From the NCBI GenBank assembly GCA_002878375.1, contig NIRF01000004.1, forward strand, positions 72,534 through 136,533: 64,000 nucleotides of DNA, given 5' to 3'. Shown in pieces: positions 1 to 64,000 of the stretch. The notes under the pieces are model-generated. The model had not been told where the DNA came from, ran no database searches, and was given only the letters and a program-made list of their open reading frames with translations. The number at the start of each line of letters is the position of its first letter. Positions within the stretch are counted from its first letter, which is position 1. Both the position numbers and the translations under genes were made by a program. The DNA comes from Dictyoglomus sp. NZ13-RE01. Its GTDB lineage: Bacteria; Dictyoglomota; Dictyoglomia; Dictyoglomales; Dictyoglomaceae.

Positions 1-1425
1 CTCCTCTGCAGCTCTTCCCCCAAGCAAAACTGTAATTTCTGCTTCTAACTCTTCCTTAGTTAATAAATATCTGTCTTCTTCTGGCACCTGTAATGTATAT
101 CCTAACGCAAGTCCTCTTGGTATAATTGTAACCTTTTGCACAGGATTTGCTTTAGGCAAAAGCTTTGCCACTAATGCATGCCCTAATTCATGAAAAGCTA
201 CAATTTCTTTCTCACTACTTCTTATAATTCTACTTCTCTTTTCAGGTCCTGCAATTACCTTTTCAATTGCTTCCTCAAAATCCTGCATAGTTATCTCTTT
301 TCTATTTCTCCTTGCAGCTAAAATAGCAGCTTCATTTACCAGATTAGCCAAGTCCGCTCCTACAAAACCAGGAGTATTCTTAGCTAAAATGTCAATGTTA
401 ACATCACTTGCTATAGGCTTTCCTCTCATATGAACTTCTAAAATTTTCTTTCTCCCTTCTAAATCTGGTCTATCCACTACTACTCTTCTGTCAAATCTTC
501 CAGGTCTAAGTAATGCAGGGTCTAAAATGTCAGGTCTATTAGTTGCAGCAATCACTATCACATTTGTATTTTCATCAAAACCATCCATTTCTACCAATAA
601 TTGATTTAAGGTTTGCTCCCTTTCATCATGTCCACCACCAAGACCTGCTCCTCTATGTCTTCCCACTGCATCTAACTCATCTATAAAAACTATGGATGGA
701 CTTAACTTTTTAGCCTGGTTAAACAAATCTCTTACTCTTGCTGCACCAACACCCACAAACATCTCTACAAACTCTGAACCACTAATAGATAAAAATGGAA
801 CATTAGCTTCTCCGGCTACTGCTCTTGCAAGTAGAGTCTTCCCTGTACCTGGAGGACCTACCAATAATACTCCCTTTGGTATCCTTGCACCTAACCTTCT
901 AAACTTTTGAGGATTTTTTAAGAACTCTACTACTTCTTTTAGTTCTTCTTTTGCCTCATCTGCTCCTGCCACATCTGCAAAAGTAACCTTTGGTTTATTA
1001 TCTAAGAAGATTCTTGCCCTACTTCTACCGAAGGAAAATGCCTGATTATTGCTTCCTTGAAGTTGTCGCAATAAAAACCACATAAAGAAAAAGAAAAACA
1101 GATATGGTCCAAAACCCAGCAGTAAATTTATCCATAAAGGAGTACTCTCTGGGGGCTTTACCTCAATTTCTACATCATGAGCAACCATTTTTTCTATTAT
1201 ATTAGAATCCTGAATAGGTAAAGTAGTTGTAAACTTAGTTCCATCCTTAAATACACCTTCAATTTGACGATCATTTATAGTAACCTTTGCTACTTCGCCT
1301 CTCTCAACACTCCTAAGAAAAGCAGAATAATTTATCTCTATTTGCCCCTTATTGGTACTTAAAGGTGGGTTTATAAAGGTATAAATTAATATTATAATTA
1401 AAAGTAGAAAAATTAATCTTTGCAT
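1..1425 (-). CDS. ftsH: ATP-dependent zinc metalloprotease FtsH (3' part outside window)
   Basis: Membrane-anchored AAA+ protease that extracts and degrades membrane and unfolded proteins. About 475 N-terminal residues are visible; the C-terminus lies beyond the left edge. In order: an N-terminal transmembrane helix, an extracytoplasmic domain (about residues 25-110), a second helix rich in Phe and Leu, then the AAA+ module with Walker A GPPGTGKT near residue 190, Walker B FIDELDA near 243 and an SRH region ending in RPGRFDR. The zinc site reads HELGH near residue 411, within HEXGH. The ATG lies 14 nt after the tilS stop and a GAGG inside the tilS end may serve as ribosome site, so it is probably cotranscribed with tilS. 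Confidence 0.97.
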
Positions 1426-1439
1426 AATATTTTTTAACC

Positions 1440-2819
1440 TCAATTCTTAACCTCCTTTTCTACTTTGATAGATAACACTTTTTTTGTATTTTCATCGATT
1501 TTTGCCACATCACTTCTTGCAAGTCCCACTATCCATAAAAGCTCACCATCCCCAAATACTAAAGGGATAGAATCCCTCTTATATTTTGGTATCTTTTTAT
1601 CCACAAAGAAATCCTGTAACTTTTTACTTTTTCCCTCCAATCCAAAGGGCTTAAATCTATCTCCCTTTTTCCAATTTCTAATTATTAGTTTATCCAGTTT
1701 TATTTTATCATAATCAAAATATACATGAAATGGATTATCAAATTTTATATTTTTGACGGTATCCACGTTAAAAACTTCCGCAATAATAACATCTCCATTT
1801 GGAAGCCTCACTCTTCCTGGTATTTCCAAGGTGAAATAAAAATCGGTTGATACCTCTTCCCTTTTTATAATTAACCTATCTGTTTTATAAATCTCTATAA
1901 TATCAAACTTTCCAATATATCCATGTTTTTTCATATCTATAGATTCTATTATCTTTATCTGAGCCTCAATTGAAAACTCCTTTCCTAAATCACTTAGTAT
2001 ATGATTTAAAACCCTAAGTCTTATTGGAAAGTCTATTTCATCCCAAAGAGGTAAATCAATCTCAAAAGCATCTTCTGTTCTCCTAATTTTTTCTAAATAA
2101 GTATGAGAAATTTTTTCTAAATACTTATCCTCCTCTTCTGCTATTTTCTTCTGAGTTATTAAACTATTAGGAAATTGATTAGATATATCTTTTAGAAATG
2201 GAATTAACTGCCATCTAACAATATTTCGTAGGGTAATTGGAAGTAAATTTGTAAAATCGTCATAATATTTTATATTATTCCTTTGACAATATTCTAAAAT
2301 TTCAGCTTTAGAGGTATTCAAAAGAGGTCTTATAATCTTCCCCCTTCTTACTGGAATTCCAACAAGTCCTCTTAAACCTAATCCCCTCAGAAAATTCATA
2401 ATAATTGATTCAATCACATCATCCAATGTATGTCCTAAAGCAATCTTATCTATATTTTTCTCCTCTGCCAAATTTTCTATCAATTTATATCTTTCGTCTC
2501 TCAAATCTTTTTCTTTAAAAGATCTCTTTTTGATCTCTAAGATATATAAAGGAACCCTTTTTTCTTCCGCAAATCTCTTTATATTTTCTTTTTCAATATA
2601 AGTATCACTTCTAACAAAATGCTCCACATATACAAGATTAAGGGAAAGATTTAAAATTGGGGAGATATTATAAAGAATTTGTGTCAATGCAAAGGAATCA
2701 CTTCCACCTGAAATTCCAATAAGGACGCTATCCCCAGGTTCTAAGAGATTTTCCTTTTTAACAAACTCTAAAACTTCTTTTTCTAATTTATCTAAATTAT
2801 TTATTTCTTTCACTGGCAT
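1440..2819 (-). CDS. tilS: tRNA(Ile)-lysidine synthetase TilS
   Basis: Cytoplasmic ATP-dependent enzyme that converts C34 of the CAU-anticodon isoleucine tRNA to lysidine, switching decoding from AUG to AUA. The 459-residue protein has the N-type PP-loop SGGSDS at residues 37-42, the linker domain and a C-terminal TilS domain (KPFGL...KKLQDFF region near residue 400), matching full-length bacterial TilS. The ATG is immediately preceded by a tRNA gene: its A is also the last A of the encoded tRNA CCA end, and no Shine-Dalgarno is visible because the upstream bases are the tRNA acceptor and T arms. A GTG at codon 3 is the nearest alternative start. ftsH follows 14 nt downstream. Confidence 0.95.
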
Positions 2820-2894
2820 GGTGGCGGTGCAGGGATTCGAACCCTGGACACCACGGTTATGAACCGTGTGCTCTAACCGCTGAGCTACACCGCC
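2819..2894 (-). tRNA. tRNA with CAU anticodon, probably elongator tRNA-Met
   Basis: Complete 76-nt cloverleaf including an encoded CCA. Acceptor GGCGGTG/CACCGCC, D stem GCTC/GAGC, anticodon stem CACGG/CCGTG with loop TTCATAA, T stem CAGGG/CCCTG with loop TTCGAAT, discriminator A. The G1-C72 pair and the absence of three G-C pairs at the base of the anticodon stem exclude initiator tRNA. CAU can mean elongator Met or the lysidine-modified Ile2; the GGCGGTG acceptor resembles elongator Met of other bacteria, but the adjacency to tilS keeps Ile2 open. Confidence 0.95.
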
Positions 2895-2906
2895 TGCTTT
2901 TTGTGT

Positions 2907-2936
2907 ATTATAACATAAAATTATTTATTAACACAA
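2907..2936 (-). promoter_or_regulatory. Sigma-70-type promoter of the tRNA-tilS-ftsH operon
   Basis: Minus-strand TTGTGT (2936-2931), 18-nt spacer, TATAAT (2912-2907), starting transcription only a few bases before the tRNA 5' end at 2894. No hairpin separates it from the end of araB at 2953. Confidence 0.7.
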
Positions 2937-2952
2937 GTTAGAGCATATAAAA

Positions 2953-4665
2953 CTACTTCTCTCCTCTCACCTCATCCCTTATCTTAATTAGCTCCTTCAT
3001 TACATGATATAAATTATAGTTTGCATTCTTAGTTCCAAAAATATCATGTAACTCCTTATATAACTTATACAATCTATTATAGATTTCATGATTTTTGCTG
3101 TCTGGTTTATAAACTTCAGGTTTAGTTCCACACATAGCTTCTTGAGCCTCTTCTACTTTACTATATCCTCCTTTATCTTTACCTGCAGAAACTGCCCCAA
3201 AAATAGCAGCCCCAAGAGCAGGTGTTTGTGAAGATCGTGATATTTTAATATTCCTTCCTAATACATCAGCATATATTTGCATGACAAAAGGATTTTTTTC
3301 TGCTATTCCTCCGCAAGCTATTATCTCATTTACTTTCACTCCATATTCTTCAAATCTTTCCATTATTACCCTTGCTCCAAAGGCTGTAGCTTCCACTAAA
3401 GCTCTATAAATTTCTTCGGGTTTTGTATGTAAAGTTTGTCCAATAAGAAGCCCCGTAAGTTTTGCATCGACCAAAACAGTTCTATTACCATTATTCCAAT
3501 CTAAAGCCAAAAGTCCGCTTTCCCCAGGCTTTAATTTTCTTGCCTTTTCAGTAAATATATAATGAGCATCCTTTTTATCGGTAAGTTCTCCATAATAATC
3601 GATAGGGGTAAAGTATTTCACAAACCAATTAAATATATCCCCCACTGCAGATTGCCCAGCTTCCAAACCAAAGTAACCCGGCACAATAGAACCATCAACT
3701 ATTCCACAAAGTCCAGGAATATCTGGTAAATTTTCACTATTAGGCACTATCATCATATCACATGTGGATGTTCCAATGACTTTTACTAAAATACCTGGCT
3801 TTATTCCAGCTCCTACAGCCCCCATATGGGCATCAAAAGCTCCCACACTAACCACCACATCAGTAGGTAAATTAAATTTTTTCGCATAATAAGGGGATAT
3901 ATTTCCAAAGGGTGTATCCGCAGTATAAGCAGTATCATATAACCTATCCCTTAATTCTGCCAACTTTGGATCAAGTTCCCTTAGAAAATCTTTACTCGGT
4001 AATCCTCCCCATTCTTTGTTAAACATTGCCTTATGACCCGCAGCACAGATACTCCTCTTAATATCCTCAGGTCTCTGTTTTCCAGTAAGTACTGCTGGCA
4101 CAAAATCAGCAAGCTCTACCCAGCTATAAGCAGAATCAAATACTTTTGGATCTACCCTTAAACAATGCAAAATCTTAGAGAAAAACCATTCTGAAGAATA
4201 AACACCCCCATATTTCTTTAAATAGGGCTCATTTCTTCTCCTGGCAAGTTCTGTTATTTCTTCAGCCTCTTCATGGCTGGAGTGGTCTTTCCAAAGCCAT
4301 GCCATAGCATTTAAATTATCTTTAAATTCCTCATGAAAAGCTAATGGTACTCCTTCTCTATCTACTGGAATTGGAGTACTTCCTGTAGTATCAATTCCTA
4401 TTCCAATAACATCCTTTCTATTGAAACCCTTTACTTTCCTTTCAGCATCTTTTAAAGCTTCTTCTATGGATACTTCTAATCCTTTAATGTAGTCTGCAGG
4501 ATGTTGTCTTGCAACATTAGGATTTTTAGGATCTAATAAGATACCTTCTTCTCCATTCTCATAATTAAAAACATAAGTCCCTACCTCTTCACCTGTAGAA
4601 ATATCAACAACTAATGCTCTTACTGAATTTGTCCCATAATCCAATCCAATAGCATATTTAGGCAT
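2953..4665 (-). CDS. araB: Ribulokinase, FGGY family
   Basis: Cytoplasmic kinase phosphorylating L-ribulose to L-ribulose 5-phosphate in arabinose catabolism. At 570 residues it matches AraB length rather than the shorter xylulokinases. The N-terminal ATPase motif GLDYGTNSVRALVVD and the AraB-like RQHPADYIKG segment are visible; the second actin-like half holds GQTLHTKPEEIYRALVEA and IACGGIAEKNPF. A GGAGG lies 7 nt before the ATG. It is the last gene of the minus-strand importer operon, 26 nt after the second permease, which suggests that the importer carries arabinose or a related pentose. No araA or araD lies in the window. Confidence 0.93.
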   Translation of the reverse strand: MPKYAIGLDYGTNSVRALVVDISTGEEVGTYVFNYENGEEGILLDPKNPNVARQHPADYIKGLEVSIEEALKDAERKVKGFNRKDVIGIGIDTTGSTPIPVDREGVPLAFHEEFKDNLNAMAWLWKDHSSHEEAEEITELARRRNEPYLKKYGGVYSSEWFFSKILHCLRVDPKVFDSAYSWVELADFVPAVLTGKQRPEDIKRSICAAGHKAMFNKEWGGLPSKDFLRELDPKLAELRDRLYDTAYTADTPFGNISPYYAKKFNLPTDVVVSVGAFDAHMGAVGAGIKPGILVKVIGTSTCDMMIVPNSENLPDIPGLCGIVDGSIVPGYFGLEAGQSAVGDIFNWFVKYFTPIDYYGELTDKKDAHYIFTEKARKLKPGESGLLALDWNNGNRTVLVDAKLTGLLIGQTLHTKPEEIYRALVEATAFGARVIMERFEEYGVKVNEIIACGGIAEKNPFVMQIYADVLGRNIKISRSSQTPALGAAIFGAVSAGKDKGGYSKVEEAQEAMCGTKPEVYKPDSKNHEIYNRLYKLYKELHDIFGTKNANYNLYHVMKELIKIRDEVRGEK

Positions 4666-4691
4666 GTTAGCACCTCCGTAAATTATAATTT

Positions 4692-5546
4692 TTAATATTT
4701 TACTGCGCCAAAAGTTAATCCTTTAAGTAAATATCTTTGCATTGTAAAAGAAAATACTATTACAGGAATCATAGTAACCAAGCCAGCAGCAGCTAAAGGT
4801 CCCCAAGCTATTCTAAAACCAGTAATATATCTTCCTAAGAAAATAGGCAATGTTTGAGATCTTGGACTGCTGGTAAGTATTAACGCAATTAGAAATTCCC
4901 CCCAACTCATTATAAAAGCTAATGTTGCCATAGCAGCAATACCAGGGGCACTTAATGGCAATATAAGGTATAAAAAAGTTTTCCAAATAGAAGCTCCATC
5001 AATATATGCTGCTTCATCCAATTCTTTTGGTATTCCATTGAAAAATGATATAAGAACCCAAGTACTAAAAGGAATAGTAAATACTAAGTGCATCAATATG
5101 ACTGCCCACCAGGTATCTAATAACTTCAGATTTCGAAAAAGAATATAAATAGGTAAAACTGTAGAAATTGGTGGTAACATCCTTATTGATACAATCCACG
5201 AGGCAAGCCTTCTGCCCCCAGTCTTAAATCTTGCAATAGAATAAGCAGCAGAAGCGGATATTATAGTACAAAACAGAGAAGTAAATAAAGCAATTATCAA
5301 ACTATTTTTTAAATAAGGAACAATATTTTCTATGGAAGAGCTCAAACTTCCCTCAAATCCTCTTGCTTGTCCAGTAAAGTTTTCTAACGTTAAAGATCTT
5401 GGTATTAAAACAGGTGGCCAAGAGAACCAATCTTGAGAATGTTTAAATGCAGTTGTTACTAACCAATAAACAGGGAAAAGAAAGAAGAATAGAATAATTA
5501 TTAATAGAATCCACTTTAAAAAAGAGATAATAATCTTTCTCAACAT
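4692..5546 (-). CDS. Sugar ABC transporter permease, MalG type
   Basis: Inner-membrane subunit of a CUT1-family importer. The 284-residue form starts at an internal ATG (MLRKIIISF) preceded by AGGAGG at suitable spacing; an in-frame ATG at 5579 would overlap the upstream permease and lacks a better ribosome site. It has about six transmembrane segments and the EAA loop ELDEAAYIDGASIWKTF, which contacts the ATPase subunit. It lies between the MalF-type permease and araB in the same operon. No ATPase gene is present in the operon, so a shared MsmK-like ATPase encoded elsewhere is expected (inference). Confidence 0.93.
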   Translation of the reverse strand: MLRKIIISFLKWILLIIILFFFLFPVYWLVTTAFKHSQDWFSWPPVLIPRSLTLENFTGQARGFEGSLSSSIENIVPYLKNSLIIALFTSLFCTIISASAAYSIARFKTGGRRLASWIVSIRMLPPISTVLPIYILFRNLKLLDTWWAVILMHLVFTIPFSTWVLISFFNGIPKELDEAAYIDGASIWKTFLYLILPLSAPGIAAMATLAFIMSWGEFLIALILTSSPRSQTLPIFLGRYITGFRIAWGPLAAAGLVTMIPVIVFSFTMQRYLLKGLTFGAVKY

Positions 5547-5557
5547 AAATCTTCCTC

Positions 5558-6436
5558 CTAAAGTTCTAATAATTCCCATAGACGCATAGTTCTAATTAAT
5601 ATAGTAGTTAAGATAGTAATTACTACCAAAAGTAGTACACTTAAAGCTGAACCATATCCTACATCCCATCCAAAAGAAACACTCACTTTGTAAATATAAA
5701 AACTTATACTATGGGTAGCATAACCTGGTCCTCCAAAAGTTGTCATATAAACTATATCAAATAGTTTCAAGATATCTACAAGTCTAAGAATAATAAGAAT
5801 CCAAAACAATGGTTTTAACATTGGAAACTCTATATGTCTCAAGATCATCCATCTATTTGCCCCATCAACTTTTCCTGCTTCTATTAAGTCTTGAGGAATC
5901 GTTTGAATTCCCGCATATAATACCAGGAATATAAAAGGAGTCCATTGCCATATATCCATTATTATAACAGCTACTTTAGAATAAAAAGAACTTCCTAACC
6001 AAGGAATTTTATCAATATTTAATAAACTTAGAAAATAATTAACAGGACCATATTCTACATTAAATAGCATTTTCCACATAACTCCTGCTACAACTGCAGG
6101 AACCATCATAGGTATTAACAGTACACTTCTTACAAATTTTTCTCCTATAAGATTCTGAATAAATATTGCTATAAAGGTTCCTAATAAAATTTCAATAGGT
6201 AATGCCACTAAAACCAAAGTTATGGTAAAACTCAATGATGACTTTACACCTTGATCTTTGAATACATTTATATAATTCTCAAGCCCAATGAAATAAGGAG
6301 GTTTCCATTCTAACAAATTATAATGATGAAATGACATAAAAAGCATGTATAAAAAGGGAAAAATCGTAAGAAAAACGAAGAAAAGAATTAAAGGAAGAAC
6401 CATTAATATGGCAGATTTTTTAATTGTTTTTTCCAA
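5558..6436 (-). CDS. Sugar ABC transporter permease, MalF/LacF type
   Basis: Inner-membrane subunit pairing with the downstream MalG-type permease. A TTG at 6436 is chosen as start because a GGGGG sits 7 nt before it. The longer reading frame from 6517 would overlap the binding-protein gene and has hydrophilic, unrelated N-terminal residues. The resulting 292-residue protein has about six membrane helices and the EAA motif QDLIEAGKVDGANRW. A GC-rich hairpin separates it from the binding protein upstream, a common way to make more binding protein than permease. Confidence 0.93.
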   Translation of the reverse strand: MEKTIKKSAILMVLPLILFFVFLTIFPFLYMLFMSFHHYNLLEWKPPYFIGLENYINVFKDQGVKSSLSFTITLVLVALPIEILLGTFIAIFIQNLIGEKFVRSVLLIPMMVPAVVAGVMWKMLFNVEYGPVNYFLSLLNIDKIPWLGSSFYSKVAVIIMDIWQWTPFIFLVLYAGIQTIPQDLIEAGKVDGANRWMILRHIEFPMLKPLFWILIILRLVDILKLFDIVYMTTFGGPGYATHSISFYIYKVSVSFGWDVGYGSALSVLLLVVITILTTILIRTMRLWELLEL

Positions 6437-6463
6437 AGCTAAACCCCCTTTAAAAGAATATAA

Positions 6464-6486
6464 GAGGGGGGAATTACTCCCCCCTT
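6464..6486 (-). terminator. Intercistronic GC-rich hairpin after the binding-protein gene
   Basis: Perfect AGGGGGG/CCCCCCT stem around a 7-nt loop between the binding-protein stop and the permease TTG. The T-rich run after it on the minus strand is weak, so it probably acts as a partial terminator or mRNA 3' stabiliser rather than a full stop. Confidence 0.6.
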
Positions 6487-6492
6487 GCTTAC

Positions 6493-7833
6493 CTATTTTT
6501 TCAAGATCTTCATCCACTCATCTGCTATCTTATTTAGCTCTTCCACTGTATTTGGTCTTTCACCAAGAAGAATCTGTGAAAATGCTCCTACAGTTATATC
6601 TTCAAGTTTAGGCTCTTCAGGTATTCTGGGGCGATGGGATTGTGTCTTTATAGTCTCTAAGAATACACTAACTCTTGGATCAGCCTTTCTAACTTCTGGA
6701 TCCCTTACAGTAGAAAGTCTTGAAGGTGCAACTCCAAATTTCATGAACTTAATTTTATCATTTTCTTTGTTTGTTGCAAACTGTATGAATAGGAAAGCTT
6801 CTCTCTTATTTTTACTTGCTATATTTAAGCCTAAAGCCCAATTTCCACTCACAGATCTTCCACTTGGCATCATTGCTACTCCAACCTTTTTATCAAATGG
6901 TTGCAGGGCTGGTGCAACCTTAAAGTTTGCCCAAACTCCTGTCCATTGAGGCACCATAGCCACTGTTCCTTTTGCAAAGTATTCCAATGTCTCTCCATAA
7001 TCTGAGCCCAAAGGATCAGGAGAATATGGCATTAGAGCTTTCATCATTTCTAAGGCTTTTACCCCTTCAGGAGAATTAAATGCAGGCTTTTTGTCAGCTG
7101 TAAAGTAATCTCCATAATCTAAATCTACTTCTCCCCACTTTTTAATTCCTTCAGGACTTCTTCTATATGGTGCAAAGAAAAGTAAATACATGTAGAATAA
7201 AGTGTGGGTTCTTGGGAACATCAAAGCAATTCCATAATCTGTAGGAGAATTAGGGTTAAACTTCTTTGTGAAGAATTTTGCTACATCAATAGTTTCCTCC
7301 CATGTAGTTGGAACTTTTAAAGTCTTCCCTGTCATTGCCTTAAATTGTGCTTTAAGCTTTGCATCATTAAATAAGTCTTTACGATAATAGAATAACATAG
7401 TATTGCAGTAGAAAGGAATTCCAATATTCTTTCCTGCCCATATTCCTGCTATGTGCCAAATGGTAGGATCAAAATCTTTTGGATCCCATTTAGGATCTAC
7501 TAAATCAGGATTTTGCTTTCTAAATTCTTCTAAATCTACAAATCCAGGAGCTACTGCACCAGCAGTCATTACATCCCAAGTTGCCACATCAAAAGCTCCA
7601 GTCTTAGTAGCTACATCCGCCAGCATCCTTGGATAAAGTACTTCCCATGAAATTGGTGTTACCTGAACCTTAATATTAGGGTATTTTTGCATGAATCTAT
7701 TTGCTATATCAGTTAAAGCATCCGCATTATCAGGTGAAGACCAAACATTTAATACAACCTCTTTTTGTGCTTGAAGGTTTGGACCAAGAATAAATATTAA
7801 GACAAACATTAAGAAAACTAAATACTTCCTCAT
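6493..7833 (-). CDS. Extracellular sugar-binding protein of an ABC importer (family 1)
   Basis: Substrate receptor of the importer encoded downstream. The 446-residue protein starts with a signal peptide (MRKYLVFLMFVLIFILG...LQAQ) that lacks a lipobox Cys, so it should be released into a periplasm rather than anchored as a lipoprotein. Typical family 1 features follow: VVLNVWSSPD near the mature N-terminus, the helix KYPNIKVQVTPISWE, and GVWANFKVAPAL in the second lobe. GGGGG lies 8 nt before the ATG. It is first in an operon with two permeases and araB, and divergent from a LacI-family gene that probably controls it. Confidence 0.93.
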   Translation of the reverse strand: MRKYLVFLMFVLIFILGPNLQAQKEVVLNVWSSPDNADALTDIANRFMQKYPNIKVQVTPISWEVLYPRMLADVATKTGAFDVATWDVMTAGAVAPGFVDLEEFRKQNPDLVDPKWDPKDFDPTIWHIAGIWAGKNIGIPFYCNTMLFYYRKDLFNDAKLKAQFKAMTGKTLKVPTTWEETIDVAKFFTKKFNPNSPTDYGIALMFPRTHTLFYMYLLFFAPYRRSPEGIKKWGEVDLDYGDYFTADKKPAFNSPEGVKALEMMKALMPYSPDPLGSDYGETLEYFAKGTVAMVPQWTGVWANFKVAPALQPFDKKVGVAMMPSGRSVSGNWALGLNIASKNKREAFLFIQFATNKENDKIKFMKFGVAPSRLSTVRDPEVRKADPRVSVFLETIKTQSHRPRIPEEPKLEDITVGAFSQILLGERPNTVEELNKIADEWMKILKK

Positions 7834-7922
7834 GGTATTTACCCCCTATTTAAGATTTTTTGAGGCTTAAGGAAGAAGATTAAAGGAGAAATCACCTCCC
7901 TTTACTAAAAACTTTACTAAGG

Positions 7923-7951
7923 ATTTTAACACGAATAAATTGAATTGTCAA
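7923..7951 (-). promoter_or_regulatory. Promoter of the sugar importer-araB operon
   Basis: Minus-strand TTGACA (7951-7946), 17-nt spacer, TAAAAT (7928-7923). Just downstream lie two direct copies of CTTTACTAA (plus-strand sense, 7900-7908 and 7912-7920), a possible regulator-binding zone. The -35 lies 6 nt from that of the divergent lacI-type promoter. Confidence 0.72.
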
Positions 7952-7957
7952 TAAATA

Positions 7958-7986
7958 TTGTCAATTTTGAAAAAATAAGTTATAAT
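7958..7986 (+). promoter_or_regulatory. Promoter of the LacI-family regulator gene
   Basis: TTGTCA (7958-7963), 17-nt spacer, TATAAT (7981-7986). The two TTGTCAAT copies in this region (7945-7952 and 7958-7965) overlap the -35 elements of both divergent promoters. Confidence 0.75.
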
Positions 7987-8022
7987 TACACTAATTAAAA
8001 ATTTTACTTAATGGAGAGGGCG

Positions 8023-9039
8023 ATGAGAAAGGAGAAATCAAAATTTGAGAGAAAAGTAACTTTAAAAGATATTGCAAGAGAAGCAGGAGTATCTATATCT
8101 GCTGTCTCTTTTGCTCTCAATAATAAAGGAGCATTAAATCCTAAAACAAAATCTAAAATTTTAAGGATTGCACAAGAATTAGGTTACAAACCAGAGAGAG
8201 AAGTAAAAAAAACTTATACTATTGGGCTTGTAATTAGTGATGTAACAAACCCCTTTTATCCCGCCGTTATAAGGGGAGTAGAGAGTGTTATATTAAAACA
8301 TGGATATAGTTTATTCTTATGTAATACTGATTACGATCCTGATTTAGGTTGTACTTCCGTGAAAAGATTCATTGATAGGCATGTAGATGGAGTTATTATT
8401 ATGACAAACAGATTAGATGATTCTGTGATAGATCTGTTAAAACTCCATGAGATCCCTGTGGTTGTATTTGATCGAAATGTTGAAGGATTAGATGTTAGTG
8501 CACTATTAGTTGATTTCCAATCTGGTATATCTGAGGCGGTAACCCACCTTGTTAATTTGGGTCATACTGATATTGCAATAATAACAGGTCCTCTTGACTT
8601 AGAAACTGCTCAAGCAAGACTCAGAGCCTTTAAAATAGCATTAAGCAAATATGGGCTTGAGCTTAGAAAAGATAGGATATTCGAAGGTGATTTTAAGATG
8701 AAAAGTGGAGAAGATGCAATGAAGAAAATCCTCCAATTAGATCCAAGACCCACAGCAGTTTTTGCCTCTAATGATATGATGGCAATAGGTGCATTAAGAG
8801 AGGCAATAAACCAAGGTGTAAGAGTTCCCAAGGATATATCAATTGTTGGATTAGATGATATAATTATTGCTTCCTATGTTAATCCTCCTCTTACAACTGT
8901 TGTGTTTCCACAACACGAAGTGGGAAGTAAAGCTGCAGAATTATTACTTCGCCTAATGGAAAAGGGCGAAAAAATGGTGAGCTATATTCATACTTACTTG
9001 GTAGTTAGAGGTTCTACAGGTCCTGTAAATAAATTATAA
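8023..9039 (+). CDS. LacI-family transcriptional regulator
   Basis: DNA-binding repressor or activator that responds to a sugar ligand. The N-terminal helix-turn-helix reads VTLKDIAREAGVSISAVSFALN with the hinge KILRIAQELGYKP, followed by a periplasmic-binding-protein-like ligand domain (IGLVISDVTNPF, FDRNVEG, ASNDMMAIGALR). The start is placed at the second ATG (8023), since GGAGAGG precedes it at good spacing and is itself read through by the first ATG at 8011; the product is 338 residues. It is divergent from the sugar importer and araB, its likely targets, with overlapping control regions. Confidence 0.93.
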   Translation: MRKEKSKFERKVTLKDIAREAGVSISAVSFALNNKGALNPKTKSKILRIAQELGYKPEREVKKTYTIGLVISDVTNPFYPAVIRGVESVILKHGYSLFLCNTDYDPDLGCTSVKRFIDRHVDGVIIMTNRLDDSVIDLLKLHEIPVVVFDRNVEGLDVSALLVDFQSGISEAVTHLVNLGHTDIAIITGPLDLETAQARLRAFKIALSKYGLELRKDRIFEGDFKMKSGEDAMKKILQLDPRPTAVFASNDMMAIGALREAINQGVRVPKDISIVGLDDIIIASYVNPPLTTVVFPQHEVGSKAAELLLRLMEKGEKMVSYIHTYLVVRGSTGPVNKL

Positions 9040-9052
9040 TAAGGAGAAGATT

Positions 9053-9445
9053 ATGGAAGTAAAAGGAAGACCTGCTACTTGCTGGCTTGGTTTACCATCA
9101 GATTTGTTAATAGGCGAAAGCACAATAGAGCTTTTACCTGATAGGATTATTGAAAAAAGAAAAGTGTTTTTTGAGGAAAGAGAAACAGTTCTTTTTCTTT
9201 CTGAAATTGAGGGGGTAGAAATCACTCAAAAAGGAGACAAAATTTTTTCTTTCTTATTTCTTGCTTTTTTAATGGCAAGAATCTTTTCTTTAAGTTTAAT
9301 CTCGCTATTCATTTACTTACTTTGGAGACCTAATTTTCTAATTATTCATGGAAAGAGTCTTCAAATAGCACTATCAATACCATCCAAAAATTTAGAACCC
9401 TATAAAAAATTTATTGAAGAGTTAATAAAGAGTAAACAAAAATAA
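9053..9445 (+). CDS. Hypothetical membrane-associated protein
   Basis: Unrecognised 130-residue protein. It has a beta-rich N-terminal half (ELLPDRIIEKRKVFF, TVLFLSEIEGVEI), one or two hydrophobic helices at about residues 64-86, and a C-terminal hydrophilic part ending in a Lys-rich helix. The strand pattern around a short hydrophobic hairpin resembles small bacterial PH-like membrane proteins, but this is only an impression. It starts 13 nt after the LacI-type gene with an AAGGAG site, so the two are probably cotranscribed. A bidirectional hairpin follows. Confidence 0.7.
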   Translation: MEVKGRPATCWLGLPSDLLIGESTIELLPDRIIEKRKVFFEERETVLFLSEIEGVEITQKGDKIFSFLFLAFLMARIFSLSLISLFIYLLWRPNFLIIHGKSLQIALSIPSKNLEPYKKFIEELIKSKQK

Positions 9446-9477
9446 AAGCCATGAGCTTATTTCATCTCATGGCTTTT
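9444..9477. terminator. Bidirectional intrinsic terminator
   Basis: Perfect 12-bp stem AAAAGCCATGAG / CTCATGGCTTTT with a 10-nt loop, placed between the convergent ends of the plus-strand hypothetical gene and the minus-strand RRM gene. Confidence 0.85.
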
Positions 9478-9506
9478 ATCTTCTTTTAAGATTTTAAGGT
9501 TTTAAT

Positions 9507-9788
9507 TTAAAATCTGTGGAAATTATTTCTTACTGGACGATCCTTCTTGGGCTTAGCCTCAGAAACCACAATCTTTCTCCCATTAAATTCTACTCCGTTA
9601 TAAGTATTAATGAGTTTTTGGGCAGTTTCTTCAGAGGTTTCTACAAAAGCAAATCCCTTTGAGCGTCCAGTGTTTCTGTCTGTAATCAATCTTACACTTT
9701 CTACTACGCCCTCCTTACTAAAAAGTTGCTGCAGATCCTCTTCTGTGGTCTGCCAAGAAAGGTTCCCTACATACAGTGTCTTAGACAA
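9507..9788 (-). CDS. RNA-binding protein with a single RRM domain
   Basis: Small cytoplasmic RNA-binding protein of the type found in many thermophiles and cyanobacteria, often linked to cold or stress responses. TTG at 9788 is chosen as start: GGAGG lies 9 nt upstream and the protein then begins at the domain (MSKTLYVGNLSW). The 93-residue product has RNP2 LYVGNL, RNP1 KGFAFVET and a basic tail. The longer frame from 9869 would run through its own promoter. It is monocistronic, with promoter and terminator both visible. Confidence 0.92.
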   Translation of the reverse strand: MSKTLYVGNLSWQTTEEDLQQLFSKEGVVESVRLITDRNTGRSKGFAFVETSEETAQKLINTYNGVEFNGRKIVVSEAKPKKDRPVRNNFHRF

Positions 9789-9841
9789 TTTTTTGTACCT
9801 CCGTACTCTTAAAATTTTTCTTAGAAAACCTAAGACTTGAT

Positions 9842-9869
9842 AGTATAGCATAAAAAAATTTTTTGTCAA
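9842..9869 (-). promoter_or_regulatory. Promoter of the RRM protein gene
   Basis: Minus-strand TTGACA (9869-9864), 16-nt spacer, TATACT (9847-9842). The -35 overlaps the stop codon of the upstream MFS gene. Confidence 0.75.
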
Positions 9870-11218
9870 AACTTTTTTATTTTTCTCAAAACATCCTCTT
9901 TAAGATTAGATAAAGACTGAGCTCTCTCTTCCTCTATCTTGGGTAAAAAGAACCTTGAAGATATAAACCTTAATATTGCAGATAATATAAAGACGTAATG
10001 ATAGCTTACCAAAGAGATATTGAGATGAGTATTCAAAATATTGTTCAAAAAAGGAGCAACATCTTCAATAATATATCCGCCTAAAATATAGGCTAAAGCA
10101 TTTCCAAATATGGCAACAAAAAAATTCAATACCGCTATATAAAAGGACCTGTTTTCATCTGGAGATAGATTTAAGGCTAAATTGTTATAACCTAAATCTA
10201 TACCTGGCCAGAAAATACCAGCTAAAATTTGAATAATAATAACAATGAATAAATAATTATTTGGAGTTGTCAATAGCCATAAAAGAGGGAGAAAAGAAAC
10301 AACAGAGCTACTTATTAAAAGAACAGGTTTATTTCCAAACTTATCTATAATTCTTCCCCATATCCTTACGAAGGATATGGTAGTTAAGTTACTAATTAAC
10401 TGCACATAAAGAGCTATTTCAAAAAAACTCATCTTTAGATATTTAAGCATATATATATTAAAAAAGGGTCCTGCTAAGTTTAAAGCAAAATTCCAAATTA
10501 TAGCAAACATAAGAAACTTGGAAAATTTGGGATGACTTAAAGCCTTTTTAAATAGTTCTTTTATATTGCCTTCAAAATCTAAATTGCTCTTCATAGGAGG
10601 ATCGTAAACATTTAAGAAGCACAGAATATCAAGAATACCAAAGATCGATGCTAAGAGAAAGACAATAGAAAAACCTTTTATACCAGGCACCAAATCCAAG
10701 AATTTTCCTATGATAAGACCACTGGTAAAAGAAACAATCGTTGCCAACATACTCCTATGACTAAAAAATCTTCCCCTTATCTCAATAGGAACTAAATCCC
10801 CCATCCATGACATAAAAGAGACGTTTAAAAAAGCTCCACCTATAGAACTAACAATTAAGAAAAAGACAATAACATAGAATAAGAGGCTCTTATTAGGTAT
10901 GAGGAGGGGAAGTATGGCTATAAATATCCAAGGAACTCTATTAATAAAGCCACTCAATAGAAAAATTTTTTTCCTTTTTTGATACCTTTCTAAAACTAAT
11001 GATGCTATAAGCTGAATGGCTCCACCAAGAACAGGCAAGGCTAACATTATTGCATAGAGAAGATCTCCAAAACCAAGTTCTTTTGCCAATCCTGCTATAG
11101 GAGCACCAACTGTAGTATTAAAGAATACTATTCCAAAGCAGACTCCTAAAATTACAAAATTAAGACTCCGCCTTAGTTCTTTATCTGTTACAAAATCAGT
11201 ACTTAAAAATCTTCTCAT
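9866..11218 (-). CDS. Major facilitator superfamily transporter
   Basis: Inner-membrane secondary transporter of 450 residues with about 12 hydrophobic helices and a cytoplasmic loop near residue 195-215 between the two halves. The motif RGRFFSHRS after helix 4 and WGRIIDKFGNKPVL after helix 8 fit MFS signature loops. Substrate unknown. No Shine-Dalgarno is seen before the ATG. The gene begins 21 nt after the sugar isomerase-like gene and is probably cotranscribed with it, which would favour a sugar or sugar-derivative substrate (inference). Confidence 0.85.
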   Translation of the reverse strand: MRRFLSTDFVTDKELRRSLNFVILGVCFGIVFFNTTVGAPIAGLAKELGFGDLLYAIMLALPVLGGAIQLIASLVLERYQKRKKIFLLSGFINRVPWIFIAILPLLIPNKSLLFYVIVFFLIVSSIGGAFLNVSFMSWMGDLVPIEIRGRFFSHRSMLATIVSFTSGLIIGKFLDLVPGIKGFSIVFLLASIFGILDILCFLNVYDPPMKSNLDFEGNIKELFKKALSHPKFSKFLMFAIIWNFALNLAGPFFNIYMLKYLKMSFFEIALYVQLISNLTTISFVRIWGRIIDKFGNKPVLLISSSVVSFLPLLWLLTTPNNYLFIVIIIQILAGIFWPGIDLGYNNLALNLSPDENRSFYIAVLNFFVAIFGNALAYILGGYIIEDVAPFLNNILNTHLNISLVSYHYVFILSAILRFISSRFFLPKIEEERAQSLSNLKEDVLRKIKKF

Positions 11219-11239
11219 GGAAAGAAATTATATCACATA

Positions 11240-12031
11240 TTAAAAAACTTGTTCTAATATTTCCTTCGTCTTTGTAAATAAAAGAATAGATAAATCCTTA
11301 GCTGGTAACTTTTCATATTCTAATCTCTTAATCTCTGGAACTATATAGTTATTGAAACCACCCTCCTTAATCTGGGATAATATACTTACTAATGGTATGA
11401 CCCCATCTCCAGGAAGAACTTGGTTCGTTTCTTTCAAATAATACTTTGGAATATTCTCAGCATCCTTTAAATGGATAAACATAATTTTGGAAAGATCTTT
11501 ATCCCTGAATACATCCATCTCTTCATTAGAAACATAAAAGTGAAAAGTATCCAGAAGAAAAGTAAGATTTGGAATTTCTTTATAGAGCTTCCAAGCTTTA
11601 CCAAAAGTATTTATTAAAGAGAATGCATCAATTCTTAATGTTAAAAGCATATTTTCGGGAAGTAAATTTAATATTTTTTTGATATTTTCTGCAAAAGTAG
11701 AGACAGACAGATTAAAACTTAGCCATTCAGGTTTTTTACCTGGATTTATTAAAAGGTATGGAATATTCAATTTTTCACTTAAGGAGATGAGATCTTTCCA
11801 ATCTTCCTCATTAAACTTTTCTACCTCTAATCTTCTATTATGATTTATTAATATAGGATTGATATTGGCTTTTTCTAAATTTTCTTTTAAAGCGGAGATG
11901 CTTTTATTTTTTAAGTAACTATTTATCTTTTCCTCTGTAAGCTCTATAAACTTGCAATACTGTTTTGCAAGTTCTAATTCCTCCTCTATAGATAGAGAAG
12001 AAAAAGTAAAGCTACTCCATACAAGTTCCAT
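11240..12031 (-). CDS. Sugar phosphate isomerase/epimerase-like TIM-barrel protein
   Basis: Member of the xylose isomerase-like (AP endonuclease 2) TIM-barrel superfamily. The start is the ATG at 12031, preceded by GGAGGG; the longer frame to 12079 adds a basic stretch with no ribosome site. The 263-residue product shows the barrel ends typical of the family: LLINPG, LRIDAF, FLLDTFHFYVSNEE, MFIHLKDAE, LPGDGVIPL and IVPEIKR, with acidic and His residues placed for divalent metal binding. The exact substrate cannot be told. The MFS transporter follows in the same operon. Confidence 0.8.
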   Translation of the reverse strand: MELVWSSFTFSSLSIEEELELAKQYCKFIELTEEKINSYLKNKSISALKENLEKANINPILINHNRRLEVEKFNEEDWKDLISLSEKLNIPYLLINPGKKPEWLSFNLSVSTFAENIKKILNLLPENMLLTLRIDAFSLINTFGKAWKLYKEIPNLTFLLDTFHFYVSNEEMDVFRDKDLSKIMFIHLKDAENIPKYYLKETNQVLPGDGVIPLVSILSQIKEGGFNNYIVPEIKRLEYEKLPAKDLSILLFTKTKEILEQVF

Positions 12032-12083
12032 ATTTCCCTCCATATTTGAGTTTTTTATAACTAACTTAAATTTTAGCACAAAC

Positions 12084-12112
12084 TTGCTTGAAAAAATAAA
12101 CTATGTTAAACT
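12084..12112 (+). promoter_or_regulatory. Possible promoter of the M55-nrpR operon
   Basis: TTGCTT (12084-12089), 17-nt spacer, TAAACT (12107-12112), upstream of the first small ORF. Weak match, chosen by spacing and position. Confidence 0.4.
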
Positions 12113-12153
12113 TATCCGAGTAAAAAATAAAGAAGGAGGTAAGAGAAGAAAAA

Positions 12154-12339
12154 ATGAGAAAACCAGAAGAAATAAGACAATTAATTCAAGAATTGAGTGA
12201 TTACAGACATTCTAAATTATTAGATAGCTTTGGTCCAGAGTATATCAGAAGAGAAGTAGCTCAAAAACTAATATTTATTTTGAGATGGGTGTTAGAAGAT
12301 TCATCAGTCAATATCAATTTGAAAAAAGAAAAAGAGTAA
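12154..12339 (+). CDS. Small hypothetical protein (61 aa)
   Basis: Unrecognised 61-residue charged, mostly helical protein (RKPEEIRQLIQELSDYRHS..., RREVAQKLIFILRWVLED). A strong GGAGG lies 14 nt before the ATG, which is long; a nearer GAGAAG could serve instead. It opens a tight plus-strand group (gaps of 16, 14 and -1 nt) with another small protein, an M55 aminopeptidase and an NrpR-type regulator, so it is likely translated and cotranscribed. Function unknown. Confidence 0.65.
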   Translation: MRKPEEIRQLIQELSDYRHSKLLDSFGPEYIRREVAQKLIFILRWVLEDSSVNINLKKEKE

Positions 12340-12355
12340 TTTAAGGAGGGTTTCC

Positions 12356-12625
12356 TTGGGAAATAGATCAAATAAGTTTGATTGGGAAGAGAAATTAATA
12401 TCTCTATATTATTCTGCTTTAGAAGAATATATAGAGGAAATATCTATATCTCCTAAGTTGAAGGAAGATTTAGAGTTTGAAGAATTAGACAATAATGACC
12501 TACTAATTTTAGCAGAATTTTTAGCAACATTAACAAAAGTCTTTCTAAAACAGCAAGGCTGGCTAAGGAACATAGAAGAAGATCAGTGGGATTTCCTATT
12601 TCCTCCATCTCAATATCTCCAATAG
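12356..12625 (+). CDS. Small acidic hypothetical protein (89 aa)
   Basis: Unrecognised 89-residue acidic, helical protein starting with TTG; GGAGGG lies 6 nt upstream, which supports this start. Residues 12-75 are rich in Glu, Leu and Ile and could form a helical bundle (KLISLYYSALEEYIEEI, LLILAEFLATLTKVFL). It lies 16 nt after the 61-residue ORF and 14 nt before the M55 peptidase gene, in an apparent operon. No membrane segment or known motif. Confidence 0.7.
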   Translation: MGNRSNKFDWEEKLISLYYSALEEYIEEISISPKLKEDLEFEELDNNDLLILAEFLATLTKVFLKQQGWLRNIEEDQWDFLFPPSQYLQ

Positions 12626-12639
12626 GGAGGTAACAAAAA

Positions 12640-13473
12640 TTGAAAGTTTTTGTCTCTGTAGATATGGAGGGATGTAGTGGTATTTCTTCTACAGAGTATG
12701 TCATATCAGGAAAGGAGCTATACGAAGAAGGCAAAAAGTTAATGCTTCATGATACATTAGCTGTTGTTCAAAAAGCTATAGACTTAGGGGTAGATGAAGT
12801 TATAGTTAACGATTCTCACGCCAATATGACAAATTTATTAGTTAGTCAGTTTCCAGAGAAAGCAAGAGTTATAATCGGCTCTCCTAAACCTTTAAGTATG
12901 CTTGAGGGCATTGAGGGCTGTGATATTGCTTTCTTTGTAGGATATCACAGCCCTGTAGGTTCTCTTAATGCAATAATGGATCATACATATTCCGGAGCTT
13001 CTGTTTATAATATAAAGGTTAATGACATTCCTGCTAGTGAGATCTTAATCAATGCACTCGTAGCAGGTTATTTCAATGTTCCTGTCGCTCTTGTAAGTGG
13101 CGACGACAAAACCGTTAAACATGCCAGTAATCTACTAAAAAATGTAGTAACAGTAGAAGTAAAAAAGGCTTTGAGTAGAACTTCCGCTATTTGTTTACCC
13201 TTATCAGAGACAAAAGCTCTACTTCAAAAGGGAGTAGAGGAAGCCATTAATCTTTATAGAGAAAACAAAGATTATTTTAAACCTTTTAAATTGAATCCTC
13301 CTTATAAATTTGAAATAGAGTTTGTAAACAGTCAAATGGCAGATGCTGTCTCTATTCATCCCGATGTAAAAAGATTAGATGGAAGAAGGGTTACTTTTCA
13401 GAGAAATGATTTATTAGAAGCATACAATCTATTTAGAATACTATTAATAATAGCAAGAAATGGTATATTCTAA
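12640..13473 (+). CDS. dppA: D-aminopeptidase, peptidase family M55 (DppA-like)
   Basis: Cytoplasmic zinc peptidase family that removes N-terminal D-amino acids, for example from D-Ala-D-Ala in cell-wall turnover. TTG start with GGGAGG upstream; 277 residues, the usual size. The N-terminal KVFVSVDMEGCSGI carries the Asp/Glu metal ligands of the family; VNDSHANM and FFVGYHSP supply further ligand His residues, and MDHTYSG lies in the active-site region. Its stop overlaps the ATG of the NrpR-type gene (TAATG), so the two are translationally coupled. Confidence 0.92.
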   Translation: MKVFVSVDMEGCSGISSTEYVISGKELYEEGKKLMLHDTLAVVQKAIDLGVDEVIVNDSHANMTNLLVSQFPEKARVIIGSPKPLSMLEGIEGCDIAFFVGYHSPVGSLNAIMDHTYSGASVYNIKVNDIPASEILINALVAGYFNVPVALVSGDDKTVKHASNLLKNVVTVEVKKALSRTSAICLPLSETKALLQKGVEEAINLYRENKDYFKPFKLNPPYKFEIEFVNSQMADAVSIHPDVKRLDGRRVTFQRNDLLEAYNLFRILLIIARNGIF

Positions 13474-14468
13474 TGAGTAAAGATATAGAAAGAAAATTAA
13501 TTGCCATATTAGAAATCCTTAACTCTTCCTCTATTCCTATTGGGGCTACATATATATCAAATAAGCTCCAAGAAAAAGGCATTTATTTAAGTGAGAGGGG
13601 GGTAAGGTACCATTTAAAAATAATGGATGAGAGAGGACTTACCAAGGTTATAGGAAAAGAAGGAAGAGTCATCACTGAAAAAGGTAAAGAAGAATTAAAA
13701 AATGCATTAATCTCTGATAAGATTGGTTTTATTAACAGTAAAATTTCCACATTAGCTTTTCAAACCACAATCGATATAAGCAATGGAAAGGGTAATGTAA
13801 TCTTAAACATATCTTATATTCCAAAGGCAAAACTAAAAAAAGCATTAAGTATAATGAAAGAGGTTTTTGACAAGGGATATGGGATTAGTGATAGAATAGC
13901 AATATTTGACAAAGAGGAAGAGGAAATATTTCCAGGAATAATAGTACCAGAGAAAAAGGTAATTATCGGAACAGTATGTAGTGTAACTTTACATGGTATT
14001 TTAATTAAACATGGAATTCCAGTAGAAGCAAAATTTGCTGGAATATTAGAGATTGCGGATAATGAGCCCAAAAGATTCTTAGAGATTATAACTTATGAGG
14101 GAACTACTTTAGACCCGTTAGAAATATTTATAAGAAGTAAAATGACTTCAATACTATCCGCTGTCAAAACGGGAAATGGTAAAATATTAGCAACTTTAAG
14201 AGAAATACCTTCCATTGCTACAGAAAAGGTAGAGGAAATTATAAATAAAATAAGGGAAATTGGCTTTCAAGGGACAATATTTTTAGGAAAACCAAGCCAA
14301 GAAACCTTAGGAATCCCTATTCCTTTAGGAAAAGTTGGTTTAGTTATTGCAGGTGGACTAAATCCCTTATCTGCTGTGGAAGAAGCTGGAATACCTGCTG
14401 AAAATAGAGCTATGGGAATAATATATGACTATTCTAAATTAACCTCTATAAAAGACTTTCTTTCCTAA
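13473..14468 (+). CDS. NrpR-type transcriptional regulator (HTH plus DUF128 domain)
   Basis: 331 residues with an N-terminal winged helix (about 1-75; KLIAILEILNSSSIPIGATYIS, GVRYHLKIMDERGL) and one C-terminal NrpR regulatory domain (DUF128, about 85-331; IGTVCSVTLHGILIKHGIP, PLGKVGLVIAGGLNPL, ENRAMGIIYDY). In methanogens NrpR represses nitrogen-assimilation genes and is released by 2-oxoglutarate. Bacterial relatives exist but their targets are poorly known. The gene overlaps the M55 peptidase gene by 1 nt, so its ligand may concern peptide or amino-acid nitrogen (inference). Its end overlaps bioY by 23 nt, convergently. Confidence 0.85.
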   Translation: MSKDIERKLIAILEILNSSSIPIGATYISNKLQEKGIYLSERGVRYHLKIMDERGLTKVIGKEGRVITEKGKEELKNALISDKIGFINSKISTLAFQTTIDISNGKGNVILNISYIPKAKLKKALSIMKEVFDKGYGISDRIAIFDKEEEEIFPGIIVPEKKVIIGTVCSVTLHGILIKHGIPVEAKFAGILEIADNEPKRFLEIITYEGTTLDPLEIFIRSKMTSILSAVKTGNGKILATLREIPSIATEKVEEIINKIREIGFQGTIFLGKPSQETLGIPIPLGKVGLVIAGGLNPLSAVEEAGIPAENRAMGIIYDYSKLTSIKDFLS

Positions 14469-14973
14469 ATCTATCTAAGTACTTAGAGACCAATAAAGCC
14501 AGAATACCTTTTAATATATCTAAAGGTAAGAAAGGTAAAACCCCTAAGATTAAAGCCTTTTTATAGCTAATTTTCAAGAAAAACATTAACCAAATACTCC
14601 CTAAAAGATATATAATCAACAATCCCAAAATAATCCAAAAAAGCTTATAAATTTCTTTTCCCTTATTAGTAAAGATGGAAATAACAGGAGAAGATATTAG
14701 AAATCCCCAAAGATATCCTCCTGTAGCCCCAAATAAAACACTTATTCCACCCCTTCCTCCAGCAAAAACAGGAAAACCAATGGCTCCTAATAAAAGATAA
14801 CCTAAGATTATTAGAAAACTTTCCCATGGTTTAAATAACATAGAGATAAGAAATAAGAAAAAAACCTGTAAAGTAAAAGGCACATTAGTAAATGGGAGAG
14901 GTAAACTAAGATAACTTCCAATGATCATTAAAGATATACTTATAGCGAAAAAAGTAATCTTTTTAGTTCTCAT
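14446..14973 (-). CDS. bioY: Biotin transporter BioY (ECF S component)
   Basis: Membrane substrate-binding subunit for biotin uptake, 175 residues with about six helices. Family hallmarks are PFTNVPFTLQVFFLF near residues 27-41 and the Gly-rich GAIGFPVFAGGRGG and FGATGGYLWGF segments that form the biotin site. It can act alone or with a shared ECF energising module; no such module is nearby. The ATG overlaps the argH stop by 4 nt, so it is the last gene of the arg-car operon and has no visible own control. Confidence 0.93.
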   Translation of the reverse strand: MRTKKITFFAISISLMIIGSYLSLPLPFTNVPFTLQVFFLFLISMLFKPWESFLIILGYLLLGAIGFPVFAGGRGGISVLFGATGGYLWGFLISSPVISIFTNKGKEIYKLFWIILGLLIIYLLGSIWLMFFLKISYKKALILGVLPFLPLDILKGILALLVSKYLDRFRKESLL

Positions 14974-16406
14974 AAATACTCAAGAAGGACTTCCAATCTT
15001 GGAAGTTTATTTTCTATATCCTTCCATATCTTTTCTTTTTCCTTTAAATAATCCTCTTTCCTTTGGATAATCTTTTTATTGATCTCAGGGTTTGGACTTC
15101 CGATTGTTTTCTTAGAATAAATACTAAATTCTGGTGAAAAAATCCTCTTCACATCCTCTTCAAAATACAAAGAAAATTGTCTCCATTCTTCAAGACTTAA
15201 ATCTCTAAAATCTTTATTATTCTTCTCACAATACTTGACAATACTTCCTACGATTTTATGGGCTTCCCTAAAGGGTACCCCCTTCATAACTAAATATTCA
15301 GCCACATCTGTAGAGAAAAGAAAGGGATTATTAGCAAGCTGAAACATTCTTTCTTTGTTAAAACGTAAGTTAGGAAGAAACTCCGTCCATACCTTCAAAG
15401 CTATTTTGATTTGATCTAAAGCATCAAAAAAACTCTCTTTATCTTCTTGCAAATCCCCATTATAGCTTAAAGGTAATGCTTTAATAGTAGTCATGAGCCA
15501 AAAGAGGTCTCCTAATAGCCTTCCTGTTTTTCCCCTTGTATGTTCACAAAGATCTGGGTTTCTTTTATGAGGAAGTAAACTACTTCCAGTAGAGAAAGCC
15601 TCTGGTAGCTCTACAAAAGAAAATTCCTTACTTGACCAGAGTATTATTTCCTCTGCTAACCGTGATAAATGCAAATATGTTAATGCTATAAAGAATAAAA
15701 ATCCTAAAACAAAATCTCTATCCGAGACTGCATCGAGACTATTCTCAGCTATTTTCGAAAAAGAGAGCAAATTTGCAGTATATTCTCTATCTAAAGGAAT
15801 ATTACTTCCAGCAAGGGCACCACATCCAAGAGGCATGACATCTATTTCTTTAAATACAGCTTCTAATCTTTCCAAATCTCTGTAAAACATTTCAAAATAT
15901 GCTAAAAAATAATGCCCTAATGTAACTACCTGAGCATGCTGTAAATGAGTGTAACCAGGCATTACTAAATCTATATTAACTCTTGAAAGATTCAGGAGTT
16001 CTTTAAGTAACATAATTAATAGTCTTGCCACTTCACAGGACTGTTCTCTTAGATAAAGTCTCATATCGAGTGCTACTTGATCATTTCTACTTCTTCCTGT
16101 ATGAATCTTCTTCCCTAAATCTCCTATAAGTTCTGTTAGATTTTCCTCCATAAAAGTATGTATATCTTCCGATCCACCTATTTTCCCTTCATCTTCTAAT
16201 AAACTACCATATAGTTTTAAGATAGCTTCCTTAAGTCTTTTCCCTTCTTCTTCAGTAATAATTCCAGATTTCTTTAGGTTTAATAAATGTGCTACAGTCC
16301 CTAAAAGATCTACTTTCCATAATCTACGATCAAAAGGCAAAGAATAGGAGAAAATTTTAAAATTTTCATTTAATGGTTGTTCCCAACGACTCTCCCAAAG
16401 TGCCAT
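14970..16406 (-). CDS. argH: Argininosuccinate lyase
   Basis: Cytoplasmic enzyme cleaving argininosuccinate to arginine and fumarate, the last step of arginine synthesis. The start is the ATG at 16406 ([11 protein letters not shown]), preceded by GAGGAG; the longer frame lies inside carB. At 478 residues it is of normal length and shows the fumarase-superfamily signature [12 protein letters not shown] with the catalytic Ser loop, [12 protein letters not shown] and GYTHLQHAQ. The start overlaps the carB end by 41 nt, an unusually long same-strand overlap. Confidence 0.96.
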
Positions 16407-19400
16407 AAGATAGCTCCTCTTCAAAGTAATCTTGAATGGCTCTATACTCAATTTCTCCATCTAATCGCTTTATCATTTCAAGTACAGCATAAAAGGTATC
16501 CTCAACCACAATACATGGAATTCCAAGGTCAAAGCAGGCTCTTCTCCAAGCTTTATCATCCTTTCCAATACTCACAACTAAATCAAATTTTTCATTCGTT
16601 AAGGTATGAAGTTCATCCTTTATTATTGGAATTGAAATAAATAGTTCGTCTTTAATATCACTTTCTATCATATACAACTTATAGCCTCTTTTTAGTAGTT
16701 CCTCCCAATCCGCATTAAAGTATGTAGTTACCAAAATTTTCCCACCGTTTAAGGGAATTTTTAAACCACTTGCTAACAGAGCTTTAAAAAGTGCTTTCTC
16801 CCATTTATAGTCAATTCCCATTACCTCACCTGTAGACCGCATTTCTGGACCTAATTCTATCTCTGCAGATTTAATTTTAGTAAATGAAAATACTGGTGCC
16901 TTAATAGCATAATGTTTAGGTGGTGGATACAGTCCGGGCTCTACATTAAAATCCTTTATTTTATAACCTAAAGAAATCTTCGTTGCCCATTTAACTAAAG
17001 GCAATTTCAAAGCTTTACTCAAAAAGGGAACAGTCCTTGATGCCCTTGGATTTGCTTCCAATACAAAAACATTTTCATTTCTATCTATTACAAACTGAAT
17101 ATTTAAAAGTCCTCTTACCTCTAATGCTAATGCTATTTTCTTAGAATAATCCACTATCTTCTCCTGTACTTCTTTTGACAAGGAGTATGGAGGAAAAACT
17201 GCAGTGCTATCTCCTGAATGAATTCCAGCCTTTTCTATATGCTCCATAATTCCAGGAATAAAAACCTCTTCACCATCACACAAAAGATCAACTTCTGCCT
17301 CTTTCCCTAATATAAACTGGTCCATCCAGAGAGGTAGAATAAGATCTCTCCTTTGAAAATAACTTTCTAATTCTTGAATGTTACTTATTATATGCATCGC
17401 TCTTCCACCCAAAACGTAAGAGGGTCTCAATAAAACTGGAAAACCTATTTCTTTTATAATATCCTTCGCTTCCTTCAAACTTCTAATATAAAATCCTTTT
17501 GGTCTTGGAATCTTCAACTTTTGTAAAACTTTATCAAATTTTTCCCTATCCTCCGCAAGATCTATACTTCTCTGAGATGTTCCTAATAGAAAGAAGCCTC
17601 TATTAACTAAGTTCTTTGATAAATTTATAGCGGTTTGACCTCCAAATTGGGAAAGAAAACCTAAAGGTTCTTCTTGAATCATTATATTTGTTATATCCTC
17701 AGTAGTTAGCGGTTCAAAGTATAGTCTATCGGATACATCAAAATCAGTACTTAATGTTTCTGGATTATTATTAATCATAACAGATATTAGACCTTCCTCT
17801 TTTATTGCTTTTACCGCTTGCACTGTACAATAATCAAATTCTATTCCCTGCCCAATCCTAATTGGACCACTTCCCAAAACTACAACAGACTTTTGCTTAC
17901 TCTTTGTGATTTCATTTTCTTCTTCATAAGTAGAATAGTAATAGGGAGTTTGAGCAGAAAATTCTGCAGCACACGTATCTACAATTTTATATACTGGATA
18001 AATATTGTGTACTTTTCTATACTTATAAATCTCATCTTTGGTAGCCTTTAAGATACAAGATAAATCATAATCTCCGAAACCTAAACTTTTCAAATATCTT
18101 AATTCTTTTGGTGTAATATCCATTAAACTTTTTCCTTTGTATTTTTCTGCAATTTTAATAAGATTAAAGAGTTTACTCAAAAAGAACAAATCAATTTTTG
18201 AAAGATTGTGAACCTCTTCTACAGAAAGTCCCCTTTTAAAGGCTTCAGAAATTATAAAAAGTCTTCTATCATCAGGTTTGGCTAAATAATATCTTATCTC
18301 TTCTAAGGTTAAATAGGAAAATTTATCAGAAAAAAGTCCCAATTCAGTATCTAAGGAGCGAATAGCTTTAAGCAACGCTTCCTCAAAGGTTCTACCTAAA
18401 GCCATCACCTCTCCTGTAGCTTGCATCTGGGTGCCCAATGTTCTGTCATTGACCCTAAATTTTTCAAATCCCCATCTTGGAATCTTCACTACAACATAAT
18501 CCAAAGCTGGTTCAAAAGCAGCATAAGTTTCATTAGTTACTGGATTTTTTATCTCATCTAAGGTTAAGCCAATTGCTATTTTAGCTGTAATACGAGCAAT
18601 AGGAAAACCCGTTGCCTTTGATGCTAAAGCACTGGACCTACTTACCCTTGGGTTTACCTCTATAACATAATATTCAAGATTATTTGGATTTAAAGCAAAC
18701 TGGATATTACAACCACCCTCAATCTTAAGAGCGGATATAATTTTTAAAGCGGAGCTTCTAAGCATCTGATATTCTCTATCATTAAGGGTTTGAGTAGGAG
18801 CAACCACAATACTATCTCCTGTATGAATTCCCATAGGATCAAAATTTTCCATAGAGCATATGGTTATTACACTTCCATTTGCATCTCTCATTACTTCAAA
18901 TTCAATTTCCTTCCAACCTACTACACTTTTTTCTATTAAAGCCTGACTAACGGGACTTAAGTTAAGACTTCTTAATACAGTTTTCTCAAATTCCTCTGGG
19001 GTTTCAACTATTCCTCCACCTGTTCCTCCTAAGGTATAAGCAGGTCTTACAACTAAAGGAAAACCTATTTTTTCAACAGCAGACCATGCCTCTTCCAAAT
19101 TACGAATTATTATACTTTCTAATACAGGTTCTCCTATTTCCTCCATCTTCTTCTTAAATAGTTCCCTATCTTCTGCAAAATTTATTGATTCTAACGATGC
19201 TCCTAATAAAGGAACTCCATATTTATTTAATGTGCCTTTTCTTGCAAGTTCCATTGCCAAGTTTAAACCTGTTTGTCCTCCAAGGGTAGCTATAATCCCA
19301 TCAGGTTTTTCTTTCTCAATGATTTTTTCTAAAACCTCTACCGTTAATGGTTCTAAATAAATTCTATCCGCCATCTCCCAGTCGGTCATTATTGTTGCGG

Positions 19401-19551
19401 GGTTTGAATTTACCAATACAACTTCTATTCCTTCTTCTTTTAAGGCTTTACATGCTTGGGTCCCTGAATAGTCAAACTCTGCAGCCTGCCCTATTATTAT
19501 AGGACCCGATCCTATAACTAAAACCTTATTTATTCCTTTTTTCTTAGGCAT
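16366..19551 (-). CDS. carB: Carbamoyl-phosphate synthase large subunit
   Basis: Makes carbamoyl phosphate from bicarbonate, ATP and ammonia delivered by CarA, feeding arginine and pyrimidine synthesis. The ATG at 19551 is chosen because GGGGAG lies 8 nt upstream; a GTG three codons earlier is possible. The protein has two ATP-grasp halves ([20 protein letters not shown] near the start, [18 protein letters not shown] near residue 560) and a C-terminal methylglyoxal synthase-like regulatory domain (about residues 930-1060). Full length at 1061 residues. It lies in argG-carA-carB-argH, pointing to arginine-linked control. Confidence 0.97.
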
Positions 19552-19564
19552 CAATTCCACTCCC

Positions 19565-20641
19565 CTATGTTATTAACTTTTTAAATTCCTCGAATATGAA
19601 CTTAGTATCTAATGGTCCAGGAGAGGCTTCAGGATGAAATTGCACAGCTATAATTGGATAATCTTTGTGTTTCATCCCTTCTAACGTTTCATCGTTTAAA
19701 TTGTAAAACCACACTTCAAAACCAGAGGGTAAAGTATCCTCCTTAACAGCATAGCTGTGATTCTGAGAAGTTATATAAACAATTCCAGTATTAACATCCT
19801 TTACAGGATGATTAGCTCCCCTATGACCAAACTTAAGTTTATAGGTCTTAGCTCCCACACTTAAAGCTAAAAGTTGAATTCCAAGACATATTCCTAATAT
19901 AGGCTTTTCTAATGAAATTATTTTTCTAATAGTTTCTTGAGTATACGGTACATTAGAAGGATCTCCAGGACCATTAGATAAAACAATACCATCAGGATTA
20001 TAGTTTTTAATGTCCTCAAAAGAGGTCCAAGCAGGAAAAACTTTAACCCTAAAATTACGTTTTATTAACTCTCTTAAAATACCTTGCTTAACCCCAAAAT
20101 CCAAAAGAGCTATTCTTTTTTCTCCTTCCAAATTTAACTCATAGGGGACTGTAGTTGTAACCCTCCTAACCAAATCTAAATAATTAAAATCTAATCTTTC
20201 CAGTTTCTTAGATAATATGAAGGGATCAGACTCTTTAGTAGAAATAACCGCTTTCATTGTGCCAAACTTGCGAATTTCTTTTACTATTTTCCTTGTATCA
20301 ACTTTATGAATTGCTACTATATTATTCTCAATTAAAAATTCCTTTAGCGATTTTTCACTTCTCCAATGAAATTTGTAATCATTTAACTCTCGTGCTACAA
20401 TCCCTTTACATACAGGCTTGTTACTCTCCAACATATCTGTATCTACACCATAATTTCCAATTAAGGGATATGAAAAAACAATTATCTGATTAGCATAAGA
20501 AGGGTCAGTGATAACCTGAGGATAACCAACCATGCTTGTGTTAAAAACTATCTCTCCAAAACTCTCCCCATCTGCCCCAAAACTTTCTCCTATAAAACTA
20601 TGCCCTGTTTCTAAAACTAAAATTGCCTCCTTGAAGTTCAT
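19565..20641 (-). CDS. carA: Carbamoyl-phosphate synthase small subunit
   Basis: Glutamine amidotransferase subunit supplying ammonia to CarB. The 358-residue protein has the N-terminal CarA fold ([23 protein letters not shown]) and a class I glutaminase domain with the catalytic Cys in GICLGIQLL and the His/Glu pair in [17 protein letters not shown] precedes the ATG. It starts 3 nt after the argG stop and ends 13 nt before carB. Confidence 0.97.
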
Positions 20642-20644
20642 TAT

Positions 20645-21838
20645 TCACTCTCCTTTTTTATCCCCCTTTTGGGCATAAAGATAGGATGGTAATCCAAATA
20701 GTTTTATAAAGCCAACCGCAGATTCAACGGAGAAAGAGCTCTTTTTCTCATAAGTTGCCAGATCAAGTTCATACAAGGAATATGGAGAATACTTACCTAC
20801 AATTTCAAAATTCTTATACTCCAACTTAATTCTAACTTTACCTGTAACCCTTTCTTGAGTTTTTTCAATGAAGGATTGCAAGGCTTCTCTTAGTGGATCA
20901 AACCATAGACCATAGTAAACTAATTCTGCATACTTATCTTCAATGAATTTCTTAAAGTGTACAAGCTCTCTATGATGAACTAAACTTTCTATAGCAGAAT
21001 GAGCCTTTATAAGGATAATTGCTGCAGGCGCCTCATAAACTTCTCTGGTTTTTATTCCAACTAATCTATTCTCAATATGGTCTATTCTACCAATCCCATA
21101 CTCTCCTGCTATCTTATTTAAATTTTCAATTATCTTTAAAGGAGACTTTTTTTCTCCATCCAATTCAATAGGGACTCCCTCTTCAAAGCCTATCTCTATA
21201 TATCTTACTGGAAGATCAGGTTTAATTTTAGTCCAAACAAAAACATCCTCAGGAGGTTCCTTCCAAGGGTCCTCCAAAATACCCCCTTCTATACTTCTTC
21301 CCCATAGGTTCTCATCTATACTATATGGATTTTCTTTCGTCACAGGAACAGGAATATTATTTTTCTTGGCATACTCAATTTCCTCTTCTCTTGTAAAATT
21401 CCACTCTCTTACAGGTGCAATAACTTCAAGATCAGGTGCTAACGATTTTACTCCTAAATCTAATCTCACTTGATCATTTCCTTTCCCAGTACAACCATGA
21501 GCTACATATTTCGCATTATTTTCTCTTGCTACCTTGACTAAATATTTTGCAATTAATGGGCGAGAAAGAGCAGTGGCAAGAGGATACTGAGACTCATAGA
21601 GAGCATTTGCTTTTAAAGCTGGAATTATATAATCCTTTACAAATTCTTCTTTAAGATCCCAAACATAAGCCTTTTTAACTCCTAAATTTTCAGCCTTAGT
21701 TTTTATCTCTTCTAAGTCCACTTTTTGTCCTATATCAACAGTTAGAGTAATTACTTCCATATTGTATTTTTGATTAAGCCATTTTATTGCTACAGATGTA
21801 TCTAAGCCTCCAGAATATGCTAACACAACCCTTTCCAT
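20645..21838 (-). CDS. argG: Argininosuccinate synthase
   Basis: Joins citrulline and aspartate with ATP to form argininosuccinate. The ATG at 21838 is used because AAGGAGG lies 7 nt upstream; the first 10 residues of the longer frame encode that site. The 397-residue protein has the N-type P-loop AYSGGLDTS, the HGCTGKGNDQVR citrulline/aspartate-binding segment and GRIDHIENRLVGIKTREVYEAP. It is the first gene of argG-carA-carB-argH-bioY. No clear ARG-box dyad was found in the 57 nt upstream. Confidence 0.97.
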   Translation of the reverse strand: MERVVLAYSGGLDTSVAIKWLNQKYNMEVITLTVDIGQKVDLEEIKTKAENLGVKKAYVWDLKEEFVKDYIIPALKANALYESQYPLATALSRPLIAKYLVKVARENNAKYVAHGCTGKGNDQVRLDLGVKSLAPDLEVIAPVREWNFTREEEIEYAKKNNIPVPVTKENPYSIDENLWGRSIEGGILEDPWKEPPEDVFVWTKIKPDLPVRYIEIGFEEGVPIELDGEKKSPLKIIENLNKIAGEYGIGRIDHIENRLVGIKTREVYEAPAAIILIKAHSAIESLVHHRELVHFKKFIEDKYAELVYYGLWFDPLREALQSFIEKTQERVTGKVRIKLEYKNFEIVGKYSPYSLYELDLATYEKKSSFSVESAVGFIKLFGLPSYLYAQKGDKKGE

Positions 21839-21867
21839 TATCTTTCCTCCTTCTGGATATTTTGACA

Positions 21868-21873
21868 ATTATA
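21868..21873 (-). promoter_or_regulatory. Possible -10 element for the argG operon
   Basis: Minus-strand TATAAT in the gap between pheA and argG. A convincing -35 at 16-18 nt upstream is lacking (ATGCAA at best), so activity may need an activator or transcription may come from pheA. Confidence 0.4.
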
Positions 21874-21895
21874 CAACAAAGATTTTAAAATTGCA

Positions 21896-22975
21896 TTAAA
21901 AATCATTTTCCGCCTCAGGATAAGAACCCAATATCTTTATAGACAAACATTCATCTTTTAAAAGATCTAATGCTTTCTGAACTCTTTTCTCCTCTATATG
22001 CCCTTGAAAATCAACAAAAAATAAATATTGAAAAGGCAAAGATTTCACTGGACGGGACTGAAGAAGAGTCATATTAATTCCTAAATCATGAAAAGGCTTT
22101 AATGCTCTAAAAAGTGCTCCTGCTTGATGCTTAACTGTAAATATAATAGATGTTTTATCTTTCCCAGAAGGACTAACTTTATGTTTTCCTAAAACAAAAA
22201 AGCGTGTTCTATTAAACCAATTATCCTGAATATTACGAGCCAATATATTTAGCCCCAAAATCTCTCCTGCCAAAGAGCTTGCAATAGCTGCTCCCATAGG
22301 GTCCTTTTTAGCAAGAATAGCCCCATAAGTAGTGCTATTAGTAGGAATTTCCTGAACCTTAGGAAGATTCTCTCGTATCCATTTTCTGCATTGTGCCAAT
22401 GCTTGTGGATGTGAATAGATCCTTTCTATTTTATCAATGTTATCTAATGTAGATAAAAGACAATGTTGCACTGGCACATAAACTTCCCCAACCACCTTTA
22501 ACGTAGTCTCTACAAGCAAATCCATAGTAGAACCAACTGTACCCTCCATAGAGTTTTCTATGGGAACAACTCCGTAGTCAATATCATTATTTTCTAAAGA
22601 GGAGAATATATTTTCCACTGAAGTGTAAGGTATAAAATTAGAGCCTTTACCAAAGAATTTAATAGCTGCTTGATGAGTAAAGGTCCCCTCAGGTCCCAAA
22701 TATCCAACCTTAATTTCTTTTTCAATATTTCTGATGAAACTAATTATATCTTTGAAAATTTCAATCAAAGCCTGGGTTGGTAGAGGACCAGAATTTAGTT
22801 TTTCAATTTTCTCGAGAATTTCCTTTTCCCTGATTGGATCAAAAATAGATGCTTTATTCTCATTTTTTATTTTTCCTATTTCAATAGCAAGTTTAGCCCT
22901 TTGGTTTAAAAGATTTAGTATTTTTTCATCAATTTCGTCTATCTCCTTTCGCAGTTTCTCCAAACTATCCTTCAT
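21896..22975 (-). CDS. pheA: Bifunctional chorismate mutase/prephenate dehydratase
   Basis: Converts chorismate to prephenate and then phenylpyruvate, for phenylalanine. Three domains in 359 residues: AroQ-type chorismate mutase (about 1-80; EKLRKEIDEIDEKILNLLNQ, RAKLAIEIGKIK), prephenate dehydratase (about 90-270; VGYLGPEGTFTHQAA, VVPIENSMEGTV, NRTRFFVLG) and a C-terminal ACT domain for phenylalanine feedback (about 278-359; LQSRPVKSLPFQYLFFVDF, keeping the ESRP-like binding loop as QSRP). GGGGG precedes the ATG. It lies 57 nt upstream of argG on the same strand. Confidence 0.96.
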   Translation of the reverse strand: MKDSLEKLRKEIDEIDEKILNLLNQRAKLAIEIGKIKNENKASIFDPIREKEILEKIEKLNSGPLPTQALIEIFKDIISFIRNIEKEIKVGYLGPEGTFTHQAAIKFFGKGSNFIPYTSVENIFSSLENNDIDYGVVPIENSMEGTVGSTMDLLVETTLKVVGEVYVPVQHCLLSTLDNIDKIERIYSHPQALAQCRKWIRENLPKVQEIPTNSTTYGAILAKKDPMGAAIASSLAGEILGLNILARNIQDNWFNRTRFFVLGKHKVSPSGKDKTSIIFTVKHQAGALFRALKPFHDLGINMTLLQSRPVKSLPFQYLFFVDFQGHIEEKRVQKALDLLKDECLSIKILGSYPEAENDF

Positions 22976-23025
22976 GGAATTTCCCCCTTCAATTTTTCCC
23001 TAAATTTTAAAAAATAAAAAGGAAA

Positions 23026-23055
23026 ATTACAAGATAGATTAATTTTTCTTGACAA
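23026..23055 (-). promoter_or_regulatory. Probable pheA promoter
   Basis: Minus-strand TTGTCA (23055-23050), 18-nt spacer, TGTAAT (23031-23026). Its -35 is the reverse complement of the iolB -35 on the opposite strand, so the two promoters cannot both be occupied at once. Confidence 0.5.
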
Positions 23056-23077
23056 AAAAAATATTAAATTATATCTT
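23049..23077 (+). promoter_or_regulatory. Promoter of the iolB-GH4-eda-galactanase operon
   Basis: TTGACA (23049-23054), 17-nt spacer, TATCTT (23072-23077). The roughly 60-nt leader contains a weak AGAAT/ATTCT stem followed by seven T residues, too weak to call an attenuator. Confidence 0.6.
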
Positions 23078-23140
23078 TAGGAGAGAATCGGGTTTTTAAA
23101 ATTCTATTTTTTTGACTATATAAAAAAGGAGGATTAAAAA

Positions 23141-23944
23141 ATGTTTAGAAAAGTAAACTTAGAGCCTGGACTAAATCAACTAGTTAAACCTGGAGAAATG
23201 GAATTCATTGAATTTGACATTTTTAAGGGAGAAAAAGGTGATAGTTATACATTTTCCTCAAAGGACTACGAAGTAGGAATTATTATCTTAACAGGAAGAT
23301 GTAACATAAAAGTAGATGATATTTCCTATTCATCCCTTGGAGCAAGACGAAATGTATTTGATGGAAATGCATATTCTCTATATGTTCCTAATAATAAAGA
23401 GGTAACAATAGAAGCCTTAGAAAACGTTGAAATAGCAATAGGAAAAACAAAAGTAAAAACAGATGAAGATGTAAAACTAATAAAGCCGGAAGATGTGACA
23501 GTAAGAAATGTAGGTGCTGGAAATTGGAGAAGAGATGTAAAAGATATTATTGATAAAAGAATTAAAGCAAAAAGATTACTTATTGGCGAAACTATTAATC
23601 CACCAGGAAATTGGTCCAGCTATCCACCTCACAAACATGATAAAGACAACTATCCTTATGAGGTAAGAATGGAAGAAGTATATTTCTATAAATTGAATCC
23701 ATCTCATGGTTTTGGACTCCAAAGAGTGTATACTCAAGAAGGGGATATAGATAATGTTTATTTAATAGAAGATAATTCTTTACTAATGATAAAAAGAGGA
23801 TATCATCCTGTAGTAGCAGCACCAGGATATCAACTATATTATCTATGGATTTTGGCTGGAGATACAAGGGAACAATTAATGGCAGACGATCCAAAACATC
23901 AATGGATTAAGTATGTGGAGAAGATTTTAAGAGAACTAAAATAA
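23141..23944 (+). CDS. iolB: 5-deoxy-glucuronate isomerase (IolB family)
   Basis: Cupin enzyme; in inositol catabolism IolB isomerises 5-deoxy-glucuronate to 2-deoxy-5-keto-gluconate. The 267-residue, two-cupin protein matches the family in length and in the metal site SSYPPHKHD (about residues 165-173), the Glu of MEEVYFYKL, GFGLQRVYT and the RGYHPVVAAPGYQLYYLW block. AAAGGAGG precedes the ATG. No other inositol gene lies in the window. It heads an operon with a GH4 alpha-glucuronidase-like enzyme and KDPG aldolase, so it may act on another uronate here (inference). KduI is a distant relative. Confidence 0.88.
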   Translation: MFRKVNLEPGLNQLVKPGEMEFIEFDIFKGEKGDSYTFSSKDYEVGIIILTGRCNIKVDDISYSSLGARRNVFDGNAYSLYVPNNKEVTIEALENVEIAIGKTKVKTDEDVKLIKPEDVTVRNVGAGNWRRDVKDIIDKRIKAKRLLIGETINPPGNWSSYPPHKHDKDNYPYEVRMEEVYFYKLNPSHGFGLQRVYTQEGDIDNVYLIEDNSLLMIKRGYHPVVAAPGYQLYYLWILAGDTREQLMADDPKHQWIKYVEKILRELK

Positions 23945-23956
23945 AGGGGGGAAATC

Positions 23957-25369
23957 ATGGCAAATATAAAAATTTCCTTTGTAGGGGCAGGTAGTGTCAG
24001 ATATACATTGAAACTGTTAGGTGATATTTTTAAAACCAAAGAACTTTTTGGAGTTACCATATCTTTAATGGATATAGATGAAGAAAGACTTAATGCCACT
24101 TATGTATTAGCTGAGAAATATAGAAAAGAGCTTTCAGCAGATGTAAAAATCGAAAAAACACTAAGTTTAGAAGAGTCTATTGATTCTGCAAGTTTTGTAA
24201 TAAATACAGCTTTACACAGAGCAAAAGGGCATGAAGATGGATATGTACAGTATGAAATAATGAGAGAAATAGGAGAGAAACATGGATATTATAGAGGTAT
24301 AGATAGCCAAGAATTTAATATGGTTTCTGATTATTACACTTTATCTAATTTTAACCAATTAAAACTTTCTTTAGATATTGCAAAAACCGTTGAAAAATTA
24401 TCTCCAAAGGCTTATCTTCTTCAAACCGCTAATCCAGTGTTTGAAATCACACAATTAGTAAGCAGAGAAACAGATGTAAGAATTATTGGAATATGTCATG
24501 GTTTTCATGGGGTTTATGAGGTTATAAATACTTTGAACTTAGATCCCAATAAAGTAGACTGGCAAATAGCAGGAGTAAATCATGGCATTTTTCTAAACAG
24601 ATTTTTATATAATGGAGAAAACGCATACAAAATTCTGGACCAATGGATAGAAGAAAAATCCCATGAATGGGAACCAAAAGATCCCTGGGATTTACAACTT
24701 AGTCCTTGCGCCATAGATATGTACAAATTTTATGGAATGCTCCCTATTGGAGATACGGTAAGAAATGGCACATGGAAATATCACTACAACCTTGAAACAA
24801 AGAAAAAATGGCTTGGGAAATTTGGTGGTATAGATAATGAGGTAGAAAGACCCAAATTTTATGAACAACTTAGAGCCTTAAGAAGAAGTGGACTTCAACT
24901 TGCAAAACAGATTTTAGAAAACCCTAATATTAATTTAACAGAAATTTTGCCTATTGAATTCTCTAAAGATAAATTGAGTGGGGAACAACAGATTTTATTT
25001 ATAAATGCCATAGTTAATAATAAAGAAAAAAGATTATTTTTGAACATTCCTAATAATGGAACAATATCTGAATTGCCAAAGGATGTTATAGTAGAGGTAC
25101 CTTGTATAGTCAACAAAAATGGTATATTCCCTGAAAAAATTGAGCCAGATTTAACAGAGAGAATCAAAAAAATGTATTTATTGCCAAGAATATTAAGAAT
25201 GGAATGGGCACTTCATGCTTTCAAAACTGGAGATCGTAGAGTCTTAGAAGAAATATTAATAAGAGACCCTCGGACAAAGTCCTATGAACAGGTAAAAAAC
25301 GTAATTGATGAAATATTAAGTCTGCCTTTTAACGAAGAGATGAGAAAACATTATCAAAAGGAGGAATAA
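23957..25369 (+). CDS. Glycoside hydrolase family 4, alpha-glucuronidase-like
   Basis: NAD- and Mn-dependent GH4 glycosidase using a redox elimination mechanism, 470 residues, cytoplasmic. N-terminal Rossmann motif SFVGAGSVRYT, the acidic DIDEER turn, TANPVFEITQ, the metal-site ICHGFHGV and AGVNHGIFLNRF. The CHG-type motif and the MLPIGDTVRNGTWKYHYNL stretch closely resemble, from memory, the Thermotoga maritima TM0752 enzyme reported as an alpha-glucuronidase, rather than the CHS or CN types. Alpha-glucosidase activity remains possible. It lies between iolB and the KDPG aldolase gene, which fits release and use of glucuronate. Confidence 0.82.
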   Translation: MANIKISFVGAGSVRYTLKLLGDIFKTKELFGVTISLMDIDEERLNATYVLAEKYRKELSADVKIEKTLSLEESIDSASFVINTALHRAKGHEDGYVQYEIMREIGEKHGYYRGIDSQEFNMVSDYYTLSNFNQLKLSLDIAKTVEKLSPKAYLLQTANPVFEITQLVSRETDVRIIGICHGFHGVYEVINTLNLDPNKVDWQIAGVNHGIFLNRFLYNGENAYKILDQWIEEKSHEWEPKDPWDLQLSPCAIDMYKFYGMLPIGDTVRNGTWKYHYNLETKKKWLGKFGGIDNEVERPKFYEQLRALRRSGLQLAKQILENPNINLTEILPIEFSKDKLSGEQQILFINAIVNNKEKRLFLNIPNNGTISELPKDVIVEVPCIVNKNGIFPEKIEPDLTERIKKMYLLPRILRMEWALHAFKTGDRRVLEEILIRDPRTKSYEQVKNVIDEILSLPFNEEMRKHYQKEE

Positions 25370-25373
25370 AAGC

Positions 25374-26018
25374 ATGAGTAGATTTCAAACATTAGATAAA
25401 ATTATTGATTGTGGGGTTGTTGCAGTTATTAGAGTGGATTCTTCAGATGAACTTTTAAACATTGCAAAAGCCTTAAAAGATGGTGGTGTTATTGGAATAG
25501 AATTAACAATGACTACTTCTGGAGCTTTAAATATACTTCCAGAGATAAAAAAACAAATGGGGAAAGAAATTGTTTTAGGAGTGGGAACAGTACTTGATCC
25601 AGAAACTGCAAGAATGGCAATCCTCGCTGGAGCGGATTTTATTGTCTCACCTATTTTAAAACCTGAGATAATCAAAATATGTCATAGCTATGATAAAGTT
25701 GTAATTCCTGGAGCATATACTCCCACAGAGATACTTAGAGCATGGGAAGAAGGCGCAGACGTTGTTAAACTTTTTCCAGCGGAAAGTTTAGGTCCCTCTT
25801 ACATTAAAGCAATACATGGACCAATGCCATATATAAGAATATCCCCCACAGGAGGAGTTAGTTTAGAGAATGTAGGTGAGTTTATTAAAGCAGGAGCCTG
25901 CTTCGTGGGAGTAGGAGGAAACCTGGTAGATAAAAAAGCAGTTAAGGAGCAAAAGTTTGAAATTATCACTCAAACAGCAAAAGCCTTTGTAGAAGAGGTT
26001 AAAAAAGCAAGAATTTAA
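25374..26018 (+). CDS. eda: 2-dehydro-3-deoxy-phosphogluconate (KDPG/KHG) aldolase
   Basis: Class I aldolase splitting KDPG into pyruvate and glyceraldehyde 3-phosphate; it ends the Entner-Doudoroff and hexuronate routes. The 214-residue TIM barrel has the catalytic Glu in GIELTMTT, the phosphate/proton region GVGTVLD, and the Schiff-base Lys in DVVKLFPAE, followed by the PTGGV phosphate loop. It starts 4 nt after the GH4 gene, so the uronic acid freed by that enzyme may be used here. Upstream isomerase, dehydratase and kinase steps are not in the window. Confidence 0.95.
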   Translation: MSRFQTLDKIIDCGVVAVIRVDSSDELLNIAKALKDGGVIGIELTMTTSGALNILPEIKKQMGKEIVLGVGTVLDPETARMAILAGADFIVSPILKPEIIKICHSYDKVVIPGAYTPTEILRAWEEGADVVKLFPAESLGPSYIKAIHGPMPYIRISPTGGVSLENVGEFIKAGACFVGVGGNLVDKKAVKEQKFEIITQTAKAFVEEVKKARI

Positions 26019-26053
26019 TTTAAGAATATATGTCTCTTTTACTAAAGGTATCC

Positions 26054-27937
26054 ATGCCAAAAAATTTTTGCAAAAAATTATTAATCACTATTGTTATGCC
26101 ATTAATTTTTGGTATAATACTCTCAATTATGCCTGGTATTTCAGAAGAGAGAGTTATTGTTAATCCCATAAAAAATTTGCCTCCAGACTTCATAAGAGGC
26201 ATGGATGTATCAATGTTATATGAGATCGAAGCTCATGGTGGTAAATTCTATGATAATGGTGTAGAAAAAGATGCATTGCAAATTTTAAAAGATCACGGAG
26301 TAAACTGGATCAGACTTCGAATATGGAACGATCCTAAAGATGAAAAGGGAAATCCACTTGGTGGAGGAAACTGTGATTATATAAAGATGACTGAAATCGC
26401 CAAAAGAGCAAAAGCATTGGGAATGAAGGTACTCATTGACTTCCATTATAGTGATTGGTGGGCTGATCCTGGAAAACAAAACAAACCAAAAGAATGGGCA
26501 AACCTAAAAGGTTCTGCTTTAACAAAAGCTGTTTCAGATTTCACCTATAAAGTTCTAAAATACATGAAGGATAACAAAGCTCTTCCTGATATGGTTCAAA
26601 TTGGGAATGAAGTTAACAATGGATTTTTATGGTCTGATGGAAAATTAATAGGAGAAAATGTAGGAGGCTTTGATGAATTCATTAAACTCTTTAATGCAGG
26701 AGCAAGTGCAGTAAGAAGGATAGATAAAAATATTAAAGTTGCAATACATTTAGCAGAGGGTGGAAATAATGCGCTATTCAAGTGGTTCTTTGGGAACATT
26801 ATGAGTAGAAAAAATAAATTAGATTTTGATGTAATTGGAGTTTCTTACTATCCTTATTGGCATGGTACCCTTGAAGAGCTAAGAACAAATCTAAATGACA
26901 TTGCTCAATGGTTAGGAAAAGAAATTGCTATTTTTGAAACGGCTTACCCTTGGACCTTACAAGATGCAGATGGACATTCCAATATATTTGGTCCTGGGAT
27001 GGAAGAGCAAGGAGGATATAAAGCTACAATCCAAGGACAGGCTTTAGCAATAAGAGACATTATGGAAGTAGTATCTCAGATACCAAATAATAAAGGCTTA
27101 GGCATATTTTATTGGGAGGGTTGTTGGATTCCTGTGAAAGGAGCAGGATGGAAAACAGGTGAAGGAAATCCATGGGAAAATCAAGCCCTTTTTGATTTTA
27201 ATGGAAATGCCTTACCCTCCCTTGATGTATTTAATCTTGTATATGGTAGTAGTTATTATAAGCCTGAGTTTAAAGAAGTTTTGTCTTCTATAAATATTAA
27301 GGTCTCTACAGGAGAAATACCAAAACTTCCTAATAAGGTAAAAGTCCTCTTTAGTGATGACTCTATTAGATCCTTGGAAGTTAAGTGGGAAGAGATAAAA
27401 AGTGAGCTTCTTTCAACTCCTGGAAATTTCAAGTTAAAAGGGACTATTGAAGGAATAAATGCCAATATTTATGCAGATATTACCGTTATTGGGGAAAAGA
27501 ACTATATCCAAAATCCAAGTTTTGAATCAGGAAGTCTTGAGCCTTGGAAAGTAATTGGCGATGTATCCGCCGTTAAAGTAGCAAAGGCAAGTCCTCCTCA
27601 AAATGCAAAATCTGGGGATTTTGCTTTAAACTACTGGTTAGATAAACCTTTCAAATTTGAGCTTTACCAGATAGTGAAAGGCTTAAAACCTGGAAAATAT
27701 AGAGTAAGCTTATGGATACAAGGGGGAGGAGGAGAAAACTTAGTACAACTTAAAGTAAGTGGATATGGTGGAGAAGACAAAGCTGTCAACATAGTTAATA
27801 CAGGATGGCTAAAATGGAGTAATCCCACAATTAAAAATATTGACGTGACCACAGGAGAAATAAGGATTAGTTTAATAATAGATGGAAATACTGGAAACTG
27901 GGCATGGGTGGACGACTTCGAACTAAAGGAAGAGTAA
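26054..27937 (+). CDS. Secreted endo-beta-1,4-galactanase (GH53) with C-terminal binding module
   Basis: Exported enzyme hydrolysing beta-1,4-galactan side chains of pectin. ATG 26054 is preferred (AAAGG 5 nt upstream) over ATG 26030. Signal peptide (about 1-30), GH53 catalytic domain (about 40-400) with RGMDVSMLYEIE at its start, acid/base Glu in QIGNEVNNG and nucleophile Glu in AIFETAYPWT, then a bacterial Ig-like Big_4-type domain (about 410-490) and a CBM-like beta-sandwich (about 495-627; NPSFESGSLEPW, NWAWVDDFEL). The last fits the CBM61 galactan-binding type found in a Thermotoga GH53. The gene lies 35 nt after eda. Confidence 0.92.
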   Translation: MPKNFCKKLLITIVMPLIFGIILSIMPGISEERVIVNPIKNLPPDFIRGMDVSMLYEIEAHGGKFYDNGVEKDALQILKDHGVNWIRLRIWNDPKDEKGNPLGGGNCDYIKMTEIAKRAKALGMKVLIDFHYSDWWADPGKQNKPKEWANLKGSALTKAVSDFTYKVLKYMKDNKALPDMVQIGNEVNNGFLWSDGKLIGENVGGFDEFIKLFNAGASAVRRIDKNIKVAIHLAEGGNNALFKWFFGNIMSRKNKLDFDVIGVSYYPYWHGTLEELRTNLNDIAQWLGKEIAIFETAYPWTLQDADGHSNIFGPGMEEQGGYKATIQGQALAIRDIMEVVSQIPNNKGLGIFYWEGCWIPVKGAGWKTGEGNPWENQALFDFNGNALPSLDVFNLVYGSSYYKPEFKEVLSSINIKVSTGEIPKLPNKVKVLFSDDSIRSLEVKWEEIKSELLSTPGNFKLKGTIEGINANIYADITVIGEKNYIQNPSFESGSLEPWKVIGDVSAVKVAKASPPQNAKSGDFALNYWLDKPFKFELYQIVKGLKPGKYRVSLWIQGGGGENLVQLKVSGYGGEDKAVNIVNTGWLKWSNPTIKNIDVTTGEIRISLIIDGNTGNWAWVDDFELKEE

Positions 27938-28707
27938 TAAGAAAGATAAATTTTTTTAATAGAACACTATGGCAAATAATTAGTACCTTAGTCATAAATT
28001 CATATTATCTGGCGCCAATAGGGAAGTATATTCCAATTCCTGTTCTTAATTGTTATTCCTGTCCTTTAGCAAATTTTGCCTGCCCTATTGGCACCCTTCA
28101 ACATTTTATTGTAATAAGAGAATTTCCATTTTTACTTATTGGGATTCTGATCCTTGGGGGAGTATTATTAGGAAGGTATTTTTGTGGCTGGATATGTCCT
28201 TTTGGCTTTTTTCAAGATCTATTATACAAAATTCCAAGTAAAAAAATTGTTATAAGCAATAAATTTGCTTTTGTAAGATGGATAATTCTAATTGTTTTAG
28301 TAATTTTAGTACCATATTTTACCTTAGAACCGTGGTTCTGCAAGCTTTGTCCAGCAGGTACGTTAGAAGCTGGAATTCCACAAATACTACTAAATGCAAG
28401 CCTCAGAAGTTTGGTGGGCACATTATTTGCTTTTAAAGTTTTTCTATTATTACTACTAATCCTGTCAAGCATATTTATATCAAGACCCTTTTGTAGATTT
28501 ATATGTCCATTAGGGACAATCCTTTCTATTTTCAATAAGATTTCCTTTTATCATTTAGAAATAAAGCCTACTTGTCCCAAGTGTGGACTTTGCAAATCAA
28601 AATGCCCTATAAATATTGAGGTTTATAAAACCCCAAATTCGCCTGACTGCATACGCTGTCTCGAGTGTAGAGACTGTGGCAAAGTAGACTGGAAGTTTAA
28701 ATCCTAA
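27904..28707 (+). CDS. NapH/YccM-type membrane protein with 4Fe-4S motifs
   Basis: Predicted inner-membrane electron carrier of up to 267 residues with about four or five helices. It carries several Cys motifs: CYSCPLANFACP, two FCxxxCP repeats (FCGWICPFG and FCRFICPLG), FCKLCPAG, and a C-terminal ferredoxin-like part with CPKCGLCKSKCP and CIRCLECRDC. The two repeated FCxxxCP segments mark NapH, NosR and related quinol-linked proteins. The start is uncertain: ATG 27904 overlaps the galactanase gene by 34 nt and has only a weak GGAAA site. No partner reductase is nearby, and the link to the sugar operon is unexplained. Confidence 0.8.
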   Translation: MGGRLRTKGRVIRKINFFNRTLWQIISTLVINSYYLAPIGKYIPIPVLNCYSCPLANFACPIGTLQHFIVIREFPFLLIGILILGGVLLGRYFCGWICPFGFFQDLLYKIPSKKIVISNKFAFVRWIILIVLVILVPYFTLEPWFCKLCPAGTLEAGIPQILLNASLRSLVGTLFAFKVFLLLLLILSSIFISRPFCRFICPLGTILSIFNKISFYHLEIKPTCPKCGLCKSKCPINIEVYKTPNSPDCIRCLECRDCGKVDWKFKS

Positions 28708-28735
28708 AGAGAGGGGATGAATCCCCTCTCTTTTA
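28707..28735 (+). terminator. Intrinsic terminator of the iolB-galactanase operon
   Basis: Stem AAGAGAGGGGA / TCCCCTCTCTT around a TGAA loop, followed by TTTT, just after the NapH-like stop. It also faces the convergent gene ending at 28786. Confidence 0.85.
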
Positions 28736-28785
28736 TAGATAACCCCTAAGGGGGATTTTATCTAATCTTTAGATGAAAAATTTTT

Positions 28786-29979
28786 CTATTTTATTTCATA
28801 GACCAAAATCTTATATCCATCCCCACCCATTACTAACAATATGAGATACCTGTTATCATAAGTCCATTCCATTTTTTCTAAGAAATATTCATTATCTAAG
28901 CTTATATTTCTTCTCTGCTCCTTCATTAAAGAACGGATAACAATCTCTTTTGTGGGAGCAAGAAAATGCTCACCTAAGGAATAAACTAAAAACTTTTCAT
29001 CAAAAGAAAAAACTGGGTGAGAGCCCCTGACATTTAATATTAACCTTTTATCATTTATGGTAAAAATATTAATTTCACTATTTTCCTCAATAGCAATGAG
29101 GTTTTCCAAAGGACTTATAACAGGATTACCAATTGCAGGAAAAGAAGCAATCTCTTTAAGGTTAGATAAATCAATAAGCACAACTTCTTCTTTTCCATCT
29201 AAGGAAAAAACAAAGTATTTATCATTTTTGGAGAGATTATAAGCAATAATTCTATCCTTTTCATAGAAATATTTCAAATCTTTACCACTTCTTAAATCCT
29301 TTATTATTAAAGCATAACTCTTTTTATTACTTGCCATAATAGGGTTTATGATAAAAAGATATTGATCTTTACCACTCATCAAGAAGTCGAACTCTGAATA
29401 ATCCTTTTTAGTACTAATAGTGTATAATCTCTCCATCTTAGGATAGGTTATCACATTGTACTCATACCACTCATCTAACAAAAGAAACCCTCCTAATAGG
29501 TAATTCATTATATGTACCTTTTCAATGAGAAAATTTCCTGAAGGAGAAATAATAATATCTTCTATACTTTCTATCTTCTCTGTAAATACATAGCTTTTTG
29601 TATTTACCACATTCTCTTTGTTATAAGGTAAAGGAGAAACAGTTTTCTTTGTAATGTTATAAATTAATGCATAAGGTTCGTTATTTACCACAAAAATTCT
29701 TTCAGGATCTAAAAAATGAAAATTTGTTATGGATATATTATCAGCATCTTTAGCCTTTTCGGATCTAACCTTTAACCTAACTAATTCCTTATTATCTTTT
29801 AAAGATACTAAAACAAGAGTGTCTTTCTGAGAAAAAGCTAATACGCTACCCAAAATTTCAAAAAAGTTTACGGAGTCACTTCCTATTTTAATAGTCTTTA
29901 TAAAGTTAATGCCAAATTCTTGTGAAAAAGAAAGGGAACAAAATAGCATGAAGAAAGTAAATACCCAAAATCTTTTCAT
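28786..29979 (-). CDS. Secreted beta-propeller-like protein of unknown function
   Basis: 397 residues with an N-terminal signal peptide (MKRFWVFTFFMLFCSLSFSQ, no lipobox). The rest is a series of beta-rich repeats with WD40/TolB-like phrases such as PSGNFLIEK, SKNDKYFVFSLDGKEEVVLIDL, ISPLENLIAIEE, FSFDEKFLVYSLG and TYDNRYLILLV. It therefore probably folds as a periplasmic or surface beta-propeller. AAAGGAG lies upstream of the ATG. It is 33 nt downstream of the ABC exporter pair on the same strand and may be cotranscribed. No catalytic motif was found. Confidence 0.78.
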   Translation of the reverse strand: MKRFWVFTFFMLFCSLSFSQEFGINFIKTIKIGSDSVNFFEILGSVLAFSQKDTLVLVSLKDNKELVRLKVRSEKAKDADNISITNFHFLDPERIFVVNNEPYALIYNITKKTVSPLPYNKENVVNTKSYVFTEKIESIEDIIISPSGNFLIEKVHIMNYLLGGFLLLDEWYEYNVITYPKMERLYTISTKKDYSEFDFLMSGKDQYLFIINPIMASNKKSYALIIKDLRSGKDLKYFYEKDRIIAYNLSKNDKYFVFSLDGKEEVVLIDLSNLKEIASFPAIGNPVISPLENLIAIEENSEINIFTINDKRLILNVRGSHPVFSFDEKFLVYSLGEHFLAPTKEIVIRSLMKEQRRNISLDNEYFLEKMEWTYDNRYLILLVMGGDGYKILVYEIK

Positions 29980-30012
29980 TATTCATTCTCCTTTACCCAC
30001 TATTTATAAATA

Positions 30013-31980
30013 TTATACTTTCACATTTAAATTTTGTAATTGGTATAAATGATAATAGAGTCCCTTTTGCCTGATGAGTTCCTGATGATTTCCTTTTTCT
30101 ACAATTTTCCCTTTATGAAGTACATATATTGTATCAACATTTTTAATAGTAGATAGTCTGTGAGCAATTATGATACTAGTCCTTCCACGTATTAACTTTT
30201 CTAAAGCATCCTGAATTAGTCTTTCTGTTTCTGTATCAATGTTTGCTGTTGCCTCATCCAGTATTAAAATTTTTGGATCAAAAACCAAAGCTCTTGCAAA
30301 AGCAATAAGCTGTCTTTGACCTGCAGATAAAGTAGCTCCTCTCTCCTGTACAGGTGTTTTATATCCTTGAGGTAGCTTAAGAATGAAATCTTCTGCATTT
30401 ACTAATCTTGCAGACTCCCTTACCTTCTCCTCAGGTATATCATCTCTATTTAGTCTAATATTGTGAAGAATATCCGTAGCAAAGAGATGCACATCCTGAA
30501 GAACAATACTTATATTTTTGCGTAGATCCTCCAAACTTAAATCTTTAATATTTATGTCATCAATCAATATCTCTCCTTTTTGAATATCATAAAACCTTGT
30601 TATCAAGTTTATTATAGATGTTTTACCTGCTCCAGTGTGTCCCACAAAAGCCACCTTTTCTCCAGGCTCAATAACAAAAGAAATATCCTTCAAAACCCAC
30701 TCTTTATCATATGCAAACCACACATTCCTAAATTCTACCTTTCCTTTTACCTTATTCAATCTAATAGGATTTTTAGGAGATTTTATCGTTATTGGCTCAT
30801 CTAAAAGCATAAATATCCTTTCTGAAGATGCCATAGCATTTTGTAATATATCATACTTTTCTGCTAAATCCTGAATAGGTCTAAAAAATGTATCTAAATA
30901 AGAGATAAACAAGAAAAGCATACCAAAACTGATCTCATTCCTTAATATCTGCAGACCACCTGAATATATCAAAAATGCAGTAACAAAACTACCTAAAGCA
31001 CTTACTAAAGGACGAAAAACAGCATTTACAAAAATAAACCTTAATTGTGCTCCTAATAAAGCATTATTTATAACCCTAAATTCCTTTTCATTTTCTAACT
31101 CTCTGGAAAAAAGCTGAGTGATTTTTATTCCTGATATATGCTCCGCAAGATATGCATTAATCCTTGCCAACTGAATTCTAAAATCTCTATAAGCTTTTCT
31201 GGCATACTTTCTAAAAATAAAGCTCATATATCCCACTATAGGAAGAGATAAAACTACAATAGATGCAAGCTTCCAATTTAATATAAACATAAAAATGGAT
31301 AGCCCTAAAATAAGAAATACATCTACAACCACACTGGTTATAACAGAATTGTACATCTCCTGAAGAGTCTCAGGATCATTAGCAATTCTTGTGACAATCC
31401 TTCCTACAGGATTTCTATCAAAAAAACTTACAGGAAGCCTTAGAACATGTGAGAATATGTCTTTTCTAAGATCATAAATAATTTTCTGAGAGGTTAACTG
31501 GAGTATATAAACCTGAATATAAGTTAAAAGAAAAATTAGTATTATTACAAGAAAGTATAAAAGGGCAGATTTTTTTAAATAGTTAAAGTCCCATGCCCTT
31601 AATATTTTTCTATCCCTATATGACATTTTGTTTAGATCCTTTTCAAGAATATAAAAATCTTTATCTAATCTCTTTATAGGATAATTCCTTACTAAGTAAT
31701 CCCAGTCTTTATTACTAATAAAAGATCTTCTATTTCCATTAATGATATAAACCTTTTCCTCTTTGCCATTTAAATTAATGGTTACAAAGGGATTTATACT
31801 ATTATCAATAGCACCCTTCACTATATAAGGATTAATTAATTTTAATAGAGTTAGAATTAATATAAGAATGAGAGCAAAAATTATACCTTTAAAATGAGGC
31901 TTTGCGTATCTTAAGAGTCTCCTCATTAAACGTGCATCATAAGCCTTACCCAATATTTCCTGCTCATCCAAGTAATTCAT
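30013..31980 (-). CDS. ABC exporter half-transporter, ATPase/permease (B subunit)
   Basis: Type IV ABC exporter half of 655 residues, probably forming a heterodimer with the gene just upstream. Six helices with a long extracytoplasmic insert of about 75 residues between helices 1 and 2 (about 60-135), then the ATPase domain: Walker A GHTGAGKTS, signature LSAGQRQ preceded by RGAT, Walker B ILILDEATANID and H-loop IIAHRLST. The Glu after Walker B is intact, so this is the canonical catalytic half. It overlaps the partner gene by 4 nt. Substrate unknown; drug or lipid export is typical. Confidence 0.93.
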   Translation of the reverse strand: MNYLDEQEILGKAYDARLMRRLLRYAKPHFKGIIFALILILILTLLKLINPYIVKGAIDNSINPFVTINLNGKEEKVYIINGNRRSFISNKDWDYLVRNYPIKRLDKDFYILEKDLNKMSYRDRKILRAWDFNYLKKSALLYFLVIILIFLLTYIQVYILQLTSQKIIYDLRKDIFSHVLRLPVSFFDRNPVGRIVTRIANDPETLQEMYNSVITSVVVDVFLILGLSIFMFILNWKLASIVVLSLPIVGYMSFIFRKYARKAYRDFRIQLARINAYLAEHISGIKITQLFSRELENEKEFRVINNALLGAQLRFIFVNAVFRPLVSALGSFVTAFLIYSGGLQILRNEISFGMLFLFISYLDTFFRPIQDLAEKYDILQNAMASSERIFMLLDEPITIKSPKNPIRLNKVKGKVEFRNVWFAYDKEWVLKDISFVIEPGEKVAFVGHTGAGKTSIINLITRFYDIQKGEILIDDINIKDLSLEDLRKNISIVLQDVHLFATDILHNIRLNRDDIPEEKVRESARLVNAEDFILKLPQGYKTPVQERGATLSAGQRQLIAFARALVFDPKILILDEATANIDTETERLIQDALEKLIRGRTSIIIAHRLSTIKNVDTIYVLHKGKIVEKGNHQELIRQKGLYYHLYQLQNLNVKV

Positions 31981-33734
31981 TGAAAGTCTTCCTCCAATCT
32001 CGATTCCAATCTTTGCTCTTCATATAATTTGGCATAAAATCCACCAATTTTCATTAGCTTCTCATGATTTCCTCTCTCAATTATTCTTCCTTCTTTTAAA
32101 ACCAAAATCTCATCAGCATCCTGAATAACAGAGAGCCTTTGGGCAATGATAATTAAAGTTTTGTCTTTTCTAATATCTCTTAAGTTTGCCAGAATCCTTT
32201 TCTCTGTATGAGCATCCACAGCAGATAAAGCATCATCTAAAATCAATATGGATGGATTTAATGCCAAAGCTCTTGCCAAAGAAATTCTTTGTTTTTGACC
32301 TCCTGATAGTGTAATTCCTCTTTCACCCACCATGGTTTCTAATCCCTGAGGGAAATCTTTTAGATCATCATCCAAAGCTACTATCTCAATCAATTTTTTT
32401 ATTTCCTCATCAGATATATTTGGATTCCCAAAACGTATATTATTAGCAATAGTATCAGAAAATAGAAAACTGTCTTGGGGAACAAAACCTATACTTTTTC
32501 TAAGACAACTCAAAGACAATTTTTTTATAGGTATGTCATCAATATAAATCTCTCCCTTTTGTATATCAAATAGACGAGGAATTAAATTAACAATGGTAGT
32601 TTTTCCAGAACCTACAGGACCTGTTATACCTAAAATTTTGCCAGGATAAACTTCAAAATTTATGTCCTCTAATACCCATCTATTACTACCATGATATTTA
32701 AAGTAAACATGCTCAAATTTTATTTCTCCAATTATTTTTTCCTTATAAATAGAATCCTTGCTATCTCTAATCTCAGGTATCTCATCTAAAACTTCACTTA
32801 TACGCTCTAAGGAAGCTCTTCCTCTTTGTAATGTATTGACTACTTGCCCTATTGCCATCATAGGCCATATAAGAAGCCCTATGTATCCATTAAAGGCAAT
32901 AAAATCTCCTAAAGTAATATCACCTGAAAAAACAGCCATTCCTCCAAAATAGAATATGATAAGTACACATAAACCTGCCAAGAACTCTATAGATGGATAC
33001 ATAAACCCCCAAACTCTAACTAATCTAATATTTTTCTCCAATAAATCCTTAGCTTTATTTAGAAAATTTTTCAATTCTCCTTCTTCTTGCACATAAGCTT
33101 TTACAACTCTTATACCTGCCACTGTTTCTTCCGCCTTATCTGTTAATATAGCAAAACTTTCTTGAACATCTTTAAACCTTTGATGAGTTATTCTACCAAA
33201 AAAGCTCATAGAGAAGGTAATGAGGGGAAGAATTAAAGCTAAGTATAATGTAAGTTTTACATTAATACTAAATAGAAAAAATAAGCTGATTATACCCATA
33301 AATAAGGAATCAAAAAACATTACTACTCCAAAACCAAACATTTCTCTAACTGCATTGAGATCGTTTGTAGCTAAAGCCATAAGTTCTCCTGTTTTGTGGT
33401 AATTAAAATAATTCACAGATAATTTTTGTAGATGAGAAAAATATTTATCTCTAATCTTAGCTTCTAATTTTCTTGAGGTAGGGATTATAGACATCCTCCA
33501 AAAGAATCTAAATAAAGCGGTTAATAATGCAAAAAGAATTAGTATAAAAGAATATATGATGATTTCTTTTACTCCTAATAAACCTTTCCTTAGATTATCA
33601 ACACCCCATCCTAAAAACCTTGGAGTTATAAGTTGAAAAATATCTGCTAATAAGAGACAGATTATCCCTCGAGTATAATCCCACTTATGTTCCCACAAAA
33701 ACTTTTTTATATGTCTCAATAAAGGCTTCTTCAT
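31977..33734 (-). CDS. ABC exporter half-transporter, ATPase/permease (A subunit, degenerate site)
   Basis: 585-residue partner of the downstream exporter half. Six helices, then an ATPase domain with Walker A GPVGSGKTT and signature LSGGQKQ. Walker B ends ILILDDALSAVD, with Asp in place of the catalytic Glu, and the H-loop is IIAQRLSV, with Gln in place of His: the usual degenerate site of asymmetric heterodimers. The ATG has no Shine-Dalgarno and lies 11 nt after a TAAAAT -10, so the mRNA may be nearly leaderless. Confidence 0.93.
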   Translation of the reverse strand: MKKPLLRHIKKFLWEHKWDYTRGIICLLLADIFQLITPRFLGWGVDNLRKGLLGVKEIIIYSFILILFALLTALFRFFWRMSIIPTSRKLEAKIRDKYFSHLQKLSVNYFNYHKTGELMALATNDLNAVREMFGFGVVMFFDSLFMGIISLFFLFSINVKLTLYLALILPLITFSMSFFGRITHQRFKDVQESFAILTDKAEETVAGIRVVKAYVQEEGELKNFLNKAKDLLEKNIRLVRVWGFMYPSIEFLAGLCVLIIFYFGGMAVFSGDITLGDFIAFNGYIGLLIWPMMAIGQVVNTLQRGRASLERISEVLDEIPEIRDSKDSIYKEKIIGEIKFEHVYFKYHGSNRWVLEDINFEVYPGKILGITGPVGSGKTTIVNLIPRLFDIQKGEIYIDDIPIKKLSLSCLRKSIGFVPQDSFLFSDTIANNIRFGNPNISDEEIKKLIEIVALDDDLKDFPQGLETMVGERGITLSGGQKQRISLARALALNPSILILDDALSAVDAHTEKRILANLRDIRKDKTLIIIAQRLSVIQDADEILVLKEGRIIERGNHEKLMKIGGFYAKLYEEQRLESRLEEDFQ

Positions 33735-33745
33735 ACAATCAAAAA

Positions 33746-33774
33746 ATTTTACAAGATTTTCTTCGTTATGAAAA
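33746..33774 (-). promoter_or_regulatory. Promoter of the ABC exporter operon
   Basis: Minus-strand TTTTCA (33774-33769), 17-nt spacer, TAAAAT (33751-33746). The -35 sits in the T tract of the upstream terminator; transcription would start about 5 nt before the ATG. Confidence 0.55.
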
Positions 33775-33798
33775 GGGAGGGAATTTATTCCCTCCCTT
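33773..33798 (-). terminator. Intrinsic terminator of the outer-membrane protein gene
   Basis: 11-bp stem AAGGGAGGGAA / TTCCCTCCCTT around a 4-nt loop, right after the stop at 33804, with a short T run on the minus strand. Confidence 0.85.
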
Positions 33799-33803
33799 AG
33801 AAA

Positions 33804-34862
33804 TTAAAATCCTATCTTTCCACTTAAAACTGCAGTAGTTATATTATTCGCCAATACATCATATGCAACCCCAGCATCAATTTGCATTAATAGAAGATTA
33901 ATACCAGCTCCTAAAGTATAGTAAAAGGGATTTAGATTCAAGTCAGTTATTGCTCCAGCCCTTAAGGATAGTAAAACAAAAGGAATCTCAACACCAATAT
34001 GAACTGTCTTCTCTCCCATCTCAGGATACCAAATATCTGCCAAAGCCTTAATTCCCAAAATAGGAACTTGTGCCATTACCCCTAATCTATATTCTCTTTC
34101 TGGTAAATCTAAATTAAAATCTGTATTTTGGGAACTTGTAGAAAGCCAAGTAGAATATAAATTTTTGCCCACTAATCCTAATCTTAAAATTGGGGTAATG
34201 TTTAATAGAACCCCTGCATCCACTTTTACTCCATACCCAACCTGAGAACTCGTATAGGTTGTTCCATTATTATAATCATAGACTTCTTTTTGCCCTCTTA
34301 TTCCTGCAATATTAATTCCATATCTTAGTTTAGCAAGTCCCAAAGGAAGATTTGCAAGAGAGGATGCAAAAGTAACATTTAGGGTAGTTTGGTTATTTCC
34401 TTCCGCATGAAGGGTTGCAGTTTGTGTTGATTCAATGTTAGCATTAAAATTACCATCAAAATAATTTGTCATAGCCAAAGAAAAGTTTCTAAACCTTAAT
34501 CCCCCAGAAATTCCAAGCTTTAAAGTACCATCATATTGTTGTGGAGAAGAAGGAGCTTCACCTTGAGACAAGCTTTGGAATAAATCCAAAACCTTTCTCC
34601 AATTCTCTAAATTTTGAGGATCTAAAGGAGAAAGACTTATAGATAAATTTCCTCCTAAACCTAATAAGGAGCTTTTTTCTAATCCTGCAGGATTCCAAAG
34701 AAAGGAAAAGCTTGGATCTGATAGAGCGGTAACAGCCCCTCCAAGACCAAGAGCCCTGGAATCAAAAAGAAGTTCAGGAGAAAGATTTGGAACAATATTA
34801 GAGGCAAAAGATACTGAGAATAAAAATATTGTAACTAAGGCAAAAAGTTTGATAAGCCTCAT
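33804..34862 (-). CDS. PorV/UPF0164-like outer-membrane beta-barrel protein
   Basis: 352-residue protein with a signal peptide (MRLIKLFALVTIFLFSVSFA). The N-terminal plug-like motif DSRALGLGGAVTALSD...NPAGL is typical of PorV/PorQ and FadL-related barrels. Alternating hydrophobic strands run to the C-terminus, which ends in GKIGF; a terminal Phe is the usual outer-membrane insertion signal. A CRP-like dyad lies upstream at class II spacing from its -10. It is one of three related barrels in 9 kb (others at 38893 and 41832). Function is not established; porin-like transport or secretion are both possible. Confidence 0.82.
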   Translation of the reverse strand: MRLIKLFALVTIFLFSVSFASNIVPNLSPELLFDSRALGLGGAVTALSDPSFSFLWNPAGLEKSSLLGLGGNLSISLSPLDPQNLENWRKVLDLFQSLSQGEAPSSPQQYDGTLKLGISGGLRFRNFSLAMTNYFDGNFNANIESTQTATLHAEGNNQTTLNVTFASSLANLPLGLAKLRYGINIAGIRGQKEVYDYNNGTTYTSSQVGYGVKVDAGVLLNITPILRLGLVGKNLYSTWLSTSSQNTDFNLDLPEREYRLGVMAQVPILGIKALADIWYPEMGEKTVHIGVEIPFVLLSLRAGAITDLNLNPFYYTLGAGINLLLMQIDAGVAYDVLANNITTAVLSGKIGF

Positions 34863-34898
34863 TTTGATACCTCCTTTTTAATTTATTATTTTATTACT

Positions 34899-34904
34899 AT
34901 TTTA
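34899..34904 (-). promoter_or_regulatory. -10 element of the outer-membrane protein gene
   Basis: TAAAAT on the minus strand. Its upstream edge is 29.5 bp from the centre of the CRP-like dyad at 34926-34941, giving a dyad centre near -41.5. No usable -35 is present, as expected for an activator-dependent class II promoter. Confidence 0.55.
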
Positions 34905-34925
34905 CTACTATATTATGTATTTTGC

Positions 34926-34941
34926 TGTGATTAATATCACA
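34926..34941. promoter_or_regulatory. CRP-like binding site
   Basis: TGTGATTAATATCACA, a perfect TGTGA-N6-TCACA dyad, in the divergent region between the outer-membrane protein gene (minus) and pduL (plus). It matches the consensus of CRP/FNR-family activators. Confidence 0.75.
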
Positions 34942-35035
34942 AAAATTAAGAATAAACAAATTTGGAAAAAAGTGGTAAAATATACATGGATAAATTTTTT
35001 AATAGAATGTAAAAATCTCAAGGAGGAGTTTGAAA

Positions 35036-35641
35036 ATGGAAGAAATAAAAGTACCGATTGGAGTCTCTGCAAGACATATCCATCTATCAATGGAGGATAA
35101 AGAAAAACTTTTTGGAGTTGGTTACAAATTAACCCCAAGAAATCCCTTATCACAACCTGGTCAATTTGCTTGTGAGGAAGAGGTGGAGGTAATAGGTCCT
35201 AAAGGAAGAAGTCTTAAATTAAGGATCTTAGGACCAGAAAGAAAAGCAACTCAAGTAGAAATATCTCTTACTGATGCGATTTTCTTAGGCTTAAATCCAC
35301 CCGTAAGAGATTCTGGAGATATTGAAGGAACTCCAGGGATAAAGGTTATAGGTCCCAAAGGAGAGATTGAGCTACCAAAAGGAGTTATTATTGCCTGGAG
35401 ACATATCCATACTCCTACAGAAATTGCTGAAAAGTTGGGATTAGTAGACAAACAACTTGTTAAGGTAAGACTTGGTAAAGAAAGAGCCCTTATATTTGAG
35501 AATGTTCTAATAAGAGTTAGTGATAAGTTTGCCTGGGAACTACACATAGATACTGATGAGGCAAATGCAGCTATGGTCAGAACAGGAGATATTGCAACAT
35601 TAATTTTAGAAGACGCAAGAGAAAAGATATTGCTAAAATAG
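35036..35641 (+). CDS. pduL: Phosphate acyltransferase, PduL type
   Basis: Transfers acyl groups between CoA and phosphate; in organisms lacking Pta, PduL makes acetyl phosphate for ATP generation. The ATG at 35036 is chosen from an overlapping TTG two codons earlier; GGAGG lies 9 nt upstream. The 201-residue protein has two PduL repeats with the zinc His motif SARHIHLS near the start and WRHIHTP near residue 121. There are no microcompartment genes and no N-terminal targeting extension, so it is probably the housekeeping fermentative enzyme. It ends at a strong terminator. Confidence 0.93.
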   Translation: MEEIKVPIGVSARHIHLSMEDKEKLFGVGYKLTPRNPLSQPGQFACEEEVEVIGPKGRSLKLRILGPERKATQVEISLTDAIFLGLNPPVRDSGDIEGTPGIKVIGPKGEIELPKGVIIAWRHIHTPTEIAEKLGLVDKQLVKVRLGKERALIFENVLIRVSDKFAWELHIDTDEANAAMVRTGDIATLILEDAREKILLK

Positions 35642-35674
35642 GCACCTTTATTTAAAAACAAAACATATTAGCAT

Positions 35675-35714
35675 AAAAAGGGGGGACTCAAACATCTTAG
35701 AGTCCCCCCTTTTT
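35675..35714 (+). terminator. Intrinsic terminator of pduL
   Basis: Long stem AAAAAGGGGGGACTC / GAGTCCCCCCTTTTT with a 10-nt loop, ending in a T run. It lies directly upstream of the next promoter. Confidence 0.9.
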
Positions 35715-35715
35715 A

Positions 35716-35724
35716 TGTTATAAT
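35716..35724 (+). promoter_or_regulatory. Extended -10 promoter of the M6 protease gene
   Basis: TGTTATAAT, a TGn-TATAAT extended -10 right after the pduL terminator. No good -35 is needed for this class. Leader of about 30 nt to the ATG with GGAGG inside. Confidence 0.6.
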
Positions 35725-35760
35725 TTTAAAATATAAAAATACAAGAAGGAGGTTTAGTGT

Positions 35761-38700
35761 ATGCGAAGGTTTTTGGGACTCCTGATATTCTTAGTATTCT
35801 TAATCTCCTTTACTTTTGCAGAATCAATTCCCCTAACCAAAGTAAAAATCATGCCACCCCATGAAAAACTCATTGAAAAAAAGGTTAAGCTTCCTACCCT
35901 ACCTGAAGTAACACCCGTGAGTATACCAAAGGGAACTAAAATTTATGGCGTAATTGAAAAAGCGGTAGCTATTGGAAAAGCCATTGTAATTCCCGTAGAG
36001 TTTACTGATAAACCAAGACAACCTGAAGATGTAATACCCTCAAACTACTTTGATATTCTTTTTAATAGTATCGGAGCAGATTGGAGCTCAATTAACCCTT
36101 ATAATGTTGGAAGTGTTAAAGAATTCTACTTAGAAAACTCCTATAATCAATTCAATGTAACAGCAACAGTCCTTCCCTGGTATACTGCCCAAAATACCTA
36201 CACTTACTATATAAACGATGGAAATTATGGATTTAATGGTGGAGTATTTGTTTTAGTAAAAGAGGTTCTTCAACACGCAGTAGATTCTGGATATGATTTA
36301 AGAAATTACGATGTAGTTTTTGTTATTCACTCAGGTCAAGGTGCAGAATGGACTGGAGATCCAAATGACATATGGTCCCATGCATCTACTGTCTATGTAA
36401 ATATTAATGAACAAAAGGTCCCCATAAGATACTCTATTGAGCCCGAATATATGGAAGATTATGATGCCCAAGGAAATCCAGTAATTGTTCCTTCAACAGT
36501 GGGAGTATTTGTTCATGAAATGGGACACTCCTTTGGAGATCTTCCAGACCTTTATGATAGAGACTACTCCTCTTATGGTCTTGGAAGATGGAGCTTGATG
36601 GCAGGAGGATCTTGGAATGGTCCAGCAGGACCTGGTGGATATGCAATAGGTGGAGGACCTTCTCACTTCGATGCCTGGAGTAAGATTCAACTTGGATGGG
36701 TAACTCCCATTATACCCACAGATAATTTAACAAACGTTATAATTCCACCTGTAGAAACAAACCCAGTAGTTTATATGCTTTGGACTGATGGACAAATTGG
36801 AGATCAATATTTCCTACTCGAAAATAGGCAAAAAATTGGATTTGATACTTATCTAAGAGGAGAAGGGCTTCTCATTTACCATGTAGATGAGAAAATGCGA
36901 GGAACCCAAAATGATAATGAATGGTATCCAGGACTTGATCCCTCAAGGCATTATTTAGTAGCTTTAGAACAGGCAAATGGACTTTGGCAATTAGAAAAAA
37001 GACTAAGTTCTGGAAATGCAGGACATCCATATCCTGGCTCCACAAATAATACTACTTTTGATGAAAATAGCACTCCAAACAGCAAAGCTTATGGAGAAAT
37101 TCCTACCACTGTTGCTGTAAGAAATATTGCTGTCTCTGGAGATGATATTACTTGTGATATTTATGTAAAATCTACTCAGGCACCTAATACTCCAAGTTTT
37201 GTAAGCCATATTGCATGGTCTGGAGATAATCCTCTTACAGTAAGACCTCTCTTTAAATGGGAAACTCCCTATGCTACAAATTACAAGCTTCAAGTTGCAA
37301 CTGATCCAGATTTTACAGATTTAGTAATAGACATTAATACCCAAGATACAACATATAGACCTTCTCTTTCTGAAATGCTAAATCTTGGAACTACCTACTA
37401 CGCAAGAATAAGAGCAGAAAATGCCAGTGGAACTTCAGATTGGTCTGTAAAATCCTTTACTACTCCAACAAACTTAGAAGCACTTCTTGTTGCTGATGAT
37501 GGTGGAGAATTTGGAATTGCTCCTTATTTAGAGAATGCTCTTTCTGATGCAGGAGTAACATACAATATAATTGATGTGTTCAAGGATAGTGTAGTACCAT
37601 CCGCACAATATATGGGCTCATATGATTGGGTAATGTGGGCAGGAGATTGGGGTGCAATATATGATCCTTCTGTGCAAAGTGAAATTATGACTTACCTTGA
37701 TAATGGTGGGAAACTCTTTATTACAAGCCAAGACTTAGGTTGGGCATCTTCCGCAGGATATGTAAGCTCTACTTTCTACAACGGCTATCTAAAAGCACAG
37801 TTTGTACAAGATAGTACGGATATTTATTCCATAAAAGGAGTTAATGGAACAACCTTTGAAGGATTAGTCTTTAATTTAAATACTTTAAACTCTGCACAAA
37901 ACCAAGCATATCCTGATGAGATTGATCCACTTTCTGGAGCTCAAGCCCTATTAGTATATAATCCAGAAGGGGTTTCTCCAATTGCTCCTGAAATTAAACT
38001 TCCAGAAAAAATTAAAGAGCAAAAAGCTCCTTTAATAGTAAATAAAGCTATAGCATCCTCTGGAACTGCTGGGCTAATATATGTAGATCCAAATAAACAT
38101 TACAGAGTCGTATATTTTGCCTTTGGACTTGAAGGAGTAGACACTTCAGTTAACGAGGTAATATTAAGAAAGGTAAGAGAACTATTTCTTGATACACAGA
38201 ATCCTAACCTAACATTCACAGTAACTTCATCCTTTAATCCTAATAATAATGAGACATGCAATATCAATGGTACTGTTTCTGATGATTTAGGATATGCTTA
38301 CCTCACTATTCAAGTTTATGATACTGTAAACGGAGTAAAGAATAATCTTGTTAAAACAATCACTAATAATGTAAAAGTCAATAACGGAAGCTTCACCTAT
38401 ACTTGGGATGGTAAGGATGAAAGCGGAAAGGTACTTCCCAATGGAAAATATATAATTGAAGCAACTGCAAAGGATGAATTATATAACACGATAATAAAGA
38501 CTGCATCTACCACTATATCTTCTAATCTACCTCTATCCTTTGCAAATGTTACTAAGTTTACAAAATCCTTCAATCCAAAAGAAGGTCCAGCGGAGATATA
38601 CTTCAATATCACTCAAGATGCAAAAGTAAAGTTTGTAGTATACAACCTTGCTGGAGAAAAAGTATATGAACAAGATTTAGGAGATCTTTCTGCTGGAAAT

Positions 38701-38832
38701 TACAAGGTAGTATGGGAAGGAATAAACTGGAAAGGAATAACCTTACCAAATGGTCTCTATCTATTCCAGCTTGTAGCAAAATCCTCTCAAGGCGAAGTAA
38801 GAATAAATAGGTTTATTGGAATATTGAAATAA
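35761..38832 (+). CDS. Secreted M6-family metalloprotease with FlgD-like C-terminal domain
   Basis: 1023-residue exported zinc protease related to immune inhibitor A. Signal peptide (about 1-20); M6 catalytic domain (about 60-470) with HEMGHSFGDLPD near residue 252, the HExxHxxGxxD zinc site; a fibronectin III-like domain (about 475-570; YYARIRAENASGTSDWS); a Rossmann-like segment (about 575-820; LFITSQDLGW); a domain with NGTVSDDLGYAYL; and a C-terminal FlgD-type Ig domain (about 930-1023; VVYNLAGEKVYEQDL, ITLPNGLYLFQL). The last resembles the C-terminal sorting-domain fold of secreted Bacteroidota proteins. PorV-like barrel genes lie on both sides. Confidence 0.88.
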   Translation: MRRFLGLLIFLVFLISFTFAESIPLTKVKIMPPHEKLIEKKVKLPTLPEVTPVSIPKGTKIYGVIEKAVAIGKAIVIPVEFTDKPRQPEDVIPSNYFDILFNSIGADWSSINPYNVGSVKEFYLENSYNQFNVTATVLPWYTAQNTYTYYINDGNYGFNGGVFVLVKEVLQHAVDSGYDLRNYDVVFVIHSGQGAEWTGDPNDIWSHASTVYVNINEQKVPIRYSIEPEYMEDYDAQGNPVIVPSTVGVFVHEMGHSFGDLPDLYDRDYSSYGLGRWSLMAGGSWNGPAGPGGYAIGGGPSHFDAWSKIQLGWVTPIIPTDNLTNVIIPPVETNPVVYMLWTDGQIGDQYFLLENRQKIGFDTYLRGEGLLIYHVDEKMRGTQNDNEWYPGLDPSRHYLVALEQANGLWQLEKRLSSGNAGHPYPGSTNNTTFDENSTPNSKAYGEIPTTVAVRNIAVSGDDITCDIYVKSTQAPNTPSFVSHIAWSGDNPLTVRPLFKWETPYATNYKLQVATDPDFTDLVIDINTQDTTYRPSLSEMLNLGTTYYARIRAENASGTSDWSVKSFTTPTNLEALLVADDGGEFGIAPYLENALSDAGVTYNIIDVFKDSVVPSAQYMGSYDWVMWAGDWGAIYDPSVQSEIMTYLDNGGKLFITSQDLGWASSAGYVSSTFYNGYLKAQFVQDSTDIYSIKGVNGTTFEGLVFNLNTLNSAQNQAYPDEIDPLSGAQALLVYNPEGVSPIAPEIKLPEKIKEQKAPLIVNKAIASSGTAGLIYVDPNKHYRVVYFAFGLEGVDTSVNEVILRKVRELFLDTQNPNLTFTVTSSFNPNNNETCNINGTVSDDLGYAYLTIQVYDTVNGVKNNLVKTITNNVKVNNGSFTYTWDGKDESGKVLPNGKYIIEATAKDELYNTIIKTASTTISSNLPLSFANVTKFTKSFNPKEGPAEIYFNITQDAKVKFVVYNLAGEKVYEQDLGDLSAGNYKVVWEGINWKGITLPNGLYLFQLVAKSSQGEVRINRFIGILK

Positions 38833-38836
38833 AATT

Positions 38837-38860
38837 AGGGGAGGAAAAATCCTCCCCTTT
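38837..38860 (+). terminator. Hairpin after the M6 protease gene
   Basis: Stem AGGGGAGG / CCTCCCCT around a short A-rich loop, followed by TTT. It separates the protease from the next barrel gene 33 nt further on and may allow partial readthrough. Confidence 0.65.
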
Positions 38861-38892
38861 CATAAATCTATTAAGAAGGAGGATTGGAGTTA

Positions 38893-39747
38893 ATGAGGAA
38901 AGTTATCTTACTGAGTTTTATAATTGTGATTCTTCTAATATCTCAAAGTTTTGCAAGTTTTCCTCCTATGCTTCTAAATGCAAGGGCAGTAGGATTAGGC
39001 GAAGCATACTCCGCTCTTTCCGATGATTGGGGAGCTTTAGTATACAATCCTGCAGGCTTAACCTATGTAGATAAAATTAATGTTGGTTTTACCCACTTAG
39101 AAATGCCAGAATCTTGGACAAGGGTTGAATTTTTAGGAGGAGTATTACCTCTAAACAAAATTTCCTTGGGATTTGGTGCATCTCTTAAAAGTATTGCAAA
39201 CTCTGAAGAACTTTTATTTCCTTTCTCTGAAAACGCCTTCCAAGTCAGCGTAGCAAGTAAAGTTATGCCAAACTTAAGTTTAGGCGCTACTTTATATCTC
39301 TATCTAACCACATTAGATACAGGTTCTGCTCAAGGTTTTGGTGTAGACTTAGGAGCAATATACGAATTAAATCCTAATATAAATCTTTCATTAGCTCTAT
39401 ATAATCCTGTTAGCTATTTAAAATGGTCCACAGGTACAGTAGAAAATGTAGAAAGAAAAGATGTAGTTTTAGGAGGAATGTTTAAATTAAATTTAGGAAA
39501 TATTCCTCTTAAATTTTTAGCGGATGTTTCTCTTCTTGAAAAGATAAACTTTTTAAATAGAGTTCATGTTGGAACAGAGGTAAATTTCCTTCCATTCTTA
39601 ACTCTAAGAACAGGATATGATGGGGCAAAAGAAGGTGTAACTTTTGGTTTAGGCGTAAACTTTTCAAATTTGAATTTTGACTATGCCTTTTTATATACTC
39701 AGGCACTAACACCTCAACATGTAATCAGCTTATCTGGAAAATTTTAA
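38893..39747 (+). CDS. PorV-like outer-membrane beta-barrel protein
   Basis: 284-residue exported protein. ATG 38893 is used (GGAGG 10 nt upstream); the TTG at 38884 is too close to the ribosome site. Signal peptide (about 1-23), then the family motif ARAVGLGEAYSALSDDWGALVYNPAGL, amphipathic strands and a C-terminal LSGKF that ends in Phe. It is smaller than the relative at 33804. It follows the M6 protease gene on the same strand with only a hairpin between, so the two may be partly cotranscribed. Confidence 0.82.
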   Translation: MRKVILLSFIIVILLISQSFASFPPMLLNARAVGLGEAYSALSDDWGALVYNPAGLTYVDKINVGFTHLEMPESWTRVEFLGGVLPLNKISLGFGASLKSIANSEELLFPFSENAFQVSVASKVMPNLSLGATLYLYLTTLDTGSAQGFGVDLGAIYELNPNINLSLALYNPVSYLKWSTGTVENVERKDVVLGGMFKLNLGNIPLKFLADVSLLEKINFLNRVHVGTEVNFLPFLTLRTGYDGAKEGVTFGLGVNFSNLNFDYAFLYTQALTPQHVISLSGKF

Positions 39748-39749
39748 GA

Positions 39750-39775
39750 GATTGGGGGCAAATTTGCCCCCAATC
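39750..39775. terminator. Bidirectional terminator
   Basis: Perfect 26-bp palindrome with arms GATTGGGGGCAAA / TTTGCCCCCAATC between convergent genes. Confidence 0.85.
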
Positions 39776-39776
39776 C

Positions 39777-40535
39777 TTAATGTCTTTTTAGCCATTCATA
39801 AATAGTATTATAAAATCTTTCAGAATGTTCCTCATCCTCAAATAATTCGTGGTATCCTCCTTCAAATTTTACTAATGCTTTATCCTGAGAGGTTAGCTTT
39901 TCAAAAAATTCTATACTTCCTTTAGGTGGTGTAATTTTGTCTGCAGTTCCTATTAATATTAAAACAGGAACTTTTATCTCTTTTGCCTTCTGATGAGCAA
40001 TCTCTATATTTTTAGCCATTGAATTTCCAAGCCTAAAAGAGATCTTATCATGAACAAGAGGATCCTTTATATATTTTTCTACTGCATTCCTATTTCTTGA
40101 TAATTGACTTGTGTCTAATCCATTACTTATAGTTCTATGAGGGGTAAGCTTGCTAAAAATCTCCACAAATTTTCTCAAAAAAGGAGATACTTCCACATAT
40201 AATGCAGGAGAAGAAACAACTAAAGATTTTATTTTACCTCCTCTCTCCTCAACATATCTTACTGCTATCAATCCACCAAGGCTATGTCCAAATATGTGAA
40301 ATTCTCCTAAATCTTTTGTTAAATCATCAATGATACTAATTACCTCTTCAATATCTGTATCTCCCCTTATTCCATCACTTCTTCCATGACCTGGCAAATC
40401 AAAGCCTATAACACCAAAACCTAAATCCTCCAAATCTTTTATCATCTTTTCATATCTTCCTATATGTTCTCCTAATCCATGCACTATCAACACCCATCCA
40501 TTCTCAGGTTTTCCTCTTCTAAAAGAGTAAATCAT
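39777..40535 (-). CDS. Alpha/beta hydrolase, monoacylglycerol lipase-like
   Basis: 252-residue serine hydrolase. The ATG at 40535 is preceded by AGGAGG at 6 nt; the longer frame reads through that site. HGLGEHIGRYEKM forms the oxyanion region, GHSLGG carries the nucleophile Ser (about residue 92), the Asp lies in IGTADKITPP and the His in EGGYHELFED. The HGLGEH and GHSLGG pattern is that of lysophospholipase/monoacylglycerol lipases. No signal peptide, so cytoplasmic. It is a single-gene unit ending at a bidirectional hairpin. Confidence 0.88.
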   Translation of the reverse strand: MIYSFRRGKPENGWVLIVHGLGEHIGRYEKMIKDLEDLGFGVIGFDLPGHGRSDGIRGDTDIEEVISIIDDLTKDLGEFHIFGHSLGGLIAVRYVEERGGKIKSLVVSSPALYVEVSPFLRKFVEIFSKLTPHRTISNGLDTSQLSRNRNAVEKYIKDPLVHDKISFRLGNSMAKNIEIAHQKAKEIKVPVLILIGTADKITPPKGSIEFFEKLTSQDKALVKFEGGYHELFEDEEHSERFYNTIYEWLKRH

Positions 40536-40614
40536 AAAAACCCTCCTCAAATCATGTTTTTAATATATTATAAATCAAGATTAAAAAATTTTTAAAAATA
40601 TTTTTCTTATATTA

Positions 40615-40623
40615 TGCTATACT
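40615..40623 (+). promoter_or_regulatory. Extended -10 promoter of the aldolase gene
   Basis: TGCTATACT, a TGn-TATACT extended -10, about 38 nt before the ATG at 40661. The -35 region is A/T only. Confidence 0.55.
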
Positions 40624-40660
40624 TACTCTGAGAAATAAAATTTTAGGGAGGTTTAAAAAG

Positions 40661-41605
40661 ATGCCATTAGTAAGTACAAAGGAAATGTTCAAAAAATGTT
40701 ATGGTAAATATGCGATAGGTGCTTTTAATGTAAATAATATGGAGATATTACAAGGAGTAATAGAAGCAGCAAAAGAAGAAAAAGCCCCATTAATTCTACA
40801 GATCTCAAAAGGAGCAAGGAACTATGCAAAACTTGTTTACCTAATGAAACTTGTAGAAGCAGCTATGGAGGATGCGCCAGATATACCTATTTGTGTCCAC
40901 TTAGATCATGGAGACTCCTTTGAGCTTTGTAAAGAGGTTATTGATGCTGGATTTACATCTGTTATGATCGATGGATCTCATTTACCTTTTGAGGAAAACG
41001 TAGCATTAACAAAGAAAGTTGTAGAATATGCCCATCCAAGAGGAGTTGTTGTGGAAGGAGAGCTTGGAAAACTCAAGGGAATTGAAGAGCATGTAGTTTC
41101 TGCTGAGGACGTTTTCACAGATCCTGATGAGGCAGTAAAATTTGTAGAACTTACAGGAGTAGACTCCCTAGCTATTTCAATTGGTACAAGCCATGGAGCT
41201 TATAAGTTTAAGGGAGAACCAAAACTTGATTTTGACAGATTACAAGAGATTGCTAAGAGACTTCCAGGATTTCCATTAGTTTTACATGGTGCCTCTTCTG
41301 TTCCTCAGGATTTGGTAGAAAAAGCCAATAAATATGGTGCAAAAATTGGAGGAGCAAGGGGAGTTCCTGAAGAGATGATAAGAAAGGCAACAACCATGGG
41401 AATTTGCAAGGTTAACATCGATACTGATTTAAGACTTGCCTTAACAGCTACTTTAAGAGAGCAATTTTACCTTCATCCAGAAGAATTTGATCCAAGAAAA
41501 TATTTAGGACCAGCCCGTGAAGCCATTAAAGAGGTGGTAAAGCACAAATTAAGAGATGTCCTTGGGTGTAGTGGGAAGGCGGAAGAGATTTTACAATCTA
41601 AATAA
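40661..41605 (+). CDS. fba: Fructose-1,6-bisphosphate aldolase, class II
   Basis: Zinc-dependent glycolytic enzyme splitting fructose 1,6-bisphosphate. The 314-residue protein fits class IIB: YAIGAFNVNNMEIL at the N-terminus, zinc ligands in HLDHGDSFE (about residues 84-92), catalytic region EGELGKLKG, the second zinc His in SIGTSHGAYK and the third in VLHGASSV, then GICKVNIDTDLR for phosphate binding. GGGAGG precedes the ATG. Monocistronic with its own promoter and terminator. Related enzymes such as IolJ are less likely given the close match to glycolytic motifs. Confidence 0.95.
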   Translation: MPLVSTKEMFKKCYGKYAIGAFNVNNMEILQGVIEAAKEEKAPLILQISKGARNYAKLVYLMKLVEAAMEDAPDIPICVHLDHGDSFELCKEVIDAGFTSVMIDGSHLPFEENVALTKKVVEYAHPRGVVVEGELGKLKGIEEHVVSAEDVFTDPDEAVKFVELTGVDSLAISIGTSHGAYKFKGEPKLDFDRLQEIAKRLPGFPLVLHGASSVPQDLVEKANKYGAKIGGARGVPEEMIRKATTMGICKVNIDTDLRLALTATLREQFYLHPEEFDPRKYLGPAREAIKEVVKHKLRDVLGCSGKAEEILQSK

Positions 41606-41608
41606 AAT

Positions 41609-41635
41609 AAAGGAGGGGATTAATCCCCTCCTTTT
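41609..41635 (+). terminator. Intrinsic terminator of fba
   Basis: AAAGGAGGGGAT / ATCCCCTCCTTT stem with minimal loop and a following T run. Confidence 0.9.
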
Positions 41636-41729
41636 AAACTCTTAAACCAATCTAAACCTTTCCCCATCAATACACCAAATCCCATTTTATCCCGTATGTT
41701 CAATGCTATATTGGAAATTGAATAATCTA

Positions 41730-41745
41730 TGTGATTAAAATCACA
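41730..41745. promoter_or_regulatory. CRP-like binding site, distal
   Basis: TGTGATTAAAATCACA, a perfect TGTGA-N6-TCACA dyad, 23 bp upstream of a second site. It differs from the site at 34926 by one base in the spacer. Confidence 0.75.
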
Positions 41746-41752
41746 AAAATTC

Positions 41753-41768
41753 TGTGACAAATCTCACT
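41753..41768. promoter_or_regulatory. CRP-like binding site, proximal
   Basis: TGTGACAAATCTCACT, one mismatch from TGTGA-N6-TCACA. Its centre is 29.5 bp from the TATAAA -10 element, the same spacing as at 34926. Confidence 0.65.
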
Positions 41769-41776
41769 GATCTTCC

Positions 41777-41805
41777 TTTACAAGCATTCTATAAAATAAT
41801 AGAAT
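41777..41805 (+). promoter_or_regulatory. Promoter region of the third barrel gene
   Basis: Two readings overlap. TATAAA at 41790-41795 is placed at class II spacing from the proximal CRP-like site. Alternatively TTTACA (41777-41782), 17 nt, TAGAAT (41800-41805) forms a conventional promoter. Confidence 0.5.
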
Positions 41806-41831
41806 AATATTGTTAAAAGAGGTGAAAAGGA

Positions 41832-42668
41832 ATGAAAAGATTATTTCTTACATTGATTTTTATTGCATTTTTAATATCCATTACCTTTGCTCAAGGGAGC
41901 GATGAGTATGAAGCAAAATCCCTTGGTATGGGAGAGGTTTTTGTTACCTTAGATGGGAATGGTGAGACTTACTTCTTTAATCCTGCTACTTTAGTCCTCA
42001 AAAAATATCCACAACTTTCTCTATCCTTTGATTATCCATACAAAGATAACCTAAATCTAAAACTAAACTACTTCTATCCTTCTACTTCCTTTTTTGCCAT
42101 CTCTGTTAATTTAATCTATGATATAGAAAATAATTCTTATAACTTTGAAAACTGGAAAGGAGGAATAGCTTTTCCTCTAACCCCAAATCTATCTTTTGGC
42201 ACAAGTTTCCAATTTTTAAAAGAGGAAAATTCCCTAAAAGGAAATTTAGGATTAATGATAAATTTATGGGGAACAATAAGAGCAGGTCTCGTAGGTTATG
42301 GATATACTGTTAAAAAGGTTTCTGACAAAGAGTATCTTTTGACATTGCCTGAGGGCTATGCTATAGGTCTAAGCCTTAAGCCTTTTAGTAGTACAAGTTT
42401 ATATGTAGATTTAGTAGACGTGGTGAATTATAATAAAGAAAATAGCTGGGAATATCTAAGATTTGGATTAGAACAATGGATAGGTAACTTTTTAGCCCTC
42501 AGATGGGGCTCTATTGGTGATATAACCAATCCATTGAATTATACTTTGGGAGTCGGATTAAGACTAAATATATTACAGATTGACTTTGCTACTCTTTTAG
42601 GACCAATTATAAATCAACAGGAATCTAATAACCAAAAGTATAAGATAACAGGAAGTATAAGATTTTAG
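41832..42668 (+). CDS. PorV-like outer-membrane beta-barrel protein
   Basis: 278-residue exported protein with a signal peptide (MKRLFLTLIFIAFLISITFAQ). It has the plug-type motif YEAKSLGMGEVFVTLDGN...NPATL, related to but more diverged than the barrels at 33804 and 38893, then aromatic-bordered beta strands and a C-terminal ITGSIRF ending in Phe. AGAGGTG lies before the ATG. Two CRP-like sites lie upstream. Its stop codon interlocks with that of cobO on the other strand (TTAG). Function unknown. Confidence 0.78.
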   Translation: MKRLFLTLIFIAFLISITFAQGSDEYEAKSLGMGEVFVTLDGNGETYFFNPATLVLKKYPQLSLSFDYPYKDNLNLKLNYFYPSTSFFAISVNLIYDIENNSYNFENWKGGIAFPLTPNLSFGTSFQFLKEENSLKGNLGLMINLWGTIRAGLVGYGYTVKKVSDKEYLLTLPEGYAIGLSLKPFSSTSLYVDLVDVVNYNKENSWEYLRFGLEQWIGNFLALRWGSIGDITNPLNYTLGVGLRLNILQIDFATLLGPIINQQESNNQKYKITGSIRF

Positions 42669-43249
42669 TAATCAATGCCCCATCTTGCAGGTATGCCCTT
42701 TTGATATGGGTGTTTTATTTCTCTCATTTCTGTAACAAGGTCTGCCAATTCTAAGACTTCTTTTGGCATTCCCCTGCCTGTTAGTATTATCTCTACATGT
42801 TCTGGCTTATTCTTTAAAACGCTTAATAAATCCTCCAATGGTATTAATTTTAAATTTAATGCCCAACTTATTTCATCTAATATTACTATATCAAAACTTC
42901 CATTTATTATTTCTTTTTTTACTCTTTCCCATCCCTTAGTGACAATCTCTTTATCTAATTCTGTAGGTCCTTCTTTTCCAATAAAACATTCTCCGCAACC
43001 AATACAAGAAATAATATTATCCCTTATCGCAGATGAAAACTTACAATCTCTACCAAATTGCCAATAGGTAAAATTTGGTAAGTATTTTGATGAAAATAAC
43101 TCTCCAGTAAAACTATTTCCCTTTACAAACTGTGCAAAGAGAATTGATAAACCATGACCTATACTTCTCAAAGCCTGTCCTAAGGCAGAAGTAGTTTTAC
43201 CCTTTCCATCTCCCAAATATACCTGGATAAGCCCTTTTTCTATTCTCAA
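42665..43249 (-). CDS. cobO: Cob(I)yrinic acid a,c-diamide adenosyltransferase (CobO/BtuR)
   Basis: Adds the 5'-deoxyadenosyl group to corrinoids, making coenzyme B12 forms. TTG start; 194 residues, the normal length. P-loop GDGKGKTTSALG (about residues 13-24), RSIGHGLSILFAQFVKG, and the Walker B-like DIVILDEISWAL and TGRGMPKEV motifs. Odd feature: a Cys-rich stretch near residues 70-95 (C-x12-C-x2-C-x2-C, ending CIGCGEC) that I do not recall from typical CobO. It starts 11 nt after serA and is probably the last gene of the serine operon. Confidence 0.93.
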   Translation of the reverse strand: MRIEKGLIQVYLGDGKGKTTSALGQALRSIGHGLSILFAQFVKGNSFTGELFSSKYLPNFTYWQFGRDCKFSSAIRDNIISCIGCGECFIGKEGPTELDKEIVTKGWERVKKEIINGSFDIVILDEISWALNLKLIPLEDLLSVLKNKPEHVEIILTGRGMPKEVLELADLVTEMREIKHPYQKGIPARWGIDY

Positions 43250-43260
43250 TTTATCTAAAC

Positions 43261-44835
43261 CTACGCCAACTTTACATAGTAAACCTTATTTATATTCTCA
43301 ATAGATTTTAACTCACTAATTACCTCTTGGGATACCTCATTATCAATGATTAAAACCATTACAGCTTCTCTTCCAATCTCCTTCCTTCCCACCTGCATAG
43401 CAGCAATATTAATATCATTCTTTCCTAAAATAGTACCAACTTTTCCTATTATTCCTGGTTTATCAACATGAAATACAATAAGAAGATAAGGAGCTAAATT
43501 AAGATCAATATAATAATCTTGTATTTTTACAATCCTTTCCTGTCCCCTACTCAAAGTTCCAGAAAGTTCTATTATTCCCTTTTCAGTCTTCAAGGATAAT
43601 TTTAACATACTTCTATAAATTTCAGTTTCTTGGGTTCTAACCTCTTTAATTTTTAATCTTCTTTCCTTTGCTAAAGCAAGAGCATTTATTAGATTTACAG
43701 AATCCATTAATATTGGTTCTAAAAATCCCTTGACAACTGCAGACGCCAAAGAGGTCTCCAATTTCTGGGAAAGCTCTCCACATATTTGAATTTCCAACTC
43801 TTCAGGATAAAAATCCGTAATTTGAGCTAAAAATCTTCCCAACTTTTCCCCTAACTTTATATAGGGCATAATCTCTTCGCTAATAACAATAGGTAAGTTC
43901 ACTGCATTCATAACAGGTTCCCCTTTAAAATATTTTATTATCTCCTCTGCTACAATCACTGCAACTTTTTCTTGAGCCTCTTGGGTCGATGCTCCTAAAT
44001 GAGGAGTTAATACTACATTATCTAAGGTAAGAAGAGGATTATCTGGATTTAAAGGTTCTTGTCTGAAAACGTCAAGGGCTGCTCCTGCAATTCTTTTTTC
44101 TTTTAATGCATTATATAGTGCTCCTTCATCTACCAATTTGCCTCGAGCACAATTAATTAAATAGGAAGATGGCTTCATTAATGAAAGCTCTCTTTCTCCA
44201 ATAAGGTTTTCTGTTTCAGGAGTTAAAGGCAAATGTAAGGAGACATAATCTGCCACTTTAAGTAGTTCATCTAAAGAGGATAAAAGCTCTACTTCTAACT
44301 CCTTCGCCTTTTCAGGAGATATATAGGGATCATAGGCGACTATTCTCATTTTAAAGGCTTTAGCTCTTTTTGCAACTTCCGAGCCAATCCTTCCAAGTCC
44401 TACAAGCCCAAGGGTTTTGCCATAAAGCTCATGACCAACAAAACTTTTCCTATCCCACTTACCCTCTCTTAAAGAAAAATAGGCATGAGGGATCCTCCTG
44501 CTAAGACTTAATATAAGAGCCATGGTATGTTCCGCTGCTGCAATAGTATTTCCTTCTGGAGCATTAATAACAAGTATTCCCTTCTTAGTGGCATACTCTA
44601 CATCAATATTATCAACTCCGACCCCAGCTCTTCCAATTACTTTCAATTTTCTCCCTGCGGAGATCACTTCTTGGGTAACCTTTGTTTCTGACCTTACTAC
44701 AAGTCCAGAATATTCAGGTATAATCTTTATTAATTCATCTTTTGATATTCCAGGCTTAAAATCTACTTCAAAATATTCCTGGAGCTTTTTAATTCCTTGT
44801 TCTGCAATGGGATCAGAGATCAATATTTTTTCCAT
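43261..44835 (-). CDS. serA: D-3-phosphoglycerate dehydrogenase
   Basis: First step of the phosphorylated serine pathway. The ATG at 44835 is preceded by AGGAGGGG; the longer frame extends into the aminotransferase gene. The 524-residue long-type enzyme has the substrate domain, NAD domain (GLVGLGRIGSEVAKRAKAF), catalytic His in LTPHLGAST, an intervening domain (about 320-445) and a C-terminal ACT domain (about 455-524; LLIVFHVDKPGIIGKVGTI) for serine feedback. It starts 10 nt after the class V aminotransferase gene, its likely partner. Confidence 0.96.
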   Translation of the reverse strand: MEKILISDPIAEQGIKKLQEYFEVDFKPGISKDELIKIIPEYSGLVVRSETKVTQEVISAGRKLKVIGRAGVGVDNIDVEYATKKGILVINAPEGNTIAAAEHTMALILSLSRRIPHAYFSLREGKWDRKSFVGHELYGKTLGLVGLGRIGSEVAKRAKAFKMRIVAYDPYISPEKAKELEVELLSSLDELLKVADYVSLHLPLTPETENLIGERELSLMKPSSYLINCARGKLVDEGALYNALKEKRIAGAALDVFRQEPLNPDNPLLTLDNVVLTPHLGASTQEAQEKVAVIVAEEIIKYFKGEPVMNAVNLPIVISEEIMPYIKLGEKLGRFLAQITDFYPEELEIQICGELSQKLETSLASAVVKGFLEPILMDSVNLINALALAKERRLKIKEVRTQETEIYRSMLKLSLKTEKGIIELSGTLSRGQERIVKIQDYYIDLNLAPYLLIVFHVDKPGIIGKVGTILGKNDINIAAMQVGRKEIGREAVMVLIIDNEVSQEVISELKSIENINKVYYVKLA

Positions 44836-44845
44836 AATTCCCCTC

Positions 44846-45991
44846 CTAACTATTGAGAAATACTTTCTCTGCAGATTCAACAGCCTTACCCCTTAATCCA
44901 TCATATCCCATTTTCTCCAAAACTATCTCTAAGGAAGAAAGAGTAACAAGCACATCCGTAGGTTCTACATATCCTACATGACCTATCCTAAATATTTTCC
45001 CTTTTAACTCACCCTGCCCTCCTGCCAAAACTACTCCAAATTCCTGTCTTAGTTTTTTTCTTAGCTCATCAGGATTTACATTTGATGGCGGTACAACCGC
45101 TGTTACCGTGTCAGAAGCAAATTTTTCATCAGCAAGTAGGTTTAAAACACCAAGAGCCTTTACACCTGCCCTTACAGCACTACCTAAAATCTTATGCCTC
45201 TTAAAATTATTTTCCAAACCACGAGATAGAATATTTTCTAAGGCTTTTCTAAGCGCAAATACCTGAGATACTGCAGGAGTAAAAGGAGTTGCCCCTTCTT
45301 CTAAAAATTTCTTTGCCATTTTTATATCCCAATAAAATCTTGGTAATTTTGCCCTCTCGTAATACTCCCATGCAAGAGGACTTACGCTCATCATACTAAG
45401 ACCTGGAGGTGTTTCTAAGGCTTTTTGAGAAGCTGTGACAACTACATCAATATTTAATGCATCTGTAGGAAGATCTATTGCTCCAAGAGAGCTAATCGCA
45501 TCAACTATAAGAAGAATATCTTTTTCTTTGACAATCGGAGCTAATTCCCTAAGATTTAAAGTAACTCCGGTGGAGGTCTCATTATGAGTTAAGAAAACAC
45601 CCTTTACATCAGGATTCTCTTTTATAACTTTTTCCAATTCTTCTGGTTCTATGCCTTTCCCTGCAGGAGTTTTAATACTAACAACATTAAGTCCAAAAGC
45701 ATTGCAAATCTTTGCATATCTTTCTCCAAAAACGCCACATACACCAACTATTACTTTGTCCCCTGGAGAGAAAAAGTTAACAATAGATGCTTCCATGGCT
45801 CCTGTTCCAGAGGATGTAAAGATAAAAACATCATTATTTGTTTGAAAAACTTTTTTTAAAAGTTCTGTAGATTCCAACAAAGCTTTGGAAAATTCCTGCC
45901 CTCTATGATTTACCATTTCTCTTGCCATTTCCCTTAAAACATCATTGGGAACAGGTGTAGGACCAGGTATCATTAAATACATCTTGGGCAT
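44846..45991 (-). CDS. Class V aminotransferase (serine-pyruvate/alanine-glyoxylate type)
   Basis: 381-residue PLP enzyme. PGPTPVP at the N-terminus, TSSGTGAMEA for PLP phosphate binding, VDAISSLG with the PLP Asp and TASQKALETPPG with the Schiff-base Lys. Sequence type is serine-pyruvate/alanine-glyoxylate aminotransferase, not SerC. Since it is directly followed by serA, it probably provides the phosphoserine or serine-forming transamination; a similar pair exists in Thermotoga (established knowledge from memory). GGAGG precedes the ATG. The carbonic anhydrase gene ends 6 nt upstream. Confidence 0.92.
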   Translation of the reverse strand: MPKMYLMIPGPTPVPNDVLREMAREMVNHRGQEFSKALLESTELLKKVFQTNNDVFIFTSSGTGAMEASIVNFFSPGDKVIVGVCGVFGERYAKICNAFGLNVVSIKTPAGKGIEPEELEKVIKENPDVKGVFLTHNETSTGVTLNLRELAPIVKEKDILLIVDAISSLGAIDLPTDALNIDVVVTASQKALETPPGLSMMSVSPLAWEYYERAKLPRFYWDIKMAKKFLEEGATPFTPAVSQVFALRKALENILSRGLENNFKRHKILGSAVRAGVKALGVLNLLADEKFASDTVTAVVPPSNVNPDELRKKLRQEFGVVLAGGQGELKGKIFRIGHVGYVEPTDVLVTLSSLEIVLEKMGYDGLRGKAVESAEKVFLNS

Positions 45992-45997
45992 ATTTAT

Positions 45998-46504
45998 TTA
46001 CCTCCCTCTATACATTTTGCTTAACTCATAATATAAACTTACATTTCTCTTTATATCTTCAAGCTCTTCTTCTCTAACTTGACGCACTACAGCCCCAGGA
46101 ACCCCTAAAACTAAAGAATTCTTAGGAATTTTTTTGCCTTGTGGAACCAATGCTCCTGCTCCAATAATGCATCCATCCTCGATCTCTGCACCATCTAAAA
46201 TAACTGCCCTCATTCCAATCAAACAATTATTACCAATCTTACACCCATGGAGAACTGCTGAGTGTCCTACAACAACACCTTCTCCCACTTCCACTGGATA
46301 ACCCTTATCTACATGGATAATGACTCCCTCTTGAATGTTTGTAAAGGCACGAATATGGATTTTATCTAAATCTCCTCTCAAAACTGCAAAAGACCAAACA
46401 CTTACCCCCTTTTCTAAGATAACCTCACCTATAATAACGGATTCCTCTGAAATATACGTGTCTTCAGAGATTATAGGTTTTTTACCATTAAATTCCTTTA
46501 TCAC
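45998..46504 (-). CDS. Gamma-class carbonic anhydrase-like protein
   Basis: Left-handed beta-helix hexapeptide-repeat protein of 168 residues, GTG start with AAGGAG upstream. It has the N-terminal SVWSFAVLRGD block shared by gamma carbonic anhydrases, and the three likely metal His residues in IIHVD and GHSAVLHG. The long acidic loop of the Cam subtype is absent, as in the CamH/YrdA/PaaY subgroup, so activity is uncertain. First gene of the operon with the aminotransferase, serA and cobO. A terminator-like hairpin and short leader ORF precede it. Confidence 0.92.
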   Translation of the reverse strand: MIKEFNGKKPIISEDTYISEESVIIGEVILEKGVSVWSFAVLRGDLDKIHIRAFTNIQEGVIIHVDKGYPVEVGEGVVVGHSAVLHGCKIGNNCLIGMRAVILDGAEIEDGCIIGAGALVPQGKKIPKNSLVLGVPGAVVRQVREEELEDIKRNVSLYYELSKMYRGR

Positions 46505-46524
46505 TAAATTTCCGCTCCTTCCCT

Positions 46525-46568
46525 AAAAAAATAAAGGGGACTACACCTTATATAAGGCTAATCCCTTT
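46525..46568 (-). terminator. Leader terminator/attenuator of the serine operon
   Basis: On the minus strand an imperfect hairpin (outer AAAGGG / CCCTTT, inner palindrome CCTTATATAAGG) is followed by TTTTTTT, directly before the ribosome site of the gamma carbonic anhydrase gene. No upstream minus-strand gene needs a terminator here, so it probably acts within the leader. Confidence 0.65.
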
Positions 46569-46575
46569 TCTCCAT
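46558..46575 (-). CDS. Possible leader peptide MEKRD
   Basis: Five-codon ORF with AAGAGGA 8 nt before its ATG. Its last codons and TAG overlap the left arm of the leader hairpin, so a ribosome on it would hinder hairpin formation. No repeated regulatory codons. Confidence 0.4.
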   Translation of the reverse strand: MEKRD

Positions 46576-46603
46576 TGAAAAATTCCTCTTAAGACTATAT
46601 TCT
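46575..46603 (+). promoter_or_regulatory. Probable fabI promoter
   Basis: TTGAAA (46575-46580), 17-nt spacer, TATTCT (46598-46603). Its -10 overlaps that of the divergent serine operon promoter. Confidence 0.5.
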
Positions 46604-46627
46604 ATATAAATAATAGATAGCTTGCAA
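46599..46627 (-). promoter_or_regulatory. Promoter of the gamma-CA/serA operon
   Basis: Minus-strand TTGCAA (46627-46622), 17-nt spacer, TAGAAT (46604-46599), starting transcription near 46592, just ahead of the leader ORF. Confidence 0.6.
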
Positions 46628-46667
46628 TATTTTAATAAAAATTTAACATCTAAGAAGGAGGTTTAAT

Positions 46668-47432
46668 ATGTTAGAGAATAAGAAAATAGCTATTTTTAAC
46701 GTGGCAAACAAAAAAAGTATAGCTTGGGCTATTGCTCAATCTGTTTTAAATTTTGGTGGAGAAGTCATCATTGGCTATCAAAATGAAAGATTCAAGGAAA
46801 ATGTTGAAGAATTAATAAAAGATCTTCCTAAAAAGCCTTTCATTGTAGAATGTGATGTATCCGATGATAAAAATATAGAAAAAACTGTAGAGGAAATTGA
46901 AAAAAATGTTGGAAACATTGATGGTTTAGTACATTCAATTGCTTTTGCTCCCACAGAGGCTCTTAGATCACCTTTTATTGAGACATCAAGAGAAGCTTTT
47001 AAAGTAGCCATGGAAATCAGTGTTTATTCTTTTATCGCCATGTGCAGAGCCTTTAAAAGAATTATGAACCCATCCAGCAGTATAATCACATTAACCTATT
47101 ATGGTGCTGAAAAGGTTATACCTAATTATAATATTATGGGTGTTGCAAAATCCGCCTTAGAATCCTCAGTAAGATATTTAGCCTATGAACTTGGAGAAAG
47201 TAATATAAGAGTAAATGCCATTTCAGCTGGTCCATTAAATACATTGGCCGCAAGAGGAATCTCAAGATTTACAGATATATTAGAGTATTATAAAGAAAGA
47301 GCGCCTTTAAAAAGAAATATAGAACATATTGAAGTTGGAAACACAGCAAGTTTTCTCTTAAGTGATCTTTCTTCAGGTATTACTGGAGAAATCATATATG
47401 TAGATGCAGGTTACAATATTATGGGCGTTTAG
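46668..47432 (+). CDS. fabI: Enoyl-[acyl-carrier-protein] reductase (FabI)
   Basis: Last reductive step of type II fatty acid synthesis. Short-chain dehydrogenase-like fold of 254 residues. The N-terminal nucleotide site reads FNVANKKSIAWAIAQ (typical FabI GVANxxSIAWGIA, with F/N replacing the usual Gly), SIAF follows in the VHSIAF strand, and the catalytic Tyr-x6-Lys is in NYNIMGVAKSALE. GGAGG precedes the ATG. It is alone on its strand. Its stop interlocks with that of the convergent FIST-GGDEF gene (TTAG), leaving no room for a separate terminator. Confidence 0.93.
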   Translation: MLENKKIAIFNVANKKSIAWAIAQSVLNFGGEVIIGYQNERFKENVEELIKDLPKKPFIVECDVSDDKNIEKTVEEIEKNVGNIDGLVHSIAFAPTEALRSPFIETSREAFKVAMEISVYSFIAMCRAFKRIMNPSSSIITLTYYGAEKVIPNYNIMGVAKSALESSVRYLAYELGESNIRVNAISAGPLNTLAARGISRFTDILEYYKERAPLKRNIEHIEVGNTASFLLSDLSSGITGEIIYVDAGYNIMGV

Positions 47433-49441
47433 ATTTTCTTTGTTTTCTTTTCTTTGTACATTCTTTTATCTGCAATATTAAGCAGTTCATCTAAAGATAT
47501 TGGTTTTTCGGGATTATAGAGTGAAAAACCAATACTGAAAGAGATTTGATAGGGCTTTTTACTTTCAGTATTGTATTTACTTATATTTTCATATAAGCGG
47601 GTAATAATTTTCTCGTATGCTCCTGGATTTATATCAAAACATAGGACTACAAATTCATCGCCTCCAATTCTACCAATAATATCACTTTCCCTAAAGGTCT
47701 TCTTTAAAATATTAGCAAAATCTATTATATACAAGTCTCCCTCTTTATGTCCAAAATTATCATTTATCCATTTCAAATTATCGATGTCTATATAGATAAG
47801 AAGAACTGTTCTATTTAGACGAGAGGCTAATTTAAGTTGCCTTTCTGCAAAAGAATAGAATCCTCTCCTATTGTATAGCCCTGTTAATTCATCTGTATAA
47901 ATGAGATCCTTTAATCTTTCCTCATCCATCCTTAAAATCTTTGCCTTTTCATACTCTCTTAGTAGCTCTTCTATTTTCTTTGCAAAAATTGTATAAATTT
48001 TCTTTTCCTTCCTATTTATTGGGTATTTTTGTTCCACAAAAAATACACCTATATCTCCCTCTCCCAAAGCATATTTAAATTGAAAACTGTTTTCCTCTCT
48101 CATTCTTTCCAAGACTTCCTCCACCCTCCAAAATCCCCATGAAGAAGCAAGTTTAAAATTGTTCCCATTTCTCAAAAGTAAGGCAAAATATTTAATATCA
48201 AAAAATCTTGAAACCTTTTCGTTGATTTCCCAAAATAGGTCTTCTTCATTTTCTGGAAGATCAAAAGAAGAAATTTCATGAAGTATAGAAAGCTCTGCTA
48301 ATACTGAATATTGTTTTTCCCCTTTTTCCTCCTTTTTTAAAATACCATCACAAAGCACAGTAAAGGTTTTATTGTGGAATATAGGAACCTTTTGGAAACC
48401 TAATATCTCTCCATAAGTTAATGCACCAATACTTGGAATCTCTGATATATACTCTTTAAAAGCCCTAATTTCCTTAGAAAAATCTTCATCTAAATAAAAT
48501 TTTCTGGAAATACAATCAAAAATCATTGAAAAACTTACGTTTTCAATATTCTCCAAAACCTTAGCCCCAACATTTTTTGCTGAGTTTATAAGATCTTCTT
48601 TTGTTCCATGCATTATATATCCAACTGCATTTTTCGGAATTTTTGAAAAAAATATGATACTATCCTTTTTTCCTGTTCCTATAGGGTCTCTTATGAGATA
48701 TGAACCAGAAACATTGGGAAAACCTAAAGGATTTTCAGTACTTACATTAGCAAAATCTTCATCTTTAAAATCTCCAATCCTTTCTTTATAAGTTATCCTT
48801 GCAGGCTTTCCATCAAGCTCTATTACTTCTTTATCTCTGCTTTTAGTTATAATTAAAGGGTCTCCTATAGGTTTCCAACCATGTTCTAAAAGTACATTAA
48901 ACTCTTTATCTAAAACAGCTAAAAAAACGCCTCTTCTTGAAATACCTTTATCTGTAAATCCATCACACCCCTCCGCTATACCGCCTCCAACATACACAAA
49001 GTTAGGTCCTAAAACATTATACAAACCATTAAGAAGATATTGTGGCTCAATTTCTGTAGGATGTAGAAAGATAAAAATTGTTCCCCTCTTTATTCCTGTA
49101 CTTTTAATTTTATTTCCTAAGTCTACCCCTAAAGAGAAGTCATCTAAATTCTTCTTTTCTCCCATAAAGGTTTCTACAAAAAGATCTTCGTATGAAAAAT
49201 TAACTATTCCAATAGCTCTTTCATAAGATCTATCTTCTATAATTACTTCTTCACTACAAAAGCCAATAAATTTAGAATCAGGAGCATGATCCTTAATATT
49301 CTTTATGACCTCAAGTGTTGCATAATTTTTTGTTAAAAAAGCAATAATAAGCTTTGATGAAGAAAATGGTATAGATTTTCTTAAAGCTTCTTTACTGGCA
49401 GTTATAGCATCTTCTTGAAGAGAAAATCCTATATTAACCAT
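47429..49441 (-). CDS. FIST sensor domain protein with GGDEF diguanylate cyclase domain
   Basis: 670-residue soluble signalling protein. FIST N-terminal domain (about 1-200; DHAPDSKFIGFCSEEVI, VYVGGGIAEGCDG) and FIST C domain (about 210-375), a family proposed to bind small ligands such as amino acids; a GAF-like linker (about 385-490); then GGDEF (about 510-670; ELTGLYNRRGFYSFAE, GRIGGDEFVVLCFD). The GGDEF motif is intact, so c-di-GMP synthesis is plausible. No EAL domain and no membrane helix. The start is uncertain in this region because it overlaps the reading frame of the divergent GTPase gene's upstream extension. Confidence 0.9.
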   Translation of the reverse strand: MVNIGFSLQEDAITASKEALRKSIPFSSSKLIIAFLTKNYATLEVIKNIKDHAPDSKFIGFCSEEVIIEDRSYERAIGIVNFSYEDLFVETFMGEKKNLDDFSLGVDLGNKIKSTGIKRGTIFIFLHPTEIEPQYLLNGLYNVLGPNFVYVGGGIAEGCDGFTDKGISRRGVFLAVLDKEFNVLLEHGWKPIGDPLIITKSRDKEVIELDGKPARITYKERIGDFKDEDFANVSTENPLGFPNVSGSYLIRDPIGTGKKDSIIFFSKIPKNAVGYIMHGTKEDLINSAKNVGAKVLENIENVSFSMIFDCISRKFYLDEDFSKEIRAFKEYISEIPSIGALTYGEILGFQKVPIFHNKTFTVLCDGILKKEEKGEKQYSVLAELSILHEISSFDLPENEEDLFWEINEKVSRFFDIKYFALLLRNGNNFKLASSWGFWRVEEVLERMREENSFQFKYALGEGDIGVFFVEQKYPINRKEKKIYTIFAKKIEELLREYEKAKILRMDEERLKDLIYTDELTGLYNRRGFYSFAERQLKLASRLNRTVLLIYIDIDNLKWINDNFGHKEGDLYIIDFANILKKTFRESDIIGRIGGDEFVVLCFDINPGAYEKIITRLYENISKYNTESKKPYQISFSIGFSLYNPEKPISLDELLNIADKRMYKEKKTKKI

Positions 49442-49487
49442 CTTCTATATCACCCTTTTTTCTATGATATGATAAATAATTATAACC

Positions 49488-49516
49488 TTGAAAAAGAAAA
49501 ATTAAAATATTATTAT
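49488..49516 (+). promoter_or_regulatory. Promoter of the TGS GTPase-sfsA pair
   Basis: TTGAAA (49488-49493), 17-nt spacer, TATTAT (49511-49516). Transcription would start about 15 nt before the ATG at 49538. Confidence 0.55.
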
Positions 49517-49537
49517 AAGAATCAGAGTATTGAAACT

Positions 49538-50515
49538 ATGCCAGCTAATTTAACCCCTCAATATTTAGAAGCTGAAAAAAGATACAGAGAAGCTAAAACC
49601 CTGGAAGATAAGATCCAGGCACTAAAGGAGATGCTTGCCCTCCTACCAAAACACAAAGGAACAGATAAGATGAAGGCGGAATTAAGGAGAAAATTATCTG
49701 AACTTTTAGAGGAATACGAAAAACATCCCAAAAGAGGAGGAAAAGGCTATGACTACTATATTGAAAAAGAAGGGGCTGGGCAGGTTGTCCTTATAGGACC
49801 ACCAAACTCTGGTAAATCAACATTATTTAAAAATCTAACAGGCGTACAAACATTAATTGCGGATTATCCATTTAGTACCATTAGTCCCACTGTTGGTATG
49901 TTACCTTACGAAAACATCAACATCCAGTTAGTAGACCTTCCGCCCCTATGGGAAAATTCTGAAAATTGGGTTTTTAATATTATAAAAAACGCAGATCTTT
50001 CACTGATAGTACTAAATATTGAAGAAGATATATTGGAAAGTTATGAGAGCTTGAAAAGATTGGTTGAAGGTAAGAAGATCAAACTTGTAAAAAAGGTTAT
50101 AGACAAAGACCCTTATTCACCTATAAAAGAAGTCAAGGGAATTATCTTAATTAACAAGATTGACCTAATCTATCCTATGGAGCCAGAAGAAATAGAATTA
50201 CTAAAGGAAGAGCTCAACTGTTATGTAGTTTCAGCCCAAAATGGTATAAACTTGGAAAATTTAAAGAAAATAATTTTTGAAGAATTAGAGATTGTAAGAG
50301 TCTATACAAAAAGGCCAGGATATCCGCCAAACTTAGATAAGCCCTTCATCTTACCTAAGGGAAGCACTGTATTAGATGTAGCGGAAATGATCCATAAAGA
50401 TCTTGCCAAAAATTTAAGATATGCTCGCCTATTCACTAAGGATGGAAGTGTTAAAGGTATTTTTGTTGAGAAAAATTATCAAGTAAAAGATGAGGACATT
50501 TTGGAAATTCATTAA
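49538..50515 (+). CDS. OBG/DRG-type GTPase with C-terminal TGS domain
   Basis: 325-residue GTP-binding protein. The ATG at 49538 follows a promoter by about 20 nt; the longer frame runs into the divergent gene. An N-terminal helical part (MPANLTPQYLEAEKRY...), G1 GPPNSGKST (about residue 88), a switch-II motif DLPP where DxxG is usual, G4 NKID and a C-terminal TGS domain (about 265-325). This layout matches the bacterial DRG/Obg-like group linked to ribosome function. No clear Shine-Dalgarno. It overlaps none of its neighbours; sfsA starts at the base after its stop. Confidence 0.88.
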   Translation: MPANLTPQYLEAEKRYREAKTLEDKIQALKEMLALLPKHKGTDKMKAELRRKLSELLEEYEKHPKRGGKGYDYYIEKEGAGQVVLIGPPNSGKSTLFKNLTGVQTLIADYPFSTISPTVGMLPYENINIQLVDLPPLWENSENWVFNIIKNADLSLIVLNIEEDILESYESLKRLVEGKKIKLVKKVIDKDPYSPIKEVKGIILINKIDLIYPMEPEEIELLKEELNCYVVSAQNGINLENLKKIIFEELEIVRVYTKRPGYPPNLDKPFILPKGSTVLDVAEMIHKDLAKNLRYARLFTKDGSVKGIFVEKNYQVKDEDILEIH

Positions 50516-51172
50516 ATGAGATTTGAGAAATTAGAAGAAGCTCAAATAATAAACAGAGAGAGAAGATTTAAACTATTCATACGTTATAAAAATGAAGATG
50601 TTCTTGCCTATCTTCCAAATCCAGGAAGGTTAGAAAATATTATTTTACCCGGAGCACCAGTCCTCATCAGAGAGTGCAATAATCATAAAAGAAAAACAAA
50701 ATATGAAGCAGTTTTAGGCTTTGAAGACAGCAAATTAGTTTCCTTAAATGCATCCTTAGCCAACAAAATTTTTTTAGAAAATATCTACAGATTTCCTATA
50801 AAAGTGAAAGATCTTAAAAGAGAATTTAGATTTGGTAGGAGTAGATTTGACTTCTTAATAAATGAAAGAATATTAGTAGAAGTAAAGTCTGTAACTTTGG
50901 TAAAAAATGGCATAGGTCTGTTTCCTGATGCACCCACAGAAAGAGGAGCAAAACACATGCAAGAAATGCAAAACTGGACCTTTGAAAAATGGGTAGTCTT
51001 TGTTGTTCAAAGAAGTGATGCAAAATTAGTTAAGCCCAATAGAGAATTAGACTTAGACTTTTATAATGCCATTCGTGCTCTGAAGGAAAATGGAGGAGCC
51101 TTTTTTGCCTTTACTTGTAATGTTACCTATAGCGAAATAACTTTTAAAGAATTTATAAACGTAGAAGTATGA
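50516..51172 (+). CDS. sfsA: SfsA family protein (sugar fermentation stimulation homologue)
   Basis: 218-residue protein of the SfsA family, whose fold combines an OB domain and a nuclease-like domain; function unclear, with DNA binding suggested in E. coli. Typical blocks: LPNPGRLENIILPG, EFRFGRSRFDFLI, ILVEVKSVTL and FPDAPTERGAKHM (conserved in the family). It begins directly at the base after the TGS GTPase stop, so translation is probably coupled. It ends 1 nt from the convergent esterase gene. Confidence 0.93.
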   Translation: MRFEKLEEAQIINRERRFKLFIRYKNEDVLAYLPNPGRLENIILPGAPVLIRECNNHKRKTKYEAVLGFEDSKLVSLNASLANKIFLENIYRFPIKVKDLKREFRFGRSRFDFLINERILVEVKSVTLVKNGIGLFPDAPTERGAKHMQEMQNWTFEKWVVFVVQRSDAKLVKPNRELDLDFYNAIRALKENGGAFFAFTCNVTYSEITFKEFINVEV

Positions 51173-51173
51173 A

Positions 51174-52205
51174 CTAAATACTGAATAGCTCCCTCTTCAA
51201 AAAATCAAAAGACTTTCTGCCACTAATCTCATGTCTTCCCTCAAATATATCTGTATCAAACTTTTCTTCCGCCTTTAAAAATTTATATACCTCTCTTACC
51301 TTCTCAATAGCATATATAGTTGAAGATATAGGGAAAATATCATCTTTTGTCCCATGCTCCACAAGAAAAGGTCTTGGAGCAATTAAAGAGGCAACATCAT
51401 ACATTTCTGCATATTTTAAAATATTTGGCACATAATTACACTCACAATGAGAAATTGATAAAATACTATCTTTAAAAGTATTTAAATATCCACTAATAAC
51501 AACCGCCTTTATTCTATCATCCAATGCAGAAGAAAAAAGAGCTGTAGTTGCCCCACCAGAAATTCCCATAATGCCTATTGCATCTCTCCTAACCTCTTCT
51601 CTTGTTCCCAAATAATCAATACTTCTCATTACATCCCAAACCCTAAAACCAAGAAGAGTCTTACCAAGAAGTAATGCCCAAAAAGCTAATTTTCTACAAG
51701 AAGACTTGTGTTTTCCTATTTTGATAGCTTCTAACTCTCTTCTCTCTCCAAAGCCCAATTGTTCAATAGCAAAGGTTACAAAACCCTTTTTAACTAAAGA
51801 AATGCCAAAATCTTTTTGATAACCGTCTACCACATGTCTTTCTGTTCCATCCTCCCAAATTCCTACTATATCATCCTTTCCATAACCATGACCATGAAGA
51901 GCTATCACCGCAGGTAATGGCTTAGATATATTCTTAGGAATCAACAAATAACCTATTACACTCAAGTTTTTTGTACTATTAAATATTACCTTCTCTCTAA
52001 TATAATCCTCAAATTCCTTTTTCTCTACAACTTCTCCCTCTAAGGGGACTTTTTCTAAAGGTAGTCCCAATAGTTCAAGTAATTTCTCCCTTAAATTCTT
52101 TCTCCAGTATTCCCAATCTTCAAAACTCTTTGCATTAAACTCATAAATTCTCTTTTGTTCATGGTACAAATTCTCAAAATAATACATAGGATCAAAGTTT
52201 CTCAT
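51174..52205 (-). CDS. Alpha/beta hydrolase, acetyl xylan esterase-like
   Basis: 343-residue hydrolase without signal peptide. The ATG at 52205 is preceded by GGAGG at 5 nt. HGHGYGKDD forms the oxyanion region, the nucleophile Ser lies in GISGGATTAL (about residue 212), Asp in EHGTKDDIFP and His in EGRHEISG. The long N-terminal region and GHGYGKDD resemble the dienelactone-hydrolase/acetyl xylan esterase group of carbohydrate-deacetylating enzymes. Substrate not determinable. It stands alone, 110 nt after the kinase gene and beyond that gene's terminator. Confidence 0.8.
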   Translation of the reverse strand: MRNFDPMYYFENLYHEQKRIYEFNAKSFEDWEYWRKNLREKLLELLGLPLEKVPLEGEVVEKKEFEDYIREKVIFNSTKNLSVIGYLLIPKNISKPLPAVIALHGHGYGKDDIVGIWEDGTERHVVDGYQKDFGISLVKKGFVTFAIEQLGFGERRELEAIKIGKHKSSCRKLAFWALLLGKTLLGFRVWDVMRSIDYLGTREEVRRDAIGIMGISGGATTALFSSALDDRIKAVVISGYLNTFKDSILSISHCECNYVPNILKYAEMYDVASLIAPRPFLVEHGTKDDIFPISSTIYAIEKVREVYKFLKAEEKFDTDIFEGRHEISGRKSFDFLKRELFSI

Positions 52206-52286
52206 AATAGCCTCCAAAATCAAAAGGTATTGTATTTATTTTAAAACCATGTTAAAATTTTTCCAGAAGCATGGGGTAAAAAAAGG

Positions 52287-52316
52287 AAAAAAACCCTGGG
52301 AGTAACATCCCAGGGC
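52287..52316 (-). terminator. Intrinsic terminator of the GH4-kinase operon
   Basis: Minus-strand stem CCCTGGG / CCCAGGG with an 8-nt loop followed by a run of T residues, immediately after the kinase stop. Confidence 0.88.
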
Positions 52317-53297
52317 TCAAATATTTAAAGAGCTATTAAAATCGTAATCTTGTAATTTATTCCACTTTTCCCATGTAATAATTTTCCCATCCATTTCCCA
52401 CGCTAAAATTCCAGCCCCCAAAACAGGAGGAGCCTTTAAAACAGATACAATAGACTTTGGTGAAAAAATGTGAACTTTAGCAGATATGTACTCTTTCAAC
52501 CAATCTGCTCCTTTGAATAAACTACCCCCAAGAACTATAGGCGTCTCCTCCTTAAACAATTCCAGCTTACTCATTAAAGCATATATAGCTCTAACAGTCT
52601 CATCTACAATCTTTTCTCCAATCCCTATAGCAACTTTATCTCCATTCTCTATAGCCTTAAAGAGATATGGAGCAAACTCTAAGGCTTTTCTCCATTCTTC
52701 ATGATGGTAGTAGAGTCTTTTAGCAAGCTCATCAAAATTCTTAGCACCAAAAAATTCTAAAGCCATATCTTCAAGGATAGTTTTATCTCCTCTTCCATCA
52801 TATGATCTGAAAGCACAGTGTAACATCTCTTGAACAACACTGGATGCTCCTCCCCAATCCCCAAAAGCATAACCTTCCCCATAAAATCTAAAGCTTCTTC
52901 CATCCCTTCTTCTTCCATAACCGTTAGTACCAGAACCCATTATTATAATAATTCCCCAAAAGTCCTTACTTCCTGCTCTAAGAGCAATAGTTGCATCATT
53001 TTCTATACAGAATTCCTTAGCAATATTTAAAGATTTTATCTCTTTTTCAAGCATTTCAAAATCTTCAGGAAAATCCGCTCCTGCAAGTCCAAAACATGCC
53101 TTTTCAAAGCTTGTAATTCTTAAATCTCCTTTAGCACGTTCAATTGCTAAGAGCCAATTTTTCTTTGCCCCCTCCACACCAACAACCTCATAGTTTCCAG
53201 CTCCTGCCCTTCCAAGCCCAATAATATTTCCATCTTCATCTAAAATGATAGCATCAGTCTTGCTTCCACCCGCATCCACTCCCAGATAATACTTCAT
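52317..53297 (-). CDS. BadF/BadG-type sugar kinase, N-acetylglucosamine kinase-like
   Basis: 326-residue member of the BadF/BadG/BcrA/BcrD ATPase group within the ASKHA superfamily. GVDAGGSKTDAIILDEDG is the phosphate-1 motif, the adenosine region is PIVLGGSLFKG, and GSGTNGYGRRRDGRSFR with GGWG-like GDWGGA matches eukaryote-type GlcNAc kinases. GAGGTGG precedes the ATG. It lies 12 nt after a GH4 6-phospho-glycosidase gene, suggesting that it phosphorylates a glucosidic or amino-sugar substrate before or after cleavage (inference). Confidence 0.87.
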   Translation of the reverse strand: MKYYLGVDAGGSKTDAIILDEDGNIIGLGRAGAGNYEVVGVEGAKKNWLLAIERAKGDLRITSFEKACFGLAGADFPEDFEMLEKEIKSLNIAKEFCIENDATIALRAGSKDFWGIIIIMGSGTNGYGRRRDGRSFRFYGEGYAFGDWGGASSVVQEMLHCAFRSYDGRGDKTILEDMALEFFGAKNFDELAKRLYYHHEEWRKALEFAPYLFKAIENGDKVAIGIGEKIVDETVRAIYALMSKLELFKEETPIVLGGSLFKGADWLKEYISAKVHIFSPKSIVSVLKAPPVLGAGILAWEMDGKIITWEKWNKLQDYDFNSSLNI

Positions 53298-53309
53298 TTT
53301 TCCACCTCA

Positions 53310-54560
53310 CTAAGATAACTTGGGAAAATAATCTTTATTTTCTTCTATCAATCTTTTTAAAACCTTCTCTGCTAAAGAAAGAGAGGAGATTAATGGATGT
53401 TGAGCAAGAGCCCATAACGCCTTTTTAAAAGAGCCTTCAACAGCGGATTCAATAGTTAATTCTTCGTAGGTTTTAACTGCTTGAATAATACCCCTTACTT
53501 CTTTAGGCAAATTACCTATAACATACCTTTGAATCCTTTCTCCTTCTATATAAACTGGAATTTCTACCACTACATTATGAGGAAGATCAAAAATTGCTCC
53601 CTCATTAACGATATTTACAATTTGAAAGCCCTTCCTAAGTCCAAGAAGATGAAAAATTAAGTTTACAGCAGATTTAGAGTATAAAGCTCCTCCTCTTTTT
53701 TCTAATTCCTTAGGCTTTTCATCTAAATTAGCATCTCTATAAAGCTTTAATAAATCTTCCTCAATTTTCATTACCTCTTCTGCCCTTTTAGGCTTACTCT
53801 TCATCTCCATAACCTTCTCTTCTCTAAAGTAGTAATATCTCAGATAATGATTGGGAAACATGTTTAAATAATCCAAAACTTTTCTTTCCTCTTCAAAAAG
53901 ATTTTCTTTAATCTTCTTAAATGCCTCTTCTGTTCTATCTTTTCCTTTTACATAAATCCTTCTTACAAAAGTCAGATGATTAAGTCCAAAATAATCCATA
54001 AACACATCATCCATTGAAACTCCAAAAAGCCTTGCAAATTGATTTTGGAAGTTTATAGCAACATTACATAATCCTAAAACTTTAGCCTTTGTATATTTTG
54101 ATATTGCTTCTGTAATTATACCTGAGGGATTAGCAAAATTTATTAACCAAGCGGATGGAGAAAGCTCTTCTATCTTTTTGGCAATATTTAGAGCTACAGG
54201 AATTGTTCTTAAAGCATTAGCAAAACCACCCACTCCTGTAGTTTCTTGCCCTAAGAGATTAAATTCCAATGGTATTGTTTCATCAAGTAATCTTGCTCTC
54301 TGTCCCCCAACCCTTATCTGGTTTATAACAAAGTCTGCATCTTCTATAGCCTGCTCTAAGTATGTAGTAGTTTTTATATTGATATTAGCTTTACTCTTTC
54401 TTGCCATTCTAACCAAAAAATTTGATACTACTTCTAATCTTTCCTCATTAATATCCATTAAATACAGATCAATAGGGTATATCTCAGAAGAAAGCTCTAT
54501 AAAACCCTCCATTAATTCGGGAGTGTATGTGCTTCCTCCTCCTATTACTGAGATTTTCAT
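53310..54560 (-). CDS. 6-phospho-beta-glucosidase (GH4)
   Basis: 416-residue GH4 enzyme needing NAD and Mn. Rossmann motif IGGGSTYTPELMEG, acidic MDINEERLE, QIRVGGQRARLLDE, and the metal/phosphate site GLCNVAINF. The CN-type motif marks GH4 enzymes acting on 6-phospho-glycosides, in contrast to the CHG-type GH4 at 23957. AAAGGAGG precedes the ATG. It is the first gene of an operon with the BadF-type kinase; a TTGT-N3-ACAA dyad lies in its promoter spacer. No PTS genes are visible, so the kinase may supply the phosphorylated substrate. Confidence 0.9.
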   Translation of the reverse strand: MKISVIGGGSTYTPELMEGFIELSSEIYPIDLYLMDINEERLEVVSNFLVRMARKSKANINIKTTTYLEQAIEDADFVINQIRVGGQRARLLDETIPLEFNLLGQETTGVGGFANALRTIPVALNIAKKIEELSPSAWLINFANPSGIITEAISKYTKAKVLGLCNVAINFQNQFARLFGVSMDDVFMDYFGLNHLTFVRRIYVKGKDRTEEAFKKIKENLFEEERKVLDYLNMFPNHYLRYYYFREEKVMEMKSKPKRAEEVMKIEEDLLKLYRDANLDEKPKELEKRGGALYSKSAVNLIFHLLGLRKGFQIVNIVNEGAIFDLPHNVVVEIPVYIEGERIQRYVIGNLPKEVRGIIQAVKTYEELTIESAVEGSFKKALWALAQHPLISSLSLAEKVLKRLIEENKDYFPKLS

Positions 54561-54584
54561 AAAAATATCCTCCTTTTTTTAAAT

Positions 54585-54613
54585 AATATAACACTTGTTA
54601 GACAAATTGTAAA
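54585..54613 (-). promoter_or_regulatory. Promoter and possible operator of the GH4-kinase operon
   Basis: Minus-strand TTTACA (54613-54608), 17-nt spacer, TATATT (54590-54585). Within the spacer lies the dyad TTGT-N3-ACAA (54595-54605), a likely repressor site. Confidence 0.6.
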
Positions 54614-54633
54614 GAAACCTAACAAAATATTTT

Positions 54634-54660
54634 TGCAACTTTTACCCATATAATTCCGTA
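54634..54660 (+). promoter_or_regulatory. Sigma-W-like ECF promoter of pspC
   Basis: TGCAAC (54634-54639), 17-nt spacer, CGTA (54657-54660), one mismatch from the Bacillus sigma-W consensus TGAAAC-N16/17-CGTA. No standard promoter fits better in this gap. Confidence 0.5.
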
Positions 54661-54698
54661 TTATATATGGAATAAAAAAGTAAAGGAGGACTGAAAGA

Positions 54699-55097
54699 AT
54701 GCAAAAAAGATTATACAGAAGTAAAAAGGAAAAAATTTTTTTAGGGGTCTGTGGTGGAATTGCAGAATACTTTAACATTGATCCCTCTATTGTAAGACTT
54801 CTTTTTGTACTATTAGTCTTATTTACAGGTGGAACAATGCTTATTCTCTACTTCATTGCAGGTATTATTATACCAGAGGAACCATCAGATTTTTTTAATT
54901 CACCTGAAGAAGTGCAAAAAGAATCTAAAGACACATCTCATAAAGATAGGGGAGAAGAGTTTCTCGGTTGGCTTTTATTAATTATTGGAGCTCTTCTTTT
55001 AGGAAGAACCTTAGGATGGCTTATTCTTCCCTTTAGAGCTATTTTCTCCATAATACTTATCATTTTAGGAGTTCTCTTACTTTTAGCCAAAAAATAG
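54699..55097 (+). CDS. pspC: PspC-domain membrane protein
   Basis: 132-residue inner-membrane protein. The PspC domain (about 1-60) starts with RLYRSKKEKIFLGVCGGIAEYFNIDPS and its first helix, a linker of about 30 charged residues follows, and two further hydrophobic helices lie at about 85-130. PspC proteins sense or counter envelope stress. AAAGGAGG precedes the ATG. It forms an operon with the LiaF-like gene 12 nt downstream, facing an ECF sigma/anti-sigma pair. Confidence 0.92.
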   Translation: MQKRLYRSKKEKIFLGVCGGIAEYFNIDPSIVRLLFVLLVLFTGGTMLILYFIAGIIIPEEPSDFFNSPEEVQKESKDTSHKDRGEEFLGWLLLIIGALLLGRTLGWLILPFRAIFSIILIILGVLLLLAKK

Positions 55098-55109
55098 GAG
55101 GGATTAGAT

Positions 55110-55952
55110 ATGAAAAGAATTTCTTTTTTAGCCATTTTTCTCATATTAGTAGGAATAATATTACTACTTTCAGAGTTAGGCTTAATTGAAATTACCTGGA
55201 CAGATCTGCTAAAGTTTTGGCCCCTCATACTTGTCTTTTGGGGAATTGATATCTTGATAGGTGAAAGAAGGTTTTTTGTATGGATTGCCCTATTACTTCT
55301 AATACTTTTCTTGGCTCTGATCTTTTCTTTTCCCTACTATCATAGACCTGGAAGGATGTATAGAGATTGGAGATTTCCTTATGATACAAACATTAAAAGG
55401 TTAGAGCTTAATGTTAAGTGTGAGATGGGTAAAATCTTCTTAGCTATGAATAAAAACAAGGACTTAGTCTACATATCTTCAAAAGGAGATCTTAATATAT
55501 CCGAAGATAAGAAAATAATAGGTGATACTTTAAATTTAGATTTAAAGATAAAGAAATCTTACTTTTTCCTAATAGAAGAGGACAGAAGTATTAATATATT
55601 TATATCACCGGATGTTAATTTAGATCTAACATTCCAAAATGGTGTAGGAAATTACAACCTGGATCTTAGGGGACTCAAATTAGAAAAACTAAGATTAGAA
55701 GGAGGAGTAGGAAACATATTGGCATATATACCTCAAACTACCGAATATATTGAAATAAAAGGAGGGATTGGTAATATTGATGTCTACATTCCAGAAGGCA
55801 TACCTATAGACCTTAAAAGTAAGTCTGGACTTGGAAAAGTTGATATCGCAAGTAATATAAGTAAGTGGCAGGGAGAAGGGAAAGTAATCCATATAAGACT
55901 TGAGGCAGGCATAGGAAACATAAATATCAAAAGTTATAAAGATATCATCTAA
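55110..55952 (+). CDS. LiaF-like (DUF5668 plus beta-helical C-terminal) envelope-stress protein
   Basis: 280-residue membrane protein. The N-terminal half has about four hydrophobic helices with the DUF5668-type WPLILVFWGIDILI motif. The C-terminal half (about 95-280) is a repetitive beta structure with recurring NGVGNYNLDL, GGVGNILAYI, GGIGNIDVYI, SGLGKVDIAS and AGIGNINIKS turns, one every 21-23 residues, as in LiaF/YvqF-type toast-rack domains. Such proteins tune envelope-stress responses. It is cotranscribed with pspC, and its stop interlocks with that of the convergent anti-sigma gene (CTAA). Confidence 0.87.
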   Translation: MKRISFLAIFLILVGIILLLSELGLIEITWTDLLKFWPLILVFWGIDILIGERRFFVWIALLLLILFLALIFSFPYYHRPGRMYRDWRFPYDTNIKRLELNVKCEMGKIFLAMNKNKDLVYISSKGDLNISEDKKIIGDTLNLDLKIKKSYFFLIEEDRSINIFISPDVNLDLTFQNGVGNYNLDLRGLKLEKLRLEGGVGNILAYIPQTTEYIEIKGGIGNIDVYIPEGIPIDLKSKSGLGKVDIASNISKWQGEGKVIHIRLEAGIGNINIKSYKDII

Positions 55953-56371
55953 TTTTTTCTTTGAAATTTTATTTCTGTATAAAAAGCCACAAAAATAGTT
56001 AAGATTATGCTTATTAAAAAAAGCTGAAGATATAAATTCTGGATAATTAAAATAATACCGTAAAAGATTAGAGAGAGAGCAGGAATATTTATAATCAAAT
56101 AAAGGAGTAAAAAAATCATTAAAAGATAAATAGAAGATAAAATAGCAATAATTAATCTTCTTTTATTCTGTTCTCTTCTTAATCTTTTTAAAACAATAGG
56201 AAATACTATTTCCCATTCATCGCCAAATTTATTCTCACTTATCTTATTTTCTATAGCTATCCAATCTCTCCAAAGCCTTTGGCAACGAGAACAACTTTCC
56301 AAATGTTTATAAAAGTCTGAAGAAACCTCTGGATATTTCAACATCTCTTCTTCAAAATCATAACAATCCAT
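55949..56371 (-). CDS. Putative anti-sigma factor with zinc-binding motif and two membrane helices
   Basis: 140 residues. The N-terminal ZAS-like motif H-x3-C-x2-C (HLESCSRCQ, about residues 24-32) binds zinc in many anti-sigma factors. The C-terminal half holds two hydrophobic helices (about 75-98 and 104-130). It follows the ECF sigma gene by 2 nt, so the pair is a sigma/anti-sigma unit in which this membrane protein would hold the sigma factor until envelope stress. Sequence outside the motif is not recognisable. Confidence 0.85.
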   Translation of the reverse strand: MDCYDFEEEMLKYPEVSSDFYKHLESCSRCQRLWRDWIAIENKISENKFGDEWEIVFPIVLKRLRREQNKRRLIIAILSSIYLLMIFLLLYLIINIPALSLIFYGIILIIQNLYLQLFLISIILTIFVAFYTEIKFQRKN

Positions 56372-56373
56372 AA

Positions 56374-56820
56374 TTATTTATCCTCCTCTTTAAAATAATT
56401 ATATATCTTTTTTTTGCCTCTATAAATATGGCTTTTTACTGTATTAACTGGTATATTTAGCTTTTCACTAATCTCCTTATATGAATACCCCATTTTATAA
56501 TAAAGAGTAAGGATGCTTCTTTCTATAGGGCTTAATATCCTCCAAATATCCTCATACTCCGCTAACTTTTCTGGGCTCTCATAAAAGCCATCATAATCAA
56601 CATCTACAAAGCGGGAATTTTTCCTAAGATAATCCATAGCAAGACTATGGGCAATTCTATACAAATAAGTTTTTGCAGTTTCTTCTCTTAGGGAGTACCT
56701 CATTGCTTTAATAAAGGTTTCCTGAAGAAGATCCTTTGCTAATTCTTCTTCCCCCACAAGATTTCTTAAATAAATAAATATTTCTTTGCCATACTTGAGA
56801 AAATAATATGAAATATCCAT
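56374..56820 (-). CDS. ECF-type RNA polymerase sigma factor
   Basis: 148-residue sigma-70 family protein of the extracytoplasmic group. Region 2 has AKDLLQETFIKAMR and TAKTYLYRIAHSLAMDYLR; region 4 has YYKMGYSYKEISEKLNIPVNTVKSHIYRGKKKI. Regions 1 and 3 are absent, as in ECF sigmas. The ATG lacks a Shine-Dalgarno and starts 6 nt after an extended -10 (TGATAAAAT), so the mRNA is probably leaderless. The anti-sigma gene follows immediately. The likely target operon is pspC-liaF-like, which carries a sigma-W-like promoter. Confidence 0.93.
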   Translation of the reverse strand: MDISYYFLKYGKEIFIYLRNLVGEEELAKDLLQETFIKAMRYSLREETAKTYLYRIAHSLAMDYLRKNSRFVDVDYDGFYESPEKLAEYEDIWRILSPIERSILTLYYKMGYSYKEISEKLNIPVNTVKSHIYRGKKKIYNYFKEEDK

Positions 56821-56826
56821 GAAACT

Positions 56827-56835
56827 ATTTTATCA
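56827..56835 (-). promoter_or_regulatory. Extended -10 promoter of the ECF sigma gene
   Basis: Minus-strand TGATAAAAT (56835-56827), TGn plus TAAAAT, only 6 nt before the sigma ATG. The -35 position is a T run. Confidence 0.5.
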
Positions 56836-56865
56836 TGTATACTAATAAGAAAAAAAAGAGGTGAA

Positions 56866-58269
56866 ATGATAATGTATAAAAAGATTGAAGGTCCTTTTGA
56901 GCCTACTTGGGAATCTCTATCTCAGTTTAAAATACCCGATTGGTATATAAATGCAAAATTTGGCATCTTTATTCACTATGGAGTTTATTCAGTTCCTGCT
57001 TTCTCAAACGAATGGTATCCCAGAAATATGTATATCAAAGGAAGTAAAGAATACGAATATCATATAAAAACATATGGAAATCCTAAGGAATTTGGCTATA
57101 AAGATTTCATACCTATGTTCAAAGCAGAGAAGTTTGATCCAGATGAATGGGCAGATCTCTTTAGAAAAGCAGGAGCAAAATATGTGGTAGCAGTAGCAGA
57201 ACATCATGATGGCTTTGCTATGTATGACTGTAGTTTTACCCGATGGTGTGCCACAAAAATGGGACCCCAAAAGGATATAATTGGAGAACTTGCAAAAGCA
57301 TTAAAAAGGCATTTTCTAACCTTTGGTATTTCTTATCATAGAGCTGAACACTGGTGGTTTTTCCATGAAGGCACAAAATTTGAATCCGACGTACAAGATA
57401 GAAATTACATTGACCTATATGGTCCTGCACAGCCAGAAACAACTCAGCCCAATGAAGAGTTTCTTGAAGATTGGTATATAAGACTCTGCGAAATTGTTGA
57501 CAAATATCAACCACAAATAGTCTATTTTGACTGGTGGATTGAACAACCTGTCTTTGAGCCTTATCTTAAAAGGTTTTCCGCCTTTTATTATAATAGAGGG
57601 TATCAGTGGCAAAAGGGAGTAGCTATTAATTACAAATTAAATTCCTTTCCAAGAAGCTGTGCAGTTTATGACGTAGAAAGAGGAGTTCAAGATGATATAG
57701 ATCCTATATTTTGGCAAACAGATACCTCTATATCAAGGCTATCTTGGGGATACATTGAGAATGATGAATATAAATCATCAAAAGAAATAATACAAGATTT
57801 AATAGATATAGTAAGCAAAAATGGAGCACTTTTACTGAACGTAGGTCCAAAATCTGATGGAACAATTCCAGAACCTGCTAAAAATATACTACTGGAGATT
57901 GGTCATTGGCTCCTTATTAATGGAGAGGCTATATACGAAACAAGACCTTGGAAAATTTATGGGGAAGGACCCACAAAAGTTATAGCAGGCTCCTTTAAAG
58001 AAGCCCCTAAAAATTTTACTGGAGATGATTTTAGATTTACTACAAAGGGAGATAACCTTTATATCTTTGTAATGGAAAAGCCAGAAAAAACTCCAATTCT
58101 TATAAGGTCTTTAAGCGACAGAATAACATTATACCCTAAAAGGATAGAAAAGGTAGAAATTTTACAAACAAAGGAAAGTGTTAATTTCCAAAGAGACGAA
58201 GATGGGCTAAGAGTATTTCTTGAAAACCTTGATAAATATGTTTATCCTTTGGCTTTAAAAGTTTATTAA
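56866..58269 (+). CDS. Alpha-L-fucosidase (GH29)
   Basis: 467-residue retaining fucosidase without signal peptide, so cytoplasmic. TIM barrel (about 20-355) with FGIFIHYGVYSVPAF and VAVAEHHDGFAMYDC at the substrate site, nucleophile Asp in IVYFDWW (about residue 224), and a C-terminal beta sandwich (about 365-467). VSKNGALLLNVGPKSDGTIP is the family's conserved strand. Two ATGs (56866, 56872) share one AGAGGTG site; the first is used. It is divergent from the ECF sigma gene and stands alone, before a separate promoter for superoxide reductase. Confidence 0.92.
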   Translation: MIMYKKIEGPFEPTWESLSQFKIPDWYINAKFGIFIHYGVYSVPAFSNEWYPRNMYIKGSKEYEYHIKTYGNPKEFGYKDFIPMFKAEKFDPDEWADLFRKAGAKYVVAVAEHHDGFAMYDCSFTRWCATKMGPQKDIIGELAKALKRHFLTFGISYHRAEHWWFFHEGTKFESDVQDRNYIDLYGPAQPETTQPNEEFLEDWYIRLCEIVDKYQPQIVYFDWWIEQPVFEPYLKRFSAFYYNRGYQWQKGVAINYKLNSFPRSCAVYDVERGVQDDIDPIFWQTDTSISRLSWGYIENDEYKSSKEIIQDLIDIVSKNGALLLNVGPKSDGTIPEPAKNILLEIGHWLLINGEAIYETRPWKIYGEGPTKVIAGSFKEAPKNFTGDDFRFTTKGDNLYIFVMEKPEKTPILIRSLSDRITLYPKRIEKVEILQTKESVNFQRDEDGLRVFLENLDKYVYPLALKVY

Positions 58270-58278
58270 AAATTATTC

Positions 58279-58307
58279 TTGTTTAATTCCTACTTTTGTA
58301 GTATAAT
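58279..58307 (+). promoter_or_regulatory. Promoter of the superoxide reductase operon
   Basis: TTGTTT (58279-58284), 17-nt spacer, TATAAT (58302-58307), about 30 nt before the ATG, with GGGGG as ribosome site. Confidence 0.7.
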
Positions 58308-58336
58308 TTAAAAAAAATTGAAAGGGGGATAAACAT

Positions 58337-58708
58337 ATGAAGGATTTAATCCAAAGTAAAGATTTTAAAGTTGAGAAGCATGTTCCTGTGATTGAAATAT
58401 TGGAAAAAGGAGAGTTAACAAAAATAAGAGTCTTAGTTGGAAAAGAAATCCCACATCCAAATACTACAGAACATCATATTGAATGGATCCAAGTATATTT
58501 CCTTCCAGAGGGTGGCACATATCCTTATATGTTAGCAAACATTAGCCTATCCGCTCACGGTGCTTCAACCCAAGGGCCAAATACCAGTGGTGTATTCATT
58601 GAGCCAGATATTACTCTTTCCTTTAAAGTACAAGGGAAGGGAAAACTGTATGCCCTATCATATTGCAATATTCATGGTTTATGGGGAAGCGAACCTCTTG
58701 AGCTATAA
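58337..58708 (+). CDS. Superoxide reductase (neelaredoxin, class II)
   Basis: Cytoplasmic 123-residue enzyme that reduces superoxide to peroxide without making oxygen, typical of anaerobes. The catalytic Fe(His)4Cys site can be placed: EKHVPVIE (Glu14-Lys15-His16), the His of IPHPN and of HHIEW, and Cys-x2-His in YCNIHGLW near the C-terminus. No N-terminal desulforedoxin domain, so a 1Fe type. It is followed by a peroxiredoxin 12 nt downstream, giving a superoxide-to-peroxide-to-water route in one operon. Confidence 0.94.
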   Translation: MKDLIQSKDFKVEKHVPVIEILEKGELTKIRVLVGKEIPHPNTTEHHIEWIQVYFLPEGGTYPYMLANISLSAHGASTQGPNTSGVFIEPDITLSFKVQGKGKLYALSYCNIHGLWGSEPLEL

Positions 58709-58720
58709 AGGAGGAATTTC

Positions 58721-59137
58721 ATGATAAAAATTGGTGATTTAGCGCCTAATTTTTCCCTTAAAGATCAGCATAACGAAGAATTTAATTTGGGCAGTTATAA
58801 AGGTAAAAAAATACTACTTTCCTTTCATCCATTAGCCTGGACAAGAATTTGTGCAGAACAAATGGTAAGCTTGGAGAAAAATTACGAAACCTTTGAAAAA
58901 CTAAACACAATTCCTTTAGGAGTTAGTGTAGATACTGTACCATCAAAGCATGCTTGGGCTAAGGAACTGAAAATATCAAAATTGAGACTAATTAGTGATT
59001 TTTGGCCCCACGGCAGAGTAGCACAACTCTTTGGAATATTCAGAGATGAGGAAGGAAAGATTATCTTTTTCAAGATATACGAAATTAAAGAGCTACCAGA
59101 TATTGAAGAGATAATTAAATTTCTGGAAAATAAATAA
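58721..59137 (+). CDS. 1-Cys peroxiredoxin (AhpC/TSA family)
   Basis: 138-residue thioredoxin-fold peroxidase. The active site is PLAWTRICAEQM, with Cys at about residue 47 as the only Cys in the protein, and the conserved Arg lies in the C-terminal part (GRVAQLFGI). The absence of a second Cys means it needs an external thiol reductant. AGGAGG precedes the ATG. It uses the peroxide produced by the superoxide reductase just upstream. A palindrome follows its stop. Confidence 0.93.
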   Translation: MIKIGDLAPNFSLKDQHNEEFNLGSYKGKKILLSFHPLAWTRICAEQMVSLEKNYETFEKLNTIPLGVSVDTVPSKHAWAKELKISKLRLISDFWPHGRVAQLFGIFRDEEGKIIFFKIYEIKELPDIEEIIKFLENK

Positions 59138-59139
59138 AA

Positions 59140-59164
59140 AGAGGGAGAGTTAAACTCTCCCTCT
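59140..59164. terminator. Palindromic hairpin after the peroxiredoxin gene
   Basis: Stem AGAGGGAGAGTT / AACTCTCCCTCT. The plus-strand bases after it lack a T run, so it may be a 3' mRNA stabiliser or leaky terminator ahead of queD. Confidence 0.55.
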
Positions 59165-59192
59165 AATCATAAAAAACCTCTGGAGGTTCAAT

Positions 59193-59570
59193 TTGTTTCT
59201 CATAAAAGAATTTTATTTTGATTCTGCACATAACTTGATAAAATATAAAGGGAAATGTGAAAATCTTCATGGGCATACCTATAAACTTGTTGTTGTTATA
59301 GAAGGTATTCCCAATGATGAAGGTATGATAATGGATTTTGTAGAATTAAAAGAGATAGTCAAAGAACATGTTTTAAAATATTTAGATCATGCTTATTTAA
59401 ATGATATAATTGAACAACCAACAGCAGAAAATATTGCTATTTGGATCTGGAATAGGCTATATGATCTTTTAAAAAGGGATAATTGTCAATTATTTGAGAT
59501 TCAGGTTTGGGAGACAAGAGAAAGTGGAGTCGTATATAGAGGGGAAAAATTTGAGAGACGTACAGAATGA
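59193..59570 (+). CDS. queD: 6-pyruvoyl/carboxy-tetrahydropterin synthase family (QueD, PTPS-I/III type)
   Basis: 125-residue T-fold enzyme, TTG start with GGAGG 6 nt upstream. Zinc His residues in DSAHNL and LHGHTYKL; the catalytic segment reads CENLHGH. That CExxHGH form combines the Cys of QueD (PTPS-I) with the Glu of PTPS-III enzymes that replace FolB; from memory, such I/III proteins can do both reactions. Downstream are folE2, folP and folK but no folB, so it probably makes 6-hydroxymethyl-dihydropterin for folate, perhaps also the queuosine precursor. Other zinc/Glu residues (LDHAYLN, WETRES) are intact. Confidence 0.88.
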   Translation: MFLIKEFYFDSAHNLIKYKGKCENLHGHTYKLVVVIEGIPNDEGMIMDFVELKEIVKEHVLKYLDHAYLNDIIEQPTAENIAIWIWNRLYDLLKRDNCQLFEIQVWETRESGVVYRGEKFERRTE

Positions 59571-60339
59571 TATAGATCTTAGGAATATACCCTTGGAAAG
59601 AGTGGGTATTAAGGATTTGGAATGGCCTATCAAGGTTTTAGATAAAGAGAGAGGTCATCAGCAAACAGTAGCAAAAATAGAGATTGCAGTTGATTTAAAA
59701 CATTATATTCGTGGAATTCATATGAGTAGATTTATTGAGATTATGAATGAACTTGAGGAACTAAAACCAAAATCATTAGAAGAAATGCTGAGAAAGATTA
59801 AGGAGAAACTTCAAGCAGAAAGAAGCTATCTTAAAATGTCTTTTCCTTATTTCATTTATAAGAGTGCCCCAATATCAAAAATAGAATCTCCCAATAAAAT
59901 TGAGGCAATTATTGATGCAGAACTTTTTAAAGTATTCAATATGATCATTGGAGTAAAAGTACCTATTCATACATTATGTCCTTGCTCCAAAGAAATTAGT
60001 GATTACTCTGCCCACAATCAAAGAGCAATAGCGGAAATATATGTAAAATCAAAAAGTATGATATGGTTTGAAGATTTAGTAGAAATAGCAGAAAAAAATG
60101 CAAGCTCTCCCATATTTGCCCTTTTAAAAAGACCCGATGAAAAATATATAACTGAACACGCATATGATAATCCTAAATTTGTTGAAGATGTCGTTAGAGA
60201 TATTGCCATAGAACTTGAAAAAAATAATTCTATAGAATGGTATAAAATTGAGGTTACAAGTATGGAGAGTATACATAATCATAATGCTTTTGCATGCTTA
60301 GAGAAGGGGTGGCTTGATCATGTTATTAGAAATCAGTAA
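59551..60339 (+). CDS. folE2: GTP cyclohydrolase FolE2 (type IB)
   Basis: Converts GTP to dihydroneopterin triphosphate, first step of folate and queuosine synthesis; metal-flexible and active without zinc. TTG start at 59551 is chosen: GAGGGG lies upstream and the protein then begins MRDVQNDIDLRNIP as in the family. Length 262 residues. The conserved Cys is in HTLCPCSKEIS (about residue 145), with SAHNQRA next to it. It overlaps queD by 20 nt and folP by 20 nt. Confidence 0.95.
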   Translation: MRDVQNDIDLRNIPLERVGIKDLEWPIKVLDKERGHQQTVAKIEIAVDLKHYIRGIHMSRFIEIMNELEELKPKSLEEMLRKIKEKLQAERSYLKMSFPYFIYKSAPISKIESPNKIEAIIDAELFKVFNMIIGVKVPIHTLCPCSKEISDYSAHNQRAIAEIYVKSKSMIWFEDLVEIAEKNASSPIFALLKRPDEKYITEHAYDNPKFVEDVVRDIAIELEKNNSIEWYKIEVTSMESIHNHNAFACLEKGWLDHVIRNQ

Positions 60340-61516
60340 TGAATATTTGGAAAAAGAAATTCAGAAAATTGGAGCACATCCTGATTCTATTCCTATTTTC
60401 CTAAGAAAATCCAAAATAATACCACTAAAGATATTCAACATTCCATCACCTGCAGGGAATATAATAAAACAAGAAATGTTAGCAATAGGTGGAGATTTTA
60501 TAGTACACAAAAATACTGTGAACTGTAAGGTAGATAAAACAGATGGAATATTCCTTGGAACAAGAAAGCACTATGAAATTCTTCTAAATAAAATTAAAAA
60601 CTTAAACTATTTTGAGTTAAACAAAGTTGCAGAAGAACTTGATAATTTTTTACATAAGGAAAAGGTTAAAGAGATGAGCTCCCCATGGGGAAGAAAAATT
60701 CTATTTAATAGAACTTTGTTAATGGGTATCATAAATGTTACTCCTGACTCCTTCTATAAAGGATCAAGAAAGACCAATGAAGAGGAAATTTTAAATACTG
60801 CTAAGGATATGGTAGAAAATGGAGTAGACATCATTGATATTGGGGGACAATCTACAAGACCAGGCTCTGATTTTATTGATTTAGAAGAAGAATTAAGAAG
60901 AGTCCTTCCTGCAATAGAAATTGTTAGAAAAGAATTTCCTAATATTATCATCTCTGTAGATACATTTAGAGGGGAGGTGGCAGAAAAAGCAATAGAAAAA
61001 GGGGCGGACATTATCAATGATATTAGTGGATTTTCTTTTGACAACAAAATACTAAAAGTTGTGGCAGAAACAAAAGCACCATACGTTTTAATGCATATAA
61101 AAGGAACTCCTAAAAATATGCAGGAAAATCCCTTCTATGAAGATGTTGTAAAAGAAATAATAGAGTATTTTATAGAGAAAATAGATTTTACCAGTAAAAA
61201 TAATGTTGATGTCGAAAAAATTATAATTGATCCTGGAATTGGATTTGGCAAAAGATACGAGGACAACTTAGAAATCCTTATAAGACTAAAAGAATTTCAA
61301 AGCCTTAAAAAGCCCATTCTTATAGGTGCCTCAAGAAAGAGTTTTATTGGAAAAACCTTAGGAGACATTCCTCCTGAGGATAGATTAGAGGGTACTTTAG
61401 CTATAACCTCCTACTGCGTAATAAATAATGTCGATATTATCAGAGTTCACGATGTTAAAGAAAACAAAAGAGTAATAAAAATGCTTGAGGCGTTAAAATG
61501 CCAATTGCCTTTATAG
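60320..61516 (+). CDS. folP: Dihydropteroate synthase with N-terminal extension
   Basis: Joins hydroxymethyl-dihydropterin pyrophosphate and p-aminobenzoate. ATG 60320 is used, with GGGGTGG upstream. At 398 residues it is about 125 longer at the N-terminus than short DHPS; the extension (about 1-125) has no known motif but occurs in some thermophile and clostridial enzymes (from memory). The DHPS barrel follows: LMGIINVTPDSFYKG, DIIDIGGQSTRPGS, VSVDTFRG-like ISVDTFRGEVA, PYVLMHIKGTP, DPGIGFGKR and GASRKSFIG. It overlaps folE2 by 20 nt and folK by 19 nt. Confidence 0.94.
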   Translation: MLLEISNEYLEKEIQKIGAHPDSIPIFLRKSKIIPLKIFNIPSPAGNIIKQEMLAIGGDFIVHKNTVNCKVDKTDGIFLGTRKHYEILLNKIKNLNYFELNKVAEELDNFLHKEKVKEMSSPWGRKILFNRTLLMGIINVTPDSFYKGSRKTNEEEILNTAKDMVENGVDIIDIGGQSTRPGSDFIDLEEELRRVLPAIEIVRKEFPNIIISVDTFRGEVAEKAIEKGADIINDISGFSFDNKILKVVAETKAPYVLMHIKGTPKNMQENPFYEDVVKEIIEYFIEKIDFTSKNNVDVEKIIIDPGIGFGKRYEDNLEILIRLKEFQSLKKPILIGASRKSFIGKTLGDIPPEDRLEGTLAITSYCVINNVDIIRVHDVKENKRVIKMLEALKCQLPL

Positions 61517-61956
61517 CTCTTGGCAGTAATTTAGGCGATAGAGAGAAAAATATTAAGATTGCCTTAGAGAAAATTCAAAACGCAGGAGTAAAAATACTAA
61601 AAATATCAAGAATAATAGAGACTGAACCTTATGGATATCTTGATCAAGGCAAGTTTTTAAATGCAGTATGCATGGTAGAAACAAATCTTTCTCCAAGAGA
61701 ACTATTAGAGTTATTACTCGGAATTGAAAAAGAAATGGGTAGAGTTAGAAAAATCAAATGGGGACCAAGAAACATAGACTTAGATATAATTTTTTATGAA
61801 GATTACATTATAAATGAGGAGGATTTAATAATTCCTCATCCTGACGCCCATAATAGAGCCTTTGTCATCGATCCCCTTTGCGAAATTGCTCCCGATTTCG
61901 TTCATCCAGTCATTAAGAAAAAGATACGAGAAATAAAAGAAAATTTACATACTTAA
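61498..61956 (+). CDS. folK: 2-amino-4-hydroxy-6-hydroxymethyldihydropteridine pyrophosphokinase
   Basis: Pyrophosphorylates hydroxymethyl-dihydropterin, the substrate for FolP. 152 residues, the normal HPPK length. Substrate site IALGSNLGDREKN, ETEPYGYLDQGKFLNAV, and the ATP/Mg site GPRNIDLDIIFY followed by IPHPDAHNRAFVIDPL. It overlaps the folP end by 19 nt and is the last gene of the pterin operon. Confidence 0.95.
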   Translation: MPIAFIALGSNLGDREKNIKIALEKIQNAGVKILKISRIIETEPYGYLDQGKFLNAVCMVETNLSPRELLELLLGIEKEMGRVRKIKWGPRNIDLDIIFYEDYIINEEDLIIPHPDAHNRAFVIDPLCEIAPDFVHPVIKKKIREIKENLHT

Positions 61957-62044
61957 GAAATTATTCTGAAAAACTTCTGATAACCTTAGTTAATCAAGTA
62001 TATCCAAGTATTATTTTTCTTTTATATTGCATTTTAATTCAATA

Positions 62045-62072
62045 TATGATAGAATTTGTTCAAAAATGAACA
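62045..62072 (+). promoter_or_regulatory. -10 element and operator of the second sugar importer
   Basis: TATGAT (62045-62050) followed at 62057-62072 by the perfect dyad TGTTCA-N4-TGAACA, which would cover the transcription start and the first transcribed bases. A good -35 is not evident (TTGCAT at 62027 is too close). The dyad is likely a repressor site; the regulator is not in the window. Confidence 0.55.
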
Positions 62073-62087
62073 TAAGGAGGTATTTTT

Positions 62088-63353
62088 ATGAAAAAGGTAC
62101 TCTTAGTCCTCTTATTCCTTTTTCTCCCCTTAGTATCTTCTTATGGTGCAAATGTGGTTACTCTAAGATATGGGGTTTGGATGAGTGAACAGATAGATGG
62201 AATTAAAGCACAGATCTCAGCCTTTGAGAAGAAAAATCCTGATATTAAGATTAAATTAGAGCATGTTCCATGGGAAGATTATTGGACAAAATTACAGACC
62301 ATGCTTGCAGGTGGCGATTGTTGGGATGTATTTACTATGGATAATGGCTTTTACTTAAAAGATTATGTAAAAAGAGGAGCTATATTAGATATCACACCTT
62401 TTATAGAAAAAGAAAAAATTGATCTTTCTGTTTATCCTACAGGTGTCTTAGCACTACACAAAGTAGATGGTAAATTTTATTCTCTACCAAGGGATTACGA
62501 TACAATAGCTATTTTTTATAATAAAGATGCCTTTGACGAAGCAAAACTAAGATATCCAGATGCGAGCTGGACCTGGGATGATGTGAAAAAGGCAGCAGAA
62601 AAATTAACAAAAAAGGATGCAAAAGGAGTTACTTTAAGATATGGAGTCACAGCAGGTGGAGGTGCATTATCAGCATCACAAGTTTTCCTCTTTCCTTTCA
62701 TCCTCTCTTTGGAAGGAAAGATTGTAAATGAAGAAGGAAAAGTTGTTCTTGATTCAAATGAAGCAAAAGAAGTTTTGAATTTTGCAAAAGAATTAACAAG
62801 TAAAGGTTATGCACCAACACCTGGAGCAACAACTGAAAACTTATTCTTAGCTGGAAGAAGTGCTATTAATTTTGATGGTGCATGGATGTTAGGGTATTAT
62901 GCGGAGAATATTAAAAAATTCAAATGGGGAGTTGCCATTCTTCCTAAATCTAAGACTGGAAAGAGAGCAAACATATCAGATTCCTTAGGGAACGTCATCT
63001 GGGCAAATACCAAAAATAAGGATTCCGCATGGAGATTTGTAAAGTGGCTTGCAGGAAAAGAAGCTGCTGAAATTTTAGGAAAGACTGGCACTGTAATTCC
63101 TGCCTATAAAGGCGCAGATAAGTTATGGGTTGATAGTTTTAGAAAATTAGGAAGAGAAAAAGATGCCCAGGTATTTATAGATTCAGTTAAATACACAAAT
63201 CCATGGCCTCAAACAATTGGTGCAAGCAATTGGTTTGATAGATGGGAAACCTACTATATAGTTGAGATTATTTCTGGAAGACTCGGCGTAGAGGAAGGAC
63301 TTAAACAAGCAGTGGAGGAAATTAATTCCATTATAGAAGAGCACTCTAAATAA
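62088..63353 (+). CDS. Extracellular sugar-binding protein of a second ABC importer
   Basis: 421-residue family 1 binding protein. Signal peptide MKKVLLVLLFLFLPLVSSYG, no lipobox Cys, so it should be a soluble periplasmic receptor. Typical features: LRYGVWMSEQIDGIKAQIS, KKNPDIKIKLEHVPWEDYW, the domain-linking DYDTIAIFYNKDAFDEA and INFDGAWMLGYYAEN. GGAGG precedes the ATG. A hairpin and a MalG-type permease gene follow. Sugar not known. It is only distantly similar to the receptor at 6493. Confidence 0.93.
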   Translation: MKKVLLVLLFLFLPLVSSYGANVVTLRYGVWMSEQIDGIKAQISAFEKKNPDIKIKLEHVPWEDYWTKLQTMLAGGDCWDVFTMDNGFYLKDYVKRGAILDITPFIEKEKIDLSVYPTGVLALHKVDGKFYSLPRDYDTIAIFYNKDAFDEAKLRYPDASWTWDDVKKAAEKLTKKDAKGVTLRYGVTAGGGALSASQVFLFPFILSLEGKIVNEEGKVVLDSNEAKEVLNFAKELTSKGYAPTPGATTENLFLAGRSAINFDGAWMLGYYAENIKKFKWGVAILPKSKTGKRANISDSLGNVIWANTKNKDSAWRFVKWLAGKEAAEILGKTGTVIPAYKGADKLWVDSFRKLGREKDAQVFIDSVKYTNPWPQTIGASNWFDRWETYYIVEIISGRLGVEEGLKQAVEEINSIIEEHSK

Positions 63354-63354
63354 T

Positions 63355-63384
63355 AAAGAGGGAAGCCTTTTGGCTTCCCTCTTT
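63355..63384 (+). terminator. Intercistronic hairpin after the second binding-protein gene
   Basis: 13-bp stem AAAGAGGGAAGCC / GGCTTCCCTCTTT with TTTT loop. The sequence after it is AATTAAG, with no T run, so it probably protects the binding-protein mRNA or terminates only partly ahead of the permease. Confidence 0.65.
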
Positions 63385-63421
63385 AATTAAGAATACTAAA
63401 TAAAAAGGAAGTGAACGCATT

Positions 63422-64000
63422 ATGAGTAGAGTTATTATAACCCTATTACTAATTATTGGTGCCATCCTTATGGTTCTTCCTTATTGGTTTATGCTAATCA
63501 TCTCTTTTGAGACTATTGAAGAGGCTTCATCAATCCCTCCTCATTTCATTCCTGAAAATCCAATTATAAATAATTATGTAGAACTTTTCACAAAATTAGA
63601 TTTTGGGCGTTACTTTTTAAATTCGGTTATTGTTACATTAAGCTTAGTAATTAGTCAAATTGTTATTTGTGCTGTTGCTGGCTATGCTTTCGCCCGCTTA
63701 TATTTCCCCTTTAAAGACGCCATATTTATTCTATTCCTCTCAGTCCTTATGCTTCCAGGAATAGTTCTTCTTATTCCAAAATATCTTATTCTTAAAAATT
63801 TAAAATTAGTTAACACATTAACGGGAGTTATCTTACTTGAGATCTTTAGTGAGTTTGGAATATTTCTATATAGACAACACTTTTTATCTTTACCTATTGA
63901 AATGGAAGAGGCTGCAATTGTAGACGGCGCAAATCTTTGGCAAGTCTTCTGGAAAATCATGATGCCACTTTCCAAACCTATCACTACTTCTTTTGGTCTT
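63422..64000 (+). CDS. Sugar ABC transporter permease, MalG type (partial)
   Basis: First 193 residues of an inner-membrane permease that continues past the right edge. N-terminal helix, the periplasmic loop SFETIEEASSIPPHF..NNYVELF typical of MalG/UgpE proteins, helices 2-4, and the EAA loop EMEEAAIVDGANLWQVFWK. It starts 68 nt after the binding-protein gene. In most CUT1 operons the MalF-type gene comes first; here it must lie downstream or elsewhere. Confidence 0.93.
   Translation, partial: MSRVIITLLLIIGAILMVLPYWFMLIISFETIEEASSIPPHFIPENPIINNYVELFTKLDFGRYFLNSVIVTLSLVISQIVICAVAGYAFARLYFPFKDAIFILFLSVLMLPGIVLLIPKYLILKNLKLVNTLTGVILLEIFSEFGIFLYRQHFLSLPIEMEEAAIVDGANLWQVFWKIMMPLSKPITTSFGL

Follow-up and report, generated by a model that had tools for sequence, protein, structure and literature searches.

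Two genes for PorV-like outer-membrane barrels lie in the window (the whole 64-kb stretch of Dictyoglomus DNA that was analyzed), each preceded by CRP-type dyads and a -10-like hexamer (table 1). The first-pass annotation had reported perfect TGTGA-N6-TCACA dyads upstream of both genes, a near match beside the second, -10-like hexamers, and no -35 in either promoter, and all of these were recovered where it had placed them; at 15-19 bp spacing the best match to TTGACA carries four mismatches in the first promoter and three in the second. It had further put a dyad centre 29.5 bp from the -10, at about -41.5, in both cases. This holds for the first gene (centre 34933.5, 29.5 bp to the -10 at 34904) but not for the perfect dyad of the second, which stands 52.5 bp from its -10 (41790) and thus at about -64.5; the 29.5 bp and the -41.5 position belong to its weaker neighbour, with one mismatch. 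The second promoter therefore carries two dyads in tandem, 23 bp apart (about -64.5 and -41.5), and it is the weaker one that occupies the class II position. Taken from the predicted starts, class II placement (dyad centre near -41.5) applies to 34926-34941 and 41753-41768, not to 41730-41745. Since gene 33804-34862 has no clear orthologue in related genomes, its site cannot be checked by conservation.

Table 1. Coordinates of promoter features and genes in the window
Feature	Position	Strand	Remarks
PorV-like outer-membrane barrel, signal peptide, 352 aa	33804..34862	-	NF033709 E 9e-8, below cut-off
-10 element TAAAAT	34899..34904	-	21 bp downstream of dyad 34926-34941; predicted transcription start ~34892 (inferred)
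CRP-type dyad TGTGATATTAATCACA (minus-strand reading)	34926..34941	-	~-41.5 of PorV-like gene 33804-34862
Divergent phosphate propanoyltransferase gene	35030..35641	+	shares the first intergenic region; nearest TAAAAT 34 bp after dyad
Distal dyad TGTGATTAAAATCACA	41730..41745	+	centre 41737.5, ~-64.5 of second PorV-like gene
Proximal dyad TGTGACAAATCTCACT	41753..41768	+	centre 41760.5, ~-41.5; 23 bp from distal dyad
-10 element TATAAA	41790..41795	+	21 bp downstream of proximal dyad; predicted transcription start ~41802 (inferred)
PorV-like outer-membrane barrel, signal peptide, 278 aa	41832..42668	+	best PDB fold match 6h3i chain F

The description of both products as PorV-like barrels is in line with their signal peptides and weak PorV-family matches, but their scores against NF033709 (32 and 37 bits) stay under the family cut-off of 90, and neither can be assigned to PorV/PorQ by score. 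The structural model of the second barrel (pLDDT 66, pTM 0.61) matches best, among PDB chains, a Type 9 translocon component (6h3i_F; E 3e-5, TM 0.47), which we take to be PorV; going by this model, a PorV-like barrel is the probable, not proven, product. A third PorV-family protein is encoded at 38884-39747 (NF033709, 71.6 bits), directly after the gene for an M6-type metalloprotease of 1023 aa with FlgD_ig as its C-terminal domain (35761-38832), an order reminiscent of a Type 9 secretion cargo and its shuttle; no dyad was found upstream of either gene.

We compared seven genomes of the family Dictyoglomaceae: that of the window (G000), two congeners (G001 and G002), and four of a second genus (G003-G006). 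The genome-wide motif scan that had been proposed returned six perfect TGTGA-N6-TCACA sites in the 1.93 Mb (34 contigs) of the window's genome, against 0.78 expected (Markov-1) and none for the reversed-pattern control; in the window alone there are two against 0.026 expected, and in the congeners eight and six, the control again giving none. At up to one mismatch the window holds three dyads against 1.09 expected, a count reached in 10 of 100 shuffles and so not significant alone. With a weight matrix built without the window sites, the same three dyads rank first to third in the window (22.5, 22.5, and 15.5 bits; next 9.8). A genome-wide pattern search at two mismatches is noisy (506 matches vs. 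418 for the control). The core GTGA-N6-TCAC is enriched in the three genomes of the window's genus (14, 18, and 14 vs. 6, 6, and 3 for the control) and not enriched by count in the other genus (8, 4, 7, and 11 vs. 5, 4, 9, and 11). Dyads inside genes (e.g. loci L146, L147, L149, and L159) were dismissed as chance.

Using the core dyads of the seven genomes (flanks of most retrieved, in-gene sites excluded), 94 oriented intergenic dyads are followed at 20-22 bp by 31 TATAAT-like hexamers, where other 3-bp bins hold 5.6 on average and at most 11; orthologous promoters are counted repeatedly in these figures, which overstates independence, and the fairest replication is that between the two genera. 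The peak is seen in both genera, in the second despite the lack of core-dyad enrichment by count, and no peak appears for in-gene dyads. A -10 at this distance puts the dyad centre near -41.5, that is, in class II position.

The tandem arrangement recurs as well. When second dyads were sought within 100 bp (up to two mismatches), 12 of 13 counts fell at exactly 23 bp, each pair of good sites being entered twice. A search for two dyads 23 bp apart, with three mismatches allowed, found three, four, and one in G000, G001, and G002, respectively, and the reversed control none in any. All three tandems of the window's genome precede genes for PorV-like barrels (41832 and those at loci L001 and L005, the latter two assigned by RALG/NPA-type N-terminal motifs), and the downstream dyad of most tandems lies 20-21 bp from a -10. 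Gene 41832 has its tandem in G001 too; in G002 the tandem has decayed, and the other genus lacks it. That of the L001-type PorV-like gene (locus L001 1501-1539) is shared with a divergent Hsp20-like gene (also L052 861; L059 813), which in G001 and G002 has a TATAAT about 8 bp from the other dyad; this suggests that the two genes may be oppositely regulated. In the two congeners, the gap that separates a tRNA-like gene from a divergent membrane-sensor-like gene also contains a perfect dyad (L051 804, L056 821).

Class II promoters with an assignable gene number 33 over all genomes, and 27 of these targets have signal-like N-termini, compared with 14 of 54 window genes (p 3e-7, the genomes not being independent); in the window's genome alone the fraction is 8/11 (Fisher p 0.005). 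Among the targets are PorV-like barrels, lipoproteins, a FecR-domain protein, exported proteins of an EKIIIVP-type family, and a pilin-like protein of G001. In the window's genome the exceptions, named by reading their sequences, are a dehydrogenase-like gene, an orotate phosphoribosyltransferase-like gene, and the gene that faces the latter. Early in-frame stops or a frame change interrupt two lipoprotein genes of this genome that have a dyad upstream (L047 483-695, L004 1204-1392); these are either decayed genes or assembly errors.

Which protein might read these sites? The proposal in the first-pass annotation depended on the genome encoding a CRP/FNR homologue with a matching recognition helix, and exactly one candidate exists: a 226-aa protein (contig C8, 14050-14727), at once the only cNMP-binding protein and the only one with a Crp helix-turn-helix above cut-off. 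Its domains (PF00027, E 1e-27; PF13545, E 2.5e-19) place it in the CRP subfamily; against the NF008732 CRP profile it scores 135 bits, under the 266 cut-off. Orthologues occur in all seven genomes (68-85% over the length). In alignments with orthologues of both genera, the DNA-contacting R180, E181, T182, and R185 of Escherichia coli CRP are retained, so the protein is expected to read TGTGA. Its closest PDB sequence matches include the Crp-family 4ev0 and Mycobacterium tuberculosis CRP (3d0s), and also E. coli CRP; the first entry is a large protein matched only via its cNMP domains. Of the activating regions of E. coli CRP, AR1 is not conserved, nor is part of AR2. Acidic residues are present at 52, 54, 55, and 58; in E. 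coli CRP, K52 normally masks AR3, and the acidic patch would fit an exposed AR3-like contact with sigma. A scan of three crp loci at up to two mismatches found no dyad, and thus gives no sign of direct crp autoregulation.

A potential source of the second messenger is encoded too. An operon of a FecR-domain gene and a CHASE2-class III adenylate cyclase gene is present in all three genomes of the window's genus (domains checked in G000: PF00211, E 9e-26; CHASE2, E 2e-60), G001 having an additional second cyclase match. The closest PDB relative of the catalytic domain is Pseudomonas aeruginosa CyaB, with which FADIRNF, DKFLGDAIM, YTAIG, and VNLAERLES all align, and each well-assembled genome of the family has an apparently intact class III cyclase. 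In the three genomes of the window's genus the operon is preceded by TGTGA-N6-TCACT-N20-TATAAT. A class II dyad at this place predicts positive feedback, with CRP raising its own second messenger; such feedback would be confined to one genus, as the orthologous operon, present in both complete genomes of the other, has no dyad. The operon comes after a coaX-like gene in the same order in both genera (L117, L118, L119, L197, and L198), the gap between them containing a CRP dyad in the window's genus only. The CHASE2 sensor and the barrel-like FecR-domain partner point to an extracytoplasmic signal for the cyclase.

We infer that the sites are very probably bound by this sole CRP-type activator, most likely with cAMP, acting from class II position, with cooperativity at the tandems, on an envelope regulon with cyclase feedback. 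The earlier suggestion that a CRP/FNR-family activator controls the barrels from class II position is strongly supported by the presence of the regulator, by the -10 enrichment across genera, and by the mostly envelope targets; at the level of sequence, there is good support for a class II regulon of cAMP-CRP that is given over to the envelope. The ligand is the point on which another reading fares best. The same protein could bind the sites with a different cyclic nucleotide or with none, the cyclase and the regulon then not forming one circuit. The pocket of all family members read has T127 replaced by Ala and S128 by Asn, 4ev0 (the second-best PDB sequence match) has Ala-Asp at these places, and the cyclase operon of the other genus is without a dyad. 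Yet G71, E72, R82, and S83 of the cAMP pocket are kept, M. tuberculosis CRP likewise has Asn at the S128 place, and an intact-looking cyclase accompanies the regulator in every well-assembled genome; we consider a ligand other than cAMP rather unlikely.

If the dyads were instead repressor operators, protein bound near the promoter core would block transcription, which would suit places where a dyad lies close to an opposite-direction -10 (e.g. at the divergent Hsp20-like genes, about 8 bp from TATAAT). Operators, however, are not bound to a single spacing, and the dominant -41.5 placement, together with the missing -35 of the window promoters, is a hallmark of class II activation, which makes repression an improbable general account. 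Control of the barrels by an FNR-like redox regulator, in line with the redox signal that the first-pass annotation had entertained, would draw on the inner T-N4-A of the dyad, which resembles FNR sites. Cultured D. turgidum is, moreover, strictly anaerobic (PMC5167688). Against it, there is only one cysteine (C53), where FNR has four, in the sole full CRP/FNR-type protein that was found, and hence no FNR-type cluster, its recognition helix matches CRP, the outer half-site is TGTGA and not TTGAT, and a class III adenylate cyclase is encoded; on the cysteine count we rejected FNR-like sensing as very improbable. That the dyads are chance palindromes of AT-rich intergenic DNA, as the shuffles that match the window's one-mismatch count might hint, is refuted for the set, with next to no likelihood left, by the perfect-site counts, the leave-out matrix ranks, the -10 and 23-bp spacings, and the recurrence upstream of orthologues, while any single site could still be idle.

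For cAMP-CRP as class II activator, the following scheme can be proposed. At the first gene, a single CRP dimer at about -41.5 would contact RNA polymerase, standing in for the missing -35. At the second, two adjoining dimers 23 bp apart would be centred near -41.5 and -64.5, and the weaker proximal site is probably helped to fill by the good distal one through cooperative binding. The second dimer would lie where docking of the polymerase alpha C-terminal domain is expected; because it would fill the DNA that this domain usually occupies, cooperative binding with alpha shifted upstream is the arrangement suggested. An envelope-side signal, relayed through FecR, CHASE2, and the adenylate cyclase, would let CRP increase its own cAMP supply. 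More speculatively, and with considerable doubt, cAMP-CRP of Dictyoglomaceae might be a switch for outer-membrane remodelling with positive feedback, in which the FecR-CHASE2 signal and the tandem dimers yield a steep, cooperative PorV-like response, perhaps tied to the bundles and spheres in which Dictyoglomus cells share an outer membrane.

In teaching, CRP usually stands for control by the carbon source. In this little-studied thermophilic phylum, the predicted CRP regulon consists chiefly of cell-surface genes, together with the gene for its own cyclase. The conserved 23-bp tandem is a natural setting in which to ask whether a class II promoter can be activated by two CRP dimers that abut each other. 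For the unusual structures in which Dictyoglomus cells share an outer membrane (PMC3162934), the analysis also supplies a concrete candidate regulator.

Among solved relatives, M. tuberculosis CRP (Rv3676) is one of the nearest by sequence and shares the Asn at the S128 place, whereas the Dictyoglomus regulator has Ala instead of Thr at T127. The regulon of Rv3676 differs. Class II promoters of E. coli cAMP-CRP (e.g. galP1) are alike in the dyad near -41.5, the poor or missing -35, and the DNA-contact residues; in a ChIP-exo study the CRP motif peaks at -41.5, -61.5, and -93.5 (PMC5957442). In contrast to E. coli class II and tandem class III promoters, the second Dictyoglomus site abuts the first at 23 bp upstream (-64.5) and the regulon, as far as seen, is centred on the envelope. 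The published tandem arrangements compared are all more widely spaced; the study of Vibrio cholerae tfoX, for instance, has a spacing of 43 bp and cites sites placed 40 or 50 bp upstream as the most synergistic (PMC4595672). In Sinorhizobium meliloti, a FecR-domain gene beside that of the CHASE2 cyclase CyaD1 is among the targets of Clr (PMC5498481). The CRP-type regulator, the CHASE2 receptor cyclase, and the FecR-domain target are thus common to both systems, yet in Dictyoglomus, a thermophile of another phylum, the FecR gene heads the cyclase operon and has a class II dyad, and the crp gene lies elsewhere. Similarly, in Campylobacterota a CHASE2 adenylate cyclase gene adjoins that of a FecR-domain outer-membrane protein (PMC9239204); this adjacency is shared, whereas the two-gene operon of Dictyoglomus shows no phosphodiesterase or TPR gene, and what this comparison adds is a link between such clusters and CRP sites. 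Our literature searches turned up no description of a CRP regulon for the Dictyoglomus group. Overall, the novelty lies in known pieces, class II CRP and the FecR-CHASE2-cyclase module, being joined in one phylum, with an unusual regulon and an unusual tandem spacing.
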